From assembly GCF_003151255.1 (NCBI RefSeq), contig NZ_CP029481.1, forward strand, positions 3,696,501 through 3,760,500: a DNA stretch of 64,000 nucleotides, written 5' to 3'. Positions 1 to 64,000 of the stretch are shown one piece after another. A program made the translations under genes and the position numbers. Numbering within the stretch: position 1 is the first letter of the stretch; each line of letters starts with the position of its first letter. Origin of the DNA: Microvirga sp. 17 mud 1-3. GTDB lineage: Bacteria; Pseudomonadota; Alphaproteobacteria; Rhizobiales; Beijerinckiaceae. Under the pieces are notes generated by a model, which was not told where the DNA came from, did not search any database, and worked only from the letters and a program-made list of their open reading frames with translations.

Positions 1-712
1 GGTCGTGCAGCCCAGGCCCGCGCCGATGCCCGAGCCCGAACCGATGCCGGCCCCGTCCCCGGCGGCCATTGCGGCAGCCGCCCCGGCCCTGCGCGAGGAG
101 ATCACGCCTCCGCCGCCGCTGCCCCCGACCCGAATCGCCGGGCCGCCGAGCACCGTTGCGTCGCCCTCCGGTCCGACCCTTGCCTGGCAGCAGGGTCCGA
201 CGGGAATCGGCAGCTCGGAGGCGGGGCTGACCCGCGAGATCGCCTTCGCGCCCATGCCCCCACGGCGGCCGGATGACATCGTATCGACCGGGGCCATCGC
301 CTATGCGCCGATCCCGCCCGCCCGGCCGAGCGCGCTCGCGCAGACGAACCCGATCCCCGGCCTTGCAGATCTGCGCGCGACGGCACAGCTCGCGGAACTC
401 CCCTCCTCGGCGGTTCCGCTCCCGCCGCCACGTCCGGGCGGCCATCCGGTGACGGTGGCGTCCATCGCGCCGGTCGCGATCCCGGTCCCGGCGACCCGGG
501 AGGCGATCGTCCCCGAAGCCCCTAAGGCTCCGGCCGCAGCCAAGAAGGCTCCTTCGGCGAAAGCCAGGGCCAAGGAGCATCCCGCCACAGCCCGCGCCCT
601 GCTGACCGCGGGACCGAGCCTCCAGATGGGCTTCTCGTCGAAGCCCGTGGGAGATCTGGCGACGAACCGCTTCACGGGCCCGGCCGTAAAGCCCCTGCCG
701 GTGGTGCGCTAA
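1..712 (+). CDS. C-terminal part of a proline-rich secreted or envelope protein (5' end outside window)
   Basis: The reading frame is already open at the first base, so this is the 3' end of a longer gene. The visible 236 or so residues are low-complexity, rich in Pro and Ala, with several PPRP/PLPPPRP stretches, then a Lys/Ala-rich segment and a more ordered end (SSKPVGDL, NRFTGPAVKPLPVVR). Such tails occur at the end of alphaproteobacterial periplasmic enzymes, for example D-alanyl-D-alanine carboxypeptidases, but no catalytic domain is visible here, so this identity is only a guess. Strong third-position GC bias supports the frame over the antisense ones. Confidence 0.6.
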   Translation, partial: VVQPRPAPMPEPEPMPAPSPAAIAAAAPALREEITPPPPLPPTRIAGPPSTVASPSGPTLAWQQGPTGIGSSEAGLTREIAFAPMPPRRPDDIVSTGAIAYAPIPPARPSALAQTNPIPGLADLRATAQLAELPSSAVPLPPPRPGGHPVTVASIAPVAIPVPATREAIVPEAPKAPAAAKKAPSAKARAKEHPATARALLTAGPSLQMGFSSKPVGDLATNRFTGPAVKPLPVVR

Positions 713-722
713 AGCCCCGGAC

Positions 723-744
723 CAAAAGTGGATTTGCACTTTTG
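723..744. repeat. dispersed palindromic repeat, CAAAAGTG type
   Basis: An 8-bp inverted repeat (CAAAAGTG / CACTTTTG) surrounds the six bases gatttg, just after the stop of the first gene. The same 22-bp unit occurs in reverse complement at 44903-44924, with spacer caaatc. Intergenic palindromes of this kind are scattered through Hyphomicrobiales genomes. Confidence 0.7.
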
Positions 745-873
745 AGCCCGGGACTTCAGGCGATCCCAGGCGCCCTGCCGCCGGCAGAAATCTCCCGCCA
801 CGCTGAAACATAAGCCCTCCGGGCGAGTCATCCGAGGATGACGAAACACGGATTCAGCAGCCCGGAGGTTGAG

Positions 874-1254
874 ATGCGGATCAGACCATGGGCCGTCCTG
901 GCCCTTGTGGGGACACTCGCGGCAGGGACAGGCGGCGCCTTCGCTCAGGACAATCCGCCCGGAGCACAGCCCGGGCACGCGCCGGGAGCGACGAGGCCCG
1001 CCCCGAGCGTCGACACGGGCAATGCGGGCACGCCCCAGTTTCCTGTCCGCGAAACGACGGACCCCAATGCCACCGGCGCCACGGGCCAGAGCGGCGCGGC
1101 CGTGAACCCGCCCGGCGCGCCACCCGGGACCATCACGCCCGGACCGAAGAATGCCATCGATGCGGGCGTGAGCGGCCGGAACAACTGCTATCCCGGCCAG
1201 ACCGGAAAGGCTGTCGGCAGCACGAACCCCACCGGCATGGCGAGCAAGTGCTGA
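874..1254 (+). CDS. small secreted protein of unknown function
   Basis: The product is 126 residues. The start at 874 is chosen because GGAGG lies at 864-868, five bases upstream; an in-frame ATG at 838 has no such site. Residues 1-25 form a Sec signal peptide (basic MRIR, hydrophobic core, AFA-Q cleavage). The mature part is rich in Pro, Gly, Ala, Asn and Thr and looks disordered, with only two Cys (NNCYPGQ and the terminal SKC) that could form a disulphide. I recognise no domain. It stands alone, between a dispersed palindrome and a GC-rich terminator, so it is probably monocistronic. It is likely periplasmic. Confidence 0.7.
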   Translation: MRIRPWAVLALVGTLAAGTGGAFAQDNPPGAQPGHAPGATRPAPSVDTGNAGTPQFPVRETTDPNATGATGQSGAAVNPPGAPPGTITPGPKNAIDAGVSGRNNCYPGQTGKAVGSTNPTGMASKC

Positions 1255-1271
1255 CCTTGCGGCCAAACGAA

Positions 1272-1303
1272 AAGGCGGGACCTCGGGGCCCCGCCTTGTT
1301 TTC
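1272..1303 (+). terminator. GC-rich stem-loop after the small secreted protein
   Basis: The arms AAGGCGGG (1272-1279) and CCCGCCTT (1290-1297) pair around ten bases and are followed by GTTTT. It lies between the secreted protein and the convergent gapR. Confidence 0.65.
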
Positions 1304-1324
1304 GTCCACGGTCCCGAAAGGAAC

Positions 1325-1585
1325 TCAGCCGGCCATTCCGAGTGCCTGCATGTAGAGTTCGAGGATCGCCTCCTCCTCCTGCCGCTCGGCATAGTCGCGC
1401 TTGCGCAGGGCGATGATCTTGCGGAGGACCTTGGTGTCGAAGCCGTTGCCCTTGGCCTCGGCATAGACGTCCTTGATGTCGCCTGCGATGCCGGCCTTTT
1501 CTTCCTCGAGGCGCTCGATGCGCTCGATGAAGGCCTTCAGCTGGTCGGCTGCGACGGATTCGGTTTGAAAAGCTGCGTCATCCAT
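1325..1585 (-). CDS. gapR: GapR-family DNA-binding protein (DUF2312)
   Basis: At 86 residues this is the usual length for the family. The sequence is almost entirely helical: [20 protein letters not shown] begins a coiled coil, followed by the family signature [11 protein letters not shown] and [13 protein letters not shown]. In Caulobacter GapR is a nucleoid-associated protein that encircles overtwisted AT-rich DNA ahead of replication and transcription forks. The strong match in the KGNGFD region and the length make the family secure; the cellular role is transferred from Caulobacter. The gene is followed on its own strand by nothing co-directional and ends close to the convergent small secreted protein. 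Confidence 0.88.
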
Positions 1586-1664
1586 AAATACTTGCCTTTG
1601 ACTGGTGGCGCTGGCGCCAGGATCGGGTTCGACGAAACGGTAAGGTCATTTGGTTGAAGCCGTT

Positions 1665-1970
1665 TTAATGGCTCGGCTTGGATTCTTCAAAGGCCTTGAG
1701 TTGCCCCTGCGTCGCCTCCGTCTGGTACCGCGCCTTCCACTCCTCGTAAGGCATGCCGTAGACATAAGTCCGGCTCTCCTCCTTCGAGAGCGTAACCCCA
1801 CTCGCGTCCGCCTCCTCCTTGAGCCAGTTCGAGAGGCAGTTGCGGCAGAAGCCCGCGAGATTCATGAGGTCGATGTTCTGGACGTCCGTCCGCTCGCGCA
1901 GATGCTGCAGGAGCCGACGGAACGCGGCCGCCTCGAGCCGGGTCCGGGTTTCGGGATCGATCTCGGTCAT
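1665..1970 (-). CDS. DUF1244 domain protein
   Basis: The product is 101 residues from the ATG at 1970, which is preceded by AGGTGA at a good distance; a longer frame upstream has no such support. The family signature is clear: FRRLLQHLRERTDVQNIDLMNLAGFCRNCLSNWL, continuing with the YGMPYEEWKARYQ segment. Two Cys in the CRNC motif could bind a metal or react as thiols, but the family's function is unknown to me. It is all-helical and has no signal peptide, so it is cytoplasmic. It is followed by gapR on the same strand about 80 bp downstream, so the two may be cotranscribed. Confidence 0.85.
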   Translation of the reverse strand: MTEIDPETRTRLEAAAFRRLLQHLRERTDVQNIDLMNLAGFCRNCLSNWLKEEADASGVTLSKEESRTYVYGMPYEEWKARYQTEATQGQLKAFEESKPSH

Positions 1971-2005
1971 GGGGTCACCTTGCAGATGTGATGGACCTTT
2001 AGTTG

Positions 2006-2851
2006 CTAATGCCGGCGCAGACGGTCCCGGGTGCGGGTCGGCTGGGGCGCCGGAATCCTGAGATCCGCATCGGCCAGGAGAGGGGTGAGAAGCCGCGCGA
2101 AACGCTCCGCCCATTCCTCCTGGCCCGCCTCGGCGGCGATCAGGTCCTGCCGGATCTCAACCAGGGCGCTGGCGAGGCCGCGCCGCGTGGCGTGCCGGTC
2201 CACCGTATCGCCGAGGAGCGCGCCGTCATAGGGCTCGTTGTCGCCGACGACGAGGCCCTCCTCGGCCTGCAGGGCCTCGATCAGCGGCCGGGCATAGCGC
2301 GCATCCGCATCCCACAAAATCCCCACATGCCAGGGCCTGGGCCAGCCGCGCCAGATGGGCGTGAAGCTGTGGATCGTGACGATCACCGGCGGGTGGCCTG
2401 CCGCCATGGCGCGCTCGACGGCGGTCGAAACGGCCGCGTCGTAGGGGTCGTAGAAGCGTCGGATCCGCTCCTGCACCTCCTCGTCCGTGATACGGGCATT
2501 GCCCGGAACCACGGCCCCGTCGGAGAGGCGCATCACGAGGGTGGGATCGTCCCGGCCCCGGTTGGGGTCGATGATGAGGCGGGAGAAGCGCGTCAGCACC
2601 GCCGGAGCGTTTAGGCGCCGGGCCAGGGAGCGGGTCACGCCTGCCGCCCCGATATCGTAGGCGATGTGCCGCTGGAATTCGGTGGGCGGGAGGCCGAGAT
2701 CGCCGAGATCCGGCGGAACCGCATTGGACGCATGGTCGCACAGGAGCAGGACGCCGGATTCGACCGCCCCCTCGATGGTCTCGACGGGCCAGGGCGCGGA
2801 AGCGGTTTCTTCGGCGGGATCTTCGCGCCGGAGCGCAGGGGAGAGAGTCAT
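2006..2851 (-). CDS. N-formylglutamate amidohydrolase family protein (paralogue 1)
   Basis: The product is 281 residues from the ATG at 2851; a TTG five codons upstream is possible and neither has a strong ribosome site. Family motifs are present: LLLCDHASNAVPP near residue 40, HIAYDIGA, IDPNRGRDD, VTIHSFTPIW and VGDNEPYDG. Family members hydrolyse N-formylglutamate to formate and glutamate at the end of one histidine-degradation route, using a zinc site built from His and Glu. No hut genes are nearby, so the true substrate could be another N-acyl amino acid. A diverged second member lies at 7815-8705. It is cytoplasmic. Confidence 0.85.
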   Translation of the reverse strand: MTLSPALRREDPAEETASAPWPVETIEGAVESGVLLLCDHASNAVPPDLGDLGLPPTEFQRHIAYDIGAAGVTRSLARRLNAPAVLTRFSRLIIDPNRGRDDPTLVMRLSDGAVVPGNARITDEEVQERIRRFYDPYDAAVSTAVERAMAAGHPPVIVTIHSFTPIWRGWPRPWHVGILWDADARYARPLIEALQAEEGLVVGDNEPYDGALLGDTVDRHATRRGLASALVEIRQDLIAAEAGQEEWAERFARLLTPLLADADLRIPAPQPTRTRDRLRRH

Positions 2852-2968
2852 GGAACGGAACGGCAAGCGGATCAGGGTTGAAGAGAAGCCTTATCCTGCC
2901 CTAGGAAGGCTGACAACGCGACCTTCCGGCACCGGCACGGCCGCACGCCCCAGCACCGACGAGCGCCC

Positions 2969-3892
2969 ATGCCCCCGACCCGCATGTCCACCCCCTCCCC
3001 CCAGGCACGCCTCGACACGGGCTTCGCGTCCGCCTTCACGGCCCTCTGCCTCGGGGCCGTCGCGATGGGCATCTCGCCGATTTTCGTCCGCTATGCCTCG
3101 GCCGATGTGGGGCCTTTCGCGAGCGCCTTCTGGCGCGTCTTCCTGGCCCTGCCGCTCCTCTACGGCTGGATGCGGATCGAGGAGGCGCGCAATCCTCAAG
3201 CCCCCCGCGCCTCCTTCCCCAAGCCCACGATCCTGGCCGGGCTCGCCTTCACGGGGGATCTGCTCTTCTGGCACCTGTCGATCCTCGAGACCACGGTCGC
3301 CAACGCCACCTTCTTCGCCACCACGGCGCCGTTCTTCGTCGTCCTGGTCACCTGGCTCGTCCTGAAGCAGCGGATCGCGGCCGGCACCATCGCGGGCCTC
3401 GGCTTCTGCCTCCTGGGCGGCACCGCCCTGATCGGCCAGAGCCTCCATGTGGATCCAGCCCGGATCCGCGGCGACATGTTCGGTCTCGCGACCGCATTCT
3501 TCTTCGGCCTCTACTTCATCTTCGCCGGCCGGGCGCGCGCCGTGGCGGGCGCAGCCCGGGTCACGTTCGAAAGCGGGGTCATCACGTCCGCGGCGCTCCT
3601 CGTCGTCGCGCTCGTCCTCGACGGCCGCGTCCTGCCGCAGACGGGCCAGGGCGTCGCGGCTCTGGTGGCCATGGCGTTCATCAGCCATGCGGGCGGCCAG
3701 GGGCTCCTCGCCATCGCGCTCGGACGCCTCTCCCCGGTCTTCTCATCCCTCGTGATCTTCCTGGAGGCCGTGGCGGCGGCACTCTTCGGCTGGCTCCTCC
3801 TGGGCGAGGCGCTGACGCCCGTGCAGGCGCTCGGCGGCGCGGCCATCCTGGCCGGCATCTGGGTCGCGCGACCGAGGTCGGCAAAGTCCTAG
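2969..3892 (+). CDS. EamA/DMT-family membrane transporter
   Basis: The product is 307 residues with about ten hydrophobic segments in two repeats, the usual EamA layout. The first repeat opens with ALCLGAVAMGISPIFVRYA and the second with GDMFGLATAFFFGLYFIFAG; each ends in a helix followed by Arg or Lys. This is an inner-membrane exporter of the drug/metabolite superfamily, typically moving amino acids or other small metabolites. The substrate cannot be read from sequence. A second ATG five codons in (2984) is an alternative start. It lies divergent to the amidohydrolase with about 117 bp between them. Confidence 0.88.
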   Translation: MPPTRMSTPSPQARLDTGFASAFTALCLGAVAMGISPIFVRYASADVGPFASAFWRVFLALPLLYGWMRIEEARNPQAPRASFPKPTILAGLAFTGDLLFWHLSILETTVANATFFATTAPFFVVLVTWLVLKQRIAAGTIAGLGFCLLGGTALIGQSLHVDPARIRGDMFGLATAFFFGLYFIFAGRARAVAGAARVTFESGVITSAALLVVALVLDGRVLPQTGQGVAALVAMAFISHAGGQGLLAIALGRLSPVFSSLVIFLEAVAAALFGWLLLGEALTPVQALGGAAILAGIWVARPRSAKS

Positions 3893-4098
3893 CCGGCAAA
3901 GGACCGATCCCTTCCACGCCTCTCCGTTCGAGGGGGGTTGCGGGCTTTTCTCCCTTCAAAACGACACGCCCGCCCCCGCCCGGTGCCTGCCGGGAGGATT
4001 AGGGCTTGATGCGACGACGCTTCTGGCCGACAAGGATTCGACATACTTCCCGAAGCATTGTGCATCCGCATTATCCGAACCGACTCACGACACCATCC

Positions 4099-4559
4099 AT
4101 GATTGCCGGATTCCTCCCATCGGTCTGCAGCGGGCGGCGAAGCCTTGGGCTCCTGGCCGCCGTTCTCGGGACAGGCCTGCTGGCTGCCTCTCCGGCGCGG
4201 GCGGATCTGCGCATGTGCAACATGACGTCGAGCCGTGTGGGCGTGTCGCTCGGCTATCGGGACAGCCAGGGCTGGGTGACGGAAGGCTGGTGGAACCTGG
4301 AAGCCCGGGCCTGCGAGACCCTTCTGAAAGGCCAGCTCGCGAGCCGCTTCTTCTATGTCTACGCCATCGACTACGATCGCGGAGGCGAGTGGAGCGGGCG
4401 CTCCTTCATGTGTACCCGTGAGCGGGAATTCACGATCCGCGGGACGGAAGACTGCCTCGCCAGAGGCTTCGATCGCAACGGCTTCTTCGAAGTCGATACA
4501 GGTGAACAGAAGAGCTGGACCATCCAGCTCACAGAAACTAATCGCCCGGGGGGCAATGA
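4099..4559 (+). CDS. DUF1036 secreted protein, 3' end apparently frameshifted
   Basis: From the ATG at 4099 the protein starts with a signal peptide ending SPARA, then the DUF1036 domain: LRMCNMTSSRVGVSLGY, GWVTEGWWNLEARACETLL, YVYAIDYDRGGEWSGR and FFEVDTGEQKSWTIQLTE. The frame does not close after the domain but runs on out of phase through pyruvate kinase to 5157. One extra G in the G6 run at 4548-4553 would give a TGA at 4557-4559 overlapping the pyruvate kinase start, the expected arrangement, so I give that as the end. Alternative starts are 4006 (TTG) and 4009 (ATG), which have GGGAGG upstream. The domain's function is unknown. It is probably periplasmic. Confidence 0.72.
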
Positions 4560-5998
4560 TGATGAGACGCGCACGGCGCACGAAGATCCTCGCAACCTTG
4601 GGGCCGGCCTCCGAGAACCCGGAGATGGTGGAACGCCTCTTCAGGGCGGGGGCCGACGTGTTCCGCCTGAACATGAGCCACCTGCCTCGCGAGAAGCTGA
4701 AGGAGCGGGTCGAGATGATCCGCGGCGTGGAGGCGAAGTTCAAGCGCCCCATCGCGATCCTGGCCGACCTTCAGGGCCCGAAGCTGCGCGTCGGCACCTT
4801 TGCGGGCGACAGCGCAATGCTCGAGAAGGGCCAGACCTTCACGCTCGACGCCGACAAGGCTCCCGGCAGTGCGGAGCGCGTGCACCTGCCCCACCCGGAA
4901 ATTCTCGAGTCTCTGGAGCCGGGCCACACCGTCCTCATCGACGATGGCAAGCTGCGCCTACGCGTGAAGAGCGTGAAGCCGGGCGTCGTCGTCACGGAGG
5001 TGGAGGTCGCGGGCAAGATCATGAACCGCAAGGGCGTGAGCCTTCCCGACACGGTGATCCCCGTCGCAGCCATGACCGAGAAGGACCGCTCCGATCTGGA
5101 AGCGGCGCTGGATGCGGGCGTGGACTGGATCGCCCTGTCCTTCGTGCAGCGCCCTGAGGATGTGGCGGAAGTCAAGAAAGTGGCCCGCGGCCGGGCGCTC
5201 GTCATGTCCAAGCTCGAGAAGCCCCAGGCCATCGCCCGGCTCGACGAGATCATGGAGATTTCCGATGCCGTGATGGTCGCCCGCGGCGATCTCGGCGTCG
5301 AGATGCCCCTCGAGAAGGTGCCAGGCATCCAGAAGCGCATCATCCGTGCGGCGCGCAAGCTCGGAAAGCCCGTCGTGGTCGCGACCCAGATGCTGGAATC
5401 GATGATCACCGCGCCCGTCCCGACCCGCGCCGAGGTCTCGGACGTCGCGACCGCCGTCTATGACGGCGCCGACGCCGTGATGCTGTCGGCCGAAAGCGCC
5501 TCGGGCCAATTTCCCATCGAGGCGGTGACCACCATGAACCGCATCGCCGAAGAGGTGGAGCAGGACCAGAGCTACTGGTCCATCGTCAGGGCCCAGGCTT
5601 CAGAGCCGGAGGCGACCGGATCGGACGCCATCGCGGCCGGCACCTACCAGATCGCCGAGACGCTGCATCTCAGGACGATCGCGGCCTGGACCTCGTCCGG
5701 CGCCACGGCCTTCCGCCTGGCCCGCGAGCGGCCGAACTCGACCGTGATCGCGCTCACGCCCAACATCAATACGGCCCGGCGCCTCGCCCTCGTGTGGGGC
5801 ACGCATCCGATCCGCACCAAGGACGCCAGCGACATCGACGACATGGCCTTCCGGGCCTGCAAGTTCGCCGTACGCGAAGGTTTCTCGGAGATCGGCGAGC
5901 GCATCATCATCGTGGCGGGCGTGCCCTTCGGTACCCCGGGCGCGACCAACATGGTCCGCATCGCCTTCGTCAACAGCGAGCACGCCGCCAAGGCCTGA
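4556..5998 (+). CDS. pyk: pyruvate kinase
   Basis: The product is 480 residues, typical of bacterial pyruvate kinases. It transfers phosphate from phosphoenolpyruvate to ADP in the last step of glycolysis. Motifs: RRTKILATLGPAS at the N terminus, FRLNMSH, ILADLQGPKLR, the active-site SKLEKPQAI, VARGDLGVEMP for metal and PEP binding, and VATQMLESM. The B domain and the C-terminal allosteric domain (AAWTSSGATAFRLAR) are complete. Three consecutive ATGs (4556, 4559, 4562) can serve as start. It overlaps the presumed end of the DUF1036 gene, so the two are probably one transcript. Confidence 0.97.
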   Translation: MMMRRARRTKILATLGPASENPEMVERLFRAGADVFRLNMSHLPREKLKERVEMIRGVEAKFKRPIAILADLQGPKLRVGTFAGDSAMLEKGQTFTLDADKAPGSAERVHLPHPEILESLEPGHTVLIDDGKLRLRVKSVKPGVVVTEVEVAGKIMNRKGVSLPDTVIPVAAMTEKDRSDLEAALDAGVDWIALSFVQRPEDVAEVKKVARGRALVMSKLEKPQAIARLDEIMEISDAVMVARGDLGVEMPLEKVPGIQKRIIRAARKLGKPVVVATQMLESMITAPVPTRAEVSDVATAVYDGADAVMLSAESASGQFPIEAVTTMNRIAEEVEQDQSYWSIVRAQASEPEATGSDAIAAGTYQIAETLHLRTIAAWTSSGATAFRLARERPNSTVIALTPNINTARRLALVWGTHPIRTKDASDIDDMAFRACKFAVREGFSEIGERIIIVAGVPFGTPGATNMVRIAFVNSEHAAKA

Positions 5999-6071
5999 AC
6001 CTCCGCGGGGAGCGCCGACACGCGCTCCTCGCCTGCGGACCTCGCGTGTTCGTGGAAGGCGCTACCGCGCC

Positions 6072-6176
6072 CTCTCCCCCCTTGTGGGGGGAGAGTTGGA
6101 GAGGGGGGTGTGAGCGCCACGTTCTGAAGGTCCTGCGCCGACATCCCCACCCTAACCCTCCCCACAAGGGGGAGGG
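6072..6176. repeat. pair of inverted GC-rich palindromes downstream of pyk
   Basis: A 10-bp stem with loop ttgt (6072-6081 / 6086-6095) is followed by a related 8-bp stem with loop acaa (6156-6163 / 6169-6176). The two units are in opposite orientation and share the ctccccCTTGTGGGGgag theme. These look like dispersed intergenic palindromes and could also end pyk transcription. A third short palindrome (cctggccgggcttatcccgggg) lies near 6209-6230. Confidence 0.65.
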
Positions 6177-6274
6177 AATCTTGTCGCGCATCCTCGCCTG
6201 CCCATCCTGGCCGGGCTTATCCCGGGGATGACGAAGAAGGGTGAAGGGACGCCCTTATCTTCCCGTGATGCCGT

Positions 6275-6874
6275 CTAAAGGTCCTGTCCTTCGATCTCGG
6301 GCCCGAGATGGGACACGATGGTCTCGATGTCCGAGGTCTGCGGGCGAATCTTCAGCACCTTGCGATAGGCCGCGAGCGCCTGCGCCTTCTCGTCGGAGGC
6401 CATGAACAGGTGCCCGAGGGCCGTCCAGGCGCCGAAATGGCGAGGCTCCAGCTCCACGGCCCGGTTCAGATCGGCAAGAGCGCTCACCGGATCGTCGAGC
6501 ATATAGAAGACCAGGGCGCGCCGGTACCAAGCCTCGGCCCATTGCGGCTCGAGGGTCAGGATACGGTCGAGCAATTCGACCGAGAGGGGATAATCCTTGT
6601 CCTCGACGGCCTTGCCGGCGCGGGTCAGGAGAAGGTCGGCTGTGTCGGAGCCGGAGCGGGACAGGCGGCGCTCGATGAGGGACGCGATTCCGTCTGCCTC
6701 CCGCTCGCTGCCCGCCTTGGCGAGGCGCTCGAACAGGCTGTCCAGGGTGACGGCCCGCGGCGCTGAGCGGCTGGGGGCCGGGGGGGCATCCTGCGGGCGC
6801 CCGTCATCCTGCGCGAAGCCCGGAGGCGCCACGAGGCTGAAGGCCAGGATCAGAGGTAACGCAAAAAAGCGCAT
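6275..6874 (-). CDS. secreted tetratricopeptide-repeat protein
   Basis: The product is 199 residues. Residues 1-21 are a signal peptide (MRFFALPLILAFSL..FAQ). The C-terminal half holds about three TPR units, for example DYPLSVELLDRILTLEPQW, AEAWYRRALVFYMLDDP, and FGAWTALGHLFMASDEKAQ. TPRs mediate protein contacts; no enzyme domain is seen, and a periplasmic adaptor role is the likeliest reading. The first four codons (ATG CGC TTT TTT) coincide with the 3' arm and U-run of the terminator that follows rpmJ, and no later in-frame ATG would keep the signal peptide. Expression therefore probably depends on read-through or on that hairpin. Confidence 0.85.
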   Translation of the reverse strand: MRFFALPLILAFSLVAPPGFAQDDGRPQDAPPAPSRSAPRAVTLDSLFERLAKAGSEREADGIASLIERRLSRSGSDTADLLLTRAGKAVEDKDYPLSVELLDRILTLEPQWAEAWYRRALVFYMLDDPVSALADLNRAVELEPRHFGAWTALGHLFMASDEKAQALAAYRKVLKIRPQTSDIETIVSHLGPEIEGQDL

Positions 6875-6902
6875 GCCGGGATTCTAGGATCCCGGCATGC
6901 GC
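6863..6902 (-). terminator. intrinsic terminator of rpmJ, overlapping the TPR start codon
   Basis: A perfect 14-bp stem (6869-6882 / 6889-6902) with a six-base loop is followed on the minus strand by six T. The ATG at 6874 and the next three codons of the TPR gene lie inside the 3' arm and the T-run. Confidence 0.85.
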
Positions 6903-6945
6903 CGTCAATTCGCAATTGCGTGCGGCAAAAGCCGCCCGTCGAAGC

Positions 6946-7071
6946 TTAGCCCTGGCGGGCCTTGTAGCGCTTCTGCGTCTTGTTGATGATGTAGATGCGG
7001 CCCTTGCGACGAACCAGCTGGTTGTCGCGGTGACGGCCGCGCAGCGACTTCAACGAGTTACGGATCTTCAT
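6946..7071 (-). CDS. rpmJ: 50S ribosomal protein L36
   Basis: The product is 41 residues, very basic, beginning [18 protein letters not shown] and ending [13 protein letters not shown]. This is the alphaproteobacterial 41-residue form of L36 without the zinc-binding Cys, the so-called C-minus type. L36 is part of the large ribosomal subunit. It sits alone, with tRNA-Val just upstream and a strong terminator downstream. It is too short for most ORF finders. Confidence 0.95.
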
Positions 7072-7116
7072 GTCCGATCTCCTGCAGCAGCCTCACGGGG
7101 AAGGCCGACGAAAGAA

Positions 7117-7191
7117 TGGTGGGCGCGGCTGGGATCGAACCAGCGACCCCTACGATGTCAACGTAGTGCTCTCCCGCTGAGCTACGCGCCC
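7117..7191 (-). tRNA. tRNA-Val (anticodon GAC)
   Basis: The minus strand folds into a complete 75-nt cloverleaf: acceptor stem GGGCGCG/CGCGCCC, D arm GCTC/GAGC, anticodon stem CTACG/CGTAG around loop TTGACAT, T arm GCTGG-TTCGATC-CCAGC, discriminator A and an encoded CCA. Confidence 0.96.
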
Positions 7192-7282
7192 TTGAAACGG
7201 CGAATTTTCAGGTCCCGCTTCAGGTGTGGAGCGCGATATACCGGCAAGCGCGCGGGGACGCAAGCCATGATCGCGACCTTTT

Positions 7283-7639
7283 TCAGGCCGCCATCATTTT
7301 ATCGACCTCGTTCACCAGATCGCGCAGGTGGAAGGGCTTGGACAGCACCTTGGCCTCCCGCGGAGCCTGGGAATCGGGGTTCAGCGCCACAGCCGCGAAG
7401 CCGGTGATGAACATCACCTTGATGTCCGGATCGAGCTCGGTCGCCCGGCGAGCCAGCTCGATTCCGTCCATCTCGGGCATGACGATGTCGGTCAGGAGCA
7501 GCTCGAAGGGTTCCTCGCGCAGCCTGTTATAGGCCGAGAGGCCATTGTCGAACGAGGCCACGTCGTAGCCGGCGTTCTCCAGCGCCTTCACGAGGAAGCG
7601 CCGCATGTCATTATCGTCTTCGGCAAGAAGGATCTTCAT
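7283..7639 (-). CDS. cpdR: CpdR single-domain response regulator
   Basis: The product is 118 residues from the ATG at 7639; the longer TTG start at 7648 is less likely. It is a lone receiver domain: acidic pocket AEDDND, phosphoacceptor Asp51 in LLLTDIVMPEMDG, Thr in MFITGFAA and Lys in LSKPF. In Caulobacter and rhizobia CpdR is phosphorylated by the CckA-ChpT relay, and its unphosphorylated form delivers substrates to ClpXP, linking proteolysis to the cell cycle. Length, sequence and the neighbouring amidohydrolase match the conserved CpdR locus of this order. It is divergent from the amidohydrolase gene. Confidence 0.92.
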   Translation of the reverse strand: MKILLAEDDNDMRRFLVKALENAGYDVASFDNGLSAYNRLREEPFELLLTDIVMPEMDGIELARRATELDPDIKVMFITGFAAVALNPDSQAPREAKVLSKPFHLRDLVNEVDKMMAA

Positions 7640-7814
7640 CGCCGCCAACCTCGAATCGTCACGAACGTCCCCGTCTTGATGCCCGCTCCGGGTAAATAAG
7701 CCGTGAAAGAACGACGCATCCCGTCAACGATATTGCCATGGACAGAATATGGCGCTGCCTTACACTATCCCCAGCCCTTTCCCTGTCACCAGTTCAAGAT
7801 CCCAAAAAAATCGG

Positions 7815-8705
7815 ATGCGGCCAGCCATCACCGACGAGTTCGAACCTCCCTTTGTCGTCATCGAGCCAGCCGGCCAGACGGTGCCCTTCGTGTTCAATGT
7901 CCCCCATGCGGGAGCGATCTACCCGGCCTCCTTCCTGGCGGCTTCGCGCCTGGATGCGCTGGCGCTGCGCCGCTCGGAGGACGCCTATGTGGACGAGCTC
8001 TTCGCTCCCGTGGTCGACCTGGGCGCCCCGCTCATGACGGCCCGCTTCCCCCGGGCCTATCTGGACCTGAACCGGGAGCCCTACGAGCTCGATTCCCGCA
8101 TGTTCGAAGGGCGCCTGCCGCCCTTCGCCAATACCCGCTCCATGCGCGTGGCAGGGGGGCTCGGCACCGTTCCGCGCATCGTGGCCGACGGGCAGGAGAT
8201 CTATGCGACGCGCCTGCCGGTCGACGAGGCCCTCCAGCGGATTGAATGGCTCTACAAGCCCTATCATCGCGCCCTGCGGCAGCTCATCCGGCGCACGGCC
8301 CAGACCTTCGGCCAGTCCTTCCTGATCGATTGCCACTCCATGCCCTCGACCAGCGTCAGCCGGGATGACGGAGCCAAGGCGGACATCGTGCTCGGCGACC
8401 GCTACGGCACGAGCTGTACGCCCCTTCTCATCGAACTGACGGAAGCAGCCCTGCGCGGGCGCGGCTACACCGTGATCCGCAACAAGCCCTATGCTGGGGG
8501 CTTCATCACCGAGCATTACGGGGAGCCGACTCTCGACCGGCATGCCCTGCAGGTGGAAATCAACCGGTCGATCTACATGGACGAGCGCAGCCTGCAGAAG
8601 AAGCCGGGCTTCGGAAGTCTGGCTCAGGACCTCGCCCTTGCGTTTTCCGAAGTGATCGAGACCCTTGCGGGCGAACGGCCGCCCCAGCAGATCGCGGCCG
8701 AGTAG
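7815..8705 (+). CDS. N-formylglutamate amidohydrolase family protein (paralogue 2)
   Basis: From the ATG at 7815 the product is 296 residues, matching the family length; an upstream ATG at 7749 would add 22 residues without family similarity. Motifs: VPFVFNVPHAGAIYP, RSEDAYVDELF, FPRAYLDLNREPYELD, LIDCHSMPS, VLGDRYGTSC, RNKPYAGGFITEHYG and LQVEINRSIYMDE, with His and Glu residues of the zinc site. The likely reaction is hydrolysis of N-formylglutamate or a related N-acyl amino acid. Its place opposite cpdR is conserved in Hyphomicrobiales. The transcript can run across the antisense of the first mmgR-like RNA to the terminator at 8862-8885. Confidence 0.9.
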   Translation: MRPAITDEFEPPFVVIEPAGQTVPFVFNVPHAGAIYPASFLAASRLDALALRRSEDAYVDELFAPVVDLGAPLMTARFPRAYLDLNREPYELDSRMFEGRLPPFANTRSMRVAGGLGTVPRIVADGQEIYATRLPVDEALQRIEWLYKPYHRALRQLIRRTAQTFGQSFLIDCHSMPSTSVSRDDGAKADIVLGDRYGTSCTPLLIELTEAALRGRGYTVIRNKPYAGGFITEHYGEPTLDRHALQVEINRSIYMDERSLQKKPGFGSLAQDLALAFSEVIETLAGERPPQQIAAE

Positions 8706-8730
8706 AGCCGCCGGGCGACTGACCGGACAA

Positions 8731-8820
8731 GAAAAAAGGCCGCTGTTGCCAGCGGCCCGAAGTTTAGGGAGGAAACGCCCAAAAGGGCAGCAACAGAGCG
8801 ACGCCGTCGCCCTATCGCAA
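8731..8820 (-). ncRNA. mmgR: suhB/mmgR (alpha-r8) family small RNA, copy 1
   Basis: The minus strand shows a small RNA of about 90 nt. It has a first hairpin near 8795-8815 (GCGAC/GTCGC), a small GCCC-UUUU-GGGC hairpin, the unpaired UUUCCUCCCUAAACUU, and a terminator whose 8-bp stem (8738-8745 / 8750-8757) closes a GCAA tetraloop and is followed by six U. UUUCCUCCCU is, as I recall, the signature 10-mer of the alphaproteobacterial MmgR family; rhizobial MmgR limits polyhydroxybutyrate storage. The promoter is at 8826-8854. 54 bases (8729-8782) recur exactly at 9549-9602. The suhB-type gene hisN nearby fits the family's original name. Confidence 0.82.
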
Positions 8821-8825
8821 GACAC

Positions 8826-8854
8826 GAGATAGTTCGGGTCTGAACGGTTCGCAA
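8826..8854 (-). promoter_or_regulatory. promoter of mmgR-like RNA copy 1
   Basis: On the minus strand, TTGCGA (8849-8854) and TATCTC (8826-8831) are 17 bases apart, placing the start near 8819. The second copy has an equivalent pair, TTGCGA and TATATT. Confidence 0.6.
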
Positions 8855-8861
8855 GACCGAA

Positions 8862-8886
8862 AGGGCAGCATCGCTGCCCTTTTTTA
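8862..8886 (+). terminator. intrinsic terminator downstream of the amidohydrolase
   Basis: A 7-bp stem GGGCAGC/GCTGCCC (8863-8869 / 8873-8879) with loop atc is followed by six T on the plus strand. It can end the amidohydrolase transcript after it has crossed the antisense of the small RNA. Confidence 0.75.
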
Positions 8887-9032
8887 TGGCATCGCTGCGA
8901 CATTTGGCACGCCCCGAGGCATTGCGCCGGCGCCCTCACCGTGGTGGCATGGGGTTCGCGACGGGCACATGCATGGCGCCGGAACGGCCTGTCACAAGAA
9001 TGAGATATCCGGCAGATAGGGGCACCTGCATC

Positions 9033-9170
9033 ATGAGCCCGAACGACAAATACGATCTGGACCTCCTGGGCGATCCGCCCTCCGCCACCCTGCACTGCCC
9101 CCGATGGCTTCCCCTCTTCCTGCTCGGGATCGGCCTGATGGGCATCGTCTGGCATCACGGCTTCGGCTGA
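9033..9170 (+). CDS. possible small membrane protein (45 residues)
   Basis: The frame MSPNDKYDLDLLGD...WLPLFLLGIGLMGIVWHHGFG gives a short polar head and one C-terminal transmembrane helix, a common small-protein shape. The start at 9033 has no clear ribosome site, and in-frame codons continue upstream to about 8886, so the start is uncertain. It lies between the two mmgR-like RNAs, ahead of psiF. I recognise no family. The membrane-helix composition on the sense strand is the main argument for it being real. Confidence 0.4.
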   Translation: MSPNDKYDLDLLGDPPSATLHCPRWLPLFLLGIGLMGIVWHHGFG

Positions 9171-9250
9171 GCCCTCACGCTCCTTCCGGGTGATTGCCTT
9201 CGGACCTCGGCGCCCTAGCCTCTCAGGGGTTATTCCCGGGAGATACACCC

Positions 9251-9496
9251 ATGAAAGCCATAGCTGCAGCCTTCGTCCTGATCCTCTGCGCCGGAAGTGC
9301 CTATGCGGCCGAGAGTTCCTGCACGGCGCAGGCAACCGAGAAGAAGCTCGCAGGAGCCGCCAAGACCAGCTTCATGACCAAATGCGAGCGGGACATGAAA
9401 GCCTCCTGCGACACGCAGGCGACAGAGAAGAAGCTTAGCGGCGCCGCCAAGACGAGCTTCACTAACAAATGCGTGAAGGATTCCGTCGGGATGTGA
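9251..9496 (+). CDS. psiF: PsiF repeat protein
   Basis: The product is 81 residues with a signal peptide (MKAIAAAFVLILCAGSAYA) and two nearly identical PsiF repeats: CTAQATEKKLAGAAKTSF and CDTQATEKKLSGAAKTSF, each followed by a partner Cys (TKC, NKC). Start at 9251 is preceded by GGGAG. PsiF proteins are small periplasmic proteins named for phosphate-starvation induction in E. coli; their job is unknown. I see no Pho box upstream. The gene sits between the two mmgR-like RNA genes, which are transcribed against it. Confidence 0.88.
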   Translation: MKAIAAAFVLILCAGSAYAAESSCTAQATEKKLAGAAKTSFMTKCERDMKASCDTQATEKKLSGAAKTSFTNKCVKDSVGM

Positions 9497-9550
9497 TGCG
9501 TATAGGCGGTCACACGCCAGGCTGACCCGACCACAGGTGAGCCCTGAAAA

Positions 9551-9640
9551 GAAAAAAGGCCGCTGTTGCCAGCGGCCCGAAGTTTAGGGAGGAAACGCCC
9601 AAGAAGGGCTACGATACGGCGACGCCATCGCCATATCGCA
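9551..9640 (-). ncRNA. mmgR: suhB/mmgR (alpha-r8) family small RNA, copy 2
   Basis: This minus-strand RNA shares 54 bases (9549-9602) with copy 1, covering the UUUCCUCCCU segment and the terminator (9558-9565 / 9570-9577, GCAA tetraloop, six U). Its 5' part has diverged but folds alike: CGATA/TATCG encloses GGCGA/TCGCC, then GCCC-UUCUU-GGGC. The change of sequence with retained pairing argues for a functional RNA rather than a random duplication. The promoter at 9647-9674 is better than that of copy 1. It lies directly upstream of, and divergent from, hisN. Confidence 0.84.
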
Positions 9641-9646
9641 CTGCAC

Positions 9647-9674
9647 AATATAAAGTGCGCCGCACAATTCGCAA
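9647..9674 (-). promoter_or_regulatory. promoter of mmgR-like RNA copy 2
   Basis: On the minus strand, TTGCGA (9669-9674) and TATATT (9647-9652) are 16 bases apart, or 17 if the -10 is read as ATATTG. The start would be near 9640. Confidence 0.65.
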
Positions 9675-9891
9675 GGAAAAATTCAAGCTGGGCCATGCCT
9701 CAGACGCATGCCAGCTTGGCGCCGGGACAATATCCCTTTCGGGCTCTGTGCACAGACGACGAAAAGCCCGTTCGTCCGCCCAACCGCCTCAAGCCCTCTT
9801 GCCGCGGCAGGCGCGGTTGATAAAAGCGGGGCAGCGACGGATTGCGGCACGTGCCGCTCCGCGAAGCGACGGCACAGGGGCACCGGGCGGC

Positions 9892-10674
9892 ATGAGGCTC
9901 ATCGACTTCACCCATTTCGTCAACGAGCTCGCCACGGTCTCGGGCCGGGCGATCCTGCCCTTCTTCCGCAGCAGCATCGCCGCCGAGGACAAGTCCCGCG
10001 GCGGCGCCTTCGATCCGGTGACCGAGGCGGACCGGGCGAGCGAGGCCGCCATGCGCCAGCTCATCAAGCGCACCTTCCCGACCCATGGCATCGTCGGAGA
10101 GGAATTCGGCGCCGAGAGAGAGGATGCCGAATATGTGTGGGTGCTCGATCCCATCGACGGCACCCGCGCGTTCATCGCCGGCCTGCCCACCTGGGGCACC
10201 CTGATCGGGCTGACCCGGCATGGGCGTCCGGCGTACGGCATGATGCACCAGCCCTTCACGGGCGAGCGCTTCTTCGGCGACGGCGGCCGCTCGACCTATT
10301 GCGGCCCCGGAGGCGAACGCACGCTGATGACCCGCCGCTGCGCCTCGCTCAAGGACGCCATCATCTCGACCACCAGCCCCAAGCTTTTCGCCGGGGAGGA
10401 GCTGCGAGCCTATGACCGGGTGGAGAGTGTGGCACGCCTCGCCCGCTACGGCTGTGACTGCTACGCCTATTGCATGCTGGCGGCCGGGCATATCGATCTG
10501 GTGGTGGAATCCGGCCTCAAGCCCTACGACATCGTCGCCCTGATCCCGATCATCGAGGGCGCGGGCGGGATCGTCACTGCCTGGGACGGCGGGTCAGCCG
10601 CTCAGGGCGGGCGCATCGTCGCGGCGGGGGACCGCCGGGTCCATGCCGCTGCCGTCGAGCTCCTCAGCCGCTAG
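9892..10674 (+). CDS. hisN: histidinol-phosphatase, inositol monophosphatase family
   Basis: The product is 260 residues from the ATG at 9892; the frame stays open upstream to 9655 but that part has no family similarity. Inositol-monophosphatase motifs: FDPVTEADRASE, GIVGEEFG, the metal site LDPIDGTRAFI and KPYDIVALIPIIEGAGG. In Hyphomicrobiales this branch removes phosphate from histidinol phosphate in histidine synthesis; older annotations call it suhB, so the exact substrate is inferred. It requires Mg2+ held by Glu and Asp of the motifs. Its last 81 bases overlap the convergent hydrolase gene. Confidence 0.88.
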   Translation: MRLIDFTHFVNELATVSGRAILPFFRSSIAAEDKSRGGAFDPVTEADRASEAAMRQLIKRTFPTHGIVGEEFGAEREDAEYVWVLDPIDGTRAFIAGLPTWGTLIGLTRHGRPAYGMMHQPFTGERFFGDGGRSTYCGPGGERTLMTRRCASLKDAIISTTSPKLFAGEELRAYDRVESVARLARYGCDCYAYCMLAAGHIDLVVESGLKPYDIVALIPIIEGAGGIVTAWDGGSAAQGGRIVAAGDRRVHAAAVELLSR

Positions 10675-11709
10675 GGCCTGTTCCGCTTCGACCTCCTCCA
10701 CGCTCTCAAGTGCGGCCACCGCATCGGGGCTGCCCGGAATGAAGGCATCGAAGGCGGCCCAGAACTGCTCGCGGATATCGTTCCGCTCCATCATGACCTC
10801 GTGCCGCGCCCCGGGAATTACGATGGCGTGGCCAGCCTTCAGGCGAGACGCGAAGCGCTCGGTGGCGGGCGTCGCACAGACGGGATCCGCTCCGGCGGCC
10901 AGAATCAGGGTCGGCAGGCGGATCTTCAGCGCATAGGCCGGATCGGTGAAGCCTTTCATGAAGCGGAAGGCCGAATCGAGCCAGGCGACGGTCGGGGCCC
11001 CGATCGCCCCGGCGCCGATCGCGCTCGCGGCCTCCGCATTGCGGGCATAGCGCTCCGGATCGCTCGTCAGCCGGTTGCCCTTGAAGGGCTTGGTCGAAAT
11101 CGACGTCTCGCCCCCTCCCGGCACGAAGGCCCGCCCAAAGCCGAGCCACCGCATCAGTCGGACGACGACCACCGCGGTCCTGACGGACCTGATCATGCTC
11201 AAGGCAATCATCGGGGTCGTCGTCACGAGGCGGCGGAAGGGCAGCCAGCTTTCATAGGCGGCGCTCAGCGCGATGGCCCCACCCATGGAATGGGCCAGGG
11301 CGAAATGAGGCTCCGGCAGGTGCGGGAGGAGCACCTGATCCCGCACCGCCTCCAGATCGTGCCGATAATCGGCGAAGCGGCGCACATGGCCCTTGCGAGG
11401 GTTCTTCACCTGCCGGTCCGAAAGCCCCTGCCCGCGCCAGTCGAAGGCCGCCACGGCGAAGCCCCGGTCCAGCAACTCGCCGATCACCTCGAAATACTTT
11501 TCGATGAATTCCGCCCGGCCCTGGAGGATGCACACCGTTCCCTTCGGCGCCTCGGAGGCTGGCATCCAGAAGGCCGCCCGGAGGGTCAGGCCGTCCTTCG
11601 TCCTGACGCTGACGAGGGTCGGCTCGTCCGGCATGGGGTTGTTCGGCGTGGGAGCGAGCTGCACGGGAAGGGTCTCGGAACACGGATCGAGGGATTTCAT
11701 ATAGGGCAT
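10594..11709 (-). CDS. alpha/beta hydrolase, lysophospholipase / monoacylglycerol lipase type
   Basis: The product is 371 residues. The alpha/beta-hydrolase fold shows KGTVCILQGRAEFIEKY, FDWRGQGLSD, the nucleophile elbow AHSMGG, LPTLILAAGADPVC with the acid, and the catalytic His in PGARHEVMMERN. The family includes PldB-type lysophospholipases acting on membrane lipids. There is no signal peptide, so it is cytoplasmic or membrane-associated. ATG at 11709 is used; 11700 and 11634 are alternatives. The last 27 or so codons overlap hisN tail to tail and form a low-complexity acidic tail absent from the core fold. Confidence 0.87.
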   Translation of the reverse strand: MPYMKSLDPCSETLPVQLAPTPNNPMPDEPTLVSVRTKDGLTLRAAFWMPASEAPKGTVCILQGRAEFIEKYFEVIGELLDRGFAVAAFDWRGQGLSDRQVKNPRKGHVRRFADYRHDLEAVRDQVLLPHLPEPHFALAHSMGGAIALSAAYESWLPFRRLVTTTPMIALSMIRSVRTAVVVVRLMRWLGFGRAFVPGGGETSISTKPFKGNRLTSDPERYARNAEAASAIGAGAIGAPTVAWLDSAFRFMKGFTDPAYALKIRLPTLILAAGADPVCATPATERFASRLKAGHAIVIPGARHEVMMERNDIREQFWAAFDAFIPGSPDAVAALESVEEVEAEQALAAEELDGSGMDPAVPRRDDAPALSG

Positions 11710-11741
11710 TTTTCGGCAGAGCCAGCGGCTTCGCGGCCCCT

Positions 11742-11770
11742 CTTGAAAGGAATGATTCCTTCACCCACAT
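11742..11770 (+). promoter_or_regulatory. heat-shock (sigma-32) promoter of hsp20
   Basis: CTTGAAA (11742-11748) and CCCACAT (11764-11770) are 15 bases apart. The sigma-32 consensus is CTTGAAA and CCCCAT-T with 13-15 bases between, so this is a near-perfect match. Transcription would start near 11777. Confidence 0.75.
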
Positions 11771-11777
11771 CACAAAC

Positions 11778-11868
11778 GTGCCGGCCAAGAAGGCGGCACA
11801 AACCCTGAAGATCCAGCCTCTTACGGTGGATCGAAAACCGCATGTTGCTTCACGTGGAGAATGTGCCT
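11778..11868 (+). promoter_or_regulatory. ROSE-like RNA thermometer in the hsp20 leader
   Basis: The predicted 90-nt leader begins with a hairpin (GTGCCGGCC / GGCGGCAC, 11778-11799) and ends with catgTTGCTt (11841-11850) facing the ribosome site cacgtGGAGA (11851-11860). A UUGCU or UCGCU segment pairing imperfectly with the Shine-Dalgarno is the mark of ROSE thermometers of rhizobial small heat-shock genes. Confidence 0.6.
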
Positions 11869-12329
11869 ATGCGACAGTTTGATCTTGCCCCCTGTACCGC
11901 AACACGGTCGGCTTCGACCGTCTTTTCTCGATGCTCGACCAGTTCGTCGGCGTCGATGCGGCCCCCAGCTACCCGCCCTACAATATCGAGCGCACCGGCG
12001 AGAACGCCTACCGCATCTCGGTCGCGGTGGCCGGCTTCACCGACCAGGACCTCACCATCGAGGTGAAGGAGAACTCCCTCTCGATCCGCGGTGAGAAGAA
12101 GAACTCCGACGAGCGCAAGACCGATGTCCTCTACCAGGGCATTGCGGCGCGCACGTTCGAGCGGCGCTTCCAGCTCGCCGACGGCGTCCAAGTGGTCGGC
12201 GCGGCCCTCGAGAACGGCCTGCTCCATGTGGACCTCGTCCGAGAGATCCCGGAGGCCAAGAAGCCGAAGCTGATCCCGATCGGCACCAACGGCGCTTCCC
12301 GCACCATCGAGGCCCGGCAGGCCGCGTAA
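11869..12329 (+). CDS. Hsp20 small heat-shock protein, frameshifted near the start
   Basis: The alpha-crystallin domain is intact from 11931: SYPPYNIERTGENAYRIS, VAVAGFTDQDLTIEV, the chaperone motif AARTFERRFQLADGV, ENGLLHVDLVREIPE. Small heat-shock proteins hold unfolding proteins in large oligomers. The proper start is the ATG at 11869 with GGAGA upstream (MRQFDLAP), but the frame shifts at the C5 run 11888-11892; one more C restores MRQFDLAPLYRNTVGFDRLF continuous with the domain, giving about 153 residues. This is either an assembly error or a true mutation that would leave only internal starts. The sigma-32 promoter and ROSE-like leader support an active heat-shock gene. Confidence 0.88.
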
Positions 12330-12355
12330 CTTCGGCGCTCTCGCAGAGACCGCAC

Positions 12356-12393
12356 AAAAAATGCGCCCCGGCCATCCGGGGCGCAATGCTTTT
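12356..12393. terminator. bidirectional terminator between hsp20 and the aldolase gene
   Basis: A 10-bp stem (12362-12371 / 12376-12385) with loop ccat has an A6 run on its left, read as U6 on the minus strand, and ATGCTTTT on its right. It can stop both convergent genes. Confidence 0.8.
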
Positions 12394-12508
12394 CGTTTCT
12401 TATTGTTCAGGCCTGGTCCTTTGAGCCCCGCCGGGGTTGGAGGCACCCCGTCATTGGTCTCGGGGGGACAGATTGTCGGAGAATGCGGCAGGGTTAGGGC
12501 GAGGCCTC

Positions 12509-13585
12509 CTATTCCGCCGCCTGCCGGGACAAAGCCGCCCGGGCCGCATCCAGGAAACGGCGCACCTCCTCCTCGGGCGTCGCATAGGACACCACAAGGC
12601 GGATCAGGGCCTCGTCCGGCCCAACCTTTTCGCCCTCGGGCAGGCTCGCCTCGGTCCAGCCCATGAAGGCGGCGCCGGCGGCCCTCAGGGCATCGGCGGC
12701 TGTTTGGGGCAGGATCGGGAAGACCTCGTTCGCCTCCGCCGGCCAGGCGAGGCGGATGCCCGGAAGCCGTGTCAGCCCCTCGGCAAGGAGCCCGGCCATC
12801 CGGTTGGCATGGCGCGCATTGTCCAGCCAGTGATCCCCGGCGAAATAGCCCTCCAGCTGCGCCGAAATGAAGCGCCCCTTCGAGATGATCTGCCCCGCGC
12901 GCTTGGTCCGGTGTTCGAGCGCCTCCGCCAGGTCCGGCCGGAACACCACCACGGCCTCGGCCATGAGGCAGCCGTTCTTGGTCGCGCCGAAGGACAGGAT
13001 GTCGACCCCCTGCTTCCAGGTCATCTCGGCGGGCGTGCAGCCAAGCGATACGAGCGCGTTGACAAAGCGGGCCCCGTCCATGTGAAGCGCCATGCCGTGG
13101 TCGCGGCACACGGCGCTGAGATGCGCGATCTCGTCCGGCCGGTAGACGGTGCCGCATTCCGTCGCCTGAGCGATCGAGAGCGCTTTCGGCGGCATCTGCT
13201 TCGCGGCCCTCGGCAGGCCGTCGAGATAGGCCCGGACCGTATCGGCCGAGAGCTTGGCCCCCTCCCCCGGAAGCCCGATGAGCTTCGCGCCATGCATATA
13301 GAATTCCGGCGCGCCGCACTCGTCGTCGATCACATGCGCCTCCCGGTGGCACACACACAGCCCCCAGGGCGGCACGGCCGAGGACAGGGCGAGCGCGTTC
13401 GAGGCCGTGCCCGTCGTCACCAGGATGATCGAGACCTCCCGCTCGAAGATCTCGGCGAAGCGTGCCTTGATCCGCCGGGTGATCTCGTCCGCCCCGTAAG
13501 CCGGCATCGTTCCTGCATTGGCCCGGGCGAGGGCCTCCATCACCGGGGCGCTGGCGCCCACGATGTTGTCGCTCACGAAATTCAT
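12509..13585 (-). CDS. low-specificity threonine aldolase-like PLP enzyme
   Basis: The product is 358 residues of the beta-eliminating lyase / threonine aldolase fold. Visible features: MNFVSDNIVGASAPVMEAL, YGADEITRRIKARF, TGTASNALALS, HMDGARFVNAL with the PLP-ring Asp, and the Schiff-base lysine in LSFGATKNGCLMAEAVV. These enzymes split L-threonine or allo-threonine to glycine and acetaldehyde. The family also contains phenylserine and other beta-hydroxy amino acid aldolases, so the precise substrate is not fixed. It is cytoplasmic and appears monocistronic, with a terminator at 12356-12393. Confidence 0.88.
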   Translation of the reverse strand: MNFVSDNIVGASAPVMEALARANAGTMPAYGADEITRRIKARFAEIFEREVSIILVTTGTASNALALSSAVPPWGLCVCHREAHVIDDECGAPEFYMHGAKLIGLPGEGAKLSADTVRAYLDGLPRAAKQMPPKALSIAQATECGTVYRPDEIAHLSAVCRDHGMALHMDGARFVNALVSLGCTPAEMTWKQGVDILSFGATKNGCLMAEAVVVFRPDLAEALEHRTKRAGQIISKGRFISAQLEGYFAGDHWLDNARHANRMAGLLAEGLTRLPGIRLAWPAEANEVFPILPQTAADALRAAGAAFMGWTEASLPEGEKVGPDEALIRLVVSYATPEEEVRRFLDAARAALSRQAAE

Positions 13586-14091
13586 GACTCGTTCTCCTTG
13601 CGACGCGCAGCCTCGCCAGCCTGAGGATCATGTCAAGGTCATTGACCCTTCGGAGAAGCCTTTCGTCGGCCCGCCCCGAAACCATGCCTTTGTTACACGC
13701 CGAAGGGCCTGCTTGAAACTTTTGTCTAAAACTTTTCCAAACCCTCTTGTGCGGTGCGTCGAGTTCTGGCACCTTGCCTGTATTAGGACAGCGATACTGT
13801 CCCATCTGGAGCGTTCGCGCTCCCCTTCGTCCCTGAGGTTTTCTTGATGCTTCGCACCCCGCGAACGAAACGAGATGCCACAACAACCGCCCCCAAAACG
13901 TGGGCGGAACGGGCGACTCTGGGCTGAAGACAGGCCCAAGGCAGCCCGCGAGGAACGGGCTCCCTCCAGGAACCCACCCCTCCAAGAAACGCTAGAAGCG
14001 GCGGGCTCCGGATCTTCACTGACATCCGGCGGTCCCAAAAGCCGCCCCGAACACTCGATATGACCCGTTCGCCTGGATGCGAGGATCTGGA
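13586..14091. other. intergenic region upstream of gltB
   Basis: About 500 bp separate the divergent aldolase and gltB genes. No convincing coding frame is present in either direction. The region must hold both promoters. A short hairpin, ggacag/ctgtcc, lies near 13787-13803. GAGGA at 14081-14085 is the ribosome site of gltB. I could not identify a riboswitch or a clear promoter. Confidence 0.5.
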
Positions 14092-18813
<4,722 letters not shown>

Positions 18814-18831
18814 GGATCAGGGGCAATTCCA

Positions 18832-20253
18832 ATGGGCAAGGTCACAGGCTTTCTCGAATACGACCGCCAGGAGCAGAAGTACCAGCTCGCCGGCGAACGC
18901 GTGCGCCATTTCCGCGAATTCACGCTGCCGCTCGACGACAACGACCTGAAAAAGCAGGCGGGGCGCTGCATGGATTGCGGCATCCCGTTCTGCCACGGGC
19001 CGACGGGCTGCCCGGTGCACAATCAGATTCCCGACTGGAACGATCTCGTCTGGTCCGACGACTGGGAGGCGGCGGCACGCAACCTGCACTCCACCAACAA
19101 CTTCCCGGAATTCACGGGCCGCATCTGCCCGGCGCCCTGTGAGGAAGCCTGCACGCTCAACCTCGAGAACCAGCCGGTCACCATCAAGACCATCGAGCAG
19201 GCCATCGCCGACAAAGCCTGGGAGATGGGCTGGATCAAGCCCGAGATCGTCGAGACCTCCACGGGCAAGCGCGTGGCGATCATCGGTTCCGGCCCCGCCG
19301 GCCTGGCGGCTGCGCAGCAGCTCGCCCGTGCGGGCCACGAGGTCCATGTCTACGAGCGCGAGGCGAAGCCCGGCGGCCTGCTGCGCTACGGCATTCCGGA
19401 CTTCAAGATGGAGAAGTACCACATCGACCGTCGCGTGAAGCAAATGGAGGCCGAGGGCGTCATCTTCCATTGCGGCGTGAATGTCGGCGTGGACAAGAAC
19501 TTCGCGTCTCTCCACAACGAGTACGACGCCGTGCTCTTCGCGGGCGGCGCGGAGGACCCGCGCGATCCTGGCCTGCCGGGCCAGGACCTCTCGGGCGTGC
19601 ATTTCGCGATGCCTTACCTCACCCAGTCCAACAAGCGCTTGGGGCAGGAAGAGGTCGCCGGTGAACCGATCCTGGCGGCCGGCAAGCACGTGGTGGTGAT
19701 CGGCGGCGGCGACACGGCCTCCGACTGCGTCGGCACTGCCTTCCGCCAGGGCGCGCTTTCGGTGACTCAACTCGACATTCGCCCCAAGCCGCCGGAGCGG
19801 GAGGACAAGCTGACCGTGTGGCCCTACTGGCCGACGAAGATGCGCACCTCTTCGAGCCAAGCCGAGGGCGCCGAGCGCGAATTTCAGGCGGCGACGCTCG
19901 GAATCGAGGGCAAGAAGGGCCGGGTCGTGGGTGTGCAATGCGCCCGTGTGGACGAGAAGCGCCAGCCGATCCCGGGCAGCGAGTTCACCCTCAAGGCCGA
20001 CCTCGTCTTCCTCGCCATCGGCTTTGCGGGTTCGGTGAAGAAGGGTCTCCTGGAGGAATCGGGCGTCGCCCTCGACCGGCGCGGCAACGTGGTCGCCAAC
20101 GACGAGGACTACAGGACCTCGAGCGACAAGGTCTTCGTGGCCGGCGACATGCGCCGCGGCCAGTCCCTGGTGGTCTGGGCAATCCGTGAAGGCCGTCAGG
20201 CCGCCCGCGCTATCGACGAGCACCTGATGGGGGCGAGCAACCTGCCGCGCTAA
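18832..20253 (+). CDS. gltD: glutamate synthase small subunit
   Basis: The product is 473 residues. GltD oxidises NADPH and passes electrons through FAD and two 4Fe-4S clusters to the GltB flavin. Cluster cysteines are in [19 protein letters not shown] and [12 protein letters not shown]. The FAD-binding motif [16 protein letters not shown] is near residue 150, and the NADP-binding [16 protein letters not shown] near residue 290. [14 protein letters not shown] is the usual C-terminal FAD contact. It is in an operon with gltB and supplies glutamate when ammonium is scarce. Confidence 0.98.
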
Positions 20254-20277
20254 CGGCAGGCCCTGCCCGCACCCGCC

Positions 20278-21561
20278 TCAGGTCGGCGGCCAGCGGAAAT
20301 CGTCGGCCCGGCCCGGCCTCGAACTGGGCGCGATGCCGTTCCGCAGGGCGCGCTGGATTGGGTAGGCCTGATCTCCGTTGAGCTTCGGCTGGGTGGAGAT
20401 CAGCGTGCCGCTCGGGGTCACTTCCGGCCGATTCAGGGGCAGCACGGGGCCGATCAGGGGCTTGGAGGGGAGGGATACGGGCCCTGCCGCCTCCGGCAGA
20501 GCCGGAAGAGCGGCCTCGATGGAATCGGTCTGCGTCGCGCCAGGCGTGCCCTCCACGGGCTGCGGCAGGGCCGCGCTCGCTGCACCGGCCTGCCCCGCCG
20601 CGATGATGCGCTTGATCTCCGCATCGGCGAAATGGGCGAGCTTGCGGGCACCGGCCTTGGTGAAGAGGCCCCCGTCATTCGTCCTGAGCTTGGCCGGCTG
20701 GCCGTCCACGTCGGGCCCGGTGACGGTATAGCGATTGTCTTCGTCCACGAAGCCGGGCCAGATGTCCACATAGGCCCCGCCATTGCGCTGGACGCTCTCG
20801 CGGAAGATCTCGTTCATGGCGAGGAGATCCTCGGAAACCGCCTCGCTCTTCATGGGCGGCAGACCGATCCAGACCACGGGAATCCCGCGCTCGCGGAAGA
20901 CATGCAACACTGCATCCACGTGCTGGCGGTACGATTCACGCCAGGCGGGCGAAAGGGGCTCGTGCTCGCCGCCCTGGTCCTTGACCGAAACCCGGTCCTT
21001 CGCGCCGATCATGACGACCGCGAGGCTGGCCTTCTGGCCGCCGTCCAGGACCTCCCGGATATAGGCGGGCCAGTCCTCGCTTTCCGAGCGCAGGAGACCG
21101 CCCTCCTCCTTCGTCTTTCGCACCACGGCGACGTCGTCGGAATCGGCATAGAGATCGGCGATGCCCTGACCGGCGAAACCCGCAAAGGCATCCCCGAAGA
21201 CGACGACCTGCGTGGCCGCATTGGTCTTCGGCTTCTCCTGACGCGTTGTGGCGACGGGTGGCGGAGCGGCCCGGCGCGGCCGCGCCACGGGCTTGCGGGC
21301 TTGGGGCGGAGGCTCGTCCTGCACGCCGAAGAGCCTCCGCAGGCTGAAGCCCTGCTGGGGAGCCGGCTGGACGAGTTTGCCGGGATAATAGCCGGGCGGA
21401 TAGGCGCGCAGGTCCCGCCGGCCCGGCGGGGGAGGAGCGCCGTAGGGGGGATATTGCGGGTAGACGGGCTGCGCCCAGGCCGAAAGGCTGCCGGTGAAGA
21501 GGAGCGGCAGGGCCATCATCAGCAGGCGAAGCACGGTTCTCAAATGCATCAGCGGTTCCAT
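20278..21561 (-). CDS. SGNH-family (DUF459) secreted protein
   Basis: The product is 427 residues. A signal peptide (LLMMALPLLFTGSLSAWAQ) is followed by a Pro/Tyr-rich linker to about residue 110, then a DUF459/SGNH-hydrolase fold: VVVFGDAFAGFAGQGIADLYA, AVVMIGAKDRV, GIPVVWIGLPPMKS, and DGGLFTKAGARKLAHFAD with the His of the last block. In the first block the usual nucleophilic Ser of GDS is Ala (GDAF), so a simple esterase mechanism is doubtful. A long disordered C-terminal tail follows. It is likely periplasmic, next to a lytic transglycosylase gene on the same strand, suggesting a cell-wall role. Confidence 0.85.
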   Translation of the reverse strand: MEPLMHLRTVLRLLMMALPLLFTGSLSAWAQPVYPQYPPYGAPPPPGRRDLRAYPPGYYPGKLVQPAPQQGFSLRRLFGVQDEPPPQARKPVARPRRAAPPPVATTRQEKPKTNAATQVVVFGDAFAGFAGQGIADLYADSDDVAVVRKTKEEGGLLRSESEDWPAYIREVLDGGQKASLAVVMIGAKDRVSVKDQGGEHEPLSPAWRESYRQHVDAVLHVFRERGIPVVWIGLPPMKSEAVSEDLLAMNEIFRESVQRNGGAYVDIWPGFVDEDNRYTVTGPDVDGQPAKLRTNDGGLFTKAGARKLAHFADAEIKRIIAAGQAGAASAALPQPVEGTPGATQTDSIEAALPALPEAAGPVSLPSKPLIGPVLPLNRPEVTPSGTLISTQPKLNGDQAYPIQRALRNGIAPSSRPGRADDFRWPPT

Positions 21562-21604
21562 CGGGCCCGGACCGGCTCCTTTATAGAGCCGCGCCGGCGC
21601 CCCG

Positions 21605-22828
21605 TCAGCGGGCCGCGCGCAATTCTCGCAGGAGCGCGAGGTCGGCGTAGCCGTCCGGAATCAAGCCTCGCCGCAGCTGGAAGTTCCGCACCGCTACCCG
21701 GGTCTTGGACCCGAGCTTGCCGTCCGCATCCCCATCGTAGAAACCGAGGCCGGCCAGATGCTTCTGCAGCTCTTCGCGCTGGTCCTTGTCGAGGAGCGGC
21801 CGGTCCTTCGGCCACGCGGCCTGGATCGCCTGCCCGCCCATGACCCGGTCCCCGAGATGGGCGACGCCCATCGCGTAAGAGTCGGAGGAATTATAGGATT
21901 TGATCACGTCGTAATTGTCCGTGACCAGGAAGCTGGGGCCGCTCGCCCCGCCCGGCAGGAAAAGGGTCGCCTCCCCCGAACGCGGGAAAGCCTTCCCGTC
22001 CGCCCGGCGCACGCCCAGGGCATCCCAGCTTGCGAATCCCTGCCGCAGGTTGCGGAAGTCGAATCCTTTCGGCAGCTTCACCTCGAAGCCCCAGGGCAGC
22101 CCCGGCTGCCAGCCCTGCTGGCGCAGGTAATTGGCCGTGGAGGCGAGCGCATCGGGCACCGAGGTCCAGATGTCGCGGACCCCGTCCCGGTTGCCGTCCA
22201 CGGCGAACTTCATGAAGCTCGAGGGCATGAACTGGGTCTGACCCATGGCGCCAGCCCAGGAGCCCAGCATCTTGTCCCGGTCGATATGGTCGTTCTCCAG
22301 GATCTGGAGCGCCGTCAGGAGCTCCTCCTTGAAGAAGTCGCCCCTGTAGCGGGTATAGGCCAGGGTCGACAGGGCCCGGATCACGTAGATGGAGCCCGTG
22401 AAGCTGCCGAAATTGGTCTCCATGCCCCAGACGCCGAGAACGACCGAGCGGGGCACCCCATAGGTGCGCTCGACCATGTCGAGGGTGCGCGACCATTCGG
22501 CCGCCATCTTCCGCCCCCGCTCCAGGCGCTGCGCGGACACGGAGCCTTCCACATAGTCCCAGATCGGCCGGACGAACTCGGATTGCTTCCGGGTCAGGGC
22601 GATGATCTTCGAATCGGGCTCGACCCCGCGGAAGGCCGCCTCGAAGGTGGCGCGGGACACGCCGCGGGCCTTGGCCTCGGGCCAGAGATCCTGGACGAAG
22701 GCCTGGAAATTTCCGCGCGCCTGGGCCTGCGCCGGCGGAATCACGGCCCCGCGCCCGCAGGTCAGGGCAAGGCCCAGAAGGAGCACACCGCCAAAGAGGT
22801 GGCGCGCGAGTCGAATCGGCTTCTGCAT
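21605..22828 (-). CDS. lytic murein transglycosylase, MltB type
   Basis: From the ATG at 22828 (GTG at 22837 is an alternative) the product is 407 residues. After a signal peptide ending PAQAQA comes an SLT_2/MltB domain with FVQDLWPEAKARGVS, the catalytic Glu in GVWGMETNFGSFTG, and AGAMGQTQFMPSSFMKFAVDGN, then a C-terminal peptidoglycan-binding domain (LQKHLAGLGFYDGDADGKLGSKTRVAVRNFQ). It cleaves the MurNAc-GlcNAc bond with formation of the 1,6-anhydro ring. There is no lipobox, so it is probably soluble in the periplasm. The SGNH gene follows 43 bp downstream on the same strand. Confidence 0.93.
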   Translation of the reverse strand: MQKPIRLARHLFGGVLLLGLALTCGRGAVIPPAQAQARGNFQAFVQDLWPEAKARGVSRATFEAAFRGVEPDSKIIALTRKQSEFVRPIWDYVEGSVSAQRLERGRKMAAEWSRTLDMVERTYGVPRSVVLGVWGMETNFGSFTGSIYVIRALSTLAYTRYRGDFFKEELLTALQILENDHIDRDKMLGSWAGAMGQTQFMPSSFMKFAVDGNRDGVRDIWTSVPDALASTANYLRQQGWQPGLPWGFEVKLPKGFDFRNLRQGFASWDALGVRRADGKAFPRSGEATLFLPGGASGPSFLVTDNYDVIKSYNSSDSYAMGVAHLGDRVMGGQAIQAAWPKDRPLLDKDQREELQKHLAGLGFYDGDADGKLGSKTRVAVRNFQLRRGLIPDGYADLALLRELRAAR

Positions 22829-23100
22829 AGGGGTCACTCACGGTCAGGACGGATGCAGGATCCCGCCATGCGACCTTATGAAGGTTAAAAGCTGGTTGAT
22901 AGAGGCAATTTCTGCGGCGTTCCGCTCCATTTGGGAGCCCGGACGCGGCCCCTTAACCTTGGCGCTTCAGCCGCAATTCATGTCCGCCCGTCCAAAAGGA
23001 AGGCGCCCGGCTGCAACAAGACCTTCATTCGGGCGTTATAGGATGGTCGAACCTTGACAGTTCTCCTTACCCGTTCCTCCCTAAGGTCGTCTCTTGCCCA

Positions 23101-23979
23101 ATGGCTCACTCCATGAAGCGTATCCGTAAAGCCGTCCTGCCCGTCGCCGGTCTCGGCACCCGTTTCCTGCCGGCCACCAAGGCCGTTCCGAAGGAAATGC
23201 TCTGCGTGGTGGATCGCCCCGTCGTGCAGCACGTGGTTGACGATGCCCGCGCGGCCGGCATCGAGCACTTCGTCTTCGTGACCGGCCGTAACAAGGCCGT
23301 GATCGAAGATCATTTCGACATCGCCTACGAGCTGAACCAGACCCTGGAGAGCCGCCAGAAGACCAAGGAGCTGGAGGCCCTCGCCAAAGACCAGTTTGCG
23401 GCCGGCCGCACGAGCTTCACCCGCCAGCAGGAGCCCCTGGGCCTCGGCCATGCGGTCTGGTGCGCCCGTGAGATCGTGGGCGACGAGCCCTTCGCGGTGA
23501 TCCTCCCGGATATGCTCAGCCGCGGCTCCATGTCCCAGATGATCGGCGCCTACGAGAAGCACGGCGGCAACATCATCGCCGTGGAGGAAGTGCCGCACGA
23601 CCAGACCCACCAGTACGGCATCGTCTCGGTGGGGCAGGAATTCGGCCAGACCTTCGAGATCACCGGCATGGTCGAAAAGCCGCCGAAGGGCACCGCCCCC
23701 TCCAACTACATCATTTCCGGCCGCTACATCCTCCAGCCCGAGATCTTCGACCTGCTCTCCAACCAGGAGCGCGGCGCCGGCAACGAGATCCAGCTCACCG
23801 ATTCGATGATCCGCCTCATGAAGGACCAGCCCTTCTTCGGCATGAAGTACGAGGGCAGGACCTACGACACCGGGTCCAAGATCGGCTTCCTCATGGCGAA
23901 TGTGGCCTATGCGCTCGAGCGGGACGATTTGGGGCCGGATTTCCGCCGGGAGCTGGAGGCGCTGCTGCGCCAAAAGTAA
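23101..23979 (+). CDS. galU: UTP-glucose-1-phosphate uridylyltransferase
   Basis: The product is 292 residues. It makes UDP-glucose from UTP and glucose 1-phosphate, the donor for polysaccharides and periplasmic glucans. Motifs: [22 protein letters not shown] for nucleotide binding, [34 protein letters not shown] and [16 protein letters not shown]. Start could be the ATG at 23101 or the one at 23113 (MKRIRK). The two glucan-synthesis genes later in the window would use its product. A GC-rich stem-loop (23980-23986 / 23997-24003) lies right after the stop. Confidence 0.96.
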
Positions 23980-24029
23980 GCGGGGCGCGGGGTTTTGCCC
24001 CGCCGCCACTCCATGCTAGAGGGGCGGCC

Positions 24030-25025
24030 ATGACATCGGCACACCCCCTTCCCTCCTCCCCGGACCAGGCCGTGGCCTCGGCCCTGCGCACCCTCGGCAC
24101 CGAGCGGGACGGCCTGACCGCCCTGATGGACGCCCTCGACAATGGCCTGGGCGCCGTGTTCACGGCCGCGGTCGAGACCATCGCGTCCTCCCGCGGCCGG
24201 GTTATCGTGACCGGGATCGGCAAATCGGGGCACATCGCCCGCAAGATCGTCGCGACCCTCGCGTCGACCGGCACCCCGGCCCATTACGTGCATCCCGCCG
24301 AGGCGAGCCACGGGGATCTCGGCATGGTGCAGCCGGAGGACGTGATCATCGCCCTGTCCTGGTCGGGCGAGACCGCCGAACTCGCCGACATCATCGGCTA
24401 CGCGAAGCGCTTCCGGGTGCCGCTGATCGCGCTCACGTCCAACGCCGCCTCGACCCTCGGCCATGCGGCCAGCCTTTGCCTGACCCTGCCGAAGGCCCAG
24501 GAGGCCTGTCCCAACGGACTGGCGCCCACCACCTCCACGACCATGCAGCTCGCCCTGGGCGATGCGCTTGCGGTGGCGCTTCTGGAAAAGCGGGGCTTCA
24601 CGGCGGAGCATTTCCGGGTCTACCACCCGGGCGGCAAGCTCGGCGCGCGGCTCAAGCTCGTCCGCGACGTCATGCACAAGAACGAGCGCCTGCCGATCGT
24701 CGGCATCGAGGCCCGCATGGACGAGGCCATCGAGGAGATCGGCCGCAAGGGCTTCGGGTCCGTCATCGTGGTCCATCCGGACGGCACGCTTGCGGGCATC
24801 GTCACGGACGGGGACCTGCGGCGGAACCTGAAGCCAGACCTCGGCACGCTTCCGGTCACGGCCGTCATGACCCGGACGCCGCGCACCATCGCGCCCGACG
24901 AACTCCTGGCCTCGGCCCTGGAGATCCAGGAAAGCTCAAAAATCACCGCCCTGATCGTGGTCGAGAACAGCCGCCCGGTCGGCCTCGTGCACTATCTCGA
25001 CCTGCTGCGCGCCGGAGCGGCCTGA
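24030..25025 (+). CDS. kdsD: arabinose-5-phosphate isomerase, KpsF/GutQ family
   Basis: The product is 331 residues. An N-terminal SIS domain (GRVIVTGIGKSGHIARKIVATLAS, HPAEASHGDLGM, LSWSGETAELADI) is followed by two CBS domains starting near VRDVMHKNERLP and VTAVMTRTPRTI. The enzyme interconverts ribulose 5-phosphate and arabinose 5-phosphate, the first step to Kdo of lipopolysaccharide. All segments are intact. It follows galU by 50 bp, and both serve envelope polysaccharides. Confidence 0.95.
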   Translation: MTSAHPLPSSPDQAVASALRTLGTERDGLTALMDALDNGLGAVFTAAVETIASSRGRVIVTGIGKSGHIARKIVATLASTGTPAHYVHPAEASHGDLGMVQPEDVIIALSWSGETAELADIIGYAKRFRVPLIALTSNAASTLGHAASLCLTLPKAQEACPNGLAPTTSTTMQLALGDALAVALLEKRGFTAEHFRVYHPGGKLGARLKLVRDVMHKNERLPIVGIEARMDEAIEEIGRKGFGSVIVVHPDGTLAGIVTDGDLRRNLKPDLGTLPVTAVMTRTPRTIAPDELLASALEIQESSKITALIVVENSRPVGLVHYLDLLRAGAA

Positions 25026-25080
25026 AGCGCCGGGCGTGAGACCGAACCCAGGCCCGATCCCTCAAGTTTGTGCTTGTTAA

Positions 25081-25121
25081 GTACCGAACGCAAAACCATT
25101 TCCCGCCTTTGCGTTCGGTAC
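25081..25121. terminator. long stem-loop between convergent kdsD and nfeD
   Basis: A perfect 14-bp inverted repeat (25081-25094 / 25108-25121) encloses 13 bases and is flanked by TTAA on the left and CTTAA on the right. Its place between two convergent genes suggests a bidirectional terminator, although no T-run follows either arm. Confidence 0.55.
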
Positions 25122-25122
25122 C

Positions 25123-25572
25123 TTAAGGATCATCCACAACAAGGGTCGAGCCCTCGACCCGGACGACGCGCACTTTCGCGCCGGCGAAGCGGTCGGCGCC
25201 CGTCACGCGCCAGGACGAATCGTCCACACGGATGCGCCCCTCCCCGTCCTTGATGGGTGTTTCCAGAACGAAGACGCGGCCGACGAGGGACTGCCCGCGC
25301 CGGTTGAGATGATCCGCCCCCGTATCCTGCTGGAGGAGCGGACGCATGACGGCCCGGCCGACCAGCACCATCACGACGCAGAGCACGGCAAAGAGCAGGG
25401 ATGCGGCCTGCCATGACAGGCCGAACACCGCGTCGACCACCCCGGTCGCCAGGGCCGCGAGCGCCAGCCAGATGAAGAAGACACCCGGCGCCAGAAGCTC
25501 GATGACGGCCAGGATGAGCCCGAGGAGAATCCAGGCCCAGGGCCCCAGGCTGGCGAGCAGGCCGGCGATCAT
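25123..25572 (-). CDS. NfeD family membrane protein
   Basis: The product is 149 residues: two or three transmembrane helices (ASLGPWAWILLGLILAVIELL, FFIWLALAALATGVV, ASLLFAVLCVVMVLVG), then a soluble OB-fold C-terminal domain (GQSLVGRVFVLETPIKDGEGRIRVDDSSWRV..VRVVRVEGSTLVV). This is the short NfeD1b form, which partners with SPFH proteins at the membrane. Its start overlaps the stop of the SPFH gene by four bases (ATGA), so the two are translationally coupled. Confidence 0.93.
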   Translation of the reverse strand: MIAGLLASLGPWAWILLGLILAVIELLAPGVFFIWLALAALATGVVDAVFGLSWQAASLLFAVLCVVMVLVGRAVMRPLLQQDTGADHLNRRGQSLVGRVFVLETPIKDGEGRIRVDDSSWRVTGADRFAGAKVRVVRVEGSTLVVDDP

Positions 25573-26546
25573 GGACGCTCCGCCGCCCCGATGACCGTGG
25601 GAACGCTGCGCGCGGGCTTCGCCGTGCCGCCGTCGCCGAAGACCGATTTCGTGATCTCGGCGATGCCGCCGAGCGTTCCGGCGAGGCCTGCCGCCTCGAT
25701 GGGCACGATCACGACCTTCTGGTTGGGAGCCGTTGCGATGGCCCGGAGGGCGTCCACGTATTTCTCGGCCACGAGGAAGTTGGCGGCCGCAAGATCGCCG
25801 CCCGTGATCGCATCGCTTACCATGGAGGTCGCCTTGGCCTCCGCCTCAGCCTGACGCTCCCGGCCCTCCGCGTCGCGGAACGCCGCTTCCTTGCGTCCTT
25901 CCGCGGCCAGGATCTGCGCCTGTTTCTGGCCTTCGGCGCGCAGGATCTCCGCCTGGCGCAGGCCCTCCGCCTCGAGCACGGCGGCGCGCTTCTCGCGTTC
26001 CGCCTTCATCTGCCGGGCCATGGCGCCCGCAAGGTCGGCGGGCGGAACGATGTCCTTGATCTCGACCCGGGTCACCTTGGCGCCCCAGGGGGAGGCCGCC
26101 GCATCGACGACGCGCAGGAGCCGCTCGTTGATCTCGTCCCGGTGGGACAGGAGCTGGTCAAGATCCATGGAGCCCACGACCGTGCGGATATTGGTCATGG
26201 TGAGCATCAGGAGCGCCTGGTTGAGGTTCGAGACCTCATAGGAGGCGCGCGCCGCATCGAGCACCTGGAAGAACGCGACCGCGTCGATGGTGACGCCCGC
26301 ATTGTCGCGCGTGAAGGCCTCCTGGCTCGGAACGTCGAGCACCTGCTCCATGACGTTCACCTTCTTCCCGACCTGCTCGATATAGGGCACGATCAGGCCG
26401 AGGCCGGGGCTCAAGGTGCGGGAATAGCGCCCGAACCGCTCCACCGTATAGGCATAGCCCTGCGGAACGGTCCTGATCCCCATGGCGATCGTCACGACGA
26501 CCACGAAGACGAGGGCGATCACGAAAATGTCGAAGCCGCTGAGCAC
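25569..26546 (-). CDS. SPFH/stomatin-like protein (QmcA type)
   Basis: The product is 325 residues from a GTG at 26546. This start is chosen because GGAGG lies eight bases upstream (26555-26559) and because it begins directly with the membrane anchor LSGFDIFVIALVFVVVVTIAMGI. The SPFH domain follows (TVPQGYAYTVERFGRYSRTLSPGLGLIVPYI, DNAGVTIDAVAFFQVLDAARA), then a long Ala/Glu-rich helix (RQMKAEREKRAAVLEAEG, QAEAEAKATSMVSDAI). Such proteins form large membrane rings and act as scaffolds in membrane quality control. It is in an operon with nfeD. Confidence 0.93.
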   Translation of the reverse strand: MLSGFDIFVIALVFVVVVTIAMGIRTVPQGYAYTVERFGRYSRTLSPGLGLIVPYIEQVGKKVNVMEQVLDVPSQEAFTRDNAGVTIDAVAFFQVLDAARASYEVSNLNQALLMLTMTNIRTVVGSMDLDQLLSHRDEINERLLRVVDAAASPWGAKVTRVEIKDIVPPADLAGAMARQMKAEREKRAAVLEAEGLRQAEILRAEGQKQAQILAAEGRKEAAFRDAEGRERQAEAEAKATSMVSDAITGGDLAAANFLVAEKYVDALRAIATAPNQKVVIVPIEAAGLAGTLGGIAEITKSVFGDGGTAKPARSVPTVIGAAERP

Positions 26547-26706
26547 CAACCGAACCTCCAGGCAACGGAGTTGCAGGACGTTCAACCTATCCCAAACCGC
26601 CACGAACGCCTAGACCGCCGAACGTCGCCGGCGGCCCAGGTTGTTGAGAACAAGCGTCTTTTTATGCAGGAGCGCGGCTCGTTACCGATCCGCGCTTCGC
26701 ATTACG

Positions 26707-28392
26707 TCAGGCGGCCTTCACGTCGGACAGGAAGTCGGCCACCTCGCGGCTGAGGCCCTCGGACTGGCGCGCGAGTTCCTGGGCGGCGCCGAGGACCTGA
26801 GAGGCCGCGGCCCCCGTCTCGCCTGCGCCGGCCTGCACGCCCGCGATGCTGCCGGTCACCTGCTCGGTGCCGCGGGCGGCCTCCTGCACGTTGCGGGAGA
26901 TTTCCTGGGTGGCGGCACCCTGCTCCTCGATGGCGGCCGCGATGCCGGTGGAGATCTGCGACATCTCCGTGATGGTCTGGGCGATCTCGTGAATCGCCGA
27001 GACCACGTCCTGGGTCGCCTGCTGAACGCTGACGATCTGGGCGCCGATTTCCTCCGTGGCCTTGGCGGTCTGGCTTGCCAGGTCCTTCACTTCGGAGGCC
27101 ACGACCGCAAAGCCGCGTCCCGCCTCGCCGGCCCGCGCCGCCTCGATGGTGGCGTTGAGCGCGAGCAGGTTCGTCTGACCCGCGATGTTGTTGATCAGCG
27201 CGATCACGTTGCCGATCTTTTCGGCCGTCTCGGCGAGCGCCTGAACGGTCGCATTGGTGCGCTTCGCGCCCTCGACCGCCTGGTTGGCGATCTGTGAGGA
27301 TTGGTTGACCTGGGAGGCGATCTCCTGGATCGAGATCGACATCTCCTCGGTGGCGGCCGCGACGGTCTGCACATTGGCGGAGGTCTGCTGCGCCGCGGAG
27401 GCCACGCTCACGGACTGGTGGTTGGTCTGGTCTGCGATGGCCGTCATGGATTGCGCGGTGACCTCCATCTCGGTCGCGGCGCCCGCCAGCCCCTCGGTCA
27501 GGGCGGACACGTTGGCCTCGAAGCGCCGCATCAGCTCGTCGAGCCTCTGGGCGCGGCGCGTCTTCGCATCCGCCTCCAGCGCGGCGGCCTCGTCGGCCTC
27601 CCGCTTCGCGATCAGCGCATCCTTGAACACCTGGACCGCATCCGCGATGGTGCCGAGCTCGGTCTTCTGGCCGCGGAACGGAATGGTCGCGGTCAGGTCG
27701 CCCTGCGCCAGAAGGCCCATGGGCCGGGTGACGGACGCGATGCCCTGCGAAATCGAACGGATCAGGAGCGCCGCCAGGACAATGGCCAGGAGCGTGCCGG
27801 CCGCAAGGACGCCGAGGGTCAGGTTCTCCGTGTCCTGATAGACGGTGGCGGCCCGCTTGCGCGCCGCATCGGCGGCATCGCGGTTCCACTTCGTCATCCG
27901 GATCAGCGCGGAGCCGATCTGCTCGGCGACCGGGACGGCCTTCATGGAATTGTGCTCGCGGGCCTTCGCGACCTCGCCGTTGCGGGAATAGTCGAGGACC
28001 GTCTTGGCCTCCTTCTCGTACTCGCTCCAGAGCGCCTTGAACGCATCGAACTGCTTCCTGTCCTCAGGATGGACGATCGTCTTCTCGTAGGACTGGATCC
28101 CGTCGATGATGTTGTTGATGCGCCAGGCGAGGCCCTCCTCGATCTCCTGCGCCTCCTCGCCGTCGGCGAGCATGTGCCGCAGCACCACGGTCTGGAATTC
28201 GCGGACATCGGCATTGAGCGCCCCGATCCGCTGCGTCGAAACCAGCCAGCTATCGGCGATCTCGGCCGTCTGCGCATTCATTTGCCCGAGGCCGCGCAGC
28301 CCCAGGAGGCCGAGGGCGATGAGCAGCAGGACAAGGAACGAGAAAGCGCCGATCAGCTTGGCGCGGATGGAAAGAGATCGAAGGGCGTGCAT
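26707..28392 (-). CDS. methyl-accepting chemotaxis protein
   Basis: From the ATG at 28392 the product is 561 residues. A short basic N-terminus precedes TM1 ([20 protein letters not shown]), a four-helix-bundle periplasmic sensor (residues 35-185), TM2 ([18 protein letters not shown]), a HAMP domain, and the signalling domain with the hairpin tip [47 protein letters not shown]. The ligand is unknown. It would control CheA activity. No che genes are near, so it is an orphan receptor. There is no C-terminal pentapeptide for CheR tethering. Confidence 0.95.
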
Positions 28393-28565
28393 ATCATTTC
28401 GGTCGCCTGCCACATCGCCGTGGAGGCTCGCGCCGTTCTGACGCGAAAGATTCAGGCTCGCCACAGATGGGCCACAAGGGTGAATTTTTTCTTGAAAAAC
28501 TTTGAATGAGTGTAGCGTAACCTTCAGGTTACTGAAGAACGATAGCCCCTTCCGAAAAGGAAACT

Positions 28566-28595
28566 CGGCCCCGCCGAGAGCATCGTGCGGGGCCG
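28566..28595 (-). terminator. stem-loop downstream of hemH
   Basis: A 9-bp GC-rich stem (28566-28574 / 28587-28595) lies about 35 bases after the hemH stop, followed on the minus strand by AGTTTCCTTTT. The loop contains agagcatcg, a piece of the dispersed repeat also seen at 44834. Confidence 0.5.
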
Positions 28596-28631
28596 GGCGT
28601 CAATGGATGAAACCGCTCCCGGAGCGATCCG

Positions 28632-29693
28632 TCAGAGCCAGCCCTGCAGCTCCCGCTCTGCGACATGGCGGATTACCCGCATCCCGTCCTCGCTGTCGTT
28701 GAGGCAGGGAAGGTAGGCGAATTGCTCGCCGCCGTGATGCATGAAGATCTCGCGGTTCTCGCCGTCGAGCTCCTCCAGGGTCTCCAGGCAATCGGCCGAG
28801 AAGCCGGGCGCCACGATGGCCAAGCGCTTGACGCCGCTCTCAGCCAGCGCCTCCACGGTCTTGTCCGTATAGGGCTGCAGCCACTCGGCCGTGCCGAAGC
28901 GGGATTGGAAGCTCATGCGGAACTTGTCCTCCGGCCAGCCGAAGGCCTCCCGCATCAGGCGCCAGGTCTTCACGCATTGGCAGTGATAGGGGTCGCCCTT
29001 CAGCAGATATTCCTTCGGTACGCCGTGGAACGAGACGAGAATGACCTCCGGCTCGAAGGGCAGCTTGGCCAAGTCCCGTTTCATGGAGGAGACGACGGCG
29101 TCGATATAGACCGGGTCGTCGTGATAGGGCGGGGACACCCGGATTGTGGGCTGCCAGCGCATCTCCATCAGAGCCCGGAAGGCGTGATCGCAGGCGGTCG
29201 CCGAGGTCGCGGCGGAATATTGCGGATAGAGCGGCACAAGGAGAATGCGGTCGCAACCCTGGTCGAGGAGGGCCTGAATGCGCTCGCGGATCTCGGGCTT
29301 GCCGTAGCGCATCGCCCAATCGACCGAGACTTTGTCGCCCGCGATGCCCTTGAGGTGCCGGGCAAGGTCCTCGGCCTGGGCGCGCGTGATGGTCTTGAGG
29401 GGGCCCTCGTCGCGCTCGTTATTCCAGATCGTCGCGTAGTCGCGCCCTTTCCGTCCCGGGCGGGTCGTGAGGATGATCAGGTTGAGGATAGGCCACCACA
29501 GGAGCCGGGGCGTCTCGATCACACGCCTATCGGACAGGAACTCTTTGAGGTAGCGCCGCATCGGCCAATAGCTGGTGCCCTCTGGCGTGCCGAGGTTGAG
29601 GAGCAGCACGCCAATGCGGCCTGTCCTGACCCTCGGATGGTCCACCGGGCGCACACCCTGGCGGAGATCGGCAAGCTTGACCGTTTCGTTCAT
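28632..29693 (-). CDS. hemH: ferrochelatase
   Basis: The product is 353 residues. It inserts Fe2+ into protoporphyrin IX, the last step of haem synthesis. Motifs: GVLLLNLGTPEG, YLKEFLSDRRVIE, ILLVPLYPQYSAATS, the active-site His in LVSFHGVPKEYLLKGDPYHCQC, MSFQSRFGTAEWLQPYTD and the metal-site Glu in APGFSADCLETLEELDGENR. The protein is complete and cytoplasmic or membrane-associated. It is flanked by a chemoreceptor and a histidine kinase, so it is probably a single-gene transcript. Confidence 0.96.
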   Translation of the reverse strand: MNETVKLADLRQGVRPVDHPRVRTGRIGVLLLNLGTPEGTSYWPMRRYLKEFLSDRRVIETPRLLWWPILNLIILTTRPGRKGRDYATIWNNERDEGPLKTITRAQAEDLARHLKGIAGDKVSVDWAMRYGKPEIRERIQALLDQGCDRILLVPLYPQYSAATSATACDHAFRALMEMRWQPTIRVSPPYHDDPVYIDAVVSSMKRDLAKLPFEPEVILVSFHGVPKEYLLKGDPYHCQCVKTWRLMREAFGWPEDKFRMSFQSRFGTAEWLQPYTDKTVEALAESGVKRLAIVAPGFSADCLETLEELDGENREIFMHHGGEQFAYLPCLNDSEDGMRVIRHVAERELQGWL

Positions 29694-29841
29694 CGGGAGC
29701 CCCTCGGCGGCTGCGGCAGGACCGCTCCGCCTGTTCGAAATTCTGAATGGGTTAGACGGGTTCTAGATAGGCGCTTCGGGGCCGCCCGCCAACGGGGCGA
29801 CTGGCCGCGCCGGCCGAGCTTCTTTCCGGATCGCCTGCCCT

Positions 29842-32082
29842 CTAGTCGGGCGGGTTGAGGAAGCCCCCGGGGCGCAGCACAGTGTCGATGGACACGGTCA
29901 GGCCCGTCGGCCTGAAATCCATATGGACGGTGGCGTTGAGCTGGGTCGCGAGCACCCGGTGCAGCAGGCGCGAGCCGAAGCCCTGCCGCTTCGGAGGCAC
30001 CACGGGCGGCCCGCCCTCCTCGGCCCAGGTGAGCTTGAGGCGCAGGCCCTCAGGCTCCTCGGCGGAATCCCAGCGCACGGTGACCCGGCCCGAGGCTATC
30101 GACAGGGCCCCGTATTTAGCCGCGTTCGTGGTCAGCTCGTGGACCGCCATGCCGATGGGCACCGCGGCCTCCGAGGGCAGCTCCACCGGGGGGCCCTCGA
30201 TCACGATCCGCTCGCCGGCGGTATCGTTGTAGGGGCTGAGCTCCTTCTCCAGGATCTCCCGTAAGGAAGCCGTCTGCCACACCGCTTCCGTGAGGAGCGA
30301 GTGGGTATTGGCGAGCGAGATGATGCGGCCGACGAAGGCCGCGTAGAAATCCTCGATGCTGGACGTGGAGCGCGCGGTCGCGCCGACCACGGCCTGCACG
30401 GTCGCGAGAGTGTTCTTGACCCGATGGTGCAGCTCGCGGATCAGCAGGGATTGCTGGGCCTGGATCCGCCTGCGCTCCTCGATCTCGTGCTGCGTCGCCC
30501 TGGAGAGGTGGCTGCTCTCGAGGGCGATCGCCGCCTGGCCTGCAAGGCCCGTCACGAGACGCTCCGCGCGGGCCCTGAAGATGCCCGGCTGCTCGTGGCC
30601 GAACAGGAGCGCCCCTTCGATGGCGCCGGACCGGGACACCACCGGCACCGCAAGATAACTGCGCAGGACCGGCTGCCCTTCGGGCCTGTCTGCGCCGGCC
30701 ACAAGGCCGCCACGGGCCTCGTCGGCCGCAATGTCGTTTACGCGCACCATCTTCCCGTCCGCCAGGGTGGAAGCAAGGGCCGGGGCGCGCTGGAGCGCCG
30801 CAGCATCCGGGAAAGCCTCCCTCAACGCTCCGGAAACCGCATGGGGCATCGGTTCCGCTTCCCCATCCTCGTTCGCCGCCCGGGGGCACTTCGAGCCCCG
30901 ATAGAAGAAGACGCCGAGCTGCGCCCCCGTCAGCTCCACACCGGCATCGATCACGTATTGGGCAATCTTTGCCGAATCGAGCTCGGCCGCCAGCATGCTG
31001 CCGGTCCGGTTCAGGACTTCGAGCGCGGCGGTCTCGGTGCGCAGCTCGCCCGTGCGCAGATCGACCTCCCGCTCGAGAAGAGCCGCATTGGCGGCCTGCT
31101 CCCGGAACTGGCGCGCGGCTACCCCCATGAGCGCCACGAGGGCGAGCAGCGCGAAGAGCGCGAAAGCGCCGTAGATCCGGACCTGGCCGAACCAGGGAGC
31201 CCGATAGGCATTGGCCGGGATGCTGACCCGGATATAGAGCGGAAGCTCATCGACCCGATGGTAGGCTCCGATCCATTCCCTGTTCCCTAGCATCTCGAAA
31301 TAAAGGCCCGCCTCCGGATTCGCCGCGATGGCCAGATCAAGCGCCGTCTTGTCGACCGGCGTAAAGGACACACCGTCGCGGGGGACGGGATATTGCGAGA
31401 TGATCTTGCCGTCCGTGGCGCGGATCAGGTGGACCTGGGCCTTGGCAGGCAGCCGCAACCGTGACCAGTAATTCCGGAAATAATCCCGCGAGACGGTGAC
31501 CGACACGACCCCCCGGAACGCGCCGTTCGGATATTGCAGGCGGCGGCTGACCATGAAGGTTGATGTGCCGGTGACGCGCCCGATGATGGGCTCTCCCACG
31601 AAAAGGCCCTGGTCGGCTTCGGCCTGAGCCCAGAAGGCATCCCGGTCGCTCACGTTGGACTCGGGCGTCGGGAAGGCAGCCGAGGTCAGGCGCAGCTTCC
31701 CGGTCGCGTCATTCAGCCAGATATCCTCGATATAGGGCAGAGCCTGCTTGATGGCGCGCACCTGCTCCCAGAGGGAGCGTGACGGTCCCATCGTGTACCA
31801 GCTTTCGTCCGCCACGAGGGCGGCCGTCTGGCGCAGGGTGACGTCGGTGACCTCCAACAGGCGCGCGGCGTGGTCGGCCAGGAAGAAGGCGCTGTTCCGG
31901 ATGTCGTCCTCGTCCCGCTCGATCAGGCGGCTTCGCTGCTCCCAGGCGATGAACGCAAAGGTCAGGACGATGAACGCGACCCCGATGAGCCCCATGGCCA
32001 GGGTGACCCGCCCGCGGAGAAGTGACCGGCGACGCCGCTTCTGGGACAGGACTGAAACCGCCGGACGGGTGACTCTCTGCAA
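29842..32082 (-). CDS. membrane-bound HWE-family sensor histidine kinase with GAF domain
   Basis: The product is 746 residues. TM1 (VTLAMGLIGVAFIVLTFAFIAW) and TM2 (YGAFALFALLALVALMGVAARQ) flank a periplasmic dCache-like sensor (about residues 50-290). A short coiled coil, a GAF domain (TGSMLAAELDSAKIAQYVIDAG..SYLAVPVVSRSGAIEGALLFGH), and an HWE kinase core follow: phosphoacceptor HHRVKNTLATVQAVVG near residue 540, N box HELTTNAAKYGAL, then KLTWAEEGGPPVV and GFGSRLLHRVL, which define the family. HWE kinases are frequent in alphaproteobacteria and often feed the general stress response. No response regulator gene is adjacent. The ligand is unknown. Confidence 0.92.
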   Translation of the reverse strand: MQRVTRPAVSVLSQKRRRRSLLRGRVTLAMGLIGVAFIVLTFAFIAWEQRSRLIERDEDDIRNSAFFLADHAARLLEVTDVTLRQTAALVADESWYTMGPSRSLWEQVRAIKQALPYIEDIWLNDATGKLRLTSAAFPTPESNVSDRDAFWAQAEADQGLFVGEPIIGRVTGTSTFMVSRRLQYPNGAFRGVVSVTVSRDYFRNYWSRLRLPAKAQVHLIRATDGKIISQYPVPRDGVSFTPVDKTALDLAIAANPEAGLYFEMLGNREWIGAYHRVDELPLYIRVSIPANAYRAPWFGQVRIYGAFALFALLALVALMGVAARQFREQAANAALLEREVDLRTGELRTETAALEVLNRTGSMLAAELDSAKIAQYVIDAGVELTGAQLGVFFYRGSKCPRAANEDGEAEPMPHAVSGALREAFPDAAALQRAPALASTLADGKMVRVNDIAADEARGGLVAGADRPEGQPVLRSYLAVPVVSRSGAIEGALLFGHEQPGIFRARAERLVTGLAGQAAIALESSHLSRATQHEIEERRRIQAQQSLLIRELHHRVKNTLATVQAVVGATARSTSSIEDFYAAFVGRIISLANTHSLLTEAVWQTASLREILEKELSPYNDTAGERIVIEGPPVELPSEAAVPIGMAVHELTTNAAKYGALSIASGRVTVRWDSAEEPEGLRLKLTWAEEGGPPVVPPKRQGFGSRLLHRVLATQLNATVHMDFRPTGLTVSIDTVLRPGGFLNPPD

Positions 32083-32200
32083 GGAAGGGATCGCTCCAGA
32101 CCATTGAGGAAGATAGCCGCTCGGTCCGGCTGCACAAACGGACAGACCGGCGGAAGGGAGACATAGCAGCCTCCCCTGCCTTTTCCAAACGTCAGAGCAT

Positions 32201-32236
32201 AAAAAATGGGCCGGAACCGCAGGAGTTCCGGCCCAT
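32201..32236 (-). terminator. intrinsic terminator of the 5'-nucleotidase-like gene
   Basis: A perfect 12-bp stem (32206-32217 / 32225-32236) with a seven-base loop is followed on the minus strand by six T. It lies 16 bases after the stop codon. Confidence 0.85.
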
Positions 32237-32252
32237 TCTCGGCTCGATTCGA

Positions 32253-33761
32253 TCAGCGCAGGACGACACGCCCTTCCACCTTCGGCGCCACCGTGCCGGC
32301 CTTCGCGACATAGTCGATGACCTGCGAGGCCATGAGCTGGCTCGCGGCGACGTCGATGAGGGGCTTCGCGTCCGTAAAGGCCCGGTAGCCGTCGCCGCCA
32401 CGGGCCATGAAGTCGTTGGTCGCGAGCTTGTAGGTCTTGGCCGGGTCAAGGGGCTGGCCATTGACCGTGACGGACTTGATGCGGCTGCCGGGCGGCTGCT
32501 TCATGTCCACCTCCACGACCATGCCGGAGACCTGCGGGAAGCGCCCGCCGAGCTCGCGCACCTGGCTGACGCCGTTTTCCAGCGCGGCCTTGATCTTGTC
32601 GCCCGTAATCTCGAGCAGGACCGTGGTATTGCCGAAGGGCATTTCGGCCAGGATGTCGCGGCGGGTCAGCTTCTGCCCGGCGGTATATTCCTTGTCGGCC
32701 CGAAGCCCACCGCCATTGGTGATGGCCACGTCGGCCCCGACCGATGTCCGCAGGGCATCCGCCACCAGGTTGCCGATGGCAGCCTCGCCGCCGCGAACGG
32801 TGGCGCGCCGGCTGTCGAGGGGCGTCTCGGTAACGCCGATCTCCACGTCGAGCTCCTTGGAGAGCTTGTCCTCGTAGCCCTTCACGACGGCCTCGATCTC
32901 AGGATCGGGCTTGACCGTGGCGCTGTCGACGATCCGGAAATTCGGCGTCCATGACACCGTGGTCTTGCCGTCCTTCTCGGTCTTCTTCACCGTGAGCTCG
33001 ACGACGTTGATGTAGTTGCCCTGCGACTCGGATTCCGTCACCGCGACCTTGCCGTCATAGAAGGCGAGCAGGTGCTCGTCGTGGCCGCTGAGGATCACGT
33101 CGGCGCCCGACGAGCGCGCCAGCAGCATGTCGACCTCGAGAGGCGTATGGACCACCGCCACCACGATGTCGGCGCCCTTGGCACGCAGATCCTTGACCTT
33201 GTCGCGGCCGGTATTGATCGAGGACTTGAACTTGATGTTGCCCGGGCTCGACACGATGGGGGTGTCTTCCGTCGTCAGGCCGAAGAAGCCGACCTTGACG
33301 CCCTGGACATCGACGATCTTGTCGGCCTTGGTATTGGCCGGCATGCCTTCGCCGTCGACGATGTTGGTGGCGAGGATATCGAACTTGGCCTCCGCCAGGC
33401 GCGCCCGGAACACATCGGCCCCGAGGTCGAATTCGTGGTTGCCCGGCACCATGGCGTCCACGCCCATCCGGTTGAGGATGTCGATGATGTGGGCGCCCTT
33501 ATCGAACCCGGAGAGCAGCGAGGGCGAGAGAGTATCGCCGGAATGGACGAAGAAGGCGTTGCCCTTGGCCCGTTCCTCCTTGATCACCGTCGCGAGCTTC
33601 GCGAAGCCGCCCCGGCCCTTCTCGGGGCTCATGCGGTCGATGTCGTTGGTCTGCACGAAGCGGATCGTCACGGCCTCCTGGGCCAGGGCCGTGCCCGACA
33701 GGAGCAGGGATAAGCCAAGAAAGCCCGCACGCAGGGCGGCCAGCGGTCGGCTGGGGAGCAT
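32253..33761 (-). CDS. secreted bifunctional metallophosphatase / 5'-nucleotidase
   Basis: From the ATG at 33761, with GAGGA upstream, the product is 502 residues. After a signal peptide ending TALAQ comes the calcineurin-like domain (FVHSGDTLSP, VPGNHEFDLGADVF, VVAVVHTPLEVDM, ILSGHDEH), then the C-terminal nucleotidase domain (GGEAAIGNLVADALR, AITNGGGLRADKE, MPFGNTTVLLEITGDKIKAALENG, LATNDFMARGGDGY). Family members release phosphate from nucleotides or UDP-sugars in the periplasm. The first metal motif is NDID where most members have NDxH, so one metal ligand differs. A strong terminator follows. Confidence 0.92.
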   Translation of the reverse strand: MLPSRPLAALRAGFLGLSLLLSGTALAQEAVTIRFVQTNDIDRMSPEKGRGGFAKLATVIKEERAKGNAFFVHSGDTLSPSLLSGFDKGAHIIDILNRMGVDAMVPGNHEFDLGADVFRARLAEAKFDILATNIVDGEGMPANTKADKIVDVQGVKVGFFGLTTEDTPIVSSPGNIKFKSSINTGRDKVKDLRAKGADIVVAVVHTPLEVDMLLARSSGADVILSGHDEHLLAFYDGKVAVTESESQGNYINVVELTVKKTEKDGKTTVSWTPNFRIVDSATVKPDPEIEAVVKGYEDKLSKELDVEIGVTETPLDSRRATVRGGEAAIGNLVADALRTSVGADVAITNGGGLRADKEYTAGQKLTRRDILAEMPFGNTTVLLEITGDKIKAALENGVSQVRELGGRFPQVSGMVVEVDMKQPPGSRIKSVTVNGQPLDPAKTYKLATNDFMARGGDGYRAFTDAKPLIDVAASQLMASQVIDYVAKAGTVAPKVEGRVVLR

Positions 33762-33868
33762 GGTCGAATGTCCTCGCATGGGATGGGGTCCACAGGTGAT
33801 GAACGGAGCCTACGCCCGAAACGTGTCACAGAAGTAACAACCTGTCGACGGCCCCCGTCGGCGATTCC

Positions 33869-35200
33869 CTAGCCGACCCTTTCGGGCGCGTCCTGGGACT
33901 GGGGAGCGGCCTGCTCCTGAGCAGCTGGCCCGGTCTCGGTAATGAGGCGCGCACCGCGCTGAAACGTGAAGTAATTCCAGAGCCAGTTGAAGGCGACGAC
34001 GAAGCGGTTTCGGATGCCGATCAGGAAATAAATGTGGGCTACCCCCCAGAACACCCAGCCGACGAAACCGCGCAACTGCACATGTTTGAGCTTCACGACC
34101 GCGACCTTGCGCCCGATCGTGGCAAGGTCTCCCTGATGGCGGTATCGAAATGGCCCCGGGACCGTATGCCCGGACACCCGGGCCGTGATGACGCTCGCGA
34201 CGTAGCCACCCATTTGTTTGGCGGCAGGCGCGATGCCCGGGACGGGACGGCCGTCCGCCGTGACCGGCGCGGCCGTGTCGCCGATGGCGAAGATCTCTGG
34301 TCTTCCGGGGATCGTTAGGTCGGAGGCCACTTTGATGCGCCCGGCCTTGTCCCGCTCCGCATCGAGCCAGCGCGCGGCCGGTGAGGCGACGACACCTGCG
34401 GCCCAGATGATGGTACCGGCTTCGATCCGCCCGCTGCTGGTTTCAACGCCATGCGAATCGCACCGTGTGACCGCCGTCCCGGTCCTGACCTCGACGCCGA
34501 GGCGCTCCAGCTCCCGTTGCGCGTAGGCCGAGAGATCCTCCGGAAAGGCTGCGAGCAGGCGCGGCCCTGCCTCGAGAAGGAGGATGCGGGATTGGCGCAG
34601 ATCCACGTTTCGGAATTCGGACGGCAAGGTCTGGCAGGCCACTTCGGCGATGGCTCCTGCCATCTCGACCCCGGTGGGGCCGCCGCCGACGATCACGAAG
34701 GTCAGAAGACGCTCGTGCTCTGTGGGGTCCTGCGTCAACTCGGCCTTTTCGAAAGCGAGGAGGATCCGCCGCCGGATCCGTGTCGCATCCTCGATCTGCT
34801 TCAGCCCCGGGGCCGCGTCGGCCCACTCGTCGTGTCCGAAATAGGAATGCGTCGCGCCCGTTGCGAGAACAAGATAGTCGTACGGAACCGCGACCGGCCC
34901 TGCATGGACAAGGCGCTTCTCGGTGTTCACGCCCGTGACCTCGGCCATGAGAACCGTCACATTGCGCTGATTTCGCAGGATGCCTCGGATCGGCCACGCA
35001 ATGTCCGAAGGCGAGAGGGTCGCGGTCGCCACCTGATAGAGAAGCGGCTGGAAACAATGGTAGTTGTGACGGTCGATGACGGTAACGTCGACCGGAACAT
35101 GGCGCAGCGCCTTTGCGGCCTCGAGACCGCCGAAACCCGCACCTATAATCACGACGCGCGGATGTGCGGCCGGGCTTACAGAAGCTTCAGAAAGGCTCAC
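33869..35200 (-). CDS. ndh: type II NADH dehydrogenase (NDH-2)
   Basis: The product is 443 residues. FAD-binding VVIIGAGFGGLEAAKALR at the N terminus, NADH-binding FVIVGGGPTGVEMAGAIAEV near residue 170, EIFAIGDTAAP and the quinone-site region AAKQMGGYVASVI are present. The C-terminal part (LRGFVGWVFWGVAHIYFLIGIRNR..NWLWNYFTFQRGARLI) is the membrane-binding end of alphaproteobacterial NDH-2. It oxidises NADH and reduces quinone without proton pumping. It is peripheral on the inner face of the cytoplasmic membrane. A small membrane-protein gene lies 47 bp upstream on the same strand. Confidence 0.93.
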   Translation of the reverse strand: MSLSEASVSPAAHPRVVIIGAGFGGLEAAKALRHVPVDVTVIDRHNYHCFQPLLYQVATATLSPSDIAWPIRGILRNQRNVTVLMAEVTGVNTEKRLVHAGPVAVPYDYLVLATGATHSYFGHDEWADAAPGLKQIEDATRIRRRILLAFEKAELTQDPTEHERLLTFVIVGGGPTGVEMAGAIAEVACQTLPSEFRNVDLRQSRILLLEAGPRLLAAFPEDLSAYAQRELERLGVEVRTGTAVTRCDSHGVETSSGRIEAGTIIWAAGVVASPAARWLDAERDKAGRIKVASDLTIPGRPEIFAIGDTAAPVTADGRPVPGIAPAAKQMGGYVASVITARVSGHTVPGPFRYRHQGDLATIGRKVAVVKLKHVQLRGFVGWVFWGVAHIYFLIGIRNRFVVAFNWLWNYFTFQRGARLITETGPAAQEQAAPQSQDAPERVG

Positions 35201-35247
35201 GATTGGCCCTTTCCGGTCACGGCAAGGGGCGAACGATGTGCTCGCTG

Positions 35248-35619
35248 TCAGCCGCCTCTGGCGAACCAGGTGCCGAATACGAGAACGACGCCGATTGCAA
35301 CGATAAAGCTGACGAACAGGGTTGGGAAGCCGTCCTGCTTGTCATGGGCTGCGCCAAGGGCCCGCGCACCATTCGACCAGCGCACGAGGTTCTCCTGGGC
35401 GCGGGCCAGGGCGATCCGGAAGGGCGAGGCTGGCGTCCCGGCAGCCTCGTCGTCCGCACCGAGGGAGGCGAGCCCCGGGTCGTAGACCGGGTTCTTGTCG
35501 CCGGTCCGGCCGCTGTTGATATCGCCCTTGAGCATCTCGACTGTCGGCTCCTTCGAGGGCGGCGGTGGGCTCATGGGCTTGGTGGTGTGGGTCGGGGGCA
35601 GGTCTGAGTGGTCCGTCAT
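35248..35619 (-). CDS. small tail-anchored membrane protein of unknown function
   Basis: From the ATG at 35619, chosen for GGAGA six bases upstream, the product is 123 residues. The N-terminal 60 residues are Pro-rich and disordered (HTTKPMSPPPPSKEPTVEML), then an amphipathic stretch (SPFRIALARAQENLVRWSNG) and one C-terminal transmembrane helix (FPTLFVSFIVAIGVVLVFGTWFA). I recognise no family. Being 47 bp upstream of ndh on the same strand, it may be cotranscribed with it and might help anchor or assemble a membrane complex, which is speculation. Confidence 0.7.
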   Translation of the reverse strand: MTDHSDLPPTHTTKPMSPPPPSKEPTVEMLKGDINSGRTGDKNPVYDPGLASLGADDEAAGTPASPFRIALARAQENLVRWSNGARALGAAHDKQDGFPTLFVSFIVAIGVVLVFGTWFARGG

Positions 35620-35803
35620 GGGAATCTCCATGGGCCGGGACGCCTGGGGGATAGACGGGCGCGGCCTCTCGCAGGATCTGCCTGAATGAACGGCGCAGCG
35701 CAGGTGCCGTTCCTTGTGGCAGGTGTCCGCCTGGTCACAGCCGGATGCTCGACAGCGTCCTGCCGCAATGCTACCCGCGAATCCGGATGGAGGATGCCGC
35801 CCG

Positions 35804-36508
35804 ATGACAGGTCCCGTCAGCGAAGCCCTTGCGGCCTTCCGCGCCGATCCGCGGGCCGCCTCCTGGCTTTCCCTGCCGTTCTTCGCAAATAGGCGGGCCG
35901 ACGCCATCGCGGCCGAAATCGACGACGCCGTCGCTAAAGGCGCCCATGTGCTGCCGCCGCCCGAAAAGGTCTTCGCCAGCCTCCTCCTCACGCCCCTGGA
36001 GAGCGTCAAGGTCGTCATCCTGGGCCAGGACCCCTATCCCACGCCCGGCGACGCACACGGCCTCGCCTTCTCGTATGCCGGAACGCGCCGGTTCCCGGCG
36101 TCGCTCAGGACGATCCTGGCCGAGATGGCGGAGGATCTCGGCGTACCCATGCCGCGAAGCGGAGACCTGACCCGCTGGGCCGAGCAGGGCGTGCTCCTCC
36201 TCAACACGGCGCTCACGGTCGAGGCCGGCAAGGCGGGGGCACATCTGAAGCTCGGTTGGTCGGCGCTCGTGGACGATGCGGTTACGGCCATCTCCCGGCG
36301 CCGGAGCGCCGTGGTCTTCCTGCTCTGGGGCGCCAAGGCGCGGGAGCGCGCCGCATTGGTGGATGCGGACAAGCACCTGCTGATCGAGGCAGGCCATCCC
36401 TCCCCGCTCAATCGCCAGCGCGATTTCAGGGGGACGAAGCCTTTCAGTCGCGCCAATGCCTGGCTTGCCTCGAAGGGTCTCGCTCCGATCGAGTGGCGGC
36501 TCGATTGA
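35804..36508 (+). CDS. ung: uracil-DNA glycosylase, family 1
   Basis: From the ATG at 35804, with GGAGG ten bases upstream, the product is 234 residues. It removes uracil from DNA in base-excision repair. Motifs: VVILGQDPYPTPGDAHGLAFS with the catalytic Asp at about 76, VLLLNTALTVEAGKAGAH, VFLLWGAKAR and the minor-groove loop EAGHPSPLN. The usual GQDPYH is GQDPYP here; the Pro may be common in this lineage. It is cytoplasmic. The MarR-GNAT gene starts 70 bp downstream behind its own operator. Confidence 0.95.
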   Translation: MTGPVSEALAAFRADPRAASWLSLPFFANRRADAIAAEIDDAVAKGAHVLPPPEKVFASLLLTPLESVKVVILGQDPYPTPGDAHGLAFSYAGTRRFPASLRTILAEMAEDLGVPMPRSGDLTRWAEQGVLLLNTALTVEAGKAGAHLKLGWSALVDDAVTAISRRRSAVVFLLWGAKARERAALVDADKHLLIEAGHPSPLNRQRDFRGTKPFSRANAWLASKGLAPIEWRLD

Positions 36509-36521
36509 GCATCTCGAAAAT

Positions 36522-36540
36522 TATTTGACTCAGTCAAATA
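36522..36540. promoter_or_regulatory. 19-bp palindrome, probable MarR operator
   Basis: TATTTGACT, a central C, then AGTCAAATA: a perfect 9+1+9 palindrome 38 bp before the start of the MarR-GNAT gene. It includes TTGACT, which can be read as a -35 box, so binding would block transcription. Self-repression by the MarR domain is the likely role. Confidence 0.7.
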
Positions 36541-36577
36541 CTTGCCGCAAGCTCCTCCTTCTCAAGGAGGTTCGGCC

Positions 36578-37510
36578 ATGATGCATTCCGTTCCGGCCGA
36601 GGATCGCGTCGCCGCGTTCCGCCGTTTCACCCGCTTCTACACCCGCCGGCTTGGCGTGCTGCGGGAGGGTCTGCTCGACAGTCCCTTCACACTCACGGAG
36701 GCGCGGGTCCTCTACGAACTGGCCCACCGGCCGAGCCCGACCTCGGGCGAACTGTGCCAAGAGCTCGAACTCGATGCCGGTTATCTCAGCCGCATCCTGA
36801 AGCGCTTCGAAGAGCAGGGCCTTGTCCGGCGGGAGCGCTCCGCGAGCGACGGGCGCCAGCACCACCTGACCCTGACCGACATGGGACGGGAGGCCTTCGC
36901 GCCTCTCGACCGCCAGTCCCGCGAGCAGATCGCCGCGCTCCTGACGCCCCTCCCGGAGAACGACCAGGAGCGGATCGTCGCGGCCATGCGCCTCATCGAG
37001 GAGCGGCTCGGCGGTCTGACGGACACCGACGCTCCGCTCACCCTGCGCCCGCATCGCCCGGGCGACATGGGCTGGATCGTCCATCGGCACGGGGCACTCT
37101 ACTTTCAGAAATACGGCTGGGACGAGACCTTCGAGGCCCTCGTGGCCGAAATCGTCGCGGGCTTCATCAAGTCCTTCGATCCGGACCGGGAGCGCTGCTG
37201 GATCGCGGAGCGGGACGGAGACATTCTCGGCTCCATCTTCATCGTCAGGCAATCGGACGAGGTCGCGAAGCTGCGGCTTCTCTACGTGGAGCCGAAGGCC
37301 CGCGGCCTCGGCGTCGGCAAACGCCTTGTGGACGAGGCAATCCGCTTCTCGCGGGAGCGCGGCTACCGGCAGGTAACCCTATGGACCAACGATGTCCTGC
37401 ACGCGGCGCGCGGCATCTACGCCAAGGCGGGCTTCCGGCTGGTCAGCGCGGAAGCGCACCACAGCTTCGGGCACGATCTCGTCGGCGAGAACTGGATTCT
37501 CGACCTCTGA
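36578..37510 (+). CDS. MarR regulator fused to GNAT acetyltransferase
   Basis: Start 36578 has AAGGAGG seven bases upstream; the product is 310 residues. Residues 1-145 are a MarR winged-helix domain (YTRRLGVLREGLLDSPFTLTEARVLYEL, ELDAGYLSRILKRFEEQGLVRRERSASDGRQHHLTLTDMG). Residues 155-310 are a GNAT domain (LTLRPHRPGDMGWIVHRHG, CWIAERDGDILGSIFIVR) with the acetyl-CoA site LYVEPKARGLGVGKRLVDEAIRF. The fusion joins DNA binding and acetylation in one chain, a recurring bacterial architecture with unknown effectors. The perfect palindrome upstream suggests autoregulation. It is followed by the convergent indolepyruvate oxidoreductase gene. Confidence 0.93.
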   Translation: MMHSVPAEDRVAAFRRFTRFYTRRLGVLREGLLDSPFTLTEARVLYELAHRPSPTSGELCQELELDAGYLSRILKRFEEQGLVRRERSASDGRQHHLTLTDMGREAFAPLDRQSREQIAALLTPLPENDQERIVAAMRLIEERLGGLTDTDAPLTLRPHRPGDMGWIVHRHGALYFQKYGWDETFEALVAEIVAGFIKSFDPDRERCWIAERDGDILGSIFIVRQSDEVAKLRLLYVEPKARGLGVGKRLVDEAIRFSRERGYRQVTLWTNDVLHAARGIYAKAGFRLVSAEAHHSFGHDLVGENWILDL

Positions 37511-37529
37511 AGCCCCTGCTTCCGCGGCC

Positions 37530-40500
37530 TTACTCCGCTGCAAGCGCCATCGCCGGCGCGGCGGCGCGGAAGCGGGCGAGAAGCTCCGCCTCCTCGGCCT
37601 TGGCGGCCTTGAGGTTGCGCTCCTTCACATGGCCGAAGCCGCGGATCTTCTGCGGCAGCGATGCAAGCCCCACGGCCGTTGCGTGATTGTCCGCATCGAG
37701 CCGTGACAGGATCTCCTGGAGCAGGGCCTCGTAGTCGCGCACAAGCCGGCGCTCGGTGCGGCGCTCATGGGTGTAGCCGAACACGTCGAGAGGCGTGCCA
37801 CGCAGGCCCTTGAGCCGTGCCAGAACCCGGAAGACCTTCATCATCCGCGGCCCGAAGCTCATCTTGCGCGGCAATCCCGTCGCCGGGTCCTTGCGGGCGA
37901 AAAGCGGCGGCGCGAGGTGGAACTCGTAGCGCAGATTCTCGCCCTCGAAGGTGGAGGCCACCTGCCGCTCGAAGCTGCCGTCCGTATAAAGGCGCGCCAC
38001 CTCGTACTCGTCCTTGTATGCCATGAGCTTGAAGAGCGAACGCACCACCGCGTCGGTCAGGCTGGTCGAGCCCGGAACGGCCTTTTCCTCCGCGGCGCGC
38101 ACGCGCTCCACGGCCCGGCGATAGCGCACGGCATAGCGGGCATTCTGGTAATCGGTGAGGAACTGCGCGCGCCGGTCGATGGTCTCGTCGAGGGTTTCCG
38201 ACAACCTGCGGGATTCGGTCGGCGCCTTGGCGTCGGTCATGAGGACCGCCAGCATTTCGGGCGCAACGGCGGCACGCCGGCCCCACGCAAAGGCCGCAAG
38301 GTTCATCTTGACGGCCTCGCCATTGAGCTCGATGGCCTTCTCGATGGCCGCGCGAGAGAGCGGCACGCGCCCCTTCTGGTAGGCGTAGCCCAGCATGAAC
38401 ATGTTGGCCGCGATCGCATTGCCAAGAAGCGCGTTGGCAGTGGCGGTCGCGTCGATGAAATCGACGCCGTCGGCTCCTGCGGCCGACACGACGGCGCGCT
38501 TGAGACGCTCCGTCGGCAGGGAGAAATCGGCGTTGCGGGTGAACTCGCCGGGCATGACCTCGGCGGTGTTGACGACCAGCGCCGTCCGTCCCTTCCTGAC
38601 CGAGGCCAGCACCTTTTTGGTGCCGGTCACGACAAGGTCGCAGCCGAGGACCAGATCCGCCGACTCGGCCGAGACCCGGATGGCGTTGATGTCGTCCTGC
38701 GCATTGGCGAGCCGCACGTGGCTGTAGACCGCGCCGCCCTTCTGGGCGAGGCCCGCCATGTCGATCATGCCGAGGCCCTTACCCTCGAGATGGGCCGCCA
38801 TGCCGAGGATCGCCCCGATGGTGACGACGCCTGTGCCGCCGACGCCCGTGACGATGATGTTGAAGGTCCGGTCGATGGCCGGGATCGCAGGTTCAGGAAG
38901 TGCCGGAAGCGCCCCGTCGTCACGGGCCTGGACGGGCGCCGCCTTCTTCACCTTGGCGCCGTGCACCGTCACGAAGGACGGGCAGAAGCCCGACACGCAG
39001 GAGAAATCCTTGTTGCAGTTCGACTGGTCGATCTGCCGCTTGCGGCCGAACTCCGTCTCGACCGGCTGCACCGCGACGCAGTTGGACTGCACCGAGCAAT
39101 CGCCGCATCCCTCGCAGACGAGATCGTTGATGAGGACGCGCTTGTCGGGATCGGGAAACTCGCCGCGCTTGCGGCGCCGGCGCTTCTCGGATGCGCAGGT
39201 CTGGTCGTAGATCATCACCGTCACGCCCGGCAGGGCCGCGAGCTCCCGCTGCACCGCCTCGAGGGCGGAGCGGTGATGGATCGTCATCCCCTGCGGCCAG
39301 CGGATGGATTTCGGGTATTTGTGCGGCTCGTCCGTCACGAGGGCGATGCGTTCCACGCCCTCCTCGCGCACCTGGCGCGCGATCATGTCGACCGTGATCC
39401 CGCCCTCGTGCTTCTGCCCGCCTGTCATGGCGACCGCGTCGTTGAACAGGATCTTGTAGGTGACGTTCGTCTTCGTATGGATGGCCCAGCGCAGGGCCAG
39501 CACGCCCGAATGGTTGTAGGTACCGTCGCCGAGATTCTGGAACACGTGTCCACGCGTCGAGAACGGCGCCTCGCCGATCCAGTTGGCGCCCTCGCCCCCC
39601 ATCTGCGTGAAGCCGTCGGTCTCCCGGTCCATCCACTGCACCATGTAGTGGCAGCCGATGCCCGCATAGGCGCGCATGCCCTCCGGCACCTTGGTCGAGG
39701 TGTTGTGCGGGCAGCCGGAGCAGAAATGCGGGATGCGCGTCGCAACATCCGATGTGGCAGCCAGGACCTGCTGCGCATGGCGCAGCCGCTCGACCCGTCC
39801 GCGCAGGTCGTCGTTGTTGTGGTATCTGAGCAGCCGCTCGCCGATCGCAACCGCGATGTCGTTGGGGTCGAGCGCGCCCTTGACGGGGAAGAGCCAGTTG
39901 CCGCTCTCGTCCCTCTTGCCGATGCACAGCGGCTGGTTGGCAGTGCCGTAGAGCTCCTCGCGCAGCTGCACTTCGATGAGGGAGCGCTTCTCCTCGACCA
40001 CGATGACGAGATCGAGCCCCCGCGCGAAATCCGCAAGCTCGGCTTGAGAGAGAGGCCAGGGGCAGGCCACCTTGTAGAGGCGCAGGCCCATGTCGTTGGC
40101 CTTCACCTCGTCGAGGCCGAGCTCGTCCAGCGCCTGGCGCACGTCGAGATAGGACTTGCCGACCGTGATCACGCCGATCTTGGGCTGACGCCCGCCGGAG
40201 AGCACGATGCGGTTCAGGTTGTTGGCGCGCACGAAGGCCATCATGGCGTCGCGCTTGTAATCCTGGAGCCGGGCCTCCTGGTCGAGCACTCCGTCGCGTG
40301 CACGGATGTTGAGGCCGCCGGGCGGCATCTGGAAATCGTCGGGAAGAGCGATCTTCACCCGGTCGAGGGCGCCATCGACGGAGGCGGTCGACTCGATGTT
40401 CTCCTTCACGCATTTGAACGCCACCCAGGTGCCGCAGAAGCGGCTCATGGCATAGCCGTAGAGGCCGTAATCCAGGATCTCCTGAACGCCCGCCGGGTTC

Positions 40501-41030
40501 AGGATCGGCATCATCACGTCGACGAAGTGGAATTCCGACTGGTGCGCAACCGTGGAGGACTCGGCCGTGTGGTCGTCGCCCATGAGGGCGAGCACGCCGC
40601 CATGTTTCGACGAGCCGGCCATGTTGGCGTGGCGGAACACGTCGCCGGAACGGTCGACGCCCGGGCCCTTGCCGTACCAGAGGCCAAAAACGCCATCGTG
40701 CTTGCCGTCGCCGCGGATCTCGGCCTGTTGCGAGCCCCACACGGCCGTCGCGGCAAGTTCCTCGTTGAGGCCCGGCTGGAAGAGAATGTTCGCCTCGTCC
40801 AGCCAGCGCCGCGCGCGCCACAGGTTCTGGTCCATGCCGCCCAGCGGCGAGCCGCGATAGCCGGAGACGAAGCCCGCCGTGTTCAGACCGGCGAGCCGGT
40901 CCCGCTCGCGCTGCATGAGCAGCATGCGAACCACGGCCTGGGTACCGGTGATGAAAACCCGGTCCTTGGTGAGGTCGTATTTGTCGTCGAGCGATACGTC
41001 GCGGAGCGCTACCTGCCCTTCGGCCATCAT
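37530..41030 (-). CDS. fused indolepyruvate ferredoxin oxidoreductase
   Basis: The product is 1166 residues, start at 41030 (or 41027) with AGGAGG upstream. It joins the alpha-type and beta/gamma-type halves found as separate IorA and IorB elsewhere. The first 450 residues hold the pyrimidine-binding part; residues about 430-640 hold the TPP region (CSGCPHNTSTKVPEG, GGEGANWIGEAPF, LGDGTYNHSGVLALRWAI). Cys-rich segments near 640-700 (VCEGCGDCSVQSNCVAV, CNKDFSCVSGFCPSF) bind iron-sulphur clusters. The gamma domain follows (VTGVGGTGVVTIGAILGMAAHLEGKG). The enzyme oxidatively decarboxylates aryl pyruvates from aromatic amino acids to acyl-CoA. A 21-bp palindrome upstream is a candidate operator. 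Confidence 0.95.
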   Translation of the reverse strand: MMAEGQVALRDVSLDDKYDLTKDRVFITGTQAVVRMLLMQRERDRLAGLNTAGFVSGYRGSPLGGMDQNLWRARRWLDEANILFQPGLNEELAATAVWGSQQAEIRGDGKHDGVFGLWYGKGPGVDRSGDVFRHANMAGSSKHGGVLALMGDDHTAESSTVAHQSEFHFVDVMMPILNPAGVQEILDYGLYGYAMSRFCGTWVAFKCVKENIESTASVDGALDRVKIALPDDFQMPPGGLNIRARDGVLDQEARLQDYKRDAMMAFVRANNLNRIVLSGGRQPKIGVITVGKSYLDVRQALDELGLDEVKANDMGLRLYKVACPWPLSQAELADFARGLDLVIVVEEKRSLIEVQLREELYGTANQPLCIGKRDESGNWLFPVKGALDPNDIAVAIGERLLRYHNNDDLRGRVERLRHAQQVLAATSDVATRIPHFCSGCPHNTSTKVPEGMRAYAGIGCHYMVQWMDRETDGFTQMGGEGANWIGEAPFSTRGHVFQNLGDGTYNHSGVLALRWAIHTKTNVTYKILFNDAVAMTGGQKHEGGITVDMIARQVREEGVERIALVTDEPHKYPKSIRWPQGMTIHHRSALEAVQRELAALPGVTVMIYDQTCASEKRRRRKRGEFPDPDKRVLINDLVCEGCGDCSVQSNCVAVQPVETEFGRKRQIDQSNCNKDFSCVSGFCPSFVTVHGAKVKKAAPVQARDDGALPALPEPAIPAIDRTFNIIVTGVGGTGVVTIGAILGMAAHLEGKGLGMIDMAGLAQKGGAVYSHVRLANAQDDINAIRVSAESADLVLGCDLVVTGTKKVLASVRKGRTALVVNTAEVMPGEFTRNADFSLPTERLKRAVVSAAGADGVDFIDATATANALLGNAIAANMFMLGYAYQKGRVPLSRAAIEKAIELNGEAVKMNLAAFAWGRRAAVAPEMLAVLMTDAKAPTESRRLSETLDETIDRRAQFLTDYQNARYAVRYRRAVERVRAAEEKAVPGSTSLTDAVVRSLFKLMAYKDEYEVARLYTDGSFERQVASTFEGENLRYEFHLAPPLFARKDPATGLPRKMSFGPRMMKVFRVLARLKGLRGTPLDVFGYTHERRTERRLVRDYEALLQEILSRLDADNHATAVGLASLPQKIRGFGHVKERNLKAAKAEEAELLARFRAAAPAMALAAE

Positions 41031-41090
41031 CCGTTTCCTCCTGGAGTCTGGGTTCTGCCGCCGGTGGCCCGGTCTTGTCTATGCGCTTAT

Positions 41091-41111
41091 TATGTCAGCA
41101 ATGCTGACATA
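41091..41111. promoter_or_regulatory. perfect 21-bp palindrome between divergent genes
   Basis: The half-site TATGTCAGCA is followed by one A and its exact reverse complement. It is 61 bp before the oxidoreductase start and 115 bp before the DUF1007 gene, in the only gap between them. The form fits a dimeric repressor or activator; the protein is unknown. Confidence 0.65.
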
Positions 41112-41225
41112 TACCTCCATCCCCCGTCAATGAAGCGGCCTCATTTTGCCTCCATTAACCATCATGGCCTAGATGAGGAAGCCAGACCGACCCGGCGGCC
41201 CAGGCCGCCCCAGACGAGGAACCGC

Positions 41226-41879
41226 ATGATCCCTCGCCTCGCCTCAAGCCTTTTCGCTGCCGCCTTTGCGCTGCTCGCGTCCCCGGCCATCGCGCATCCC
41301 CATGTGTGGGTGACGGCCAAGGCGGAGCTCCTCTATGATTCCGAGGGACGCGTGACCGGCATCCGCCATGCCTGGACCTTCGACAAGGGCTATTCGGCCT
41401 TCATGACCCAGGGCCTCGACCGGAACGGCGACGGCAAGCTGACGCCGGACGAATTGCAGGACCTCGCGAAAGAGAACACCGAATCGCTTTCGGAATTCGC
41501 GTATTTCACGGTGCTCAAGGGCAATGGCCGGAAGCAGGATTTCGATTCGCCGCGGGACTACAGCATGACTTATGGGGAAGAGGCGCTGACCCTGGTCTAT
41601 CTTCTGCCCCTGAAGGCGCCCGCCGCCGCCAAGACCCTCTCGCTGGAGGTCTACGACCCGACCTATTTCGTCTCGTTTGGCCTTGCCGAAGGGAATGCGG
41701 TAGCGCTCGCCGGCGCCGCACCGCAGGGCTGCGCCATCAACATCACGCGCCCGAAGAACGCCGATCAGCCCGCCCAGGCTCAGGCGCAGCCCCTCTCGGA
41801 AGCCTTCTTCGAAACCCTGACGGCGGCCTCCACCTACGGGGTCGAGTTCGCCAACAAGGCTATCGTCGCATGTCCGTGA
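41226..41879 (+). CDS. DUF1007 family secreted protein
   Basis: The product is 217 residues. A signal peptide (LASSLFAAAFALLASPAIA) is followed directly by HPHVWVTAKAELLYDSEGRVTGIRHAWTFDKGYSAF, the start of DUF1007, with an N-terminal His pair right after cleavage that could bind metal. An EF-hand-like loop (LDRNGDGKLTPDEL) is embedded in the domain. DUF1007 proteins accompany nickel/cobalt or zinc transporters and are thought to be periplasmic metal-binding partners. The next gene overlaps its end by ten bases, so they form an operon. Confidence 0.9.
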   Translation: MIPRLASSLFAAAFALLASPAIAHPHVWVTAKAELLYDSEGRVTGIRHAWTFDKGYSAFMTQGLDRNGDGKLTPDELQDLAKENTESLSEFAYFTVLKGNGRKQDFDSPRDYSMTYGEEALTLVYLLPLKAPAAAKTLSLEVYDPTYFVSFGLAEGNAVALAGAAPQGCAINITRPKNADQPAQAQAQPLSEAFFETLTAASTYGVEFANKAIVACP

Positions 41880-42901
41880 CTGCCGAACCTCTCGGCTTCT
41901 CCGGCCCCGGCAGGATCCGCCCGGTCGCCCGGCTCGGCCTTGCCCTTGCGACCATGGCCCTCGTCGCCCTCGCGCTCGCGCTCCTCCTGTGGTGGCTCTC
42001 GCCGGGTGCGGCGCCTCCGGCTCGCAATCCCTTCGGCATGGGCCTGCGGGAGGCGGCGCCCACGGGACAGCTCGGGGCCGCCATCATCGAGGCCCAGAGC
42101 CGCTTCTACAAAAGCCTCCAGCAGAACGTCGTCGCCCTGAAGAGCGACGGAGCTGCCCTGTGGACCCTGATCCTGGTCGGCTTCGCCTATGGCGTCTTCC
42201 ACGCAGCCGGTCCCGGCCACGGCAAGGGCGTCATCGCGGCCTATCTGGTCGCCGACGGGCGGGCCCTCGCGAAGGGCTTTGCCCTCAGCCTCGCGGCCGC
42301 CCTCGTCCAGGCCCTCGTGGCGATCCTGATCGTCAGCCTCCTGGCGCTCCTGTTCCAGGCCACCGCCGCCACCATGACCCGGGTCGCGACCACGGTCGAA
42401 TGGGTGAGCTTCGGCGCCGTGGCCCTGCTGGGCCTTCTCATCACCTGGCGCAAGGCCGGCAAGGTCTTGGGCGTCCTGGCGCTCGCCCGCGATCCTCTGG
42501 CAGCCCCCACACAAGGTGCGGCCTGCGACCATGTCCATATGCCGGAGCCCGAAGAGCTGCGCCGCCTGACCCGCTGGCGGGACATGGCAGGCGTGGTGCT
42601 GGCCGCCGGCATCCGCCCCTGCACGGGTGCCCTGGTGGTGCTGGTTTTCGCCCTTTCGCAAGGCCTCTTCGCGGCAGGCCTCGCGGCGACCTTCGCGATG
42701 GCCCTCGGCACCGCCCTCACGACGGGCGCCATCGCGGCGCTCGCGGTCTTCGCCAAGGCAGCTGCCCTTGCCCTCGCAGGAGGGCGCGGCGCCACGGGGG
42801 CAGTGGCGGTCGCCGCTCTCGAGCTTCTGGCGGCCGCCTTCGTGGCCGTTCTCGGCGGAAGCCTTCTCTTCGGCTTCTGGACCTCCGGCCTCGCGAGCTG
42901 A
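41870..42901 (+). CDS. NreB/RcnA-like nickel/cobalt membrane transporter
   Basis: The product is 343 residues with about seven transmembrane helices. The NicO-type signature is HAAGPGHGKGVIAAYLVADGRALAKG near residue 110, with the metal-binding HxxxGPGHGK core, and a second conserved segment, LAAGIRPCTGALVVLVFALSQGLF, near residue 245. A short loop with CDHVHMPE lies between the two halves. Such proteins move Ni2+, Co2+ or possibly Zn2+ across the inner membrane, usually outward. Overlap with the DUF1007 gene suggests the secreted protein hands over or receives the ion. Confidence 0.88.
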   Translation: MSVTAEPLGFSGPGRIRPVARLGLALATMALVALALALLLWWLSPGAAPPARNPFGMGLREAAPTGQLGAAIIEAQSRFYKSLQQNVVALKSDGAALWTLILVGFAYGVFHAAGPGHGKGVIAAYLVADGRALAKGFALSLAAALVQALVAILIVSLLALLFQATAATMTRVATTVEWVSFGAVALLGLLITWRKAGKVLGVLALARDPLAAPTQGAACDHVHMPEPEELRRLTRWRDMAGVVLAAGIRPCTGALVVLVFALSQGLFAAGLAATFAMALGTALTTGAIAALAVFAKAAALALAGGRGATGAVAVAALELLAAAFVAVLGGSLLFGFWTSGLAS

Positions 42902-42907
42902 GGCGCC

Positions 42908-44482
42908 TCACAGGCCCAGCACGGCACCGCCGGAACGGGGATCAGATGCTCCCGCCACGCGTCCGTCGCGAGGATGCTTGACCAGAAACCCCGCCTCTCC
43001 GAAGGCGGCCGCGGGCCCTGTCCCGGCCTCCCCCACCCGATGTCCCAGGCGAGACAGATCCCGCGCAAGGGCGGGGTCGAACTCCGCCTCGATCCGCAGC
43101 ACGGCAGGCTCGGTCCCGGTCGCCGGCATGAGCGCCCAGCGCGGCACCTCCACGGCCTCGGCCGGAGACATGCCGATCCCGGCATGGCGCGCGAAGGTCT
43201 GGACCTGAACCTGCGGCTCCTCGGCTCCGCCGGCCCCAAGCACGAGCACCCGCCCGTCCGCGAAGGCCGCCAGGGCAGGCGCGAGGGCATGAAACGGCCG
43301 ACGCCCCGGCGCCAGCGGCTTCCAGCCTCCGGAATCGAGGGAAAAGCCCATGCCCCGCGCGTGCCAGAGAATGCCCGTCGCGGGCAGGACGCAGCCCGAT
43401 CCGCCCTCCGGGCCGAGGGAATGGACGCAGGACACCGCAAGACCGTCCCGGTCGATGCAGCCGATCCAGAGAGAGCGGCCCTGCGGGGGAGCCGGCGTCG
43501 TAAAGGCGGCGGCCCTTTGCGCCTCGATGGCAGCGGCCTCGCGCTCCAGCCGCTCGGGCCGGAGGAAGGACGAGGGCTCCCGCGGCACCTCCCATGGGTC
43601 GGTCACGATCCGGTCCCGCACCGCATAGGCGCGCTTGAGGGCCTCGATCAGCGCATGATGATGCGCAGCGCTCTCCGTCCGGCGGACAGCCATGCGGTCG
43701 AGGATTCCGGCCGCGAGCAGGGTCGCGAGCCCCTGGCTCGGCGGCGGCGGGGCGAAGAGGGTCGCGGCCTGCAGGCGGACCGACAGGGGCTCGACGGCCC
43801 GGGCGCGATAATTCTCCAGGTCCCGCCGCTGGACGGGGCTGCCGAGCCGTTCGAGGTCGGCCGCGATCTCCCGCCCCACATCGCCCCGGGCAAAATCCCT
43901 AAGTCCGGCATGGGCCAGTTGCCCGAGGGTCTCGGCCAGCATGGAGGAAGGCCGCAGGGTCTCGGGCGCGCTGCCCTGCCCTTCCGGAGACGGGGGGACG
44001 ACGGAGCCTTCCTGGCCGGCCGGCGGAAATGGCTCCGGCGCGGCCGCAGGAGCGGTGCCCTTGGCGAGGCGGATCGCGTCCGCGAGCAGGAGGTCGAGCG
44101 GCATCCGCCCGCCGCGGGACCGGGCGAGTTCAAGGGCCAGGGCCCATCCGCTGACCGCGCCCGCCACGGTCAGGGCCGCATCCGCGCCCTCGAGGGGCAG
44201 CGCCTCGTATCCCTTGTCCCGGTAGCGCCGGATCGTCGCGAGGCTTCCGGCCGGGCCGGAGGCATCGAGGGCATGGGCCCTGCCGCCCGGCTCCCGCACC
44301 AGCCAGAACCCGTCCGCGCCGAGGCCCACGACCTGGGGGCAGAGGACCGCGGCGCTGGCCGCCATGGCGACCGCCGCCTCGACCGCGTTGCCTCCGGCCG
44401 CCAGGATCGTGAAGCCGGTCTCGGCGACGAGAGGATGGGGTGCCGCGACGGCGGCGGTGGAAAAGACGGGCGTTTCGGACAT
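42908..44482 (-). CDS. gamma-glutamyltransferase-like protein with altered nucleophile
   Basis: From the ATG at 44482 (MSETPVFS) the product is 524 residues; an in-frame start at 44539 would add 19. The fold is that of gamma-glutamyltransferases: HPLVAETGFTILAAGGNAVEAAVAMAAS, GADGFWLV, a large subunit, then WIGCIDRDGLAVSCVHSLGPEGGSG and a C-terminal SPAEAVEVPRWAL. In true enzymes self-cleavage creates an N-terminal Thr in a TTHxSVxD motif. Here the aligned residues read S-L-W-I-G-C-I-D, so the nucleophilic Thr is replaced by Leu, with a Ser one position earlier. It has no signal peptide. Its function is uncertain; hydrolysis of other amides or a non-catalytic role is possible. Confidence 0.82.
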   Translation of the reverse strand: MSETPVFSTAAVAAPHPLVAETGFTILAAGGNAVEAAVAMAASAAVLCPQVVGLGADGFWLVREPGGRAHALDASGPAGSLATIRRYRDKGYEALPLEGADAALTVAGAVSGWALALELARSRGGRMPLDLLLADAIRLAKGTAPAAAPEPFPPAGQEGSVVPPSPEGQGSAPETLRPSSMLAETLGQLAHAGLRDFARGDVGREIAADLERLGSPVQRRDLENYRARAVEPLSVRLQAATLFAPPPPSQGLATLLAAGILDRMAVRRTESAAHHHALIEALKRAYAVRDRIVTDPWEVPREPSSFLRPERLEREAAAIEAQRAAAFTTPAPPQGRSLWIGCIDRDGLAVSCVHSLGPEGGSGCVLPATGILWHARGMGFSLDSGGWKPLAPGRRPFHALAPALAAFADGRVLVLGAGGAEEPQVQVQTFARHAGIGMSPAEAVEVPRWALMPATGTEPAVLRIEAEFDPALARDLSRLGHRVGEAGTGPAAAFGEAGFLVKHPRDGRVAGASDPRSGGAVLGL

Positions 44483-44593
44483 GGATACGATGAATGGGCG
44501 ACGAAAAGACTCGGTGGTTCGGGCGGGCGGACCTTGCACCGGACAGGAGAATTAGGGTAGTCCCTCCCGGTCGAAACCAAGGGAGACGCGACC

Positions 44594-44835
44594 GTGGCTC
44601 AGCCCAAGCGCATGAACACGCGCCATCTCGTGACGATCCTGAGCATCATGGTCCTCGTGGGACGGAAGTGTTCGGCGTCGCCATCGCCGGAGGCTGGGCC
44701 ATCGCGGGGCTGTTCGAGCTCGGCGACCTGGTGGGCTATGCCCTGATGGGCCTCTTCAGCCTCTTCGCCCTCTATGTCCTCACGATCCTCTGGCGCCGCT
44801 GCATCGCCGTTGAGCCGATCGGCGGAGGAGCCTAG
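44594..44835 (+). CDS. small two-helix membrane protein, frameshifted
   Basis: A GTG at 44594 with GGGAG upstream opens MAQPKRMNTRHLVTILSIMVLVG. At the GGG run 44659-44661 the frame breaks; one additional base restores TEVFGVAIAGGWAIAGLFELGDLVGYALMGLFSLFALYVLTILWRR to the stop at 44835, about 80 residues in all. Both halves have coding character and together form two transmembrane helices, so I take it as one gene with a missing base. I do not know its function. It is followed directly by a dispersed palindromic repeat. Confidence 0.65.
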
Positions 44836-44934
44836 AGCATCGTGCGGCCCCGATGGTCCGCTTCGACGATGCTCTGATTGAGAGAGCGCATCGGATGGAT
44901 CCCAAAAGTGCAAATCCACTTTTGAGACCGATGC
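44834..44934. repeat. composite dispersed palindromic repeat
   Basis: Two nested units: AGAGCATCG/CGATGCTCT (44834-44842 / 44867-44875), then GCATCGG/CCGATGC (44888-44894 / 44928-44934) enclosing CAAAAGTG/CACTTTTG (44903-44910 / 44917-44924). The inner unit is the reverse complement of that at 723-744, and the first arm recurs at 28577. Confidence 0.75.
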
Positions 44935-44935
44935 T

Positions 44936-45301
44936 TTAAGGCTCGCACGCCTTCATGACGACCGGATCGGCGTCCGGCGGCACGAGCTCGTCCATCGGAC
45001 GGCACTGACCTTCGATGCAGATCCGCCAATCCGCCGTCGCGCCCGAGCGCCGCAGGATCACCTCGCGCAGGGGCGGCACCTGAGGGTGCCATTTCCACAC
45101 ACCGTTCTCAAAGCGCGCCTCCGGCGGCGGGTCCATGCCCGCTCCGGATCCCCGCACCCGCGCCTCGACGAGCTCGAGCCCGGCGGGACCTGAACGCCAA
45201 TCCTCCTCCCAGAGGATCTTTTCCACCGAATGGGTCCAGGCCAGGGTGAGGACCCCAGCCAGGAGGGGCACGACCTTCGCGCCGGCCGCGAGGCAGATCA
45301 C
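44936..45301 (-). CDS. DUF1850 protein of the TRAP-TAXI operon
   Basis: From a GTG at 45301 that overlaps the permease stop (GTGA) the product is 121 residues. A short hydrophobic N terminus (VICLAAGAKVVPLLAGVLTLAWTHSVEKILWEEDW) leads into the DUF1850 core, with the typical THSVEK motif and W-E-D-W region, followed by RFENGVWKWHPQVPPLREVILRRSG. DUF1850 genes are repeatedly coupled to TRAP-TAXI permeases, so it probably helps that transporter, perhaps in the periplasm. The mechanism is unknown. Longer upstream frames lie inside the permease and are not likely. Confidence 0.85.
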   Translation of the reverse strand: MICLAAGAKVVPLLAGVLTLAWTHSVEKILWEEDWRSGPAGLELVEARVRGSGAGMDPPPEARFENGVWKWHPQVPPLREVILRRSGATADWRICIEGQCRPMDELVPPDADPVVMKACEP

Positions 45302-47589
45302 CGGGAGGCCGCGACGCCGGTCACCCGGCGCGCCCGCCAGAAATGGAAGCCCAGGACCGCCGCCGCCAGCACGAAGCCGACCTCGTCGGTGACCGGGAGG
45401 GCGATGGCGAGGAACACGGCCGCGATCGCCGCGCCGATGCGCTCCCACCAGGGCATCCGGGCCGCGAGATAGCCCACCGAGGCCGCGCCCCAGAGCAGGA
45501 TGGCCAGGGCCGCCTTCACGACGATATAGGCCACGTTTGCCCAATAGGCCGCGCCCTCGAGCCCCGGGACCGGCTGGAGCATGAGGGTCGGGTCATAGAC
45601 CGCCATGTAGGGGATGACGAAGCCCGGCAGCGCGATGCGCAGGGCCTGGAACCCGATCTTGAATCCGGACGCCTTGGCGATGGGCGCGGCCGCAAAGGCC
45701 GCGAGCGCCACCGGCGGCGTCAGGTCCGCCATGATGCCGAAATAGAAGACGAACATGTGCGAAACGATGAGCGGCACCTTGAGGCTCAGGAGCGCAGGCG
45801 CCGCCAGGGACGACGTGATGATGTAGTTCGGGATCGTCGGGATGCCCATGCCGAGGATCAGGCTGACGAACATGGTCAGCACGAGCGACGTGATGAGCGA
45901 GTCCTTGCCGATGGACACGACCCAGTTGCCGAAGATCGTGCCGATGCCGGTCAGGGTCATGGTCCCGATGACGATGCCGACCACCGCGCAGGCGAGGCCG
46001 ACGGGAAGTGCCTGGCGGGCACCGTCCGCGAGGCCGTCCCGGCAGGCGGCAAGAGTTTCTGGGCCGCCCCGCACGAACAGGCTCAGGAAGACGAGCCCCA
46101 GAACCAGCACGAGGACGAGGGCCACTCCGGCCCACAGGAAGGCGGCCGCGAGCAGGCCGAGGCCGACCCAGAAGACGAGCCGCACGGTCTCGTTCACCAG
46201 GCCCAGCGCCAGGGCGCCGGCCAGGATGAGGACGACTGTGAGCGCCAGTCCGACCGAGCCTGCGAAGAGCGGCGTATAACCGGCGAAGAGCAGGTAGACG
46301 AGCACCGCGAGGGGAAGGATGAGGTGCCATTTTTCCTTCAAGGCGCGCGCCGCGCTCGGCAGTTCCGAGCGCTTCAGGCCCGTCAGGCCGGATTTTCCGG
46401 CTTCCAGGTGCACGGCCAGGAACGCGGAGGCGTAGTAGAGAATGGCCGGAATGATGGCCGCCTTGACAATCTCCACATAGGGCATGTCGATGGTCTCGGC
46501 CATGATGAACGCGACCGCGCCCATGACCGGCGGCATGATCTGCCCGCCCATGGAGGCCGTTGCCTCGACGCCCCCGGCGAATTCGGGCTTGTAGCCGAAG
46601 CGTTTCATGAGCGGGATGGTGAACTGGCCGGTCGAGACCACGTTGGCGACGCCCGAACCCGAGATCGTGCCCATGAGGGCGGAGGAGAACACCGCCACCT
46701 TGGCCGGGCCGCCCTTGGCACCCCCGAACAGGCCCATGGCCACGTCCGTGAAGAGCTGGATCATGCCGGCCCGTTCCAGGAAGGCGCCGAACAGGATGAA
46801 CAGGAAGATGTAGGTGGCCGAGACCAGGGTGGGCGTGGCGTAGAGCCCCTCGGTGCCGAAGGACATGTGCTCGATCACCTGCTCCAGGCTGTAGCCGCGA
46901 TGGTCGAACGGCGCCGGGAGATAGTTTCCGAAGAGGCAATAGGCCAGGAAGATGCCCGCCACGATGGGAAGGGCCGGGCCCATGACCCGCCAGACGAGAT
47001 AGAACAGCACCGCAATGGCCGCGATGCCGATCACCAGGTCGGCCTGGGTCAGCTCTCCGGCGCGGCTCACCAGGTCCGTATAGAAGCCCCATTGATAGAG
47101 CCCGACCCCGAAGCCGATCAGGCCGACGGCCCAGCCCAGCAGCTTTCCGGCTGGGCTGTGGGCCTTGTGGTTGGCGAGCATGCCGCCCGCCACGAGGCAA
47201 AGGAAGCCCACATGGAGCGCGCGGACAACCTGGCTCGGCAGGCCGCCGGGGAATTCAAGGATGAGCCCGTAGGTGGCCGCCAGGGTCAGCAAGGCCAGGA
47301 CGCCGTTCAGGACGTCATGGCCCGTCGCCTTCCTGAAGGCGAGCCACACGGCCCAGGCCACCAAGGCTACCCCGATCACATGGATGGCCGAAATGCCCGC
47401 CAGGAAGGGGCGGTCGAGCGGAATGCCGAAAGCCGTCACCACCTGAAAGGTCGAGAACGAGACCGCGATCCAGAACAGCAGGTGGCCGAGCAGCCCCGTG
47501 CCGAAATTCTCCGGCAGGCCGTGCTCCGGGTTCGCAGGAGGAGGTGCCTCCAGTTCCGCGATCTCCGATGCGTTGACGCCGTGGCTCAT
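45298..47589 (-). CDS. TRAP transporter permease, fused small and large subunits (TAXI type)
   Basis: The product is 763 residues with about 18 transmembrane helices. The N-terminal part is the DctQ-like four-helix subunit; the rest is the DctM-like channel, with FLFILFGAFLERAGMIQLFTD, GGAKGGPAKVAVFSSALMGTISGSGVANVVSTGQFTIPLMKR and ATASMGGQIMPPVMGAVAFIMAE. It uses an ion gradient to import an organic acid or amino acid delivered by the TAXI binding protein encoded upstream. Substrates of TAXI systems are mostly unproven; glutamate or dicarboxylates are the usual guesses. DUF1850 follows with a four-base overlap. Confidence 0.95.
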   Translation of the reverse strand: MSHGVNASEIAELEAPPPANPEHGLPENFGTGLLGHLLFWIAVSFSTFQVVTAFGIPLDRPFLAGISAIHVIGVALVAWAVWLAFRKATGHDVLNGVLALLTLAATYGLILEFPGGLPSQVVRALHVGFLCLVAGGMLANHKAHSPAGKLLGWAVGLIGFGVGLYQWGFYTDLVSRAGELTQADLVIGIAAIAVLFYLVWRVMGPALPIVAGIFLAYCLFGNYLPAPFDHRGYSLEQVIEHMSFGTEGLYATPTLVSATYIFLFILFGAFLERAGMIQLFTDVAMGLFGGAKGGPAKVAVFSSALMGTISGSGVANVVSTGQFTIPLMKRFGYKPEFAGGVEATASMGGQIMPPVMGAVAFIMAETIDMPYVEIVKAAIIPAILYYASAFLAVHLEAGKSGLTGLKRSELPSAARALKEKWHLILPLAVLVYLLFAGYTPLFAGSVGLALTVVLILAGALALGLVNETVRLVFWVGLGLLAAAFLWAGVALVLVLVLGLVFLSLFVRGGPETLAACRDGLADGARQALPVGLACAVVGIVIGTMTLTGIGTIFGNWVVSIGKDSLITSLVLTMFVSLILGMGIPTIPNYIITSSLAAPALLSLKVPLIVSHMFVFYFGIMADLTPPVALAAFAAAPIAKASGFKIGFQALRIALPGFVIPYMAVYDPTLMLQPVPGLEGAAYWANVAYIVVKAALAILLWGAASVGYLAARMPWWERIGAAIAAVFLAIALPVTDEVGFVLAAAVLGFHFWRARRVTGVAASR

Positions 47590-47631
47590 GGCGACACCCC
47601 TTCAGTTTGGTTCTTGTTGTTGAGCGGCATG

Positions 47632-47661
47632 AAAAAGCCGGAGCAGTTCACCTGCCCCGGC
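47632..47661 (-). terminator. attenuating terminator between TAXI binding protein and permease
   Basis: A 10-bp stem with one G-U pair (47637-47646 / 47652-47661) is followed on the minus strand by five T. It lies between the binding-protein gene and the permease gene, so it can keep the binding protein in excess. Confidence 0.75.
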
Positions 47662-47686
47662 TCCAATGTCAAATAGGCCGATGGGT

Positions 47687-48655
47687 TTAGGAACCCTGTT
47701 TCTTCACGCCTTTTTCGTCGAAATAGCGCTGCGCGCCCGGGTGGACCGGGATCGGCATACCCGAGAGCGCATCCTGGAGCTTGATCTCCTTGGCGGCCGC
47801 ATGGGCGGCGGAGAGCTCCGGCAGGCTCTCGTAGATGGCCTTGGTCATCTTGTAGACCGTGTCGTCGCTGACGCCCTCGCGGGTCACGAGGTAGTTCACG
47901 ACGGCGGCCGTCGGGACGGCGGCGGTCTGGCCCTCATAGGTATTGGCCGGGATCGTGGCCTTTACGTAAGGAGAACCGACCTTCTCGACCATGGCGGCCG
48001 GGATTTCGACCACCACGATGTCGACCGAGGTGGCGAGGTCGCGGATCGACGAAACGCCGAGGCCGGCCGATTGCAGGGTGGCGTCGAGCTGGCGGTTCTT
48101 CATCAGCTCGACGGATTCGCCGAAGGGCAGGTACTCGACCTTGCCCAGGTCCTTGTAGGTGAGGCCCGCGCCGGCGAGGATCGCCCGGGCGTTGAGTTCG
48201 GTGCCGGATTTGGGGGCGCCGACGGACAGGCGCTTGCCCTTCAGGTCCGCCAGGGTCTTGATGCCCGAATCCTTGGAGGCCACCACCTGGATGTAGTTGG
48301 GATAGATGGCCGTGACGCCGCGCAGCTTGTCGAGCTTCGCCTTGAAGCCGGCCTCCTCGTCGCCCGCCCAGCCCATGGCGAGGCTGTCGCCGAGCGTGAA
48401 GGCGATTTCGCCCTTGCCCTGCTGGAGCAGGTTCAGGTTCTCGACCGAGGCCTTGGTGGCCTGGACCGAGGGACGGCTGCCGGGCAGCTTCTCGGTGAAG
48501 ACCTTCGAGAGGGCGACGCCGAGCGGATAATAGACCCCCGAGGTCCCGCCAGTCAGGATATTGATGAAATCCTGGGCCTGTGCGGGCAGGCTGGCGCCGG
48601 CCATCGCGAGGGCGGCGGCCGCCCCCACGAGGCGGCGGGTGAAGGTGATGCGCAT
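47687..48655 (-). CDS. TAXI-family TRAP solute-binding protein
   Basis: The product is 322 residues. A signal peptide (LVGAAAALAMAGASLPAQAQ) precedes the mature start DFINILTGGTSGVYYPLGVALSKVF, the TAXI hallmark with its GGTSGVYYP ligand loop. Also typical are QATKASVENLNLLQQGKGEIAFTLGDS, LKGKRLSVGAPKSGTE and ATLQSAGLGVSSIRDLA. It captures the substrate in the periplasm and docks on the permease. A terminator between the two genes fits the higher need for the binding protein. Confidence 0.95.
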   Translation of the reverse strand: MRITFTRRLVGAAAALAMAGASLPAQAQDFINILTGGTSGVYYPLGVALSKVFTEKLPGSRPSVQATKASVENLNLLQQGKGEIAFTLGDSLAMGWAGDEEAGFKAKLDKLRGVTAIYPNYIQVVASKDSGIKTLADLKGKRLSVGAPKSGTELNARAILAGAGLTYKDLGKVEYLPFGESVELMKNRQLDATLQSAGLGVSSIRDLATSVDIVVVEIPAAMVEKVGSPYVKATIPANTYEGQTAAVPTAAVVNYLVTREGVSDDTVYKMTKAIYESLPELSAAHAAAKEIKLQDALSGMPIPVHPGAQRYFDEKGVKKQGS

Positions 48656-48814
48656 GGCGTTTACTCCCTTAAAGCTGCGGCGCCTGTTCCGACGGCGCCT
48701 GTGAGTGGCGCCAGTTTGGCGGCTGACGCGGATTTCTCAAGAGGATAAGAGTGACTTAATCCTGCCACCTTGGTCGGTAGGGGTCTCGGCTCCACAGTTC
48801 AAGTCTGTCCTTCC

Positions 48815-50392
48815 ATGTTCAATCGTCGTCAGTTTCTGGAATATGCAGCCGCCACGGCGGGCCTCGCCGCCACCGGCTTTTCGAGCTCCGCCATGGCCCA
48901 GCAGGGGTTGAAGCACGGCGCCTCCTCGCCCTTCTCGTTCGAGGCCCTGAAGGCCCGCGCCCGCGAGATGGCAAAGGCACCCTACGCGCCGCCGCCCCAG
49001 CCGCCCGCGGACGTGCTCTACCAGATCGACTACGACGCCCACGGCAAGATCAAGTTCAAGACCGATCTCGCCCTGTGGGCCAATGGGCCGAGCAAGTTCC
49101 CGGTCACGTTCTTCCACCTCGGCCGCTATTTCCAGAAGCCGGTGCGCATGCACGTGGTCGAGGGCGGCAAGGCCCGCGAGATCATCTACGACGACGCCTA
49201 TTTCGACATGCCGGCGGATTCCCCGGCCCATAAGCTGCCGGTCAACTCGGGGTTTGCGGGCTTCCGTTTCCAGGAGGCGCGCGACGGCTCGCTGGATTGG
49301 CGGAAGAACGACTGGGTGGCCTTCCTCGGTGCCTCCTACTTCCGCGCCATCGGCGAACTCTACCAGTACGGCCTCTCGGCCCGCGGCCTCGCCGTGGACG
49401 TGGCGGTCTTCGGCCGAAACGAGGAATTTCCGGACTTCACCCACGTCTTTTTCGACACGCCGCAGCCGGATTCCGACACGGTCATCGTCTATGCGCTCCT
49501 CGACGGGCCCAGCGTCTCGGGCGCCTACCGCTTCGCCATGACCCGGACCAAGTCCGTGATCATGGACCTGGAATGCGCCGTGTTCCTGCGCCAGGACGTG
49601 AACCGCCTCGGCATCGCGCCGCTGACCTCCATGTACTGGTATTCGGAGAAGTCCAAACCGACCGCCATCGACTGGCGGCCCGAGATCCACGATTCCGACG
49701 GCCTCGCCATGTGGACCGGCTCGGGCGAGCGCATCTGGCGGCCCCTCAACAACCCGCCCCGGATCATCACGTCGGCCTTCACGGAGGAGAACCCGAAGGG
49801 GTTCGGCCTGCTCCAGCGCGACCGGAACTTCGATCATTACCTCGACGGCGTCTATTACGACCGCCGGCCGTCACTGTGGATTGAGCCGCTGGGCGGCTGG
49901 GGCAAGGGCTCCATCCAGCTCGTGGAGATCCCGACGGACGACGAGATCCACGACAACATCGTGGTCATGTGGGTGCCTGCGGAGCCAGCCCGGGCCGGCC
50001 AGTCCTTCGACCTGCGCTACCGGATGTACTGGACTGCCGACGAGCCCTTCCCGACCCCGCTCGCCCGGGTGGTGGCGACCCGCTTCGGCAATGGCGGCCA
50101 GGCCGGCACCGTGAGGCCCAAGGGCGTGCGCAAGTTCATGATCGAGTTCAAGGGCGAGCCCCTGGCGCGCCTGCCGAACGGCGTCATCCCGCGTCCGGTC
50201 CTCACCGCCTCCCGAGGCGAGTTCTCCAACATCCTGACCGAGGCCGTCCCCAACGACGTGCCGGGCCATTGGCGCACCCAGTTCGACCTGTCCGTGACCG
50301 GAACCGAGCCCGTGGAGATGCGCTGCTACCTGCGCCAGGGAGACGAAATTTTGAGCGAAACCTGGCTCTACCAGTACCACCCTTCATTCTAG
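48815..50392 (+). CDS. mdoG: periplasmic glucan biosynthesis protein, MdoG/MdoD family (copy 1)
   Basis: From the ATG at 48815 the product is 525 residues. The N terminus NRRQFLEYAAATAGLAATGFSSSAMAQ is a Tat signal, which points to the OpgD branch. The family domain follows: YDAHGKIKFKTDLALW, FFHLGRYFQKPVRMHVVEGG, FAGFRFQEARD, VAFLGASYFRAIGELYQYGLSARGLAVD, LTSMYWYSEKSK, EIHDSDGLAMWTGSGERIWRPL and NPKGFGLLQRDRNFDHYLD. These proteins shape the backbone of osmoregulated periplasmic glucans. No mdoH glucosyltransferase is in the window. A stem-loop (50393-50418) follows the stop. A second copy lies at 60953. Confidence 0.93.
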   Translation: MFNRRQFLEYAAATAGLAATGFSSSAMAQQGLKHGASSPFSFEALKARAREMAKAPYAPPPQPPADVLYQIDYDAHGKIKFKTDLALWANGPSKFPVTFFHLGRYFQKPVRMHVVEGGKAREIIYDDAYFDMPADSPAHKLPVNSGFAGFRFQEARDGSLDWRKNDWVAFLGASYFRAIGELYQYGLSARGLAVDVAVFGRNEEFPDFTHVFFDTPQPDSDTVIVYALLDGPSVSGAYRFAMTRTKSVIMDLECAVFLRQDVNRLGIAPLTSMYWYSEKSKPTAIDWRPEIHDSDGLAMWTGSGERIWRPLNNPPRIITSAFTEENPKGFGLLQRDRNFDHYLDGVYYDRRPSLWIEPLGGWGKGSIQLVEIPTDDEIHDNIVVMWVPAEPARAGQSFDLRYRMYWTADEPFPTPLARVVATRFGNGGQAGTVRPKGVRKFMIEFKGEPLARLPNGVIPRPVLTASRGEFSNILTEAVPNDVPGHWRTQFDLSVTGTEPVEMRCYLRQGDEILSETWLYQYHPSF

Positions 50393-50418
50393 GATTGCAG
50401 GGACAAATCCCTGCAATC
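50393..50418. terminator. stem-loop at the end of mdoG copy 1
   Basis: An 11-bp stem, GATTGCAGGGA/TCCCTGCAATC, with loop CAAA starts right at the stop codon. It is followed by A6, not T, on the plus strand, so it is not a textbook intrinsic terminator; it may protect the mRNA end. Confidence 0.45.
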
Positions 50419-50425
50419 AAAAAAT

Positions 50426-50445
50426 GCGTATAAAATACTATACGC
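50426..50445. promoter_or_regulatory. palindrome upstream of the zinc operon, candidate Zur site
   Basis: GCGTATA and TATACGC flank the six bases aaatac, 40 bp before the first gene of the znu operon. A TATACT -10-like box lies at 50471-50476. Size, AT-rich centre and position fit a Zur operator, but the sequence is not a classical match. Confidence 0.5.
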
Positions 50446-50484
50446 CCTCTGGAAAGGGAGGCTTTCTCCCTATACTAGAGGCTT

Positions 50485-50655
50485 ATGGCCCATCACGACC
50501 ACACGCACTCGCACCCCGGTTCTGCCCATGCGCACCATGCGGTGGCGGCGGCTCCGACCTTCTCGCTCCTTCGGCTCTCCGCCGGACAGCGGCTGGCGGG
50601 CGCAGGGGTCATCCTGGCGGGCCTCTGGCTTCTCGTCTTCCTGGTCCTGGGGTGA
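50485..50655 (+). CDS. small His-rich membrane peptide at the head of the znu operon
   Basis: The product is 56 residues: MAHHDHTHSHPGSAHAHHAV carries eight His in the first 18 residues, then a polar linker and one transmembrane helix (AGAGVILAGLWLLVFLVLG). A GAGG site lies just before the ATG. The His-rich head would bind Zn2+ or another transition metal. It ends seven bases before znuC, so it is the first gene of the zinc-uptake operon. I know no family name. A membrane-tethered zinc buffer or a chaperone for the ZnuABC complex is my inference. Confidence 0.72.
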   Translation: MAHHDHTHSHPGSAHAHHAVAAAPTFSLLRLSAGQRLAGAGVILAGLWLLVFLVLG

Positions 50656-50661
50656 TCTGCC

Positions 50662-51408
50662 ATGCGGGCGACATCGATCCGCTTTCATGAAGTCACCCTC
50701 GGCTATGGTCGCCACCCGGCCGTACACCACCTGGACGGCGAGATCCCGGCCGGGAGCCTGACGGCAGTCGTCGGGCCGAACGGGGCCGGCAAGTCCACCC
50801 TCCTCAAGGGCATCGTCGGCACGCTCACGCCCCTGGATGGACGGATCGCCATTGATCCGCCGGGCCGCGCCACCGTGGCGTACCTGCCCCAGGCGGCGGA
50901 GATCGACCGCTCCTTCCCGCTCTTGGTCTACGACCTCGTAGCCATGGGTCTCTGGTCCCGGGCCGGCCTTTTCGGCGGCGTCGGCCGCCGGGACAGGACG
51001 CGGATCGAAGAGGCGCTCGCGGCCGTGGGCCTCGTCGGGTTCGAGCGGCGGCCCATCTCGACCCTTTCGGGTGGCCAGATGCAGCGGGCCCTCTTCGCCC
51101 GCCTGCTGCTCCAGGACGCCTCCCTGATCCTTCTCGACGAGCCCTTCACGGCCATCGACGCCCGGACGACGGCCGACCTCCTCGACCTCGTCCGCCGCTG
51201 GCACGACGAGAACAGGACCGTGATCGCCGTGCTACACGACCTCGACATGGTCCGGCGCGCCTTTCCGCAGACCCTCCTGATCGCCCGCGAGCCCGTGGCC
51301 TGGGGCGAGACGGATCGTGTGCTCAGCCCCGAAAACCTGCTCGCGGCCCGCCGCATGGTCGAGGCCCACGACCCTTACGCGGCCCCGTGTCGGCGCAGCG
51401 CTGCCTGA
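50662..51408 (+). CDS. znuC: zinc/manganese ABC transporter ATP-binding protein
   Basis: The product is 248 residues. Walker A VVGPNGAGKSTLLKG, Q loop VAYLPQAAEIDRSFP, signature LSGGQMQRALFARLL, Walker B LILLDEPFTAID and the switch His in VIAVLHDLDMV are all present. The PQ-AEIDRSFP-V-D-V-MG pattern is typical of metal-ABC ATPases. It drives import of Zn2+ (or Mn2+) together with the permease and binding protein encoded next. The preceding His-rich gene and the binding protein's His loop favour zinc. Confidence 0.93.
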   Translation: MRATSIRFHEVTLGYGRHPAVHHLDGEIPAGSLTAVVGPNGAGKSTLLKGIVGTLTPLDGRIAIDPPGRATVAYLPQAAEIDRSFPLLVYDLVAMGLWSRAGLFGGVGRRDRTRIEEALAAVGLVGFERRPISTLSGGQMQRALFARLLLQDASLILLDEPFTAIDARTTADLLDLVRRWHDENRTVIAVLHDLDMVRRAFPQTLLIAREPVAWGETDRVLSPENLLAARRMVEAHDPYAAPCRRSAA

Positions 51409-51436
51409 CGCCCGCCGCTTTCGAAAGCCCGCCCAC

Positions 51437-52303
51437 ATGGTCGATCTCCTCCTCAGCCCCTTTTCCGACTTCGCCTTCATGCAGCGCGCCCTGGTGGGCG
51501 TGATCGCCATCGCGCTCGCCGGCGGGCCGGTCGGCGTCTTCCTCATGCTGCGCCGCATGAGCCTGACGGGCGACGCCATGGCCCATGCCATCCTGCCCGG
51601 CGCCGCCATCGGCTACCTGATCGCCGGCCTGTCGCTGCCGGCCATGACCATCGGCGGCCTTGTCGCGGGCGTGGTCGTCGCCGTCGCGGCGGGCCTCGTG
51701 TCGCGCTTCACGGCGCTCAAGGAGGACGCCTCCCTGGCGGCCTTTTACCTCCTGTCCCTGGCGCTCGGCGTCACCATCGTGTCCCTGCGGGGATCGAACG
51801 TGGACCTGCTGCACGTGCTCTTCGGCACGGTGCTGGCCCTCGACGATTCGACCCTGCTGCTCATCTCGGCGATCTCGACCATCACGGTCCTGGCGCTCGC
51901 CCTCTTCTATCGCCCGCTCGTGCTCGAATGCGTGGATCCCACCTTCCTGCGCTCCGTGAGCCGCGCCGGCACGCCGACCCATCTCGTCTTTCTCGGCCTC
52001 GTGGTCCTCAACCTGGTGGGCGGCTTCCATGCGCTCGGCACCCTGCTGGCGGTCGGCATGATGATGCTGCCGGCGGCCGCCTCCCGGTTCTGGACCAACG
52101 ACATCACTATGATGATGGTGGCCTCGGTCGCGATCGGCATCGTGTCAGGGATCGGCGGCCTCCTCCTGTCCTTCCATGCGGAGCTTCCGGCCGGGCCGGC
52201 CATCATCCTGACGGCGGGCGGGATCTACGGCCTGTCCCTCCTGGTCGGCCGCGAGGGCGGCCTGCTCTGGCTCGCCTGGCCCGGCCGGCACCTGGAGGCC
52301 TGA
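51437..52303 (+). CDS. znuB: zinc/manganese ABC transporter permease
   Basis: From the ATG at 51437 the product is 288 residues with eight or so transmembrane helices. The ABC-3 family pattern is clear: FMQRALVGVIAIALAGGPVGVFLMLRRMSLTGDAMAHAILPGAAIGYL, FTALKEDASLAAFYLLSLALG, DLLHVLFGTVLALD and GTLLAVGMMMLPAAASRFWTND. It forms the membrane channel for the metal ion. It lies between znuC and znuA in the same operon. Confidence 0.94.
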   Translation: MVDLLLSPFSDFAFMQRALVGVIAIALAGGPVGVFLMLRRMSLTGDAMAHAILPGAAIGYLIAGLSLPAMTIGGLVAGVVVAVAAGLVSRFTALKEDASLAAFYLLSLALGVTIVSLRGSNVDLLHVLFGTVLALDDSTLLLISAISTITVLALALFYRPLVLECVDPTFLRSVSRAGTPTHLVFLGLVVLNLVGGFHALGTLLAVGMMMLPAAASRFWTNDITMMMVASVAIGIVSGIGGLLLSFHAELPAGPAIILTAGGIYGLSLLVGREGGLLWLAWPGRHLEA

Positions 52304-52351
52304 AGACCACCGTCTGGAATCCGCTTCCGGACCGCCTGAAGGAGAATGCCT

Positions 52352-53287
52352 ATGCTGACGAGACGACACGCCCTTTCACTCCTGGCCGGAACGCTCGCGC
52401 TCACGGCCCTGCCCGGCTCAGGACAGGCCCAGACCGGCGGCAAGCTCGACGTGGTGGCGACCTTCTCGATCCTGGGCGATCTGGTGAAGGAGGTCGGGGG
52501 CGAGCGCGTCTCGGTTACAACCCTCGTCGGCCCCAATGGCGATGCTCATGTCTACGCCCCCTCCCCGGCGGATGCGCGGCGCCTCGTGGACGCCAAGGTG
52601 GTGTTCGTCAACGGCCTCAAGTTCGAAGGCTGGATCGACCGGCTCATCGCCTCCTCTGGCACGAAGGCCGCCGTGGTGGAGGCTGCGAAGGGCATCACAC
52701 CGGTCAAAGGCGAGGGGGAAGGGCACGATCATGGTTCCGACCACGGACACGACCATGGCGGGCTCGATCCTCACGCCTGGCAGAACGTCGCCAATGCCAA
52801 GGTCTACGTGACCAATATCCGGGATGCCCTGACGGCGGCCGACCCCGCCGGGAAGGCCGCCTACGAGGCGCAGGCCGCTGCCTATCTCGCCCGGCTGGAT
52901 GCCCTCGACACGGAGATCAAGGAGATCGTCGCCCGCATCCCGAAGGAGCGGCGCCGGATCATCACGTCGCACGACGCCTTCCGGTATTTCCAGGAGGCCT
53001 ACGGCATCGTCTTCGTCGCGCCGCAGGGGGTCTCGACGGACGCGGAGGCCTCCGCCAAGGATGTGGCCAAGATCATCCGCCAGATCAGGCGCGAGAAGGT
53101 CAAGGCCATCTTCGTCGAGAATGTCTCGGACCCGCGCCTCATGGAGCGGATTGCCCAGGAGACCGGCGCCCGGATCGGCGAGCGCGTCTTTTCCGATGCG
53201 CTCTCGGGGCCCGAGGGGCCGGCCGGCACTTACATTGAGATGATGCGACACAATATAAGAGCCTTCAGCACGGCCCTCTCGAGCTGA
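52352..53287 (+). CDS. znuA: zinc ABC transporter substrate-binding protein
   Basis: Start at 52352 has AAGGAG seven bases upstream; ATG 52346 is too close to it. The product is 311 residues with a Tat-like signal (LTRRHALSLLAGTLALTALPGSGQAQ). The metal-binding cluster A-I fold has VVATFSILGDLVKEVGG, His in GDAHVYAPSPAD, a His/Asp-rich loop (GEGHDHGSDHGHDHGG) and DPHAWQNVANAKVY, then TSHDAFRYFQEAYG and VENVSDPRLMERIAQETG. The charged His loop is typical of zinc-binding ZnuA rather than manganese-binding members. It is periplasmic and delivers Zn2+ to ZnuB. Confidence 0.95.
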   Translation: MLTRRHALSLLAGTLALTALPGSGQAQTGGKLDVVATFSILGDLVKEVGGERVSVTTLVGPNGDAHVYAPSPADARRLVDAKVVFVNGLKFEGWIDRLIASSGTKAAVVEAAKGITPVKGEGEGHDHGSDHGHDHGGLDPHAWQNVANAKVYVTNIRDALTAADPAGKAAYEAQAAAYLARLDALDTEIKEIVARIPKERRRIITSHDAFRYFQEAYGIVFVAPQGVSTDAEASAKDVAKIIRQIRREKVKAIFVENVSDPRLMERIAQETGARIGERVFSDALSGPEGPAGTYIEMMRHNIRAFSTALSS

Positions 53288-53433
53288 AGCCACCCTCCCC
53301 TCGCGGGAAGGGCGGATCGCTCGCGATCCGGGGCGGAGCCGCAGCGCGACCTCGCCCAGCCTGGCATTTCCACCCCTCGGCCTGAAGGCCGATCTTTCCC
53401 TCTCGGGAAGGACTACAATCTGCGGACCATCCG

Positions 53434-54396
53434 ATGACCGACAAGATTCCCGTTACCGTTCTCACAGGCTATCTCGGCGCCGGAAAGACGACGCTCCTCA
53501 ACCGCATCCTGACCGAGCCGCACGGCAAGAAATACGCCGTCATCGTCAACGAATTCGGCGAGATCGGCATCGACAACGAGCTCGTCGTCGGCGCCGACGA
53601 AGAAGTGTTCGAGATGAACAACGGGTGCATCTGCTGCACGGTGCGCGGCGACCTGATCCGCATCCTCGACGGCCTGATGAAACGGAAGGGCAAGTTCGAC
53701 GCCATCATCGTCGAGACCACCGGCCTCGCGGACCCCGCGCCCGTGGCCCAGACCTTCTTCATGGACCAGGACGTGTCCGACACGGCCCGGCTCGACGCGG
53801 TCGTGACGGTGGCGGATGCCAAGTGGCTGGCCGACCGGCTCAAGGATGCGCCCGAGGCCAAGAACCAGATCGCCTTCGCGGACGTGATCATCCTCAACAA
53901 GACAGATCTCGTGACGCCCGAGGAGCTCGACGCCGTCGAGGCCCGCATCCGCTCCATCAATCCCTATGCGAAGGTGCACCGGACCCAGAACTGCGCCATT
54001 CCGATCAGCGAAGTGCTCGACCGCAAGGCCTTCGACCTCGACCGGATCATCGAGCTCGAACCCGACTTCCTCGAGGAGGGCCATCACCACCATCACGACG
54101 AGGACATGCAGTCCATCTCGGTGCGTGTGGACGGCGAGGTCGATCCGGAGAAGTTCATGCCCTGGATCTCGAACCTGACCCAGGTGGAAGGCCCCAACAT
54201 CCTGCGCTGCAAGGGCATCGTGGCCTTCCCGAACGAGCCGAAGCGCTTCGTCTTCCAGGGCGTCCACATGATCCTCGACGGGGATGTGCAGGGCGACTGG
54301 AAGCCGGGCGAGAAGCGCGATTCCAAGGTCGTCTTCATCGGCCGCGACCTGAACGAGAAGGCGATCCGCGAAGGCTTCCTCGCCTGCGCAGTCTGA
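53434..54396 (+). CDS. COG0523 (CobW-type) metal-chaperone GTPase
   Basis: The product is 320 residues. GTPase motifs: Walker [14 protein letters not shown], the metal-binding [13 protein letters not shown] (CxCC type), Walker [14 protein letters not shown] and guanine-binding ILNKTDLV. A His-rich stretch ([14 protein letters not shown]) near residue 215 leads to the C-terminal CobW_C domain. The family hydrolyses GTP to place metal ions in client proteins. Close linkage to znuCBA and the His stretch point to zinc rather than cobalt for B12. Confidence 0.94.
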
Positions 54397-54408
54397 GGAA
54401 CCTTACTC

Positions 54409-54555
54409 CGTCATTCCGGGACAGCGCGAAGCGCTGGGCCCGGAACCCATAACCGCTGACGATGCAGGATAAGGCGCAACGGTTATCGCAGCTCTTTCTC
54501 CTGAAACGCAGGTGGTTATGGGTTCCGGGCTCGCCTACGGCGCCCCGGAATGACG
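54409..54555. repeat. long imperfect inverted repeat (intergenic element)
   Basis: Left arm 54409-54454 and right arm 54514-54555 are near-exact reverse complements (cgtcattccggg ... cccggaacccataacc), giving a hairpin with 40-plus-base arms. A further partial copy of the end (tcccggaatgac) lies at 54570-54581. This resembles the mobile-type intergenic palindromes of Hyphomicrobiales. Confidence 0.75.
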
Positions 54556-54642
54556 ACAGAGGCGCGCTGTCCCGGAATGACCGCGAGTTCTTGCCTCCCC
54601 TCCGCCAATCTATGCTATCGCTCCGGCGAAAGGATCGCGCTG

Positions 54643-55647
54643 ATGACCGCTGGAACCGCTCCGTCTCTCACCCAGAACATCGTCCCCGTCGAGGCGGGAG
54701 CGCATGTCACGGCCCTCGGCTGGCTGAAGGGCACCGCGGCATTCGCCCTCGGTGACGGAGGCGTGCTGCTGGCGAAGGACGGTGAGACCCATCGTGTCGA
54801 GGCGCATCCGGATGCCGGCGTGCTTGTGGCCGTCAGCGACGGCGAGCGGCTGCTCTCGGGCGGCGACGACGGCCGCGTGGCTGTGACGGGCGCCGACGGC
54901 TCTACTCGGACTCTTGCGGAGACGAAAGGCGCCTGGATCGATTCGCTCGCCATCTCGTCCAGCGGCGCCTTCGCGTATGGCGCTGGGCGCCGGGTGACGG
55001 CGCGGGACGACAAGGGTCGCGAGAAGGTGCTGGAGGTTGCATCCACGGCCCGCGGCCTCGCCTTTGCGCCCAAGGGCTATCGGCTCGCCATCGCCCATTA
55101 CAATGGCGCCACCCTGTGGTTCCCCAATGTGGAGGCCAAGCCCGAGCAGCTCGAATGGAAGGGCTCGCATCTCGACGTGACCTGGTCTCCCGACGCGCGG
55201 TTCGTCGTCACGTCCATGCAGGAAAACGCCCTGCACGGCTGGCGTCTCCTGCCCGACAAGGGGCACATGCGCATGAGCGGCTATCCGTCGAAGACGCGCT
55301 CCCTGACTTGGTCCCATGACGGCAAGTGGCTCGCCACCTCGGGCGCCGAAGCGGCCATCATCTGGCCCTTCGAGTCCAAGGAAGGCCCCATGGGCAAGGC
55401 GCCGCGGGAATGCGGCGTGCGCCCGGCCAAGGTCAGCCGGGTGGCGTTTCATCCCAACGCCTATGTGCTCGCGGTCGGCTACGAGGATGGCTGCATCCTG
55501 CTGATCCGCCTCGCCGACGCCTCGGAACTGCTGGTGCGTCCCGCCGTGCAGGGCAGCGGCATCACGGCTATGGCTTGGGACAAGGCCGGCCGGCACCTCG
55601 CCTTCGGCTGCGAGGACGGGCAGGCTGGAATCCTGACCCTCCCCTGA
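54643..55647 (+). CDS. WD40-repeat protein of the zinc cluster
   Basis: Start 54643 has AAGGA nine bases upstream; the product is 334 residues. It is built of about seven WD40-like blades, for example GAHVTALGWLKGTAAFALGDGGVLLA, HLDVTWSPDARFVVTSMQENALHGWRL and TRSLTWSHDGKWLATSGAEAAIIWPF. The fold makes a beta-propeller for protein contacts. There is no signal peptide, so it is cytoplasmic. WD40 proteins of this kind sit beside COG0523 GTPases in many alphaproteobacteria, which suggests a joint role in metal delivery; the mechanism is not known to me. Confidence 0.88.
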   Translation: MTAGTAPSLTQNIVPVEAGAHVTALGWLKGTAAFALGDGGVLLAKDGETHRVEAHPDAGVLVAVSDGERLLSGGDDGRVAVTGADGSTRTLAETKGAWIDSLAISSSGAFAYGAGRRVTARDDKGREKVLEVASTARGLAFAPKGYRLAIAHYNGATLWFPNVEAKPEQLEWKGSHLDVTWSPDARFVVTSMQENALHGWRLLPDKGHMRMSGYPSKTRSLTWSHDGKWLATSGAEAAIIWPFESKEGPMGKAPRECGVRPAKVSRVAFHPNAYVLAVGYEDGCILLIRLADASELLVRPAVQGSGITAMAWDKAGRHLAFGCEDGQAGILTLP

Positions 55648-55652
55648 CGCCC

Positions 55653-55931
55653 TTGGCCCGGCTCGGCGCATTCCTCCGGCGTGCTCTCGGTCCGCCAAGG
55701 CCCGACCGGGAAGCGATTGCACGCGTGAAAGCCCTGGTCGCTGCGGCCCGTCCCTTCCCGCCCGATACTGCCTTCGCGGTGAACGAGATCGCCTGCACGG
55801 ACCCGGCCTGCCCGGGCATCGAGACCGTTATCCTGATCATAGAGCCGGGCGCGAAGACCCGCGCCTGCAAGATTCCCAAGCCCCTGGACGAGGTCATGGA
55901 ACAAGATATCGTCGAGGCGCTTGGTTCCTAG
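55653..55931 (+). CDS. small conserved protein of unknown function
   Basis: From a TTG at 55653 the product is 92 residues. It has a basic N-terminal helix (LGAFLRRALGPPRPDREAIARVKALVAAA) and a C-terminal domain with IACTDPACPGIETVILIIEPGAKTRACKIPKPLDEV. The two Cys of CTDPAC and a third in RACKI could bind metal, which would fit the zinc-related neighbours. It begins five bases after the WD40 stop, so it is in the same operon. The start codon is unusual and a non-ATG start cannot be confirmed by eye. Confidence 0.62.
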   Translation: MARLGAFLRRALGPPRPDREAIARVKALVAAARPFPPDTAFAVNEIACTDPACPGIETVILIIEPGAKTRACKIPKPLDEVMEQDIVEALGS

Positions 55932-55942
55932 GGAGGGGGCTC

Positions 55943-56458
55943 TTGTTCAGGATCGCGCGCATCGTGGCTTTCGGCTTCGGCCTCCTGGGCGGGGTCCTGG
56001 CCTCGCAGGTGCCTGAATTTTCCCAGCAATATCGTCAGCGCCTCGGCGGCTCCATCGACGAGCTGACCCGGCTCCTCCAGCGTTTCGATGCGGATGCCCG
56101 AAGCAACGGCGAGAGCCGGGAGGGCGCCATCCTGCGCCTACGCGGCAATGCGGACGACCTCGTGAGCCGCCAGGGCGTCGCCATGCAGGCCAATGCGGAG
56201 CGCCTCTCGCGCCTCGAAACCCATCGCCGGGAGATGATCTCGGCCGGCCCCTTCGGGCGGATGGCCCTCATGGCGCGGGACGGCGACACGGACGTGCTTG
56301 AGGCGACCTATCAGGATTTCGAGCCCGCCGTGCCGGTGACCGAGGAAGGGATCGTCGCGGGCGGTCTCGGCTTCGTGACGGCCTGGGGCTGCCTGCTTGT
56401 CCTGGCCGGATTCATCCGCAGCCTGAGGCGGCCCCGGGCCCGCCCTGCGCGCGCCTGA
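55943..56458 (+). CDS. DUF2937 family membrane protein
   Basis: A TTG start at 55943 is favoured by the strong AGGGAGGGGG just upstream; the product is 171 residues. An N-terminal hydrophobic anchor (IARIVAFGFGLLGGVLASQ) precedes VPEFSQQYRQRLGGSIDEL, a long coiled-coil periplasmic segment to about residue 130, and a second membrane helix (VAGGLGFVTAWGCLLVLAGFI) with a basic C-terminal tail. DUF2937 has no assigned function. It is 11 bp after the preceding small gene and likely closes the operon. Confidence 0.8.
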   Translation: MFRIARIVAFGFGLLGGVLASQVPEFSQQYRQRLGGSIDELTRLLQRFDADARSNGESREGAILRLRGNADDLVSRQGVAMQANAERLSRLETHRREMISAGPFGRMALMARDGDTDVLEATYQDFEPAVPVTEEGIVAGGLGFVTAWGCLLVLAGFIRSLRRPRARPARA

Positions 56459-56797
56459 TCAGGCGGCGGTCTCGGGCTTTCCGGCGAGCACCACGTAGAA
56501 GCCGAGACCGTCCTGCGCCGGAAGGGTCTGCAGGCGGTCGATCCAGCCGCGTTTCTTGGCATCGAGCAGCGCCTTGCCGACAGGCTGGAACAGGGTCTCG
56601 CCGCCGCCCTCGGGCGGCGGAGCGAGGCGGATCGCGACGGCCCGGCTCTGGGCGAATCTGCTGCGCTCCAGCAGATCCTGGATGGAGCGCAGGGCCTTTT
56701 CGCGGGAGGCACTCCTCAGGTCGAGCACGGCCTGGGCATCCACGATCCCCAGCGAGCCACGAAGCTTGTCGGCATAGAAAGGCTCGAAATGGGGCAT
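56459..56797 (-). CDS. small protein with a possible Smr-like fold
   Basis: The product is 112 residues. The pattern AVLDLRSASREKALRSIQDLLERSRFAQSRAVAIRLAPPP..VGKALLDAKKRGWID resembles the LDLRG..EAL..L..FL..A..V.I arrangement of Smr domains, but the HGKG loop is missing, so a nuclease role is doubtful. It is acidic-basic mixed and has no signal peptide. It lies 57 bp after homospermidine synthase on the same strand and could be cotranscribed with it. The assignment is tentative. Confidence 0.6.
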   Translation of the reverse strand: MPHFEPFYADKLRGSLGIVDAQAVLDLRSASREKALRSIQDLLERSRFAQSRAVAIRLAPPPEGGGETLFQPVGKALLDAKKRGWIDRLQTLPAQDGLGFYVVLAGKPETAA

Positions 56798-56854
56798 CGC
56801 TCGGTCTCCGCCCTCACCCCCGGCCGTCGCGACCGGGGGTGAGGGCCTGTCTTC

Positions 56855-58285
56855 TTATCGTACCAGAACGTTCCGGAACTGCCACGGATCCGACGTGTCG
56901 ATATCCTCAGGGAAGAAGCCGGGACGGTCCGCGAGGGGCGTCCAATCCGTGTAGACGCCCACGACCGGGCCGAGATAGGGCATCTGCACCTCGAGGCAGC
57001 GGCGGAAGTCGATGTCGTCCGCCTCCACGATGCCGGCCTCCGGATTCTCCAGAGCCCAGACCATGCCGGCGAGCACCGCGGAGGTCACCTGAAGGCCGGT
57101 GGCGTTCTGATAGGGCGCGATGAGCCGCGTCTCGTCGATGGAGAGCTGCGAGCCGTACCAATAGGCGTTCTTGGCGTGCCCGTAGAGCAGGACGCCCAGC
57201 TCGTCGATGCCGTCGACGATCTCACTCTCGGTAAGAATGTGGAACTTGTCCTGCGCCTTGCCGGCCTGGCCGAACATCTCGTGGAGCGACAGCACCGCCT
57301 CGTTGCACGGATGATAGGCATAGTGGCAAGTCGGCCGGTAGACGACCTTGTCCCCCTCGCGCACGGTGAAGAAATCCGCGATCGAGATCGACTCGTTGTG
57401 CGTCACCAGGAAGCCGTATTGCGGGCCCGGGGTCGGGCACCAGGAGCGCACCCGCGTATTGGCGCCGGGCTGGAGCAGGTAGATCGCCGACTGGCAGCCC
57501 GTCTCGTGGGTGTGGGCATTCTCGGGCATCCAGGTCTCGTGGGTGCCCCAGCCGAGTTCGGACGGCTGCAGGCCTTCCGACACGAAGCCTTCCACCGACC
57601 AGGTGTTCACGAAGACGCCCATAGGCTTCTCGGAGGTGGCGCGCTGGGTGTCGCGCTCGGCGATGTGGATGCCCTTCACGCCGACGCGCTGCATGAGCCG
57701 GGCCCATTCCTCGCGGGATTTCGGCTCCTCATGCTCGATGTTCATGTCCTTGGCGAGGTTCAGAAGCGCCTGCTTCACGAACCAGGACACCATGCCCGGA
57801 TTGGCGCCACAGCAGGACACGGCCGTCGTGCCGCCGGGGCTCTTGCGGCGCGCGTCGAGGATCCGCTCGCGCAGGGCATAGTTGGTGCGCGCGGCCGGTC
57901 CGGCATCCTTGTCGAAATAGAAGCCAGCCCAGGGCTCGGCCACCGTATCGATATAGAGCGCGCCGACCTCGCGGCAGAGCTCCAGGATGTCCCGCGAGGA
58001 AGTGTCGACCGAGAGGTTCACGCAGAAGCCCTGCCCGCCGCCTTCCGTCAGAAGGGGCTGCAGGAGGTGGCGATAGTTCTCGGGCGACAGGCCCTGGTGG
58101 ACGAACCGGATCCCGCGCTCGTCCAGGATCTTGCGGTCGGCATCGTTCGGATCGATGACCACGAAGCGGCTCCGGTCGAACTCGAAGTGGCGCTCGATCA
58201 GGGGCAGCATGCCTTTGCCGATCGAGCCGAAGCCGATCATCACGATCGGGCCGGTGATGCGGCCATGGACGGGCCAGTTGGTCAT
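56855..58285 (-). CDS. hss: homospermidine synthase
   Basis: The product is 476 residues, full length. It uses NAD+ to join two putrescines (or putrescine and spermidine) into sym-homospermidine with release of ammonia. Seen: NAD-binding VMIGFGSIGKGMLPLIERHF, NLSVDTSSRDILELCREVGALYIDTVAEPW, CCGANPGMVSWFVKQALL, NTWSVEGFVSEGLQPSELGWGTHE, and ATGLQVTSAVLAGMVWALENPEAGIVEADDID. It is cytoplasmic. The decarboxylase gene that would supply putrescine lies about 0.9 kb upstream on the same strand, with a GNAT gene between them. Confidence 0.96.
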   Translation of the reverse strand: MTNWPVHGRITGPIVMIGFGSIGKGMLPLIERHFEFDRSRFVVIDPNDADRKILDERGIRFVHQGLSPENYRHLLQPLLTEGGGQGFCVNLSVDTSSRDILELCREVGALYIDTVAEPWAGFYFDKDAGPAARTNYALRERILDARRKSPGGTTAVSCCGANPGMVSWFVKQALLNLAKDMNIEHEEPKSREEWARLMQRVGVKGIHIAERDTQRATSEKPMGVFVNTWSVEGFVSEGLQPSELGWGTHETWMPENAHTHETGCQSAIYLLQPGANTRVRSWCPTPGPQYGFLVTHNESISIADFFTVREGDKVVYRPTCHYAYHPCNEAVLSLHEMFGQAGKAQDKFHILTESEIVDGIDELGVLLYGHAKNAYWYGSQLSIDETRLIAPYQNATGLQVTSAVLAGMVWALENPEAGIVEADDIDFRRCLEVQMPYLGPVVGVYTDWTPLADRPGFFPEDIDTSDPWQFRNVLVR

Positions 58286-58394
58286 CGATGTTACTCCTTC
58301 GCCGGAATGCCGACGGGTTGGGGGTTGATCGGTGGCAAACGAAAGCGCGCCGCACCATTCCTTCCGGTGCGGCGCGCGTCAACTCCTGAGGGAT

Positions 58395-58967
58395 TTATGC
58401 GGCGCGGTTGAAGCCCGGCAGAGTGCCCTGGGCGGCCGCGGCGGCGAGCGCCGCGAGATCCGGCTTCTCCTCCAGGCGGCCCGTGGCCGAGACGAGGCCC
58501 TGGGCGCCCTCGAGGGCTCCCGCCTGCAGCTCCAGCGCCAGGAAGCGGCCGCGCTCGTAAGGCCCGGGCAGCCAGAGGGAGCCGGTCTTGTCGGTCGAGA
58601 AGCCGAAGCGCGCGTAATAGGGCGCATCGCCCACCAGCAGGACGGCTTTGTGGTCGCGGCGGGAGGAGCGGGTCAGAGCCTCGTTCATGAGCTTCGCTCC
58701 AAGGCCGAGGCCCTGCAGAGCCGGGTCAATGGCGATCGGGCCGAGCATCAGCGCCGGCCGGTTCGGACCGGCCGAGACATGCCACAGGCGCACGGTGCCG
58801 ACGATTCGCTCCTCCTGCTCGATGACAAGGGCAAGGCCCTCGGCCGGCAGGCGGCCCTCGCGCAGACGCTCGCAGGTCTTCTGGAAACGCTCGGGACCGA
58901 AGCAGGTATCGAGCAGCGCTTCGCGCGCCTCGACGTCGCGGTGGATTTCCTCGCGGATCGTGATCAT
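58395..58967 (-). CDS. GNAT-family N-acetyltransferase
   Basis: From the ATG at 58967, with GGGAGG eight bases upstream, the product is 190 residues. The GNAT core shows LVIEQEERIVGTVRLWHVSAG, LGPIAIDPALQGLGLGAKLMNEAL as the acetyl-CoA loop, and VLLVGDAPYYARFGFSTDK. This matches the YhbS-type subgroup. Its substrate is unknown. Position between the two polyamine genes on the same strand makes polyamine acetylation an attractive but untested idea. Confidence 0.9.
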   Translation of the reverse strand: MITIREEIHRDVEAREALLDTCFGPERFQKTCERLREGRLPAEGLALVIEQEERIVGTVRLWHVSAGPNRPALMLGPIAIDPALQGLGLGAKLMNEALTRSSRRDHKAVLLVGDAPYYARFGFSTDKTGSLWLPGPYERGRFLALELQAGALEGAQGLVSATGRLEEKPDLAALAAAAAQGTLPGFNRAA

Positions 58968-59153
58968 GGCCGTGGCCTCCCGGGATGGGGGTGAGCGACA
59001 GCCCTCGCACCTGCCGACAGCATCGGACGCAGACGCGGATGCCGGTTTTGCGGTCATCCGATGCGCCCGACGACGCCTATAGGCAGGCCGTCCGGGACAA
59101 CTCTTTTCAGGGGTTGGTGCCTGCCTCGCGGTTCGAGGCAGGCGGGACGTGAG

Positions 59154-60308
59154 TTAGATCACGTAGGACTTGAGCGGCGGGAAGCCGTTGAACGCGACCG
59201 CCGAATAGGTGGTCGTGTAGGCGCCCGTGCCCTCGATCAGCACCTTGTCGCCGATCTCCAGCGAGACGGGGAGCGGGTAAGGCTCCTTCTCGTAGAGAAC
59301 GTCCGCGGAGTCACAGGTCGGGCCTGCGAGCACGCACGGCACCTTGCGGTCGTGGTCACGCTCGCTGCGGATCGGGTAGCGGATCGACTCGTCCATCGTC
59401 TCGGCGAGACCGCCGAACTTACCGATGTCGAGATAGACCCAGCGCACCTCCTCCTCATCCTGGCTCTTCTTCGAGATGAGGACGACCTCGGCCTCGATGA
59501 TGCCTGCATTGCCGACCATGCCGCGGCCCGGCTCGATGATCGTTTCGGGCAGGCGGTTGCCGAAGTGCTTCGAGAGCGCCCGGAAGATCGACTCGCCGTA
59601 GGCTTCCACCTGCGGGATCGACTTCAGGTACTTCGTCGGGAAACCGCCGCCCAGGTTGACCATCGACAGGTGGATACCGCGCGCCGCGCATTCCCGGAAG
59701 ATCCCGGACGCGGAGGCGAGCGCCTGGTCCCAGGCTTCCGTGTTGCGCTGCTGCGAGCCCACATGGAACGAGACGCCGTAGGCCTCGAGACCATGACGAT
59801 AGGCATGCTCCAGCACGTCCACGGCCATCTCGGGAACGCAGCCGAACTTGCGCGACAGGGGCCATTCGGCGCCCGCGCCGTCGCAGAGGATGCGGCAGAA
59901 CACCTGCACGTCGGACGACGGCACGCCGACCAGAGCGGCCGCACGCACGATCTTCTCCACCTCGGCCTCGCAATCGACCGCGAAGAGGCGCACGCCGAGC
60001 TCGAGAGCCCGCGCGATGTCGCGCTCCTTCTTGATCGTGTTGCCGAAGGAGATCCGCTCGGGCGTCGCGCCAGCCTCGAGGGCGAGCTGGATTTCGACCA
60101 CCGAAGCCGTGTCGAAGCACGAACCGAGCTGGGCGAGAGCCTTCAGCACCTCAGGCGCAGGATTGGCCTTCACGGCGTAGAACACGCGCGTGTCGGGGAG
60201 CGCACGGGCAAATTTCGAGTAGTTGTCGCGGACCACGTCGAGATCGACGACCACGCACGGGCCATCCTCACGTCGGTTGCGCAGGAATTCACGAATGCGC
60301 TCAGTCAT
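59154..60308 (-). CDS. group III PLP-dependent ornithine/lysine decarboxylase
   Basis: The product is 384 residues of the alanine-racemase-fold decarboxylases. Active-site Lys in FYAVKANPAPEVLKALAQLG, His in GVSFHVGSQQ, GGGFPTKY, EPGRGMVGNAG for phosphate binding, and the catalytic Cys in LAGPTCDSADVLYE. Eukaryotic-type bacterial members of this size decarboxylate ornithine to putrescine, some also lysine to cadaverine; this branch is often bifunctional. It forms a dimer with shared active sites. It supplies the substrate of homospermidine synthase. A long structured leader precedes it. Confidence 0.94.
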   Translation of the reverse strand: MTERIREFLRNRREDGPCVVVDLDVVRDNYSKFARALPDTRVFYAVKANPAPEVLKALAQLGSCFDTASVVEIQLALEAGATPERISFGNTIKKERDIARALELGVRLFAVDCEAEVEKIVRAAALVGVPSSDVQVFCRILCDGAGAEWPLSRKFGCVPEMAVDVLEHAYRHGLEAYGVSFHVGSQQRNTEAWDQALASASGIFRECAARGIHLSMVNLGGGFPTKYLKSIPQVEAYGESIFRALSKHFGNRLPETIIEPGRGMVGNAGIIEAEVVLISKKSQDEEEVRWVYLDIGKFGGLAETMDESIRYPIRSERDHDRKVPCVLAGPTCDSADVLYEKEPYPLPVSLEIGDKVLIEGTGAYTTTYSAVAFNGFPPLKSYVI

Positions 60309-60720
60309 GGCGCTCTCCCCACCAAAGGTTCAATGGAGGTCTTCAAGCCTCCGGATTGAAGTTCAGACGTCGTGGGCTCCTCGCATGGCGAGGTCCTGCG
60401 CGTCCGGCGTCAGCGAGGGAAGGTCACATCCCGCGTCGTGCGATGGAGACACGATGAGCGGCGATGGGCTCTTCACCCGACGATGCTGCCTTGGATTGGA
60501 TGGGGAATTCCCGTCCGCACGCCTGGCAATGATAAACAAGCCTCTTCGGTGCCGACCTTTGGAGGGCCGGCGAGACCAAAAAAGCCCGTTCGTCGTTGCT
60601 TTAAGTCACGTCCCCCGTTGAGAACGAGGTACGCCGGTTTCGCCTCCGGCTGCCGGTTAGGGGTTTCGAGAGCTAGGTCGCTCTCGGGCGGCTGTCCGGC
60701 CTCTTGTCCGGATGCCCACC
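60309..60720 (-). promoter_or_regulatory. long structured leader of the decarboxylase gene, candidate speF motif
   Basis: Several hundred bases before the start contain no gene but clear RNA structure. On the minus strand a hairpin GTACCTCGTT/AACGGGGGAC (60610-60632) is followed by AAAGC...GCTTTTTT (60578-60603), a possible premature terminator, then a GCCGGCC/GGTCGGC hairpin. Alphaproteobacterial decarboxylase genes of this type carry the speF RNA motif upstream. I cannot confirm the consensus by eye. Confidence 0.45.
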
Positions 60721-60952
60721 AACCGGCACGCGACCACAGGCACGTGCGAAATTGGGCAAGCAGTGAAATAGGCTCATCGGACCCGGATCACAAGACCTTT
60801 TTAGCCCTCTCGGAGGATTTTTTTGACCCTCTGCGATACCCTTCAGACCCCTGCGACCGTTCAGCTTTTATTAAGCGGAACAGGTGGACGGAGAGAGGTC
60901 CGGCCCCATCTCCGGTTTTCCCTTCTCCAGACCGAGCAAGACAGTCCCCTCC

Positions 60953-62506
60953 ATGACGAATCTCACGCGCCGAATCATTCTCCAGAGCCTCCTCGCCAGC
61001 GTCGCCCTTCCGGCCCTGGCGCAGCAGGGCGGGGTCCCGGCGCCTACCCCGTTCCGCTTCGAGGACGTGGTCCGCCGTGCCCGGGAACTGGCGGCCGCGC
61101 CCTACGAGCCTATGGCGCAGCAGCTGCCCGAGCCTCTGAACCGGCTGAGCTTCGACGATTACCGGGACATCCGATTCCGCCCCGAGAAGGCGCTCCTGGC
61201 GTCCAGCGGCGGCCCCTTCCGCCTGCAGCTGTTCCATCTCGGCTTCCTCTACCAGCGCCCCGTGACGGTGAACATTCTGCGGGACGGGGTGCCGACGCCG
61301 ATCCCCTACCAGAAGGAGCTGTTCGACTACGGGCACAACAAGATCGACAAGCCCCTGCCGGTCAATCTGGGCTTTGCGGGCTTCCGCCTGCACTATCCGC
61401 TCAACAGCCCCAAGGTCTTCGACGAGGTCATCGCCTTCCTGGGCGCCAGCTATTTCCGCTTCCTGGGGGCGGACCAGAAGTATGGCGCCTCGGCCAGGGG
61501 CCTGGCCATCAACGTGGAAGGCGGCGAGGCGGAGGAATTCCCGCATTTCCGGGAGTTCTGGATCGACATGCCGAAGCCTGACAGCGACCAGGCGACGATC
61601 TATGCCCTTCTCGACAGCCCCTCCGTGGCCGGCGCCTACCGGTTCGTCCTCTACCCGTCGAAGGAAACGACCCTCGACGTGACCGCGACCCTGTTTCCTC
61701 GCCGGACCCTTACCAATGTGGGCCTCGCCCCCCTCACGTCCATGTTCTTCGAGGGCGAGAGCGAGCGTAAGCGCACGGACGACTTCCGGCCCGAACTGCA
61801 CGATTCGGACGGCCTGCTCATGCAGTCCGGCGCCGGCGAGTGGATCTGGCGGCCGCTCCGCAATCCGACCAGCAAGACCATTTCGTCCTTCAGCGACAAG
61901 AATCCGCGAGGGTTCGGCCTGATGCAGCGCGACCGGGTGTTCGAGAACTACCAGGATCTCGAGACCTATTATCACAAGCGGCCGAGCTACTGGGTCGAGC
62001 CGGTGGGCGAATGGGGCGAGGGCCGGGTGGAGCTCGTCGAGATCCCGACCCCCGACGAGACCCACGACAACATCGTCGCCTACTGGGAGCCGAGCCGCCC
62101 CCTCGAAGCCGGGCAGGAGGTGACGGTGAACTACCGGCTGCGGGCGCTCACCAACTCGAACGGCATGCATCCAGGCGGTAAGGCCATCAACACATTCCAG
62201 TCGCCGGCCCGCAACAGCGGTTCCAACAGCCCGAGCGACCCGACCCACCGCCGCTTCCTCATCGATTTCGCCGGCGGCGACCTAGACTATTACCTGGCCG
62301 ATCCTGCGCAGGTGCAGCTCATCCCTACCACGTCCGCCGGAACCATCACCCACACCTTCGTGGTGCCGAACGAGCACACGAAGGGTTTCCGCGTCGCCAT
62401 CGACGTCAAGCTGGAACCGGGCCAGTCCACGGACCTGCGAGCTTTCCTACGGGCAGGCGGCAAGACGCTCACGGAAACCTGGACCTATCCCTGGTCCGTG
62501 GAGTGA
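60953..62506 (+). CDS. mdoG: periplasmic glucan biosynthesis protein, MdoG/MdoD family (copy 2)
   Basis: From the ATG at 60953 the product is 517 residues. The signal NLTRRIILQSLLASVALPALAQ has the twin Arg of Tat export. The family domain is complete: FDDYRDIRFRPEKALL, LFHLGFLYQRPVTVNILRDG, LPVNLGFAGFRLHYPLNSPKV, AFLGASYFRFLGADQKYGASARGLAIN, PLTSMFFEGE, ELHDSDGLLMQSGAGEWIWRPL and NPRGFGLMQRDRVFENYQDLE. It clearly shares ancestry with copy 1, with many substitutions, so it is an old paralogue. One may act like OpgG and the other like OpgD. Confidence 0.93.
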   Translation: MTNLTRRIILQSLLASVALPALAQQGGVPAPTPFRFEDVVRRARELAAAPYEPMAQQLPEPLNRLSFDDYRDIRFRPEKALLASSGGPFRLQLFHLGFLYQRPVTVNILRDGVPTPIPYQKELFDYGHNKIDKPLPVNLGFAGFRLHYPLNSPKVFDEVIAFLGASYFRFLGADQKYGASARGLAINVEGGEAEEFPHFREFWIDMPKPDSDQATIYALLDSPSVAGAYRFVLYPSKETTLDVTATLFPRRTLTNVGLAPLTSMFFEGESERKRTDDFRPELHDSDGLLMQSGAGEWIWRPLRNPTSKTISSFSDKNPRGFGLMQRDRVFENYQDLETYYHKRPSYWVEPVGEWGEGRVELVEIPTPDETHDNIVAYWEPSRPLEAGQEVTVNYRLRALTNSNGMHPGGKAINTFQSPARNSGSNSPSDPTHRRFLIDFAGGDLDYYLADPAQVQLIPTTSAGTITHTFVVPNEHTKGFRVAIDVKLEPGQSTDLRAFLRAGGKTLTETWTYPWSVE

Positions 62507-62619
62507 GGACCGTCTCCCGGTCTTGCCAAGCTTGCCGGCTCCCTGCACAGAAGGCGCCGCGGGCGCATTCGTCGTCTTTTGCAGGGAATGTGCTGTCGTT
62601 AGGCTGACCGGTGGATGGA

Positions 62620-63633
62620 ATGACGATGAAAACGTGGATGGCTCTGTCACTGGTCGCGGGACTGAGCCTGGCCCCGGCGACCGCGCGGGCTCAAGCTCCG
62701 CTCACTGAGGTGACCTTCGGCACCAACTGGCTCGCGCAGGCGGAGCACGGGGGCTATTATCAGGCCCTTGCCGACGGCACCTATGAGAAATACGGCCTCA
62801 AGGTCACGATCGTCCCGGGCGGCCCACGGGCCAACAACCGGATGCTGATGACCGTCGGCAAGCTCGACTTCTACATGGGCGGCAGCCTGATCCAGGCCTT
62901 CTCGGCCGTGGAGAAGGACATTCCCACCCTCGTGGTCGCGGCCCATTTCCAGAAGGAGCCGCAGGTCCTCCTGAGCCATCCGGGCCAGGGGCTCGACACA
63001 TTCGAATCCCTGAAGTCCTCGAACGACATCCTGCTCTCGAAGGACGGCTTCGCGACCTTCTTCCAATGGATGAAAGCCGAATACGGCTTCAGGGACGAGC
63101 AGGTGAAGCCTTTCGGGTTCACGCCTGCGCCCTTCATCGCCAATCCCCGGGCGGTCCAGCAGGGCTATGCCACGGCCGAGCCTCTCGTGATCGAGAAGGC
63201 GGCGGGTTTCAAACCCAACGTCTTCCTGCTCGCCGATTACGGCTTCAGCACCTACTCGACCACGGTCGAGACGCGCCGCGAGACGGTTGAGAAGAACCCG
63301 GACCTCGTGCAGCGCTTCGTCGATGCCTCGACCATCGGCTGGTACAATTATCTCTACGGCGACAACGCAAAGGCCAACGCGCTCATCAAGCGCGACAACC
63401 CGGAGATGACGGACGAGCTGATCGCCTATTCGATCGCCAAGATGAAGGAATACGGCATCGCGGATTCAGGTGACACCGCCACCCTCGGCATCGGCGCCAT
63501 GACCGATGCGCGGATGAAGGATTTCTTCGACAAGATGGTGAAGGCCGGCCTCTTCAAGGCGGATCTCGACTACAGGAAGGCCTATACGCTCCACTTCGTG
63601 AACAAGGGCGTGGGCCTGGATCTCAGGAAATAG
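62620..63633 (+). CDS. ABC transporter substrate-binding protein, SsuA/ThiY-like
   Basis: From the ATG at 62620 (GGTGG six bases upstream; 62626 is an alternative) the product is 337 residues. A signal peptide (WMALSLVAGLSLAPATARA) precedes an NMT1-like type II binding fold: VTFGTNWLAQAEHGGYYQALADGTYEKYGLKVTIVPGG, RMLMTVGKLDFYMGGSLIQAF, and PRAVQQGYATAEPLVIEKAAG. The family imports sulphonates, nitrate, taurine or thiamine precursors. The ligand here is not evident. The ABC ATPase gene starts 32 bp downstream. Confidence 0.9.
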   Translation: MTMKTWMALSLVAGLSLAPATARAQAPLTEVTFGTNWLAQAEHGGYYQALADGTYEKYGLKVTIVPGGPRANNRMLMTVGKLDFYMGGSLIQAFSAVEKDIPTLVVAAHFQKEPQVLLSHPGQGLDTFESLKSSNDILLSKDGFATFFQWMKAEYGFRDEQVKPFGFTPAPFIANPRAVQQGYATAEPLVIEKAAGFKPNVFLLADYGFSTYSTTVETRRETVEKNPDLVQRFVDASTIGWYNYLYGDNAKANALIKRDNPEMTDELIAYSIAKMKEYGIADSGDTATLGIGAMTDARMKDFFDKMVKAGLFKADLDYRKAYTLHFVNKGVGLDLRK

Positions 63634-63665
63634 GAGGCCGGTGCCGCTCCGGTTCGGCCGCGCCG

Positions 63666-64000
63666 ATGGTAGATCCTGCTCTCCCCCTCGTTGCCCTGAA
63701 CGGCGTGACCAAGGTCTTCGCCAACGGTCTCACGGCCCTGGCGGATTTCTCACTCCAGGTCCTCGAGGGCGAATGCGTGACCTTGCTCGGCCCCTCGGGC
63801 TGCGGCAAGTCCACGGCCCTACGGCTCCTGGCTGGGCTGACGGCGCCGACGCAGGGCAGTGTCACGTGGCCCGGCTCCGCACTCAGCGACCACCGCCATG
63901 AGATCGGCTTCGTGTTCCAGGACCCGACCCTCATGCCCTGGGCGGACGTGGCCGACAACGTCTGGATGCCCCTACGCCTGCGCGGCGTCTCCAAGCGCGA
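63666..64000 (+). CDS. ABC transporter ATP-binding protein (3' end outside window)
   Basis: The first 111 residues are visible before the window ends. The frame has Walker A LLGPSGCGKSTALRLLAG near residue 40 and the Q loop IGFVFQDPTLMPWADVADNVWMPL near residue 90. This is the NitT/TauT-type ATPase expected next to an NMT1-like binding protein, and it powers the same uptake system. A permease gene probably follows outside the window. Confidence 0.9.
   Translation, partial: MVDPALPLVALNGVTKVFANGLTALADFSLQVLEGECVTLLGPSGCGKSTALRLLAGLTAPTQGSVTWPGSALSDHRHEIGFVFQDPTLMPWADVADNVWMPLRLRGVSKR

Follow-up and report, generated by a model that had tools for sequence, protein, structure and literature searches.

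The window, by which we mean the whole 64,000-nucleotide stretch of DNA analyzed here, carries on its minus strand two nearly identical small RNA (sRNA) genes, copy A and copy B, one on either side of a psiF-repeat gene. This arrangement raises the question of why two such genes are kept so close together, and whether they answer to the same signal. The reading that we favor, with a confidence a little better than even, is that they are alpha-r8 siblings with one seed, which would respond to different inputs and repress mRNAs for nutrient uptake. The genes of the locus are the following.

7749..8705, plus strand: N-formylglutamate amidohydrolase (FGase) gene (PF05013, E 1.8e-74)
8722..8795, minus strand: copy A, alpha-r8/MmgR-family sRNA (RF00519, 76.2 bits, E 5.4e-14)
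9033..9170, plus strand: small membrane-protein-like ORF, 45 aa (relatives at the same position)
9251..9496, plus strand: psiF-repeat gene, convergent with copy B (PF07769, E 6.8e-08)
9542..9616, minus strand: copy B, alpha-r8/MmgR-family sRNA (RF00519, 73.0 bits, E 3.5e-13)
9892..10674, plus strand: inositol-monophosphatase-family gene (hisN/suhB type), divergent from copy B (PF00459, E 4.8e-51)

The Rfam covariance model RF00519, known as suhB, MmgR or alpha-r8 and bearing the descriptive name 'Makes More Granules Regulator RNA', covers both copies with scores far above its gathering score of 41, and the Rfam scan of the two sRNA intervals returned no family besides it. The initial annotation, made from the letters of the sequence, had assigned the pair to this family and named this model as the check; the membership of both copies is now as good as certain, and the pair thus belongs to a known sRNA family, the RNA type itself being already known. 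What had been read of the RNA body can be seen directly in the sequence: the copies are identical over 54 bases (8729-8782 and 9549-9602), and each contains on the minus strand UUUCCUCCCU, AAACUUC and then GGGCCGCUG-GCAA-CAGCGGCC-UUUUUU, a Rho-independent terminator with a 9-bp stem and six U. At 94% identity the repeat reaches 8723-8787 and 9543-9607. The 10-mer UUUCCUCCCU, the seed, lies downstream of a small hairpin in copies A and B and is single-stranded in the centroid structures of both; the minimum-energy fold of copy B places three of these ten bases in pairs with the 3' end. The Pfam matches bear out psiF and hisN as the neighbors that had been named. No Pfam family matched the 45-aa ORF, which has relatives of 55% and 36% identity in the same place in two other genomes. 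The psiF gene is itself internally repetitive, with two 77-base units (9317-9393 and 9404-9480) that are 77% alike. The FGase gene, the usual neighbor of alpha-r8 genes (PMC12559287), adjoins copy A, and the FGase-linked locus recurs in relatives.

Each copy also encodes a 5' stem-loop that follows the -10 box and precedes the Rfam match. The initial annotation made no mention of it, and save for a few bases it lies outside the RF00519 match.

8790..8818, minus strand: copy A 5' stem-loop (single-strand fold and covariation; only its last bases within the Rfam match)
9610..9640, minus strand: copy B 5' stem-loop (single-strand fold and covariation; only its last bases within the Rfam match)

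On folding, copies A and B adopted an identical three-stem shape, and folding of the two predicted RNAs was better than that of all 200 dinucleotide shuffles (z -4.06 and -5.16). The 5' stem-loop differs from one copy to the other, and its helix covaries: among 98 distinct Microvirga sequences (98 of the 101 distinct rows, alignment A3), 12 of its 14 pairs have at least one sequence in which both partners have changed. Counted across the entire structure, cells changed on both sides number 166, whereas shuffles average 52.8, and 93.6% of cells are paired, shuffles reaching 88.8% and slid versions 34-56%; the sequences are related by descent and the cells are not independent events. RNAalifold alone predicts the 5' helix in a shorter form. 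That the core does not vary in this alignment is no evidence, since most loci were retrieved by an exact 29-mer and so have the core intact. For other genera, 21 sites in 20 hand-picked loci were folded as single sequences without shuffles, and at these a hairpin also forms immediately 5' of the small GCCC/GGGC hairpin. The MmgR of Sinorhizobium meliloti is described as a 77-nt RNA with three stem-loops (PMC7143759), so that a 5' hairpin as such may already be known; the stem length and the covariation given here are results of the present analysis.

The difference between the two copies lies upstream of this common RNA, in the promoter regions.

8826..8831, minus strand: copy A -10-like box TATCTC (by eye)
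8832..8845, minus strand: GTTC-N6-GAAC dyad in the copy A promoter spacer (exact match)
8849..8854, minus strand: copy A -35-like box TTGCGA (by eye)
8863..8879, minus strand: copy A upstream hairpin, GGGCAGC-N3-GCTGCCC, with a plus-strand T run (read from the sequence)
9647..9652, minus strand: copy B -10-like box TATATT (by eye)
9656..9667, plus strand: TGCGCCGCACAA between the copy B -35 and -10 boxes (exact match to the Bradyrhizobium PhaR consensus TGCRNYGCASMA)
9669..9674, minus strand: copy B -35-like box TTGCGA (by eye)

The TTGCGA/TAT-type boxes at 16-17 bp noticed in the initial annotation are present by eye at both copies (17 bp in copy A, 16 bp in copy B). It had not remarked that the two upstream regions are unlike each other. 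The promoter of copy B is of the ancestral type found at the single FGase-linked copies of relatives. A TGTGC-N3-GC motif was present in 31 of 35 ancestral-class, 7 of 40 dispersed, none of 21 second-locus and none of four copy-A rows, and its other strand resembles the Bradyrhizobium PhaR site, the consensus of which is given in PMC6201568; the 12-mer at copy B is also listed there for a PhaR-repressed gene. With up to one mismatch, TGCRNYGCASMA fell in the promoter spacer in 34/35 ancestral-class, 13/21 outgroup, 0/21 second-locus, 3/40 dispersed and 0/4 copy-A rows, and near the RNA start in 7/35, 8/21, 20/21, 28/40 and 0/4 of the same classes, respectively. Anywhere in the 77 bases, the corresponding counts were 34/35, 15/21, 20/21, 31/40 and 0/4, and base-composition shuffles reached such a match in 1.0-1.7% of cases (77 bases, the four larger sets). 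The match near the RNA start overlaps the sequence of the 5' hairpin and may therefore owe its conservation to the RNA rather than to PhaR. Upstream of copy A, TGCRNYGCASMA did not occur within one mismatch, the best match having three. Copy A thus seems to be without the usual carbon-storage control site, a point that is new. The sole further exact match to TGCRNYGCASMA within the window is at 51546-51557 on the minus strand.

What copy A has in this region is a hairpin and a dyad. The upstream hairpin motif was found in 4/4 copy-A, 19/40 dispersed and 0/35 ancestral-class rows, and a relaxed form of the dyad, GTT[CT]-N5-7-GAA, in 4/4 copy-A, 21/40 dispersed, 0/35 ancestral-class and 0/21 second-locus rows; the exact GTTC-N6-GAAC was confined to the copy A of the window among the copy-A rows tested. 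These counts are to be read with the knowledge that the dyad, hairpin and TGTGC motifs were chosen post hoc, after the alignment had been viewed, that the four copy-A rows stand for three genomes, one of which is represented by two loci, and that one locus (L083) with too little upstream sequence was excluded.

The initial annotation had suggested that the pair might give additive or divergent regulation, perhaps of carbon storage. Divergent regulation is made likely by the differing promoters of A and B, and the PhaR-type site of copy B makes an involvement of carbon storage plausible. In S. meliloti, reviews describe mmgR as repressed by AniA, the PhaR homologue, and activated by NtrC, by way of a dyad located between the -35 and -10 boxes (PMC7143759, PMC8401924), the position at which copy B has its PhaR-type site. 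The RNAs of the window also share with MmgR the covariance model, the seed, the terminator and the small hairpin. They differ from it in that mmgR is a single-copy gene whereas the window has two neighboring copies, and in the greater predicted length of the RNA, the long 5' stem-loop and the one copy that lacks a PhaR-type site.

The family is widespread. RF00519 matched all 48 genomes of the genus, with 1-11 matches per genome, in answer to the copy-number check that the initial annotation had proposed, and 143 of the 149 genomes of the taxonomic family had a match above the cut-off; in the 4.4-Mb genome of the window, copies A and B are the only ones. The exact 29-base core occurs in 83 stretches of genome contigs, and all 80 of those listed are Microvirga. 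Multiple and adjacent copies of alpha-r8 are already on record (PMC12559287). Among the genus matches listed, pairs less than 2 kb apart occur in the window genome, G023 and G024; among the family matches listed, other close pairs lie 292 (G166), 293 (G125) and 215 (G075) bases apart, start to start. In the 292-base pair (L280), the upstream sequences are nearly alike and each copy has an exact PhaR-type site, in contrast to the window pair. Microvirga alpha-r8 genes occupy many unrelated contexts, including plasmids (L056 and L067, Microvirga sp. VF16), and the scattered ones often have a similar upstream hairpin and promoter.

A third match in the window genome (G000:C1:1783264-1783358; L003, L143), at 32.2 bits under the RF00519 cut-off, was rejected as an alpha-r8 gene: it is a separate conserved, terminator-bearing element whose core is the variant TTTCTTCCCT. 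Versions that are 87-89% alike occur in G023, G024 and G044, and no further genome among the 48 searched has it at nearly full length, so that it is possibly a clade-specific sRNA. Within the window itself, at 60417-60757 on the minus strand, an ar45 sRNA match (51.6 bits) immediately precedes a match to the speF leader (58.1 bits), the two arranged as if on one transcript.

Such variable copy number, together with an RNA body identical over 54 bases and the absence of copy A from the locus of G044, a genome close to that of the window, would also be expected if the pair were plainly redundant, that is, if interchangeable housekeeping alpha-r8 copies raised dosage only and the promoter difference were meaningless. 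We regard this as rather unlikely, because the upstream hairpin and dyad of copy A recur in copies elsewhere and, in relaxed form, are present in all three genomes that have copy A.

Read as its complement, the seed resembles a ribosome-binding site. The window genome has 11 exact copies of AGGGAGGAAA: two are the sRNA genes themselves, two stand 1-2 bases before an ATG, and seven are unclassified. The two ATG starts belong to a sorbitol-type PTS permease (PF03608) and, by reading, a sugar-binding protein. Both match the seed region over 11 to 12 bases, with duplex energies of -22.8 and -20.9 kcal/mol, as compared with -16.8 for psiF and -16.2 for hisN, which lack a perfect match, and -13.5 kcal/mol at the start of the small ORF. 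The pattern GGGAGGAA-N1-8-ATG gave 27 hits at 26 distinct sites in the same genome and five when reversed. Eleven of the 26 sites precede periplasmic binding-protein genes and two precede PTS permeases; the translations were read by eye, and Pfam tallies of the 20 proteins scanned agree with this reading. Across the genus, the 11-mer pattern AGGGAGGAAAC-N0-4-ATG gave 89 hits in 39 of the 48 genomes and one hit when reversed; one of the 89 falls inside an alpha-r8 gene (G020). At 30 of these loci, read one per genome, 21 encode binding proteins, six of them apparently one gene; the hits are partly orthologues, so the counts are not independent.

Control patterns temper this association. A one-base variant, AAGGAGGAAAC, which retains 9 bp of pairing, gave 57 hits, and 15 of the 30 loci read encode binding proteins. 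For AGGAAGGAAAC (34 hits) the figure was 11 of 30 without a Pfam scan, ten of the 11 belonging to one gene family, and for AAGGAGNTNNC it was none of the 28 loci recovered (two of the 30 were unrecovered; 22 proteins were Pfam-scanned, and many were too short and not real genes). Because the one-base control was also rich in binding proteins, targeting is not proven. Binding-protein genes of Microvirga tend toward GGAGGAAAC-like sites in general; this may be no more than a preference for ribosome-binding sites of this kind, or another sRNA may act on these genes. An exact match to the seed is consistent with pairing without proving it.

The richness of the one-base control in binding proteins would also suit a different role, in which the RNAs act on phasin and PHB genes, as MmgR does, and the association with binding proteins reflects nothing but the shape of their ribosome-binding sites. 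MmgR lowers PhaP1 and PhaP2 in S. meliloti, which speaks for this role; however, according to the passages on MmgR in PMC7143759 and PMC12559287, no direct target of it has been identified, and the SisA targets tested in Caulobacter, as presented in PMC12559287, are mostly uptake receptors. We consider a phasin role improbable, and continue with nutrient-uptake mRNAs as the candidate targets of both siblings.

How the pair came about can be approached from the relatives, whose synteny the initial annotation had proposed to inspect. At the locus of four genomes (G003, G043, G022 and G010) the order is FGase, sRNA, hisN-type gene, and both psiF and copy A are missing; that of G042 has an MFS gene between the sRNA and hisN. 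The full order FGase, copy A, small ORF, psiF, copy B, hisN, with both sRNAs, is found in three genomes, those of the window, G023 and G024, and G044 has FGase, psiF, sRNA, hisN, with copy A absent from the locus. The psiF gene was found in nine of the 48 genomes and at the FGase-hisN locus in these last four, which form one group with support 1.0 in a tree of four neighboring proteins. The branch leading to this group is probably where copy A, psiF and the small ORF were gained, in whichever order. In the same tree G044 groups with the window genome (support 0.908), and it may therefore have lost copy A. We accordingly dropped our reading of G044 as an intermediate in which psiF came first and copy A later, since the grouping makes loss at least as likely. 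A second syntenic locus (L035, beside a phosphoglucomutase-like ORF) was considered as the donor of copy A and also dropped: no alpha-r8 core was recovered in the 3.4-kb loci around its glyoxalase-like neighbor in the four genomes covered, the window genome, G023, G024 and G044.

The upstream sequences bear on the same question. Over 62 upstream bases aligned on the core, copy A scored 7.5, 7.5 and 10.5 against copy B of the same genome (window genome, G023 and G024, in this order throughout). Against ancestral-class rows its mean scores were 3.4, 5.9 and 8.8 and its maxima 9.0, 8.0 and 13.5. Far higher values were obtained with second-locus rows (means 18.6, 19.6 and 24.9) and dispersed rows (means 20.0, 20.9 and 21.8; best 32, 33 and 41), the likeness to these two classes being nearly equal for the copy A of the window genome (18.6 versus 20.0) and the second-locus mean being the higher in G024 (24.9 versus 21.8). 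By these scores, the upstream region of copy A resembles that of copies away from the FGase-hisN locus, and the pair does not have the look of a simple tandem duplication. The model of the initial annotation, in which an ancestral gene was duplicated in place around psiF and the copy A promoter then changed rapidly, has in its favor that A and B are neighbors pointing the same way and that the family includes tandem pairs with nearly alike upstream sequences, such as L280, but it is the least probable of the alternatives, because the scores of copy A are low against its own B and high against dispersed copies and a change starting from B would need to converge on the dispersed type.

Returning to two siblings with one seed and different inputs, we infer from the family membership, the structure, the promoter difference and the seed complementarity of the pair how such a system would work. 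Copies A and B would be transcribed as MmgR/SisA-type base-pairing sRNAs of about 90 nt (predicted) with the common seed UUUCCUCCCU. Control of copy B would fall to a PhaR/AniA-type regulator occupying the spacer between its -35 and -10 boxes, while copy A, without PhaR-type sites, would respond to some other input, its GTTC-N6-GAAC dyad being perhaps the site of action. Together with Hfq, the two RNAs would cover the ribosome-binding sites of uptake mRNAs, such as those for periplasmic binding proteins and sugar PTS permeases, and the translation of these mRNAs would fall when nutrients or stored carbon allow. Adjacent sibling sRNAs are known in AbcR1/AbcR2, and AbcR1/AbcR2 and GcvB repress transporter mRNAs; the RNAs of the window differ from these in matching RF00519. 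A closer parallel is found in Caulobacter crescentus, where, according to PMC12559287, the alpha-R8 siblings SisA-D pair through UUUCCUCCCU, SisA represses TonB-dependent receptors among other targets, and CrfA titrates SisA on carbon starvation. The SisA-D promoters are described there as unrelated and their upstream regions as being without a common motif. The two systems are alike in having several siblings with one seed, unrelated promoters and uptake genes among the targets, and sisA, like copy A, lies downstream of an FGase gene. They differ in that SisA-D are at separate loci whereas the window siblings flank psiF, and in that CrfA sponges SisA-D whereas no CrfA-like sponge was identified among the 11 exact AGGGAGGAAA sites here, seven of them unclassified. 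What the present pair adds is a switch split within one pair, a covarying 5' stem and a testable target class.

More tentatively, and with distinctly less confidence than we have in the reading of two siblings with different inputs, the pair could be a two-input switch, in which a PHB-gated copy with a PhaR site and a PHB-blind copy with the other dyad share one seed, and alpha-r8 could have spread across numerous Microvirga loci, including plasmids, as a portable repressor of substrate-binding proteins. If this is true, the uptake of many substrates would be set by stored carbon together with a second signal. The locus connects an sRNA family that is widely conserved but little studied with the site of a named transcription factor and with a candidate target class. 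Because nature has here set one RNA body behind two different switches, it makes the retention of near-identical sRNAs testable in one place.
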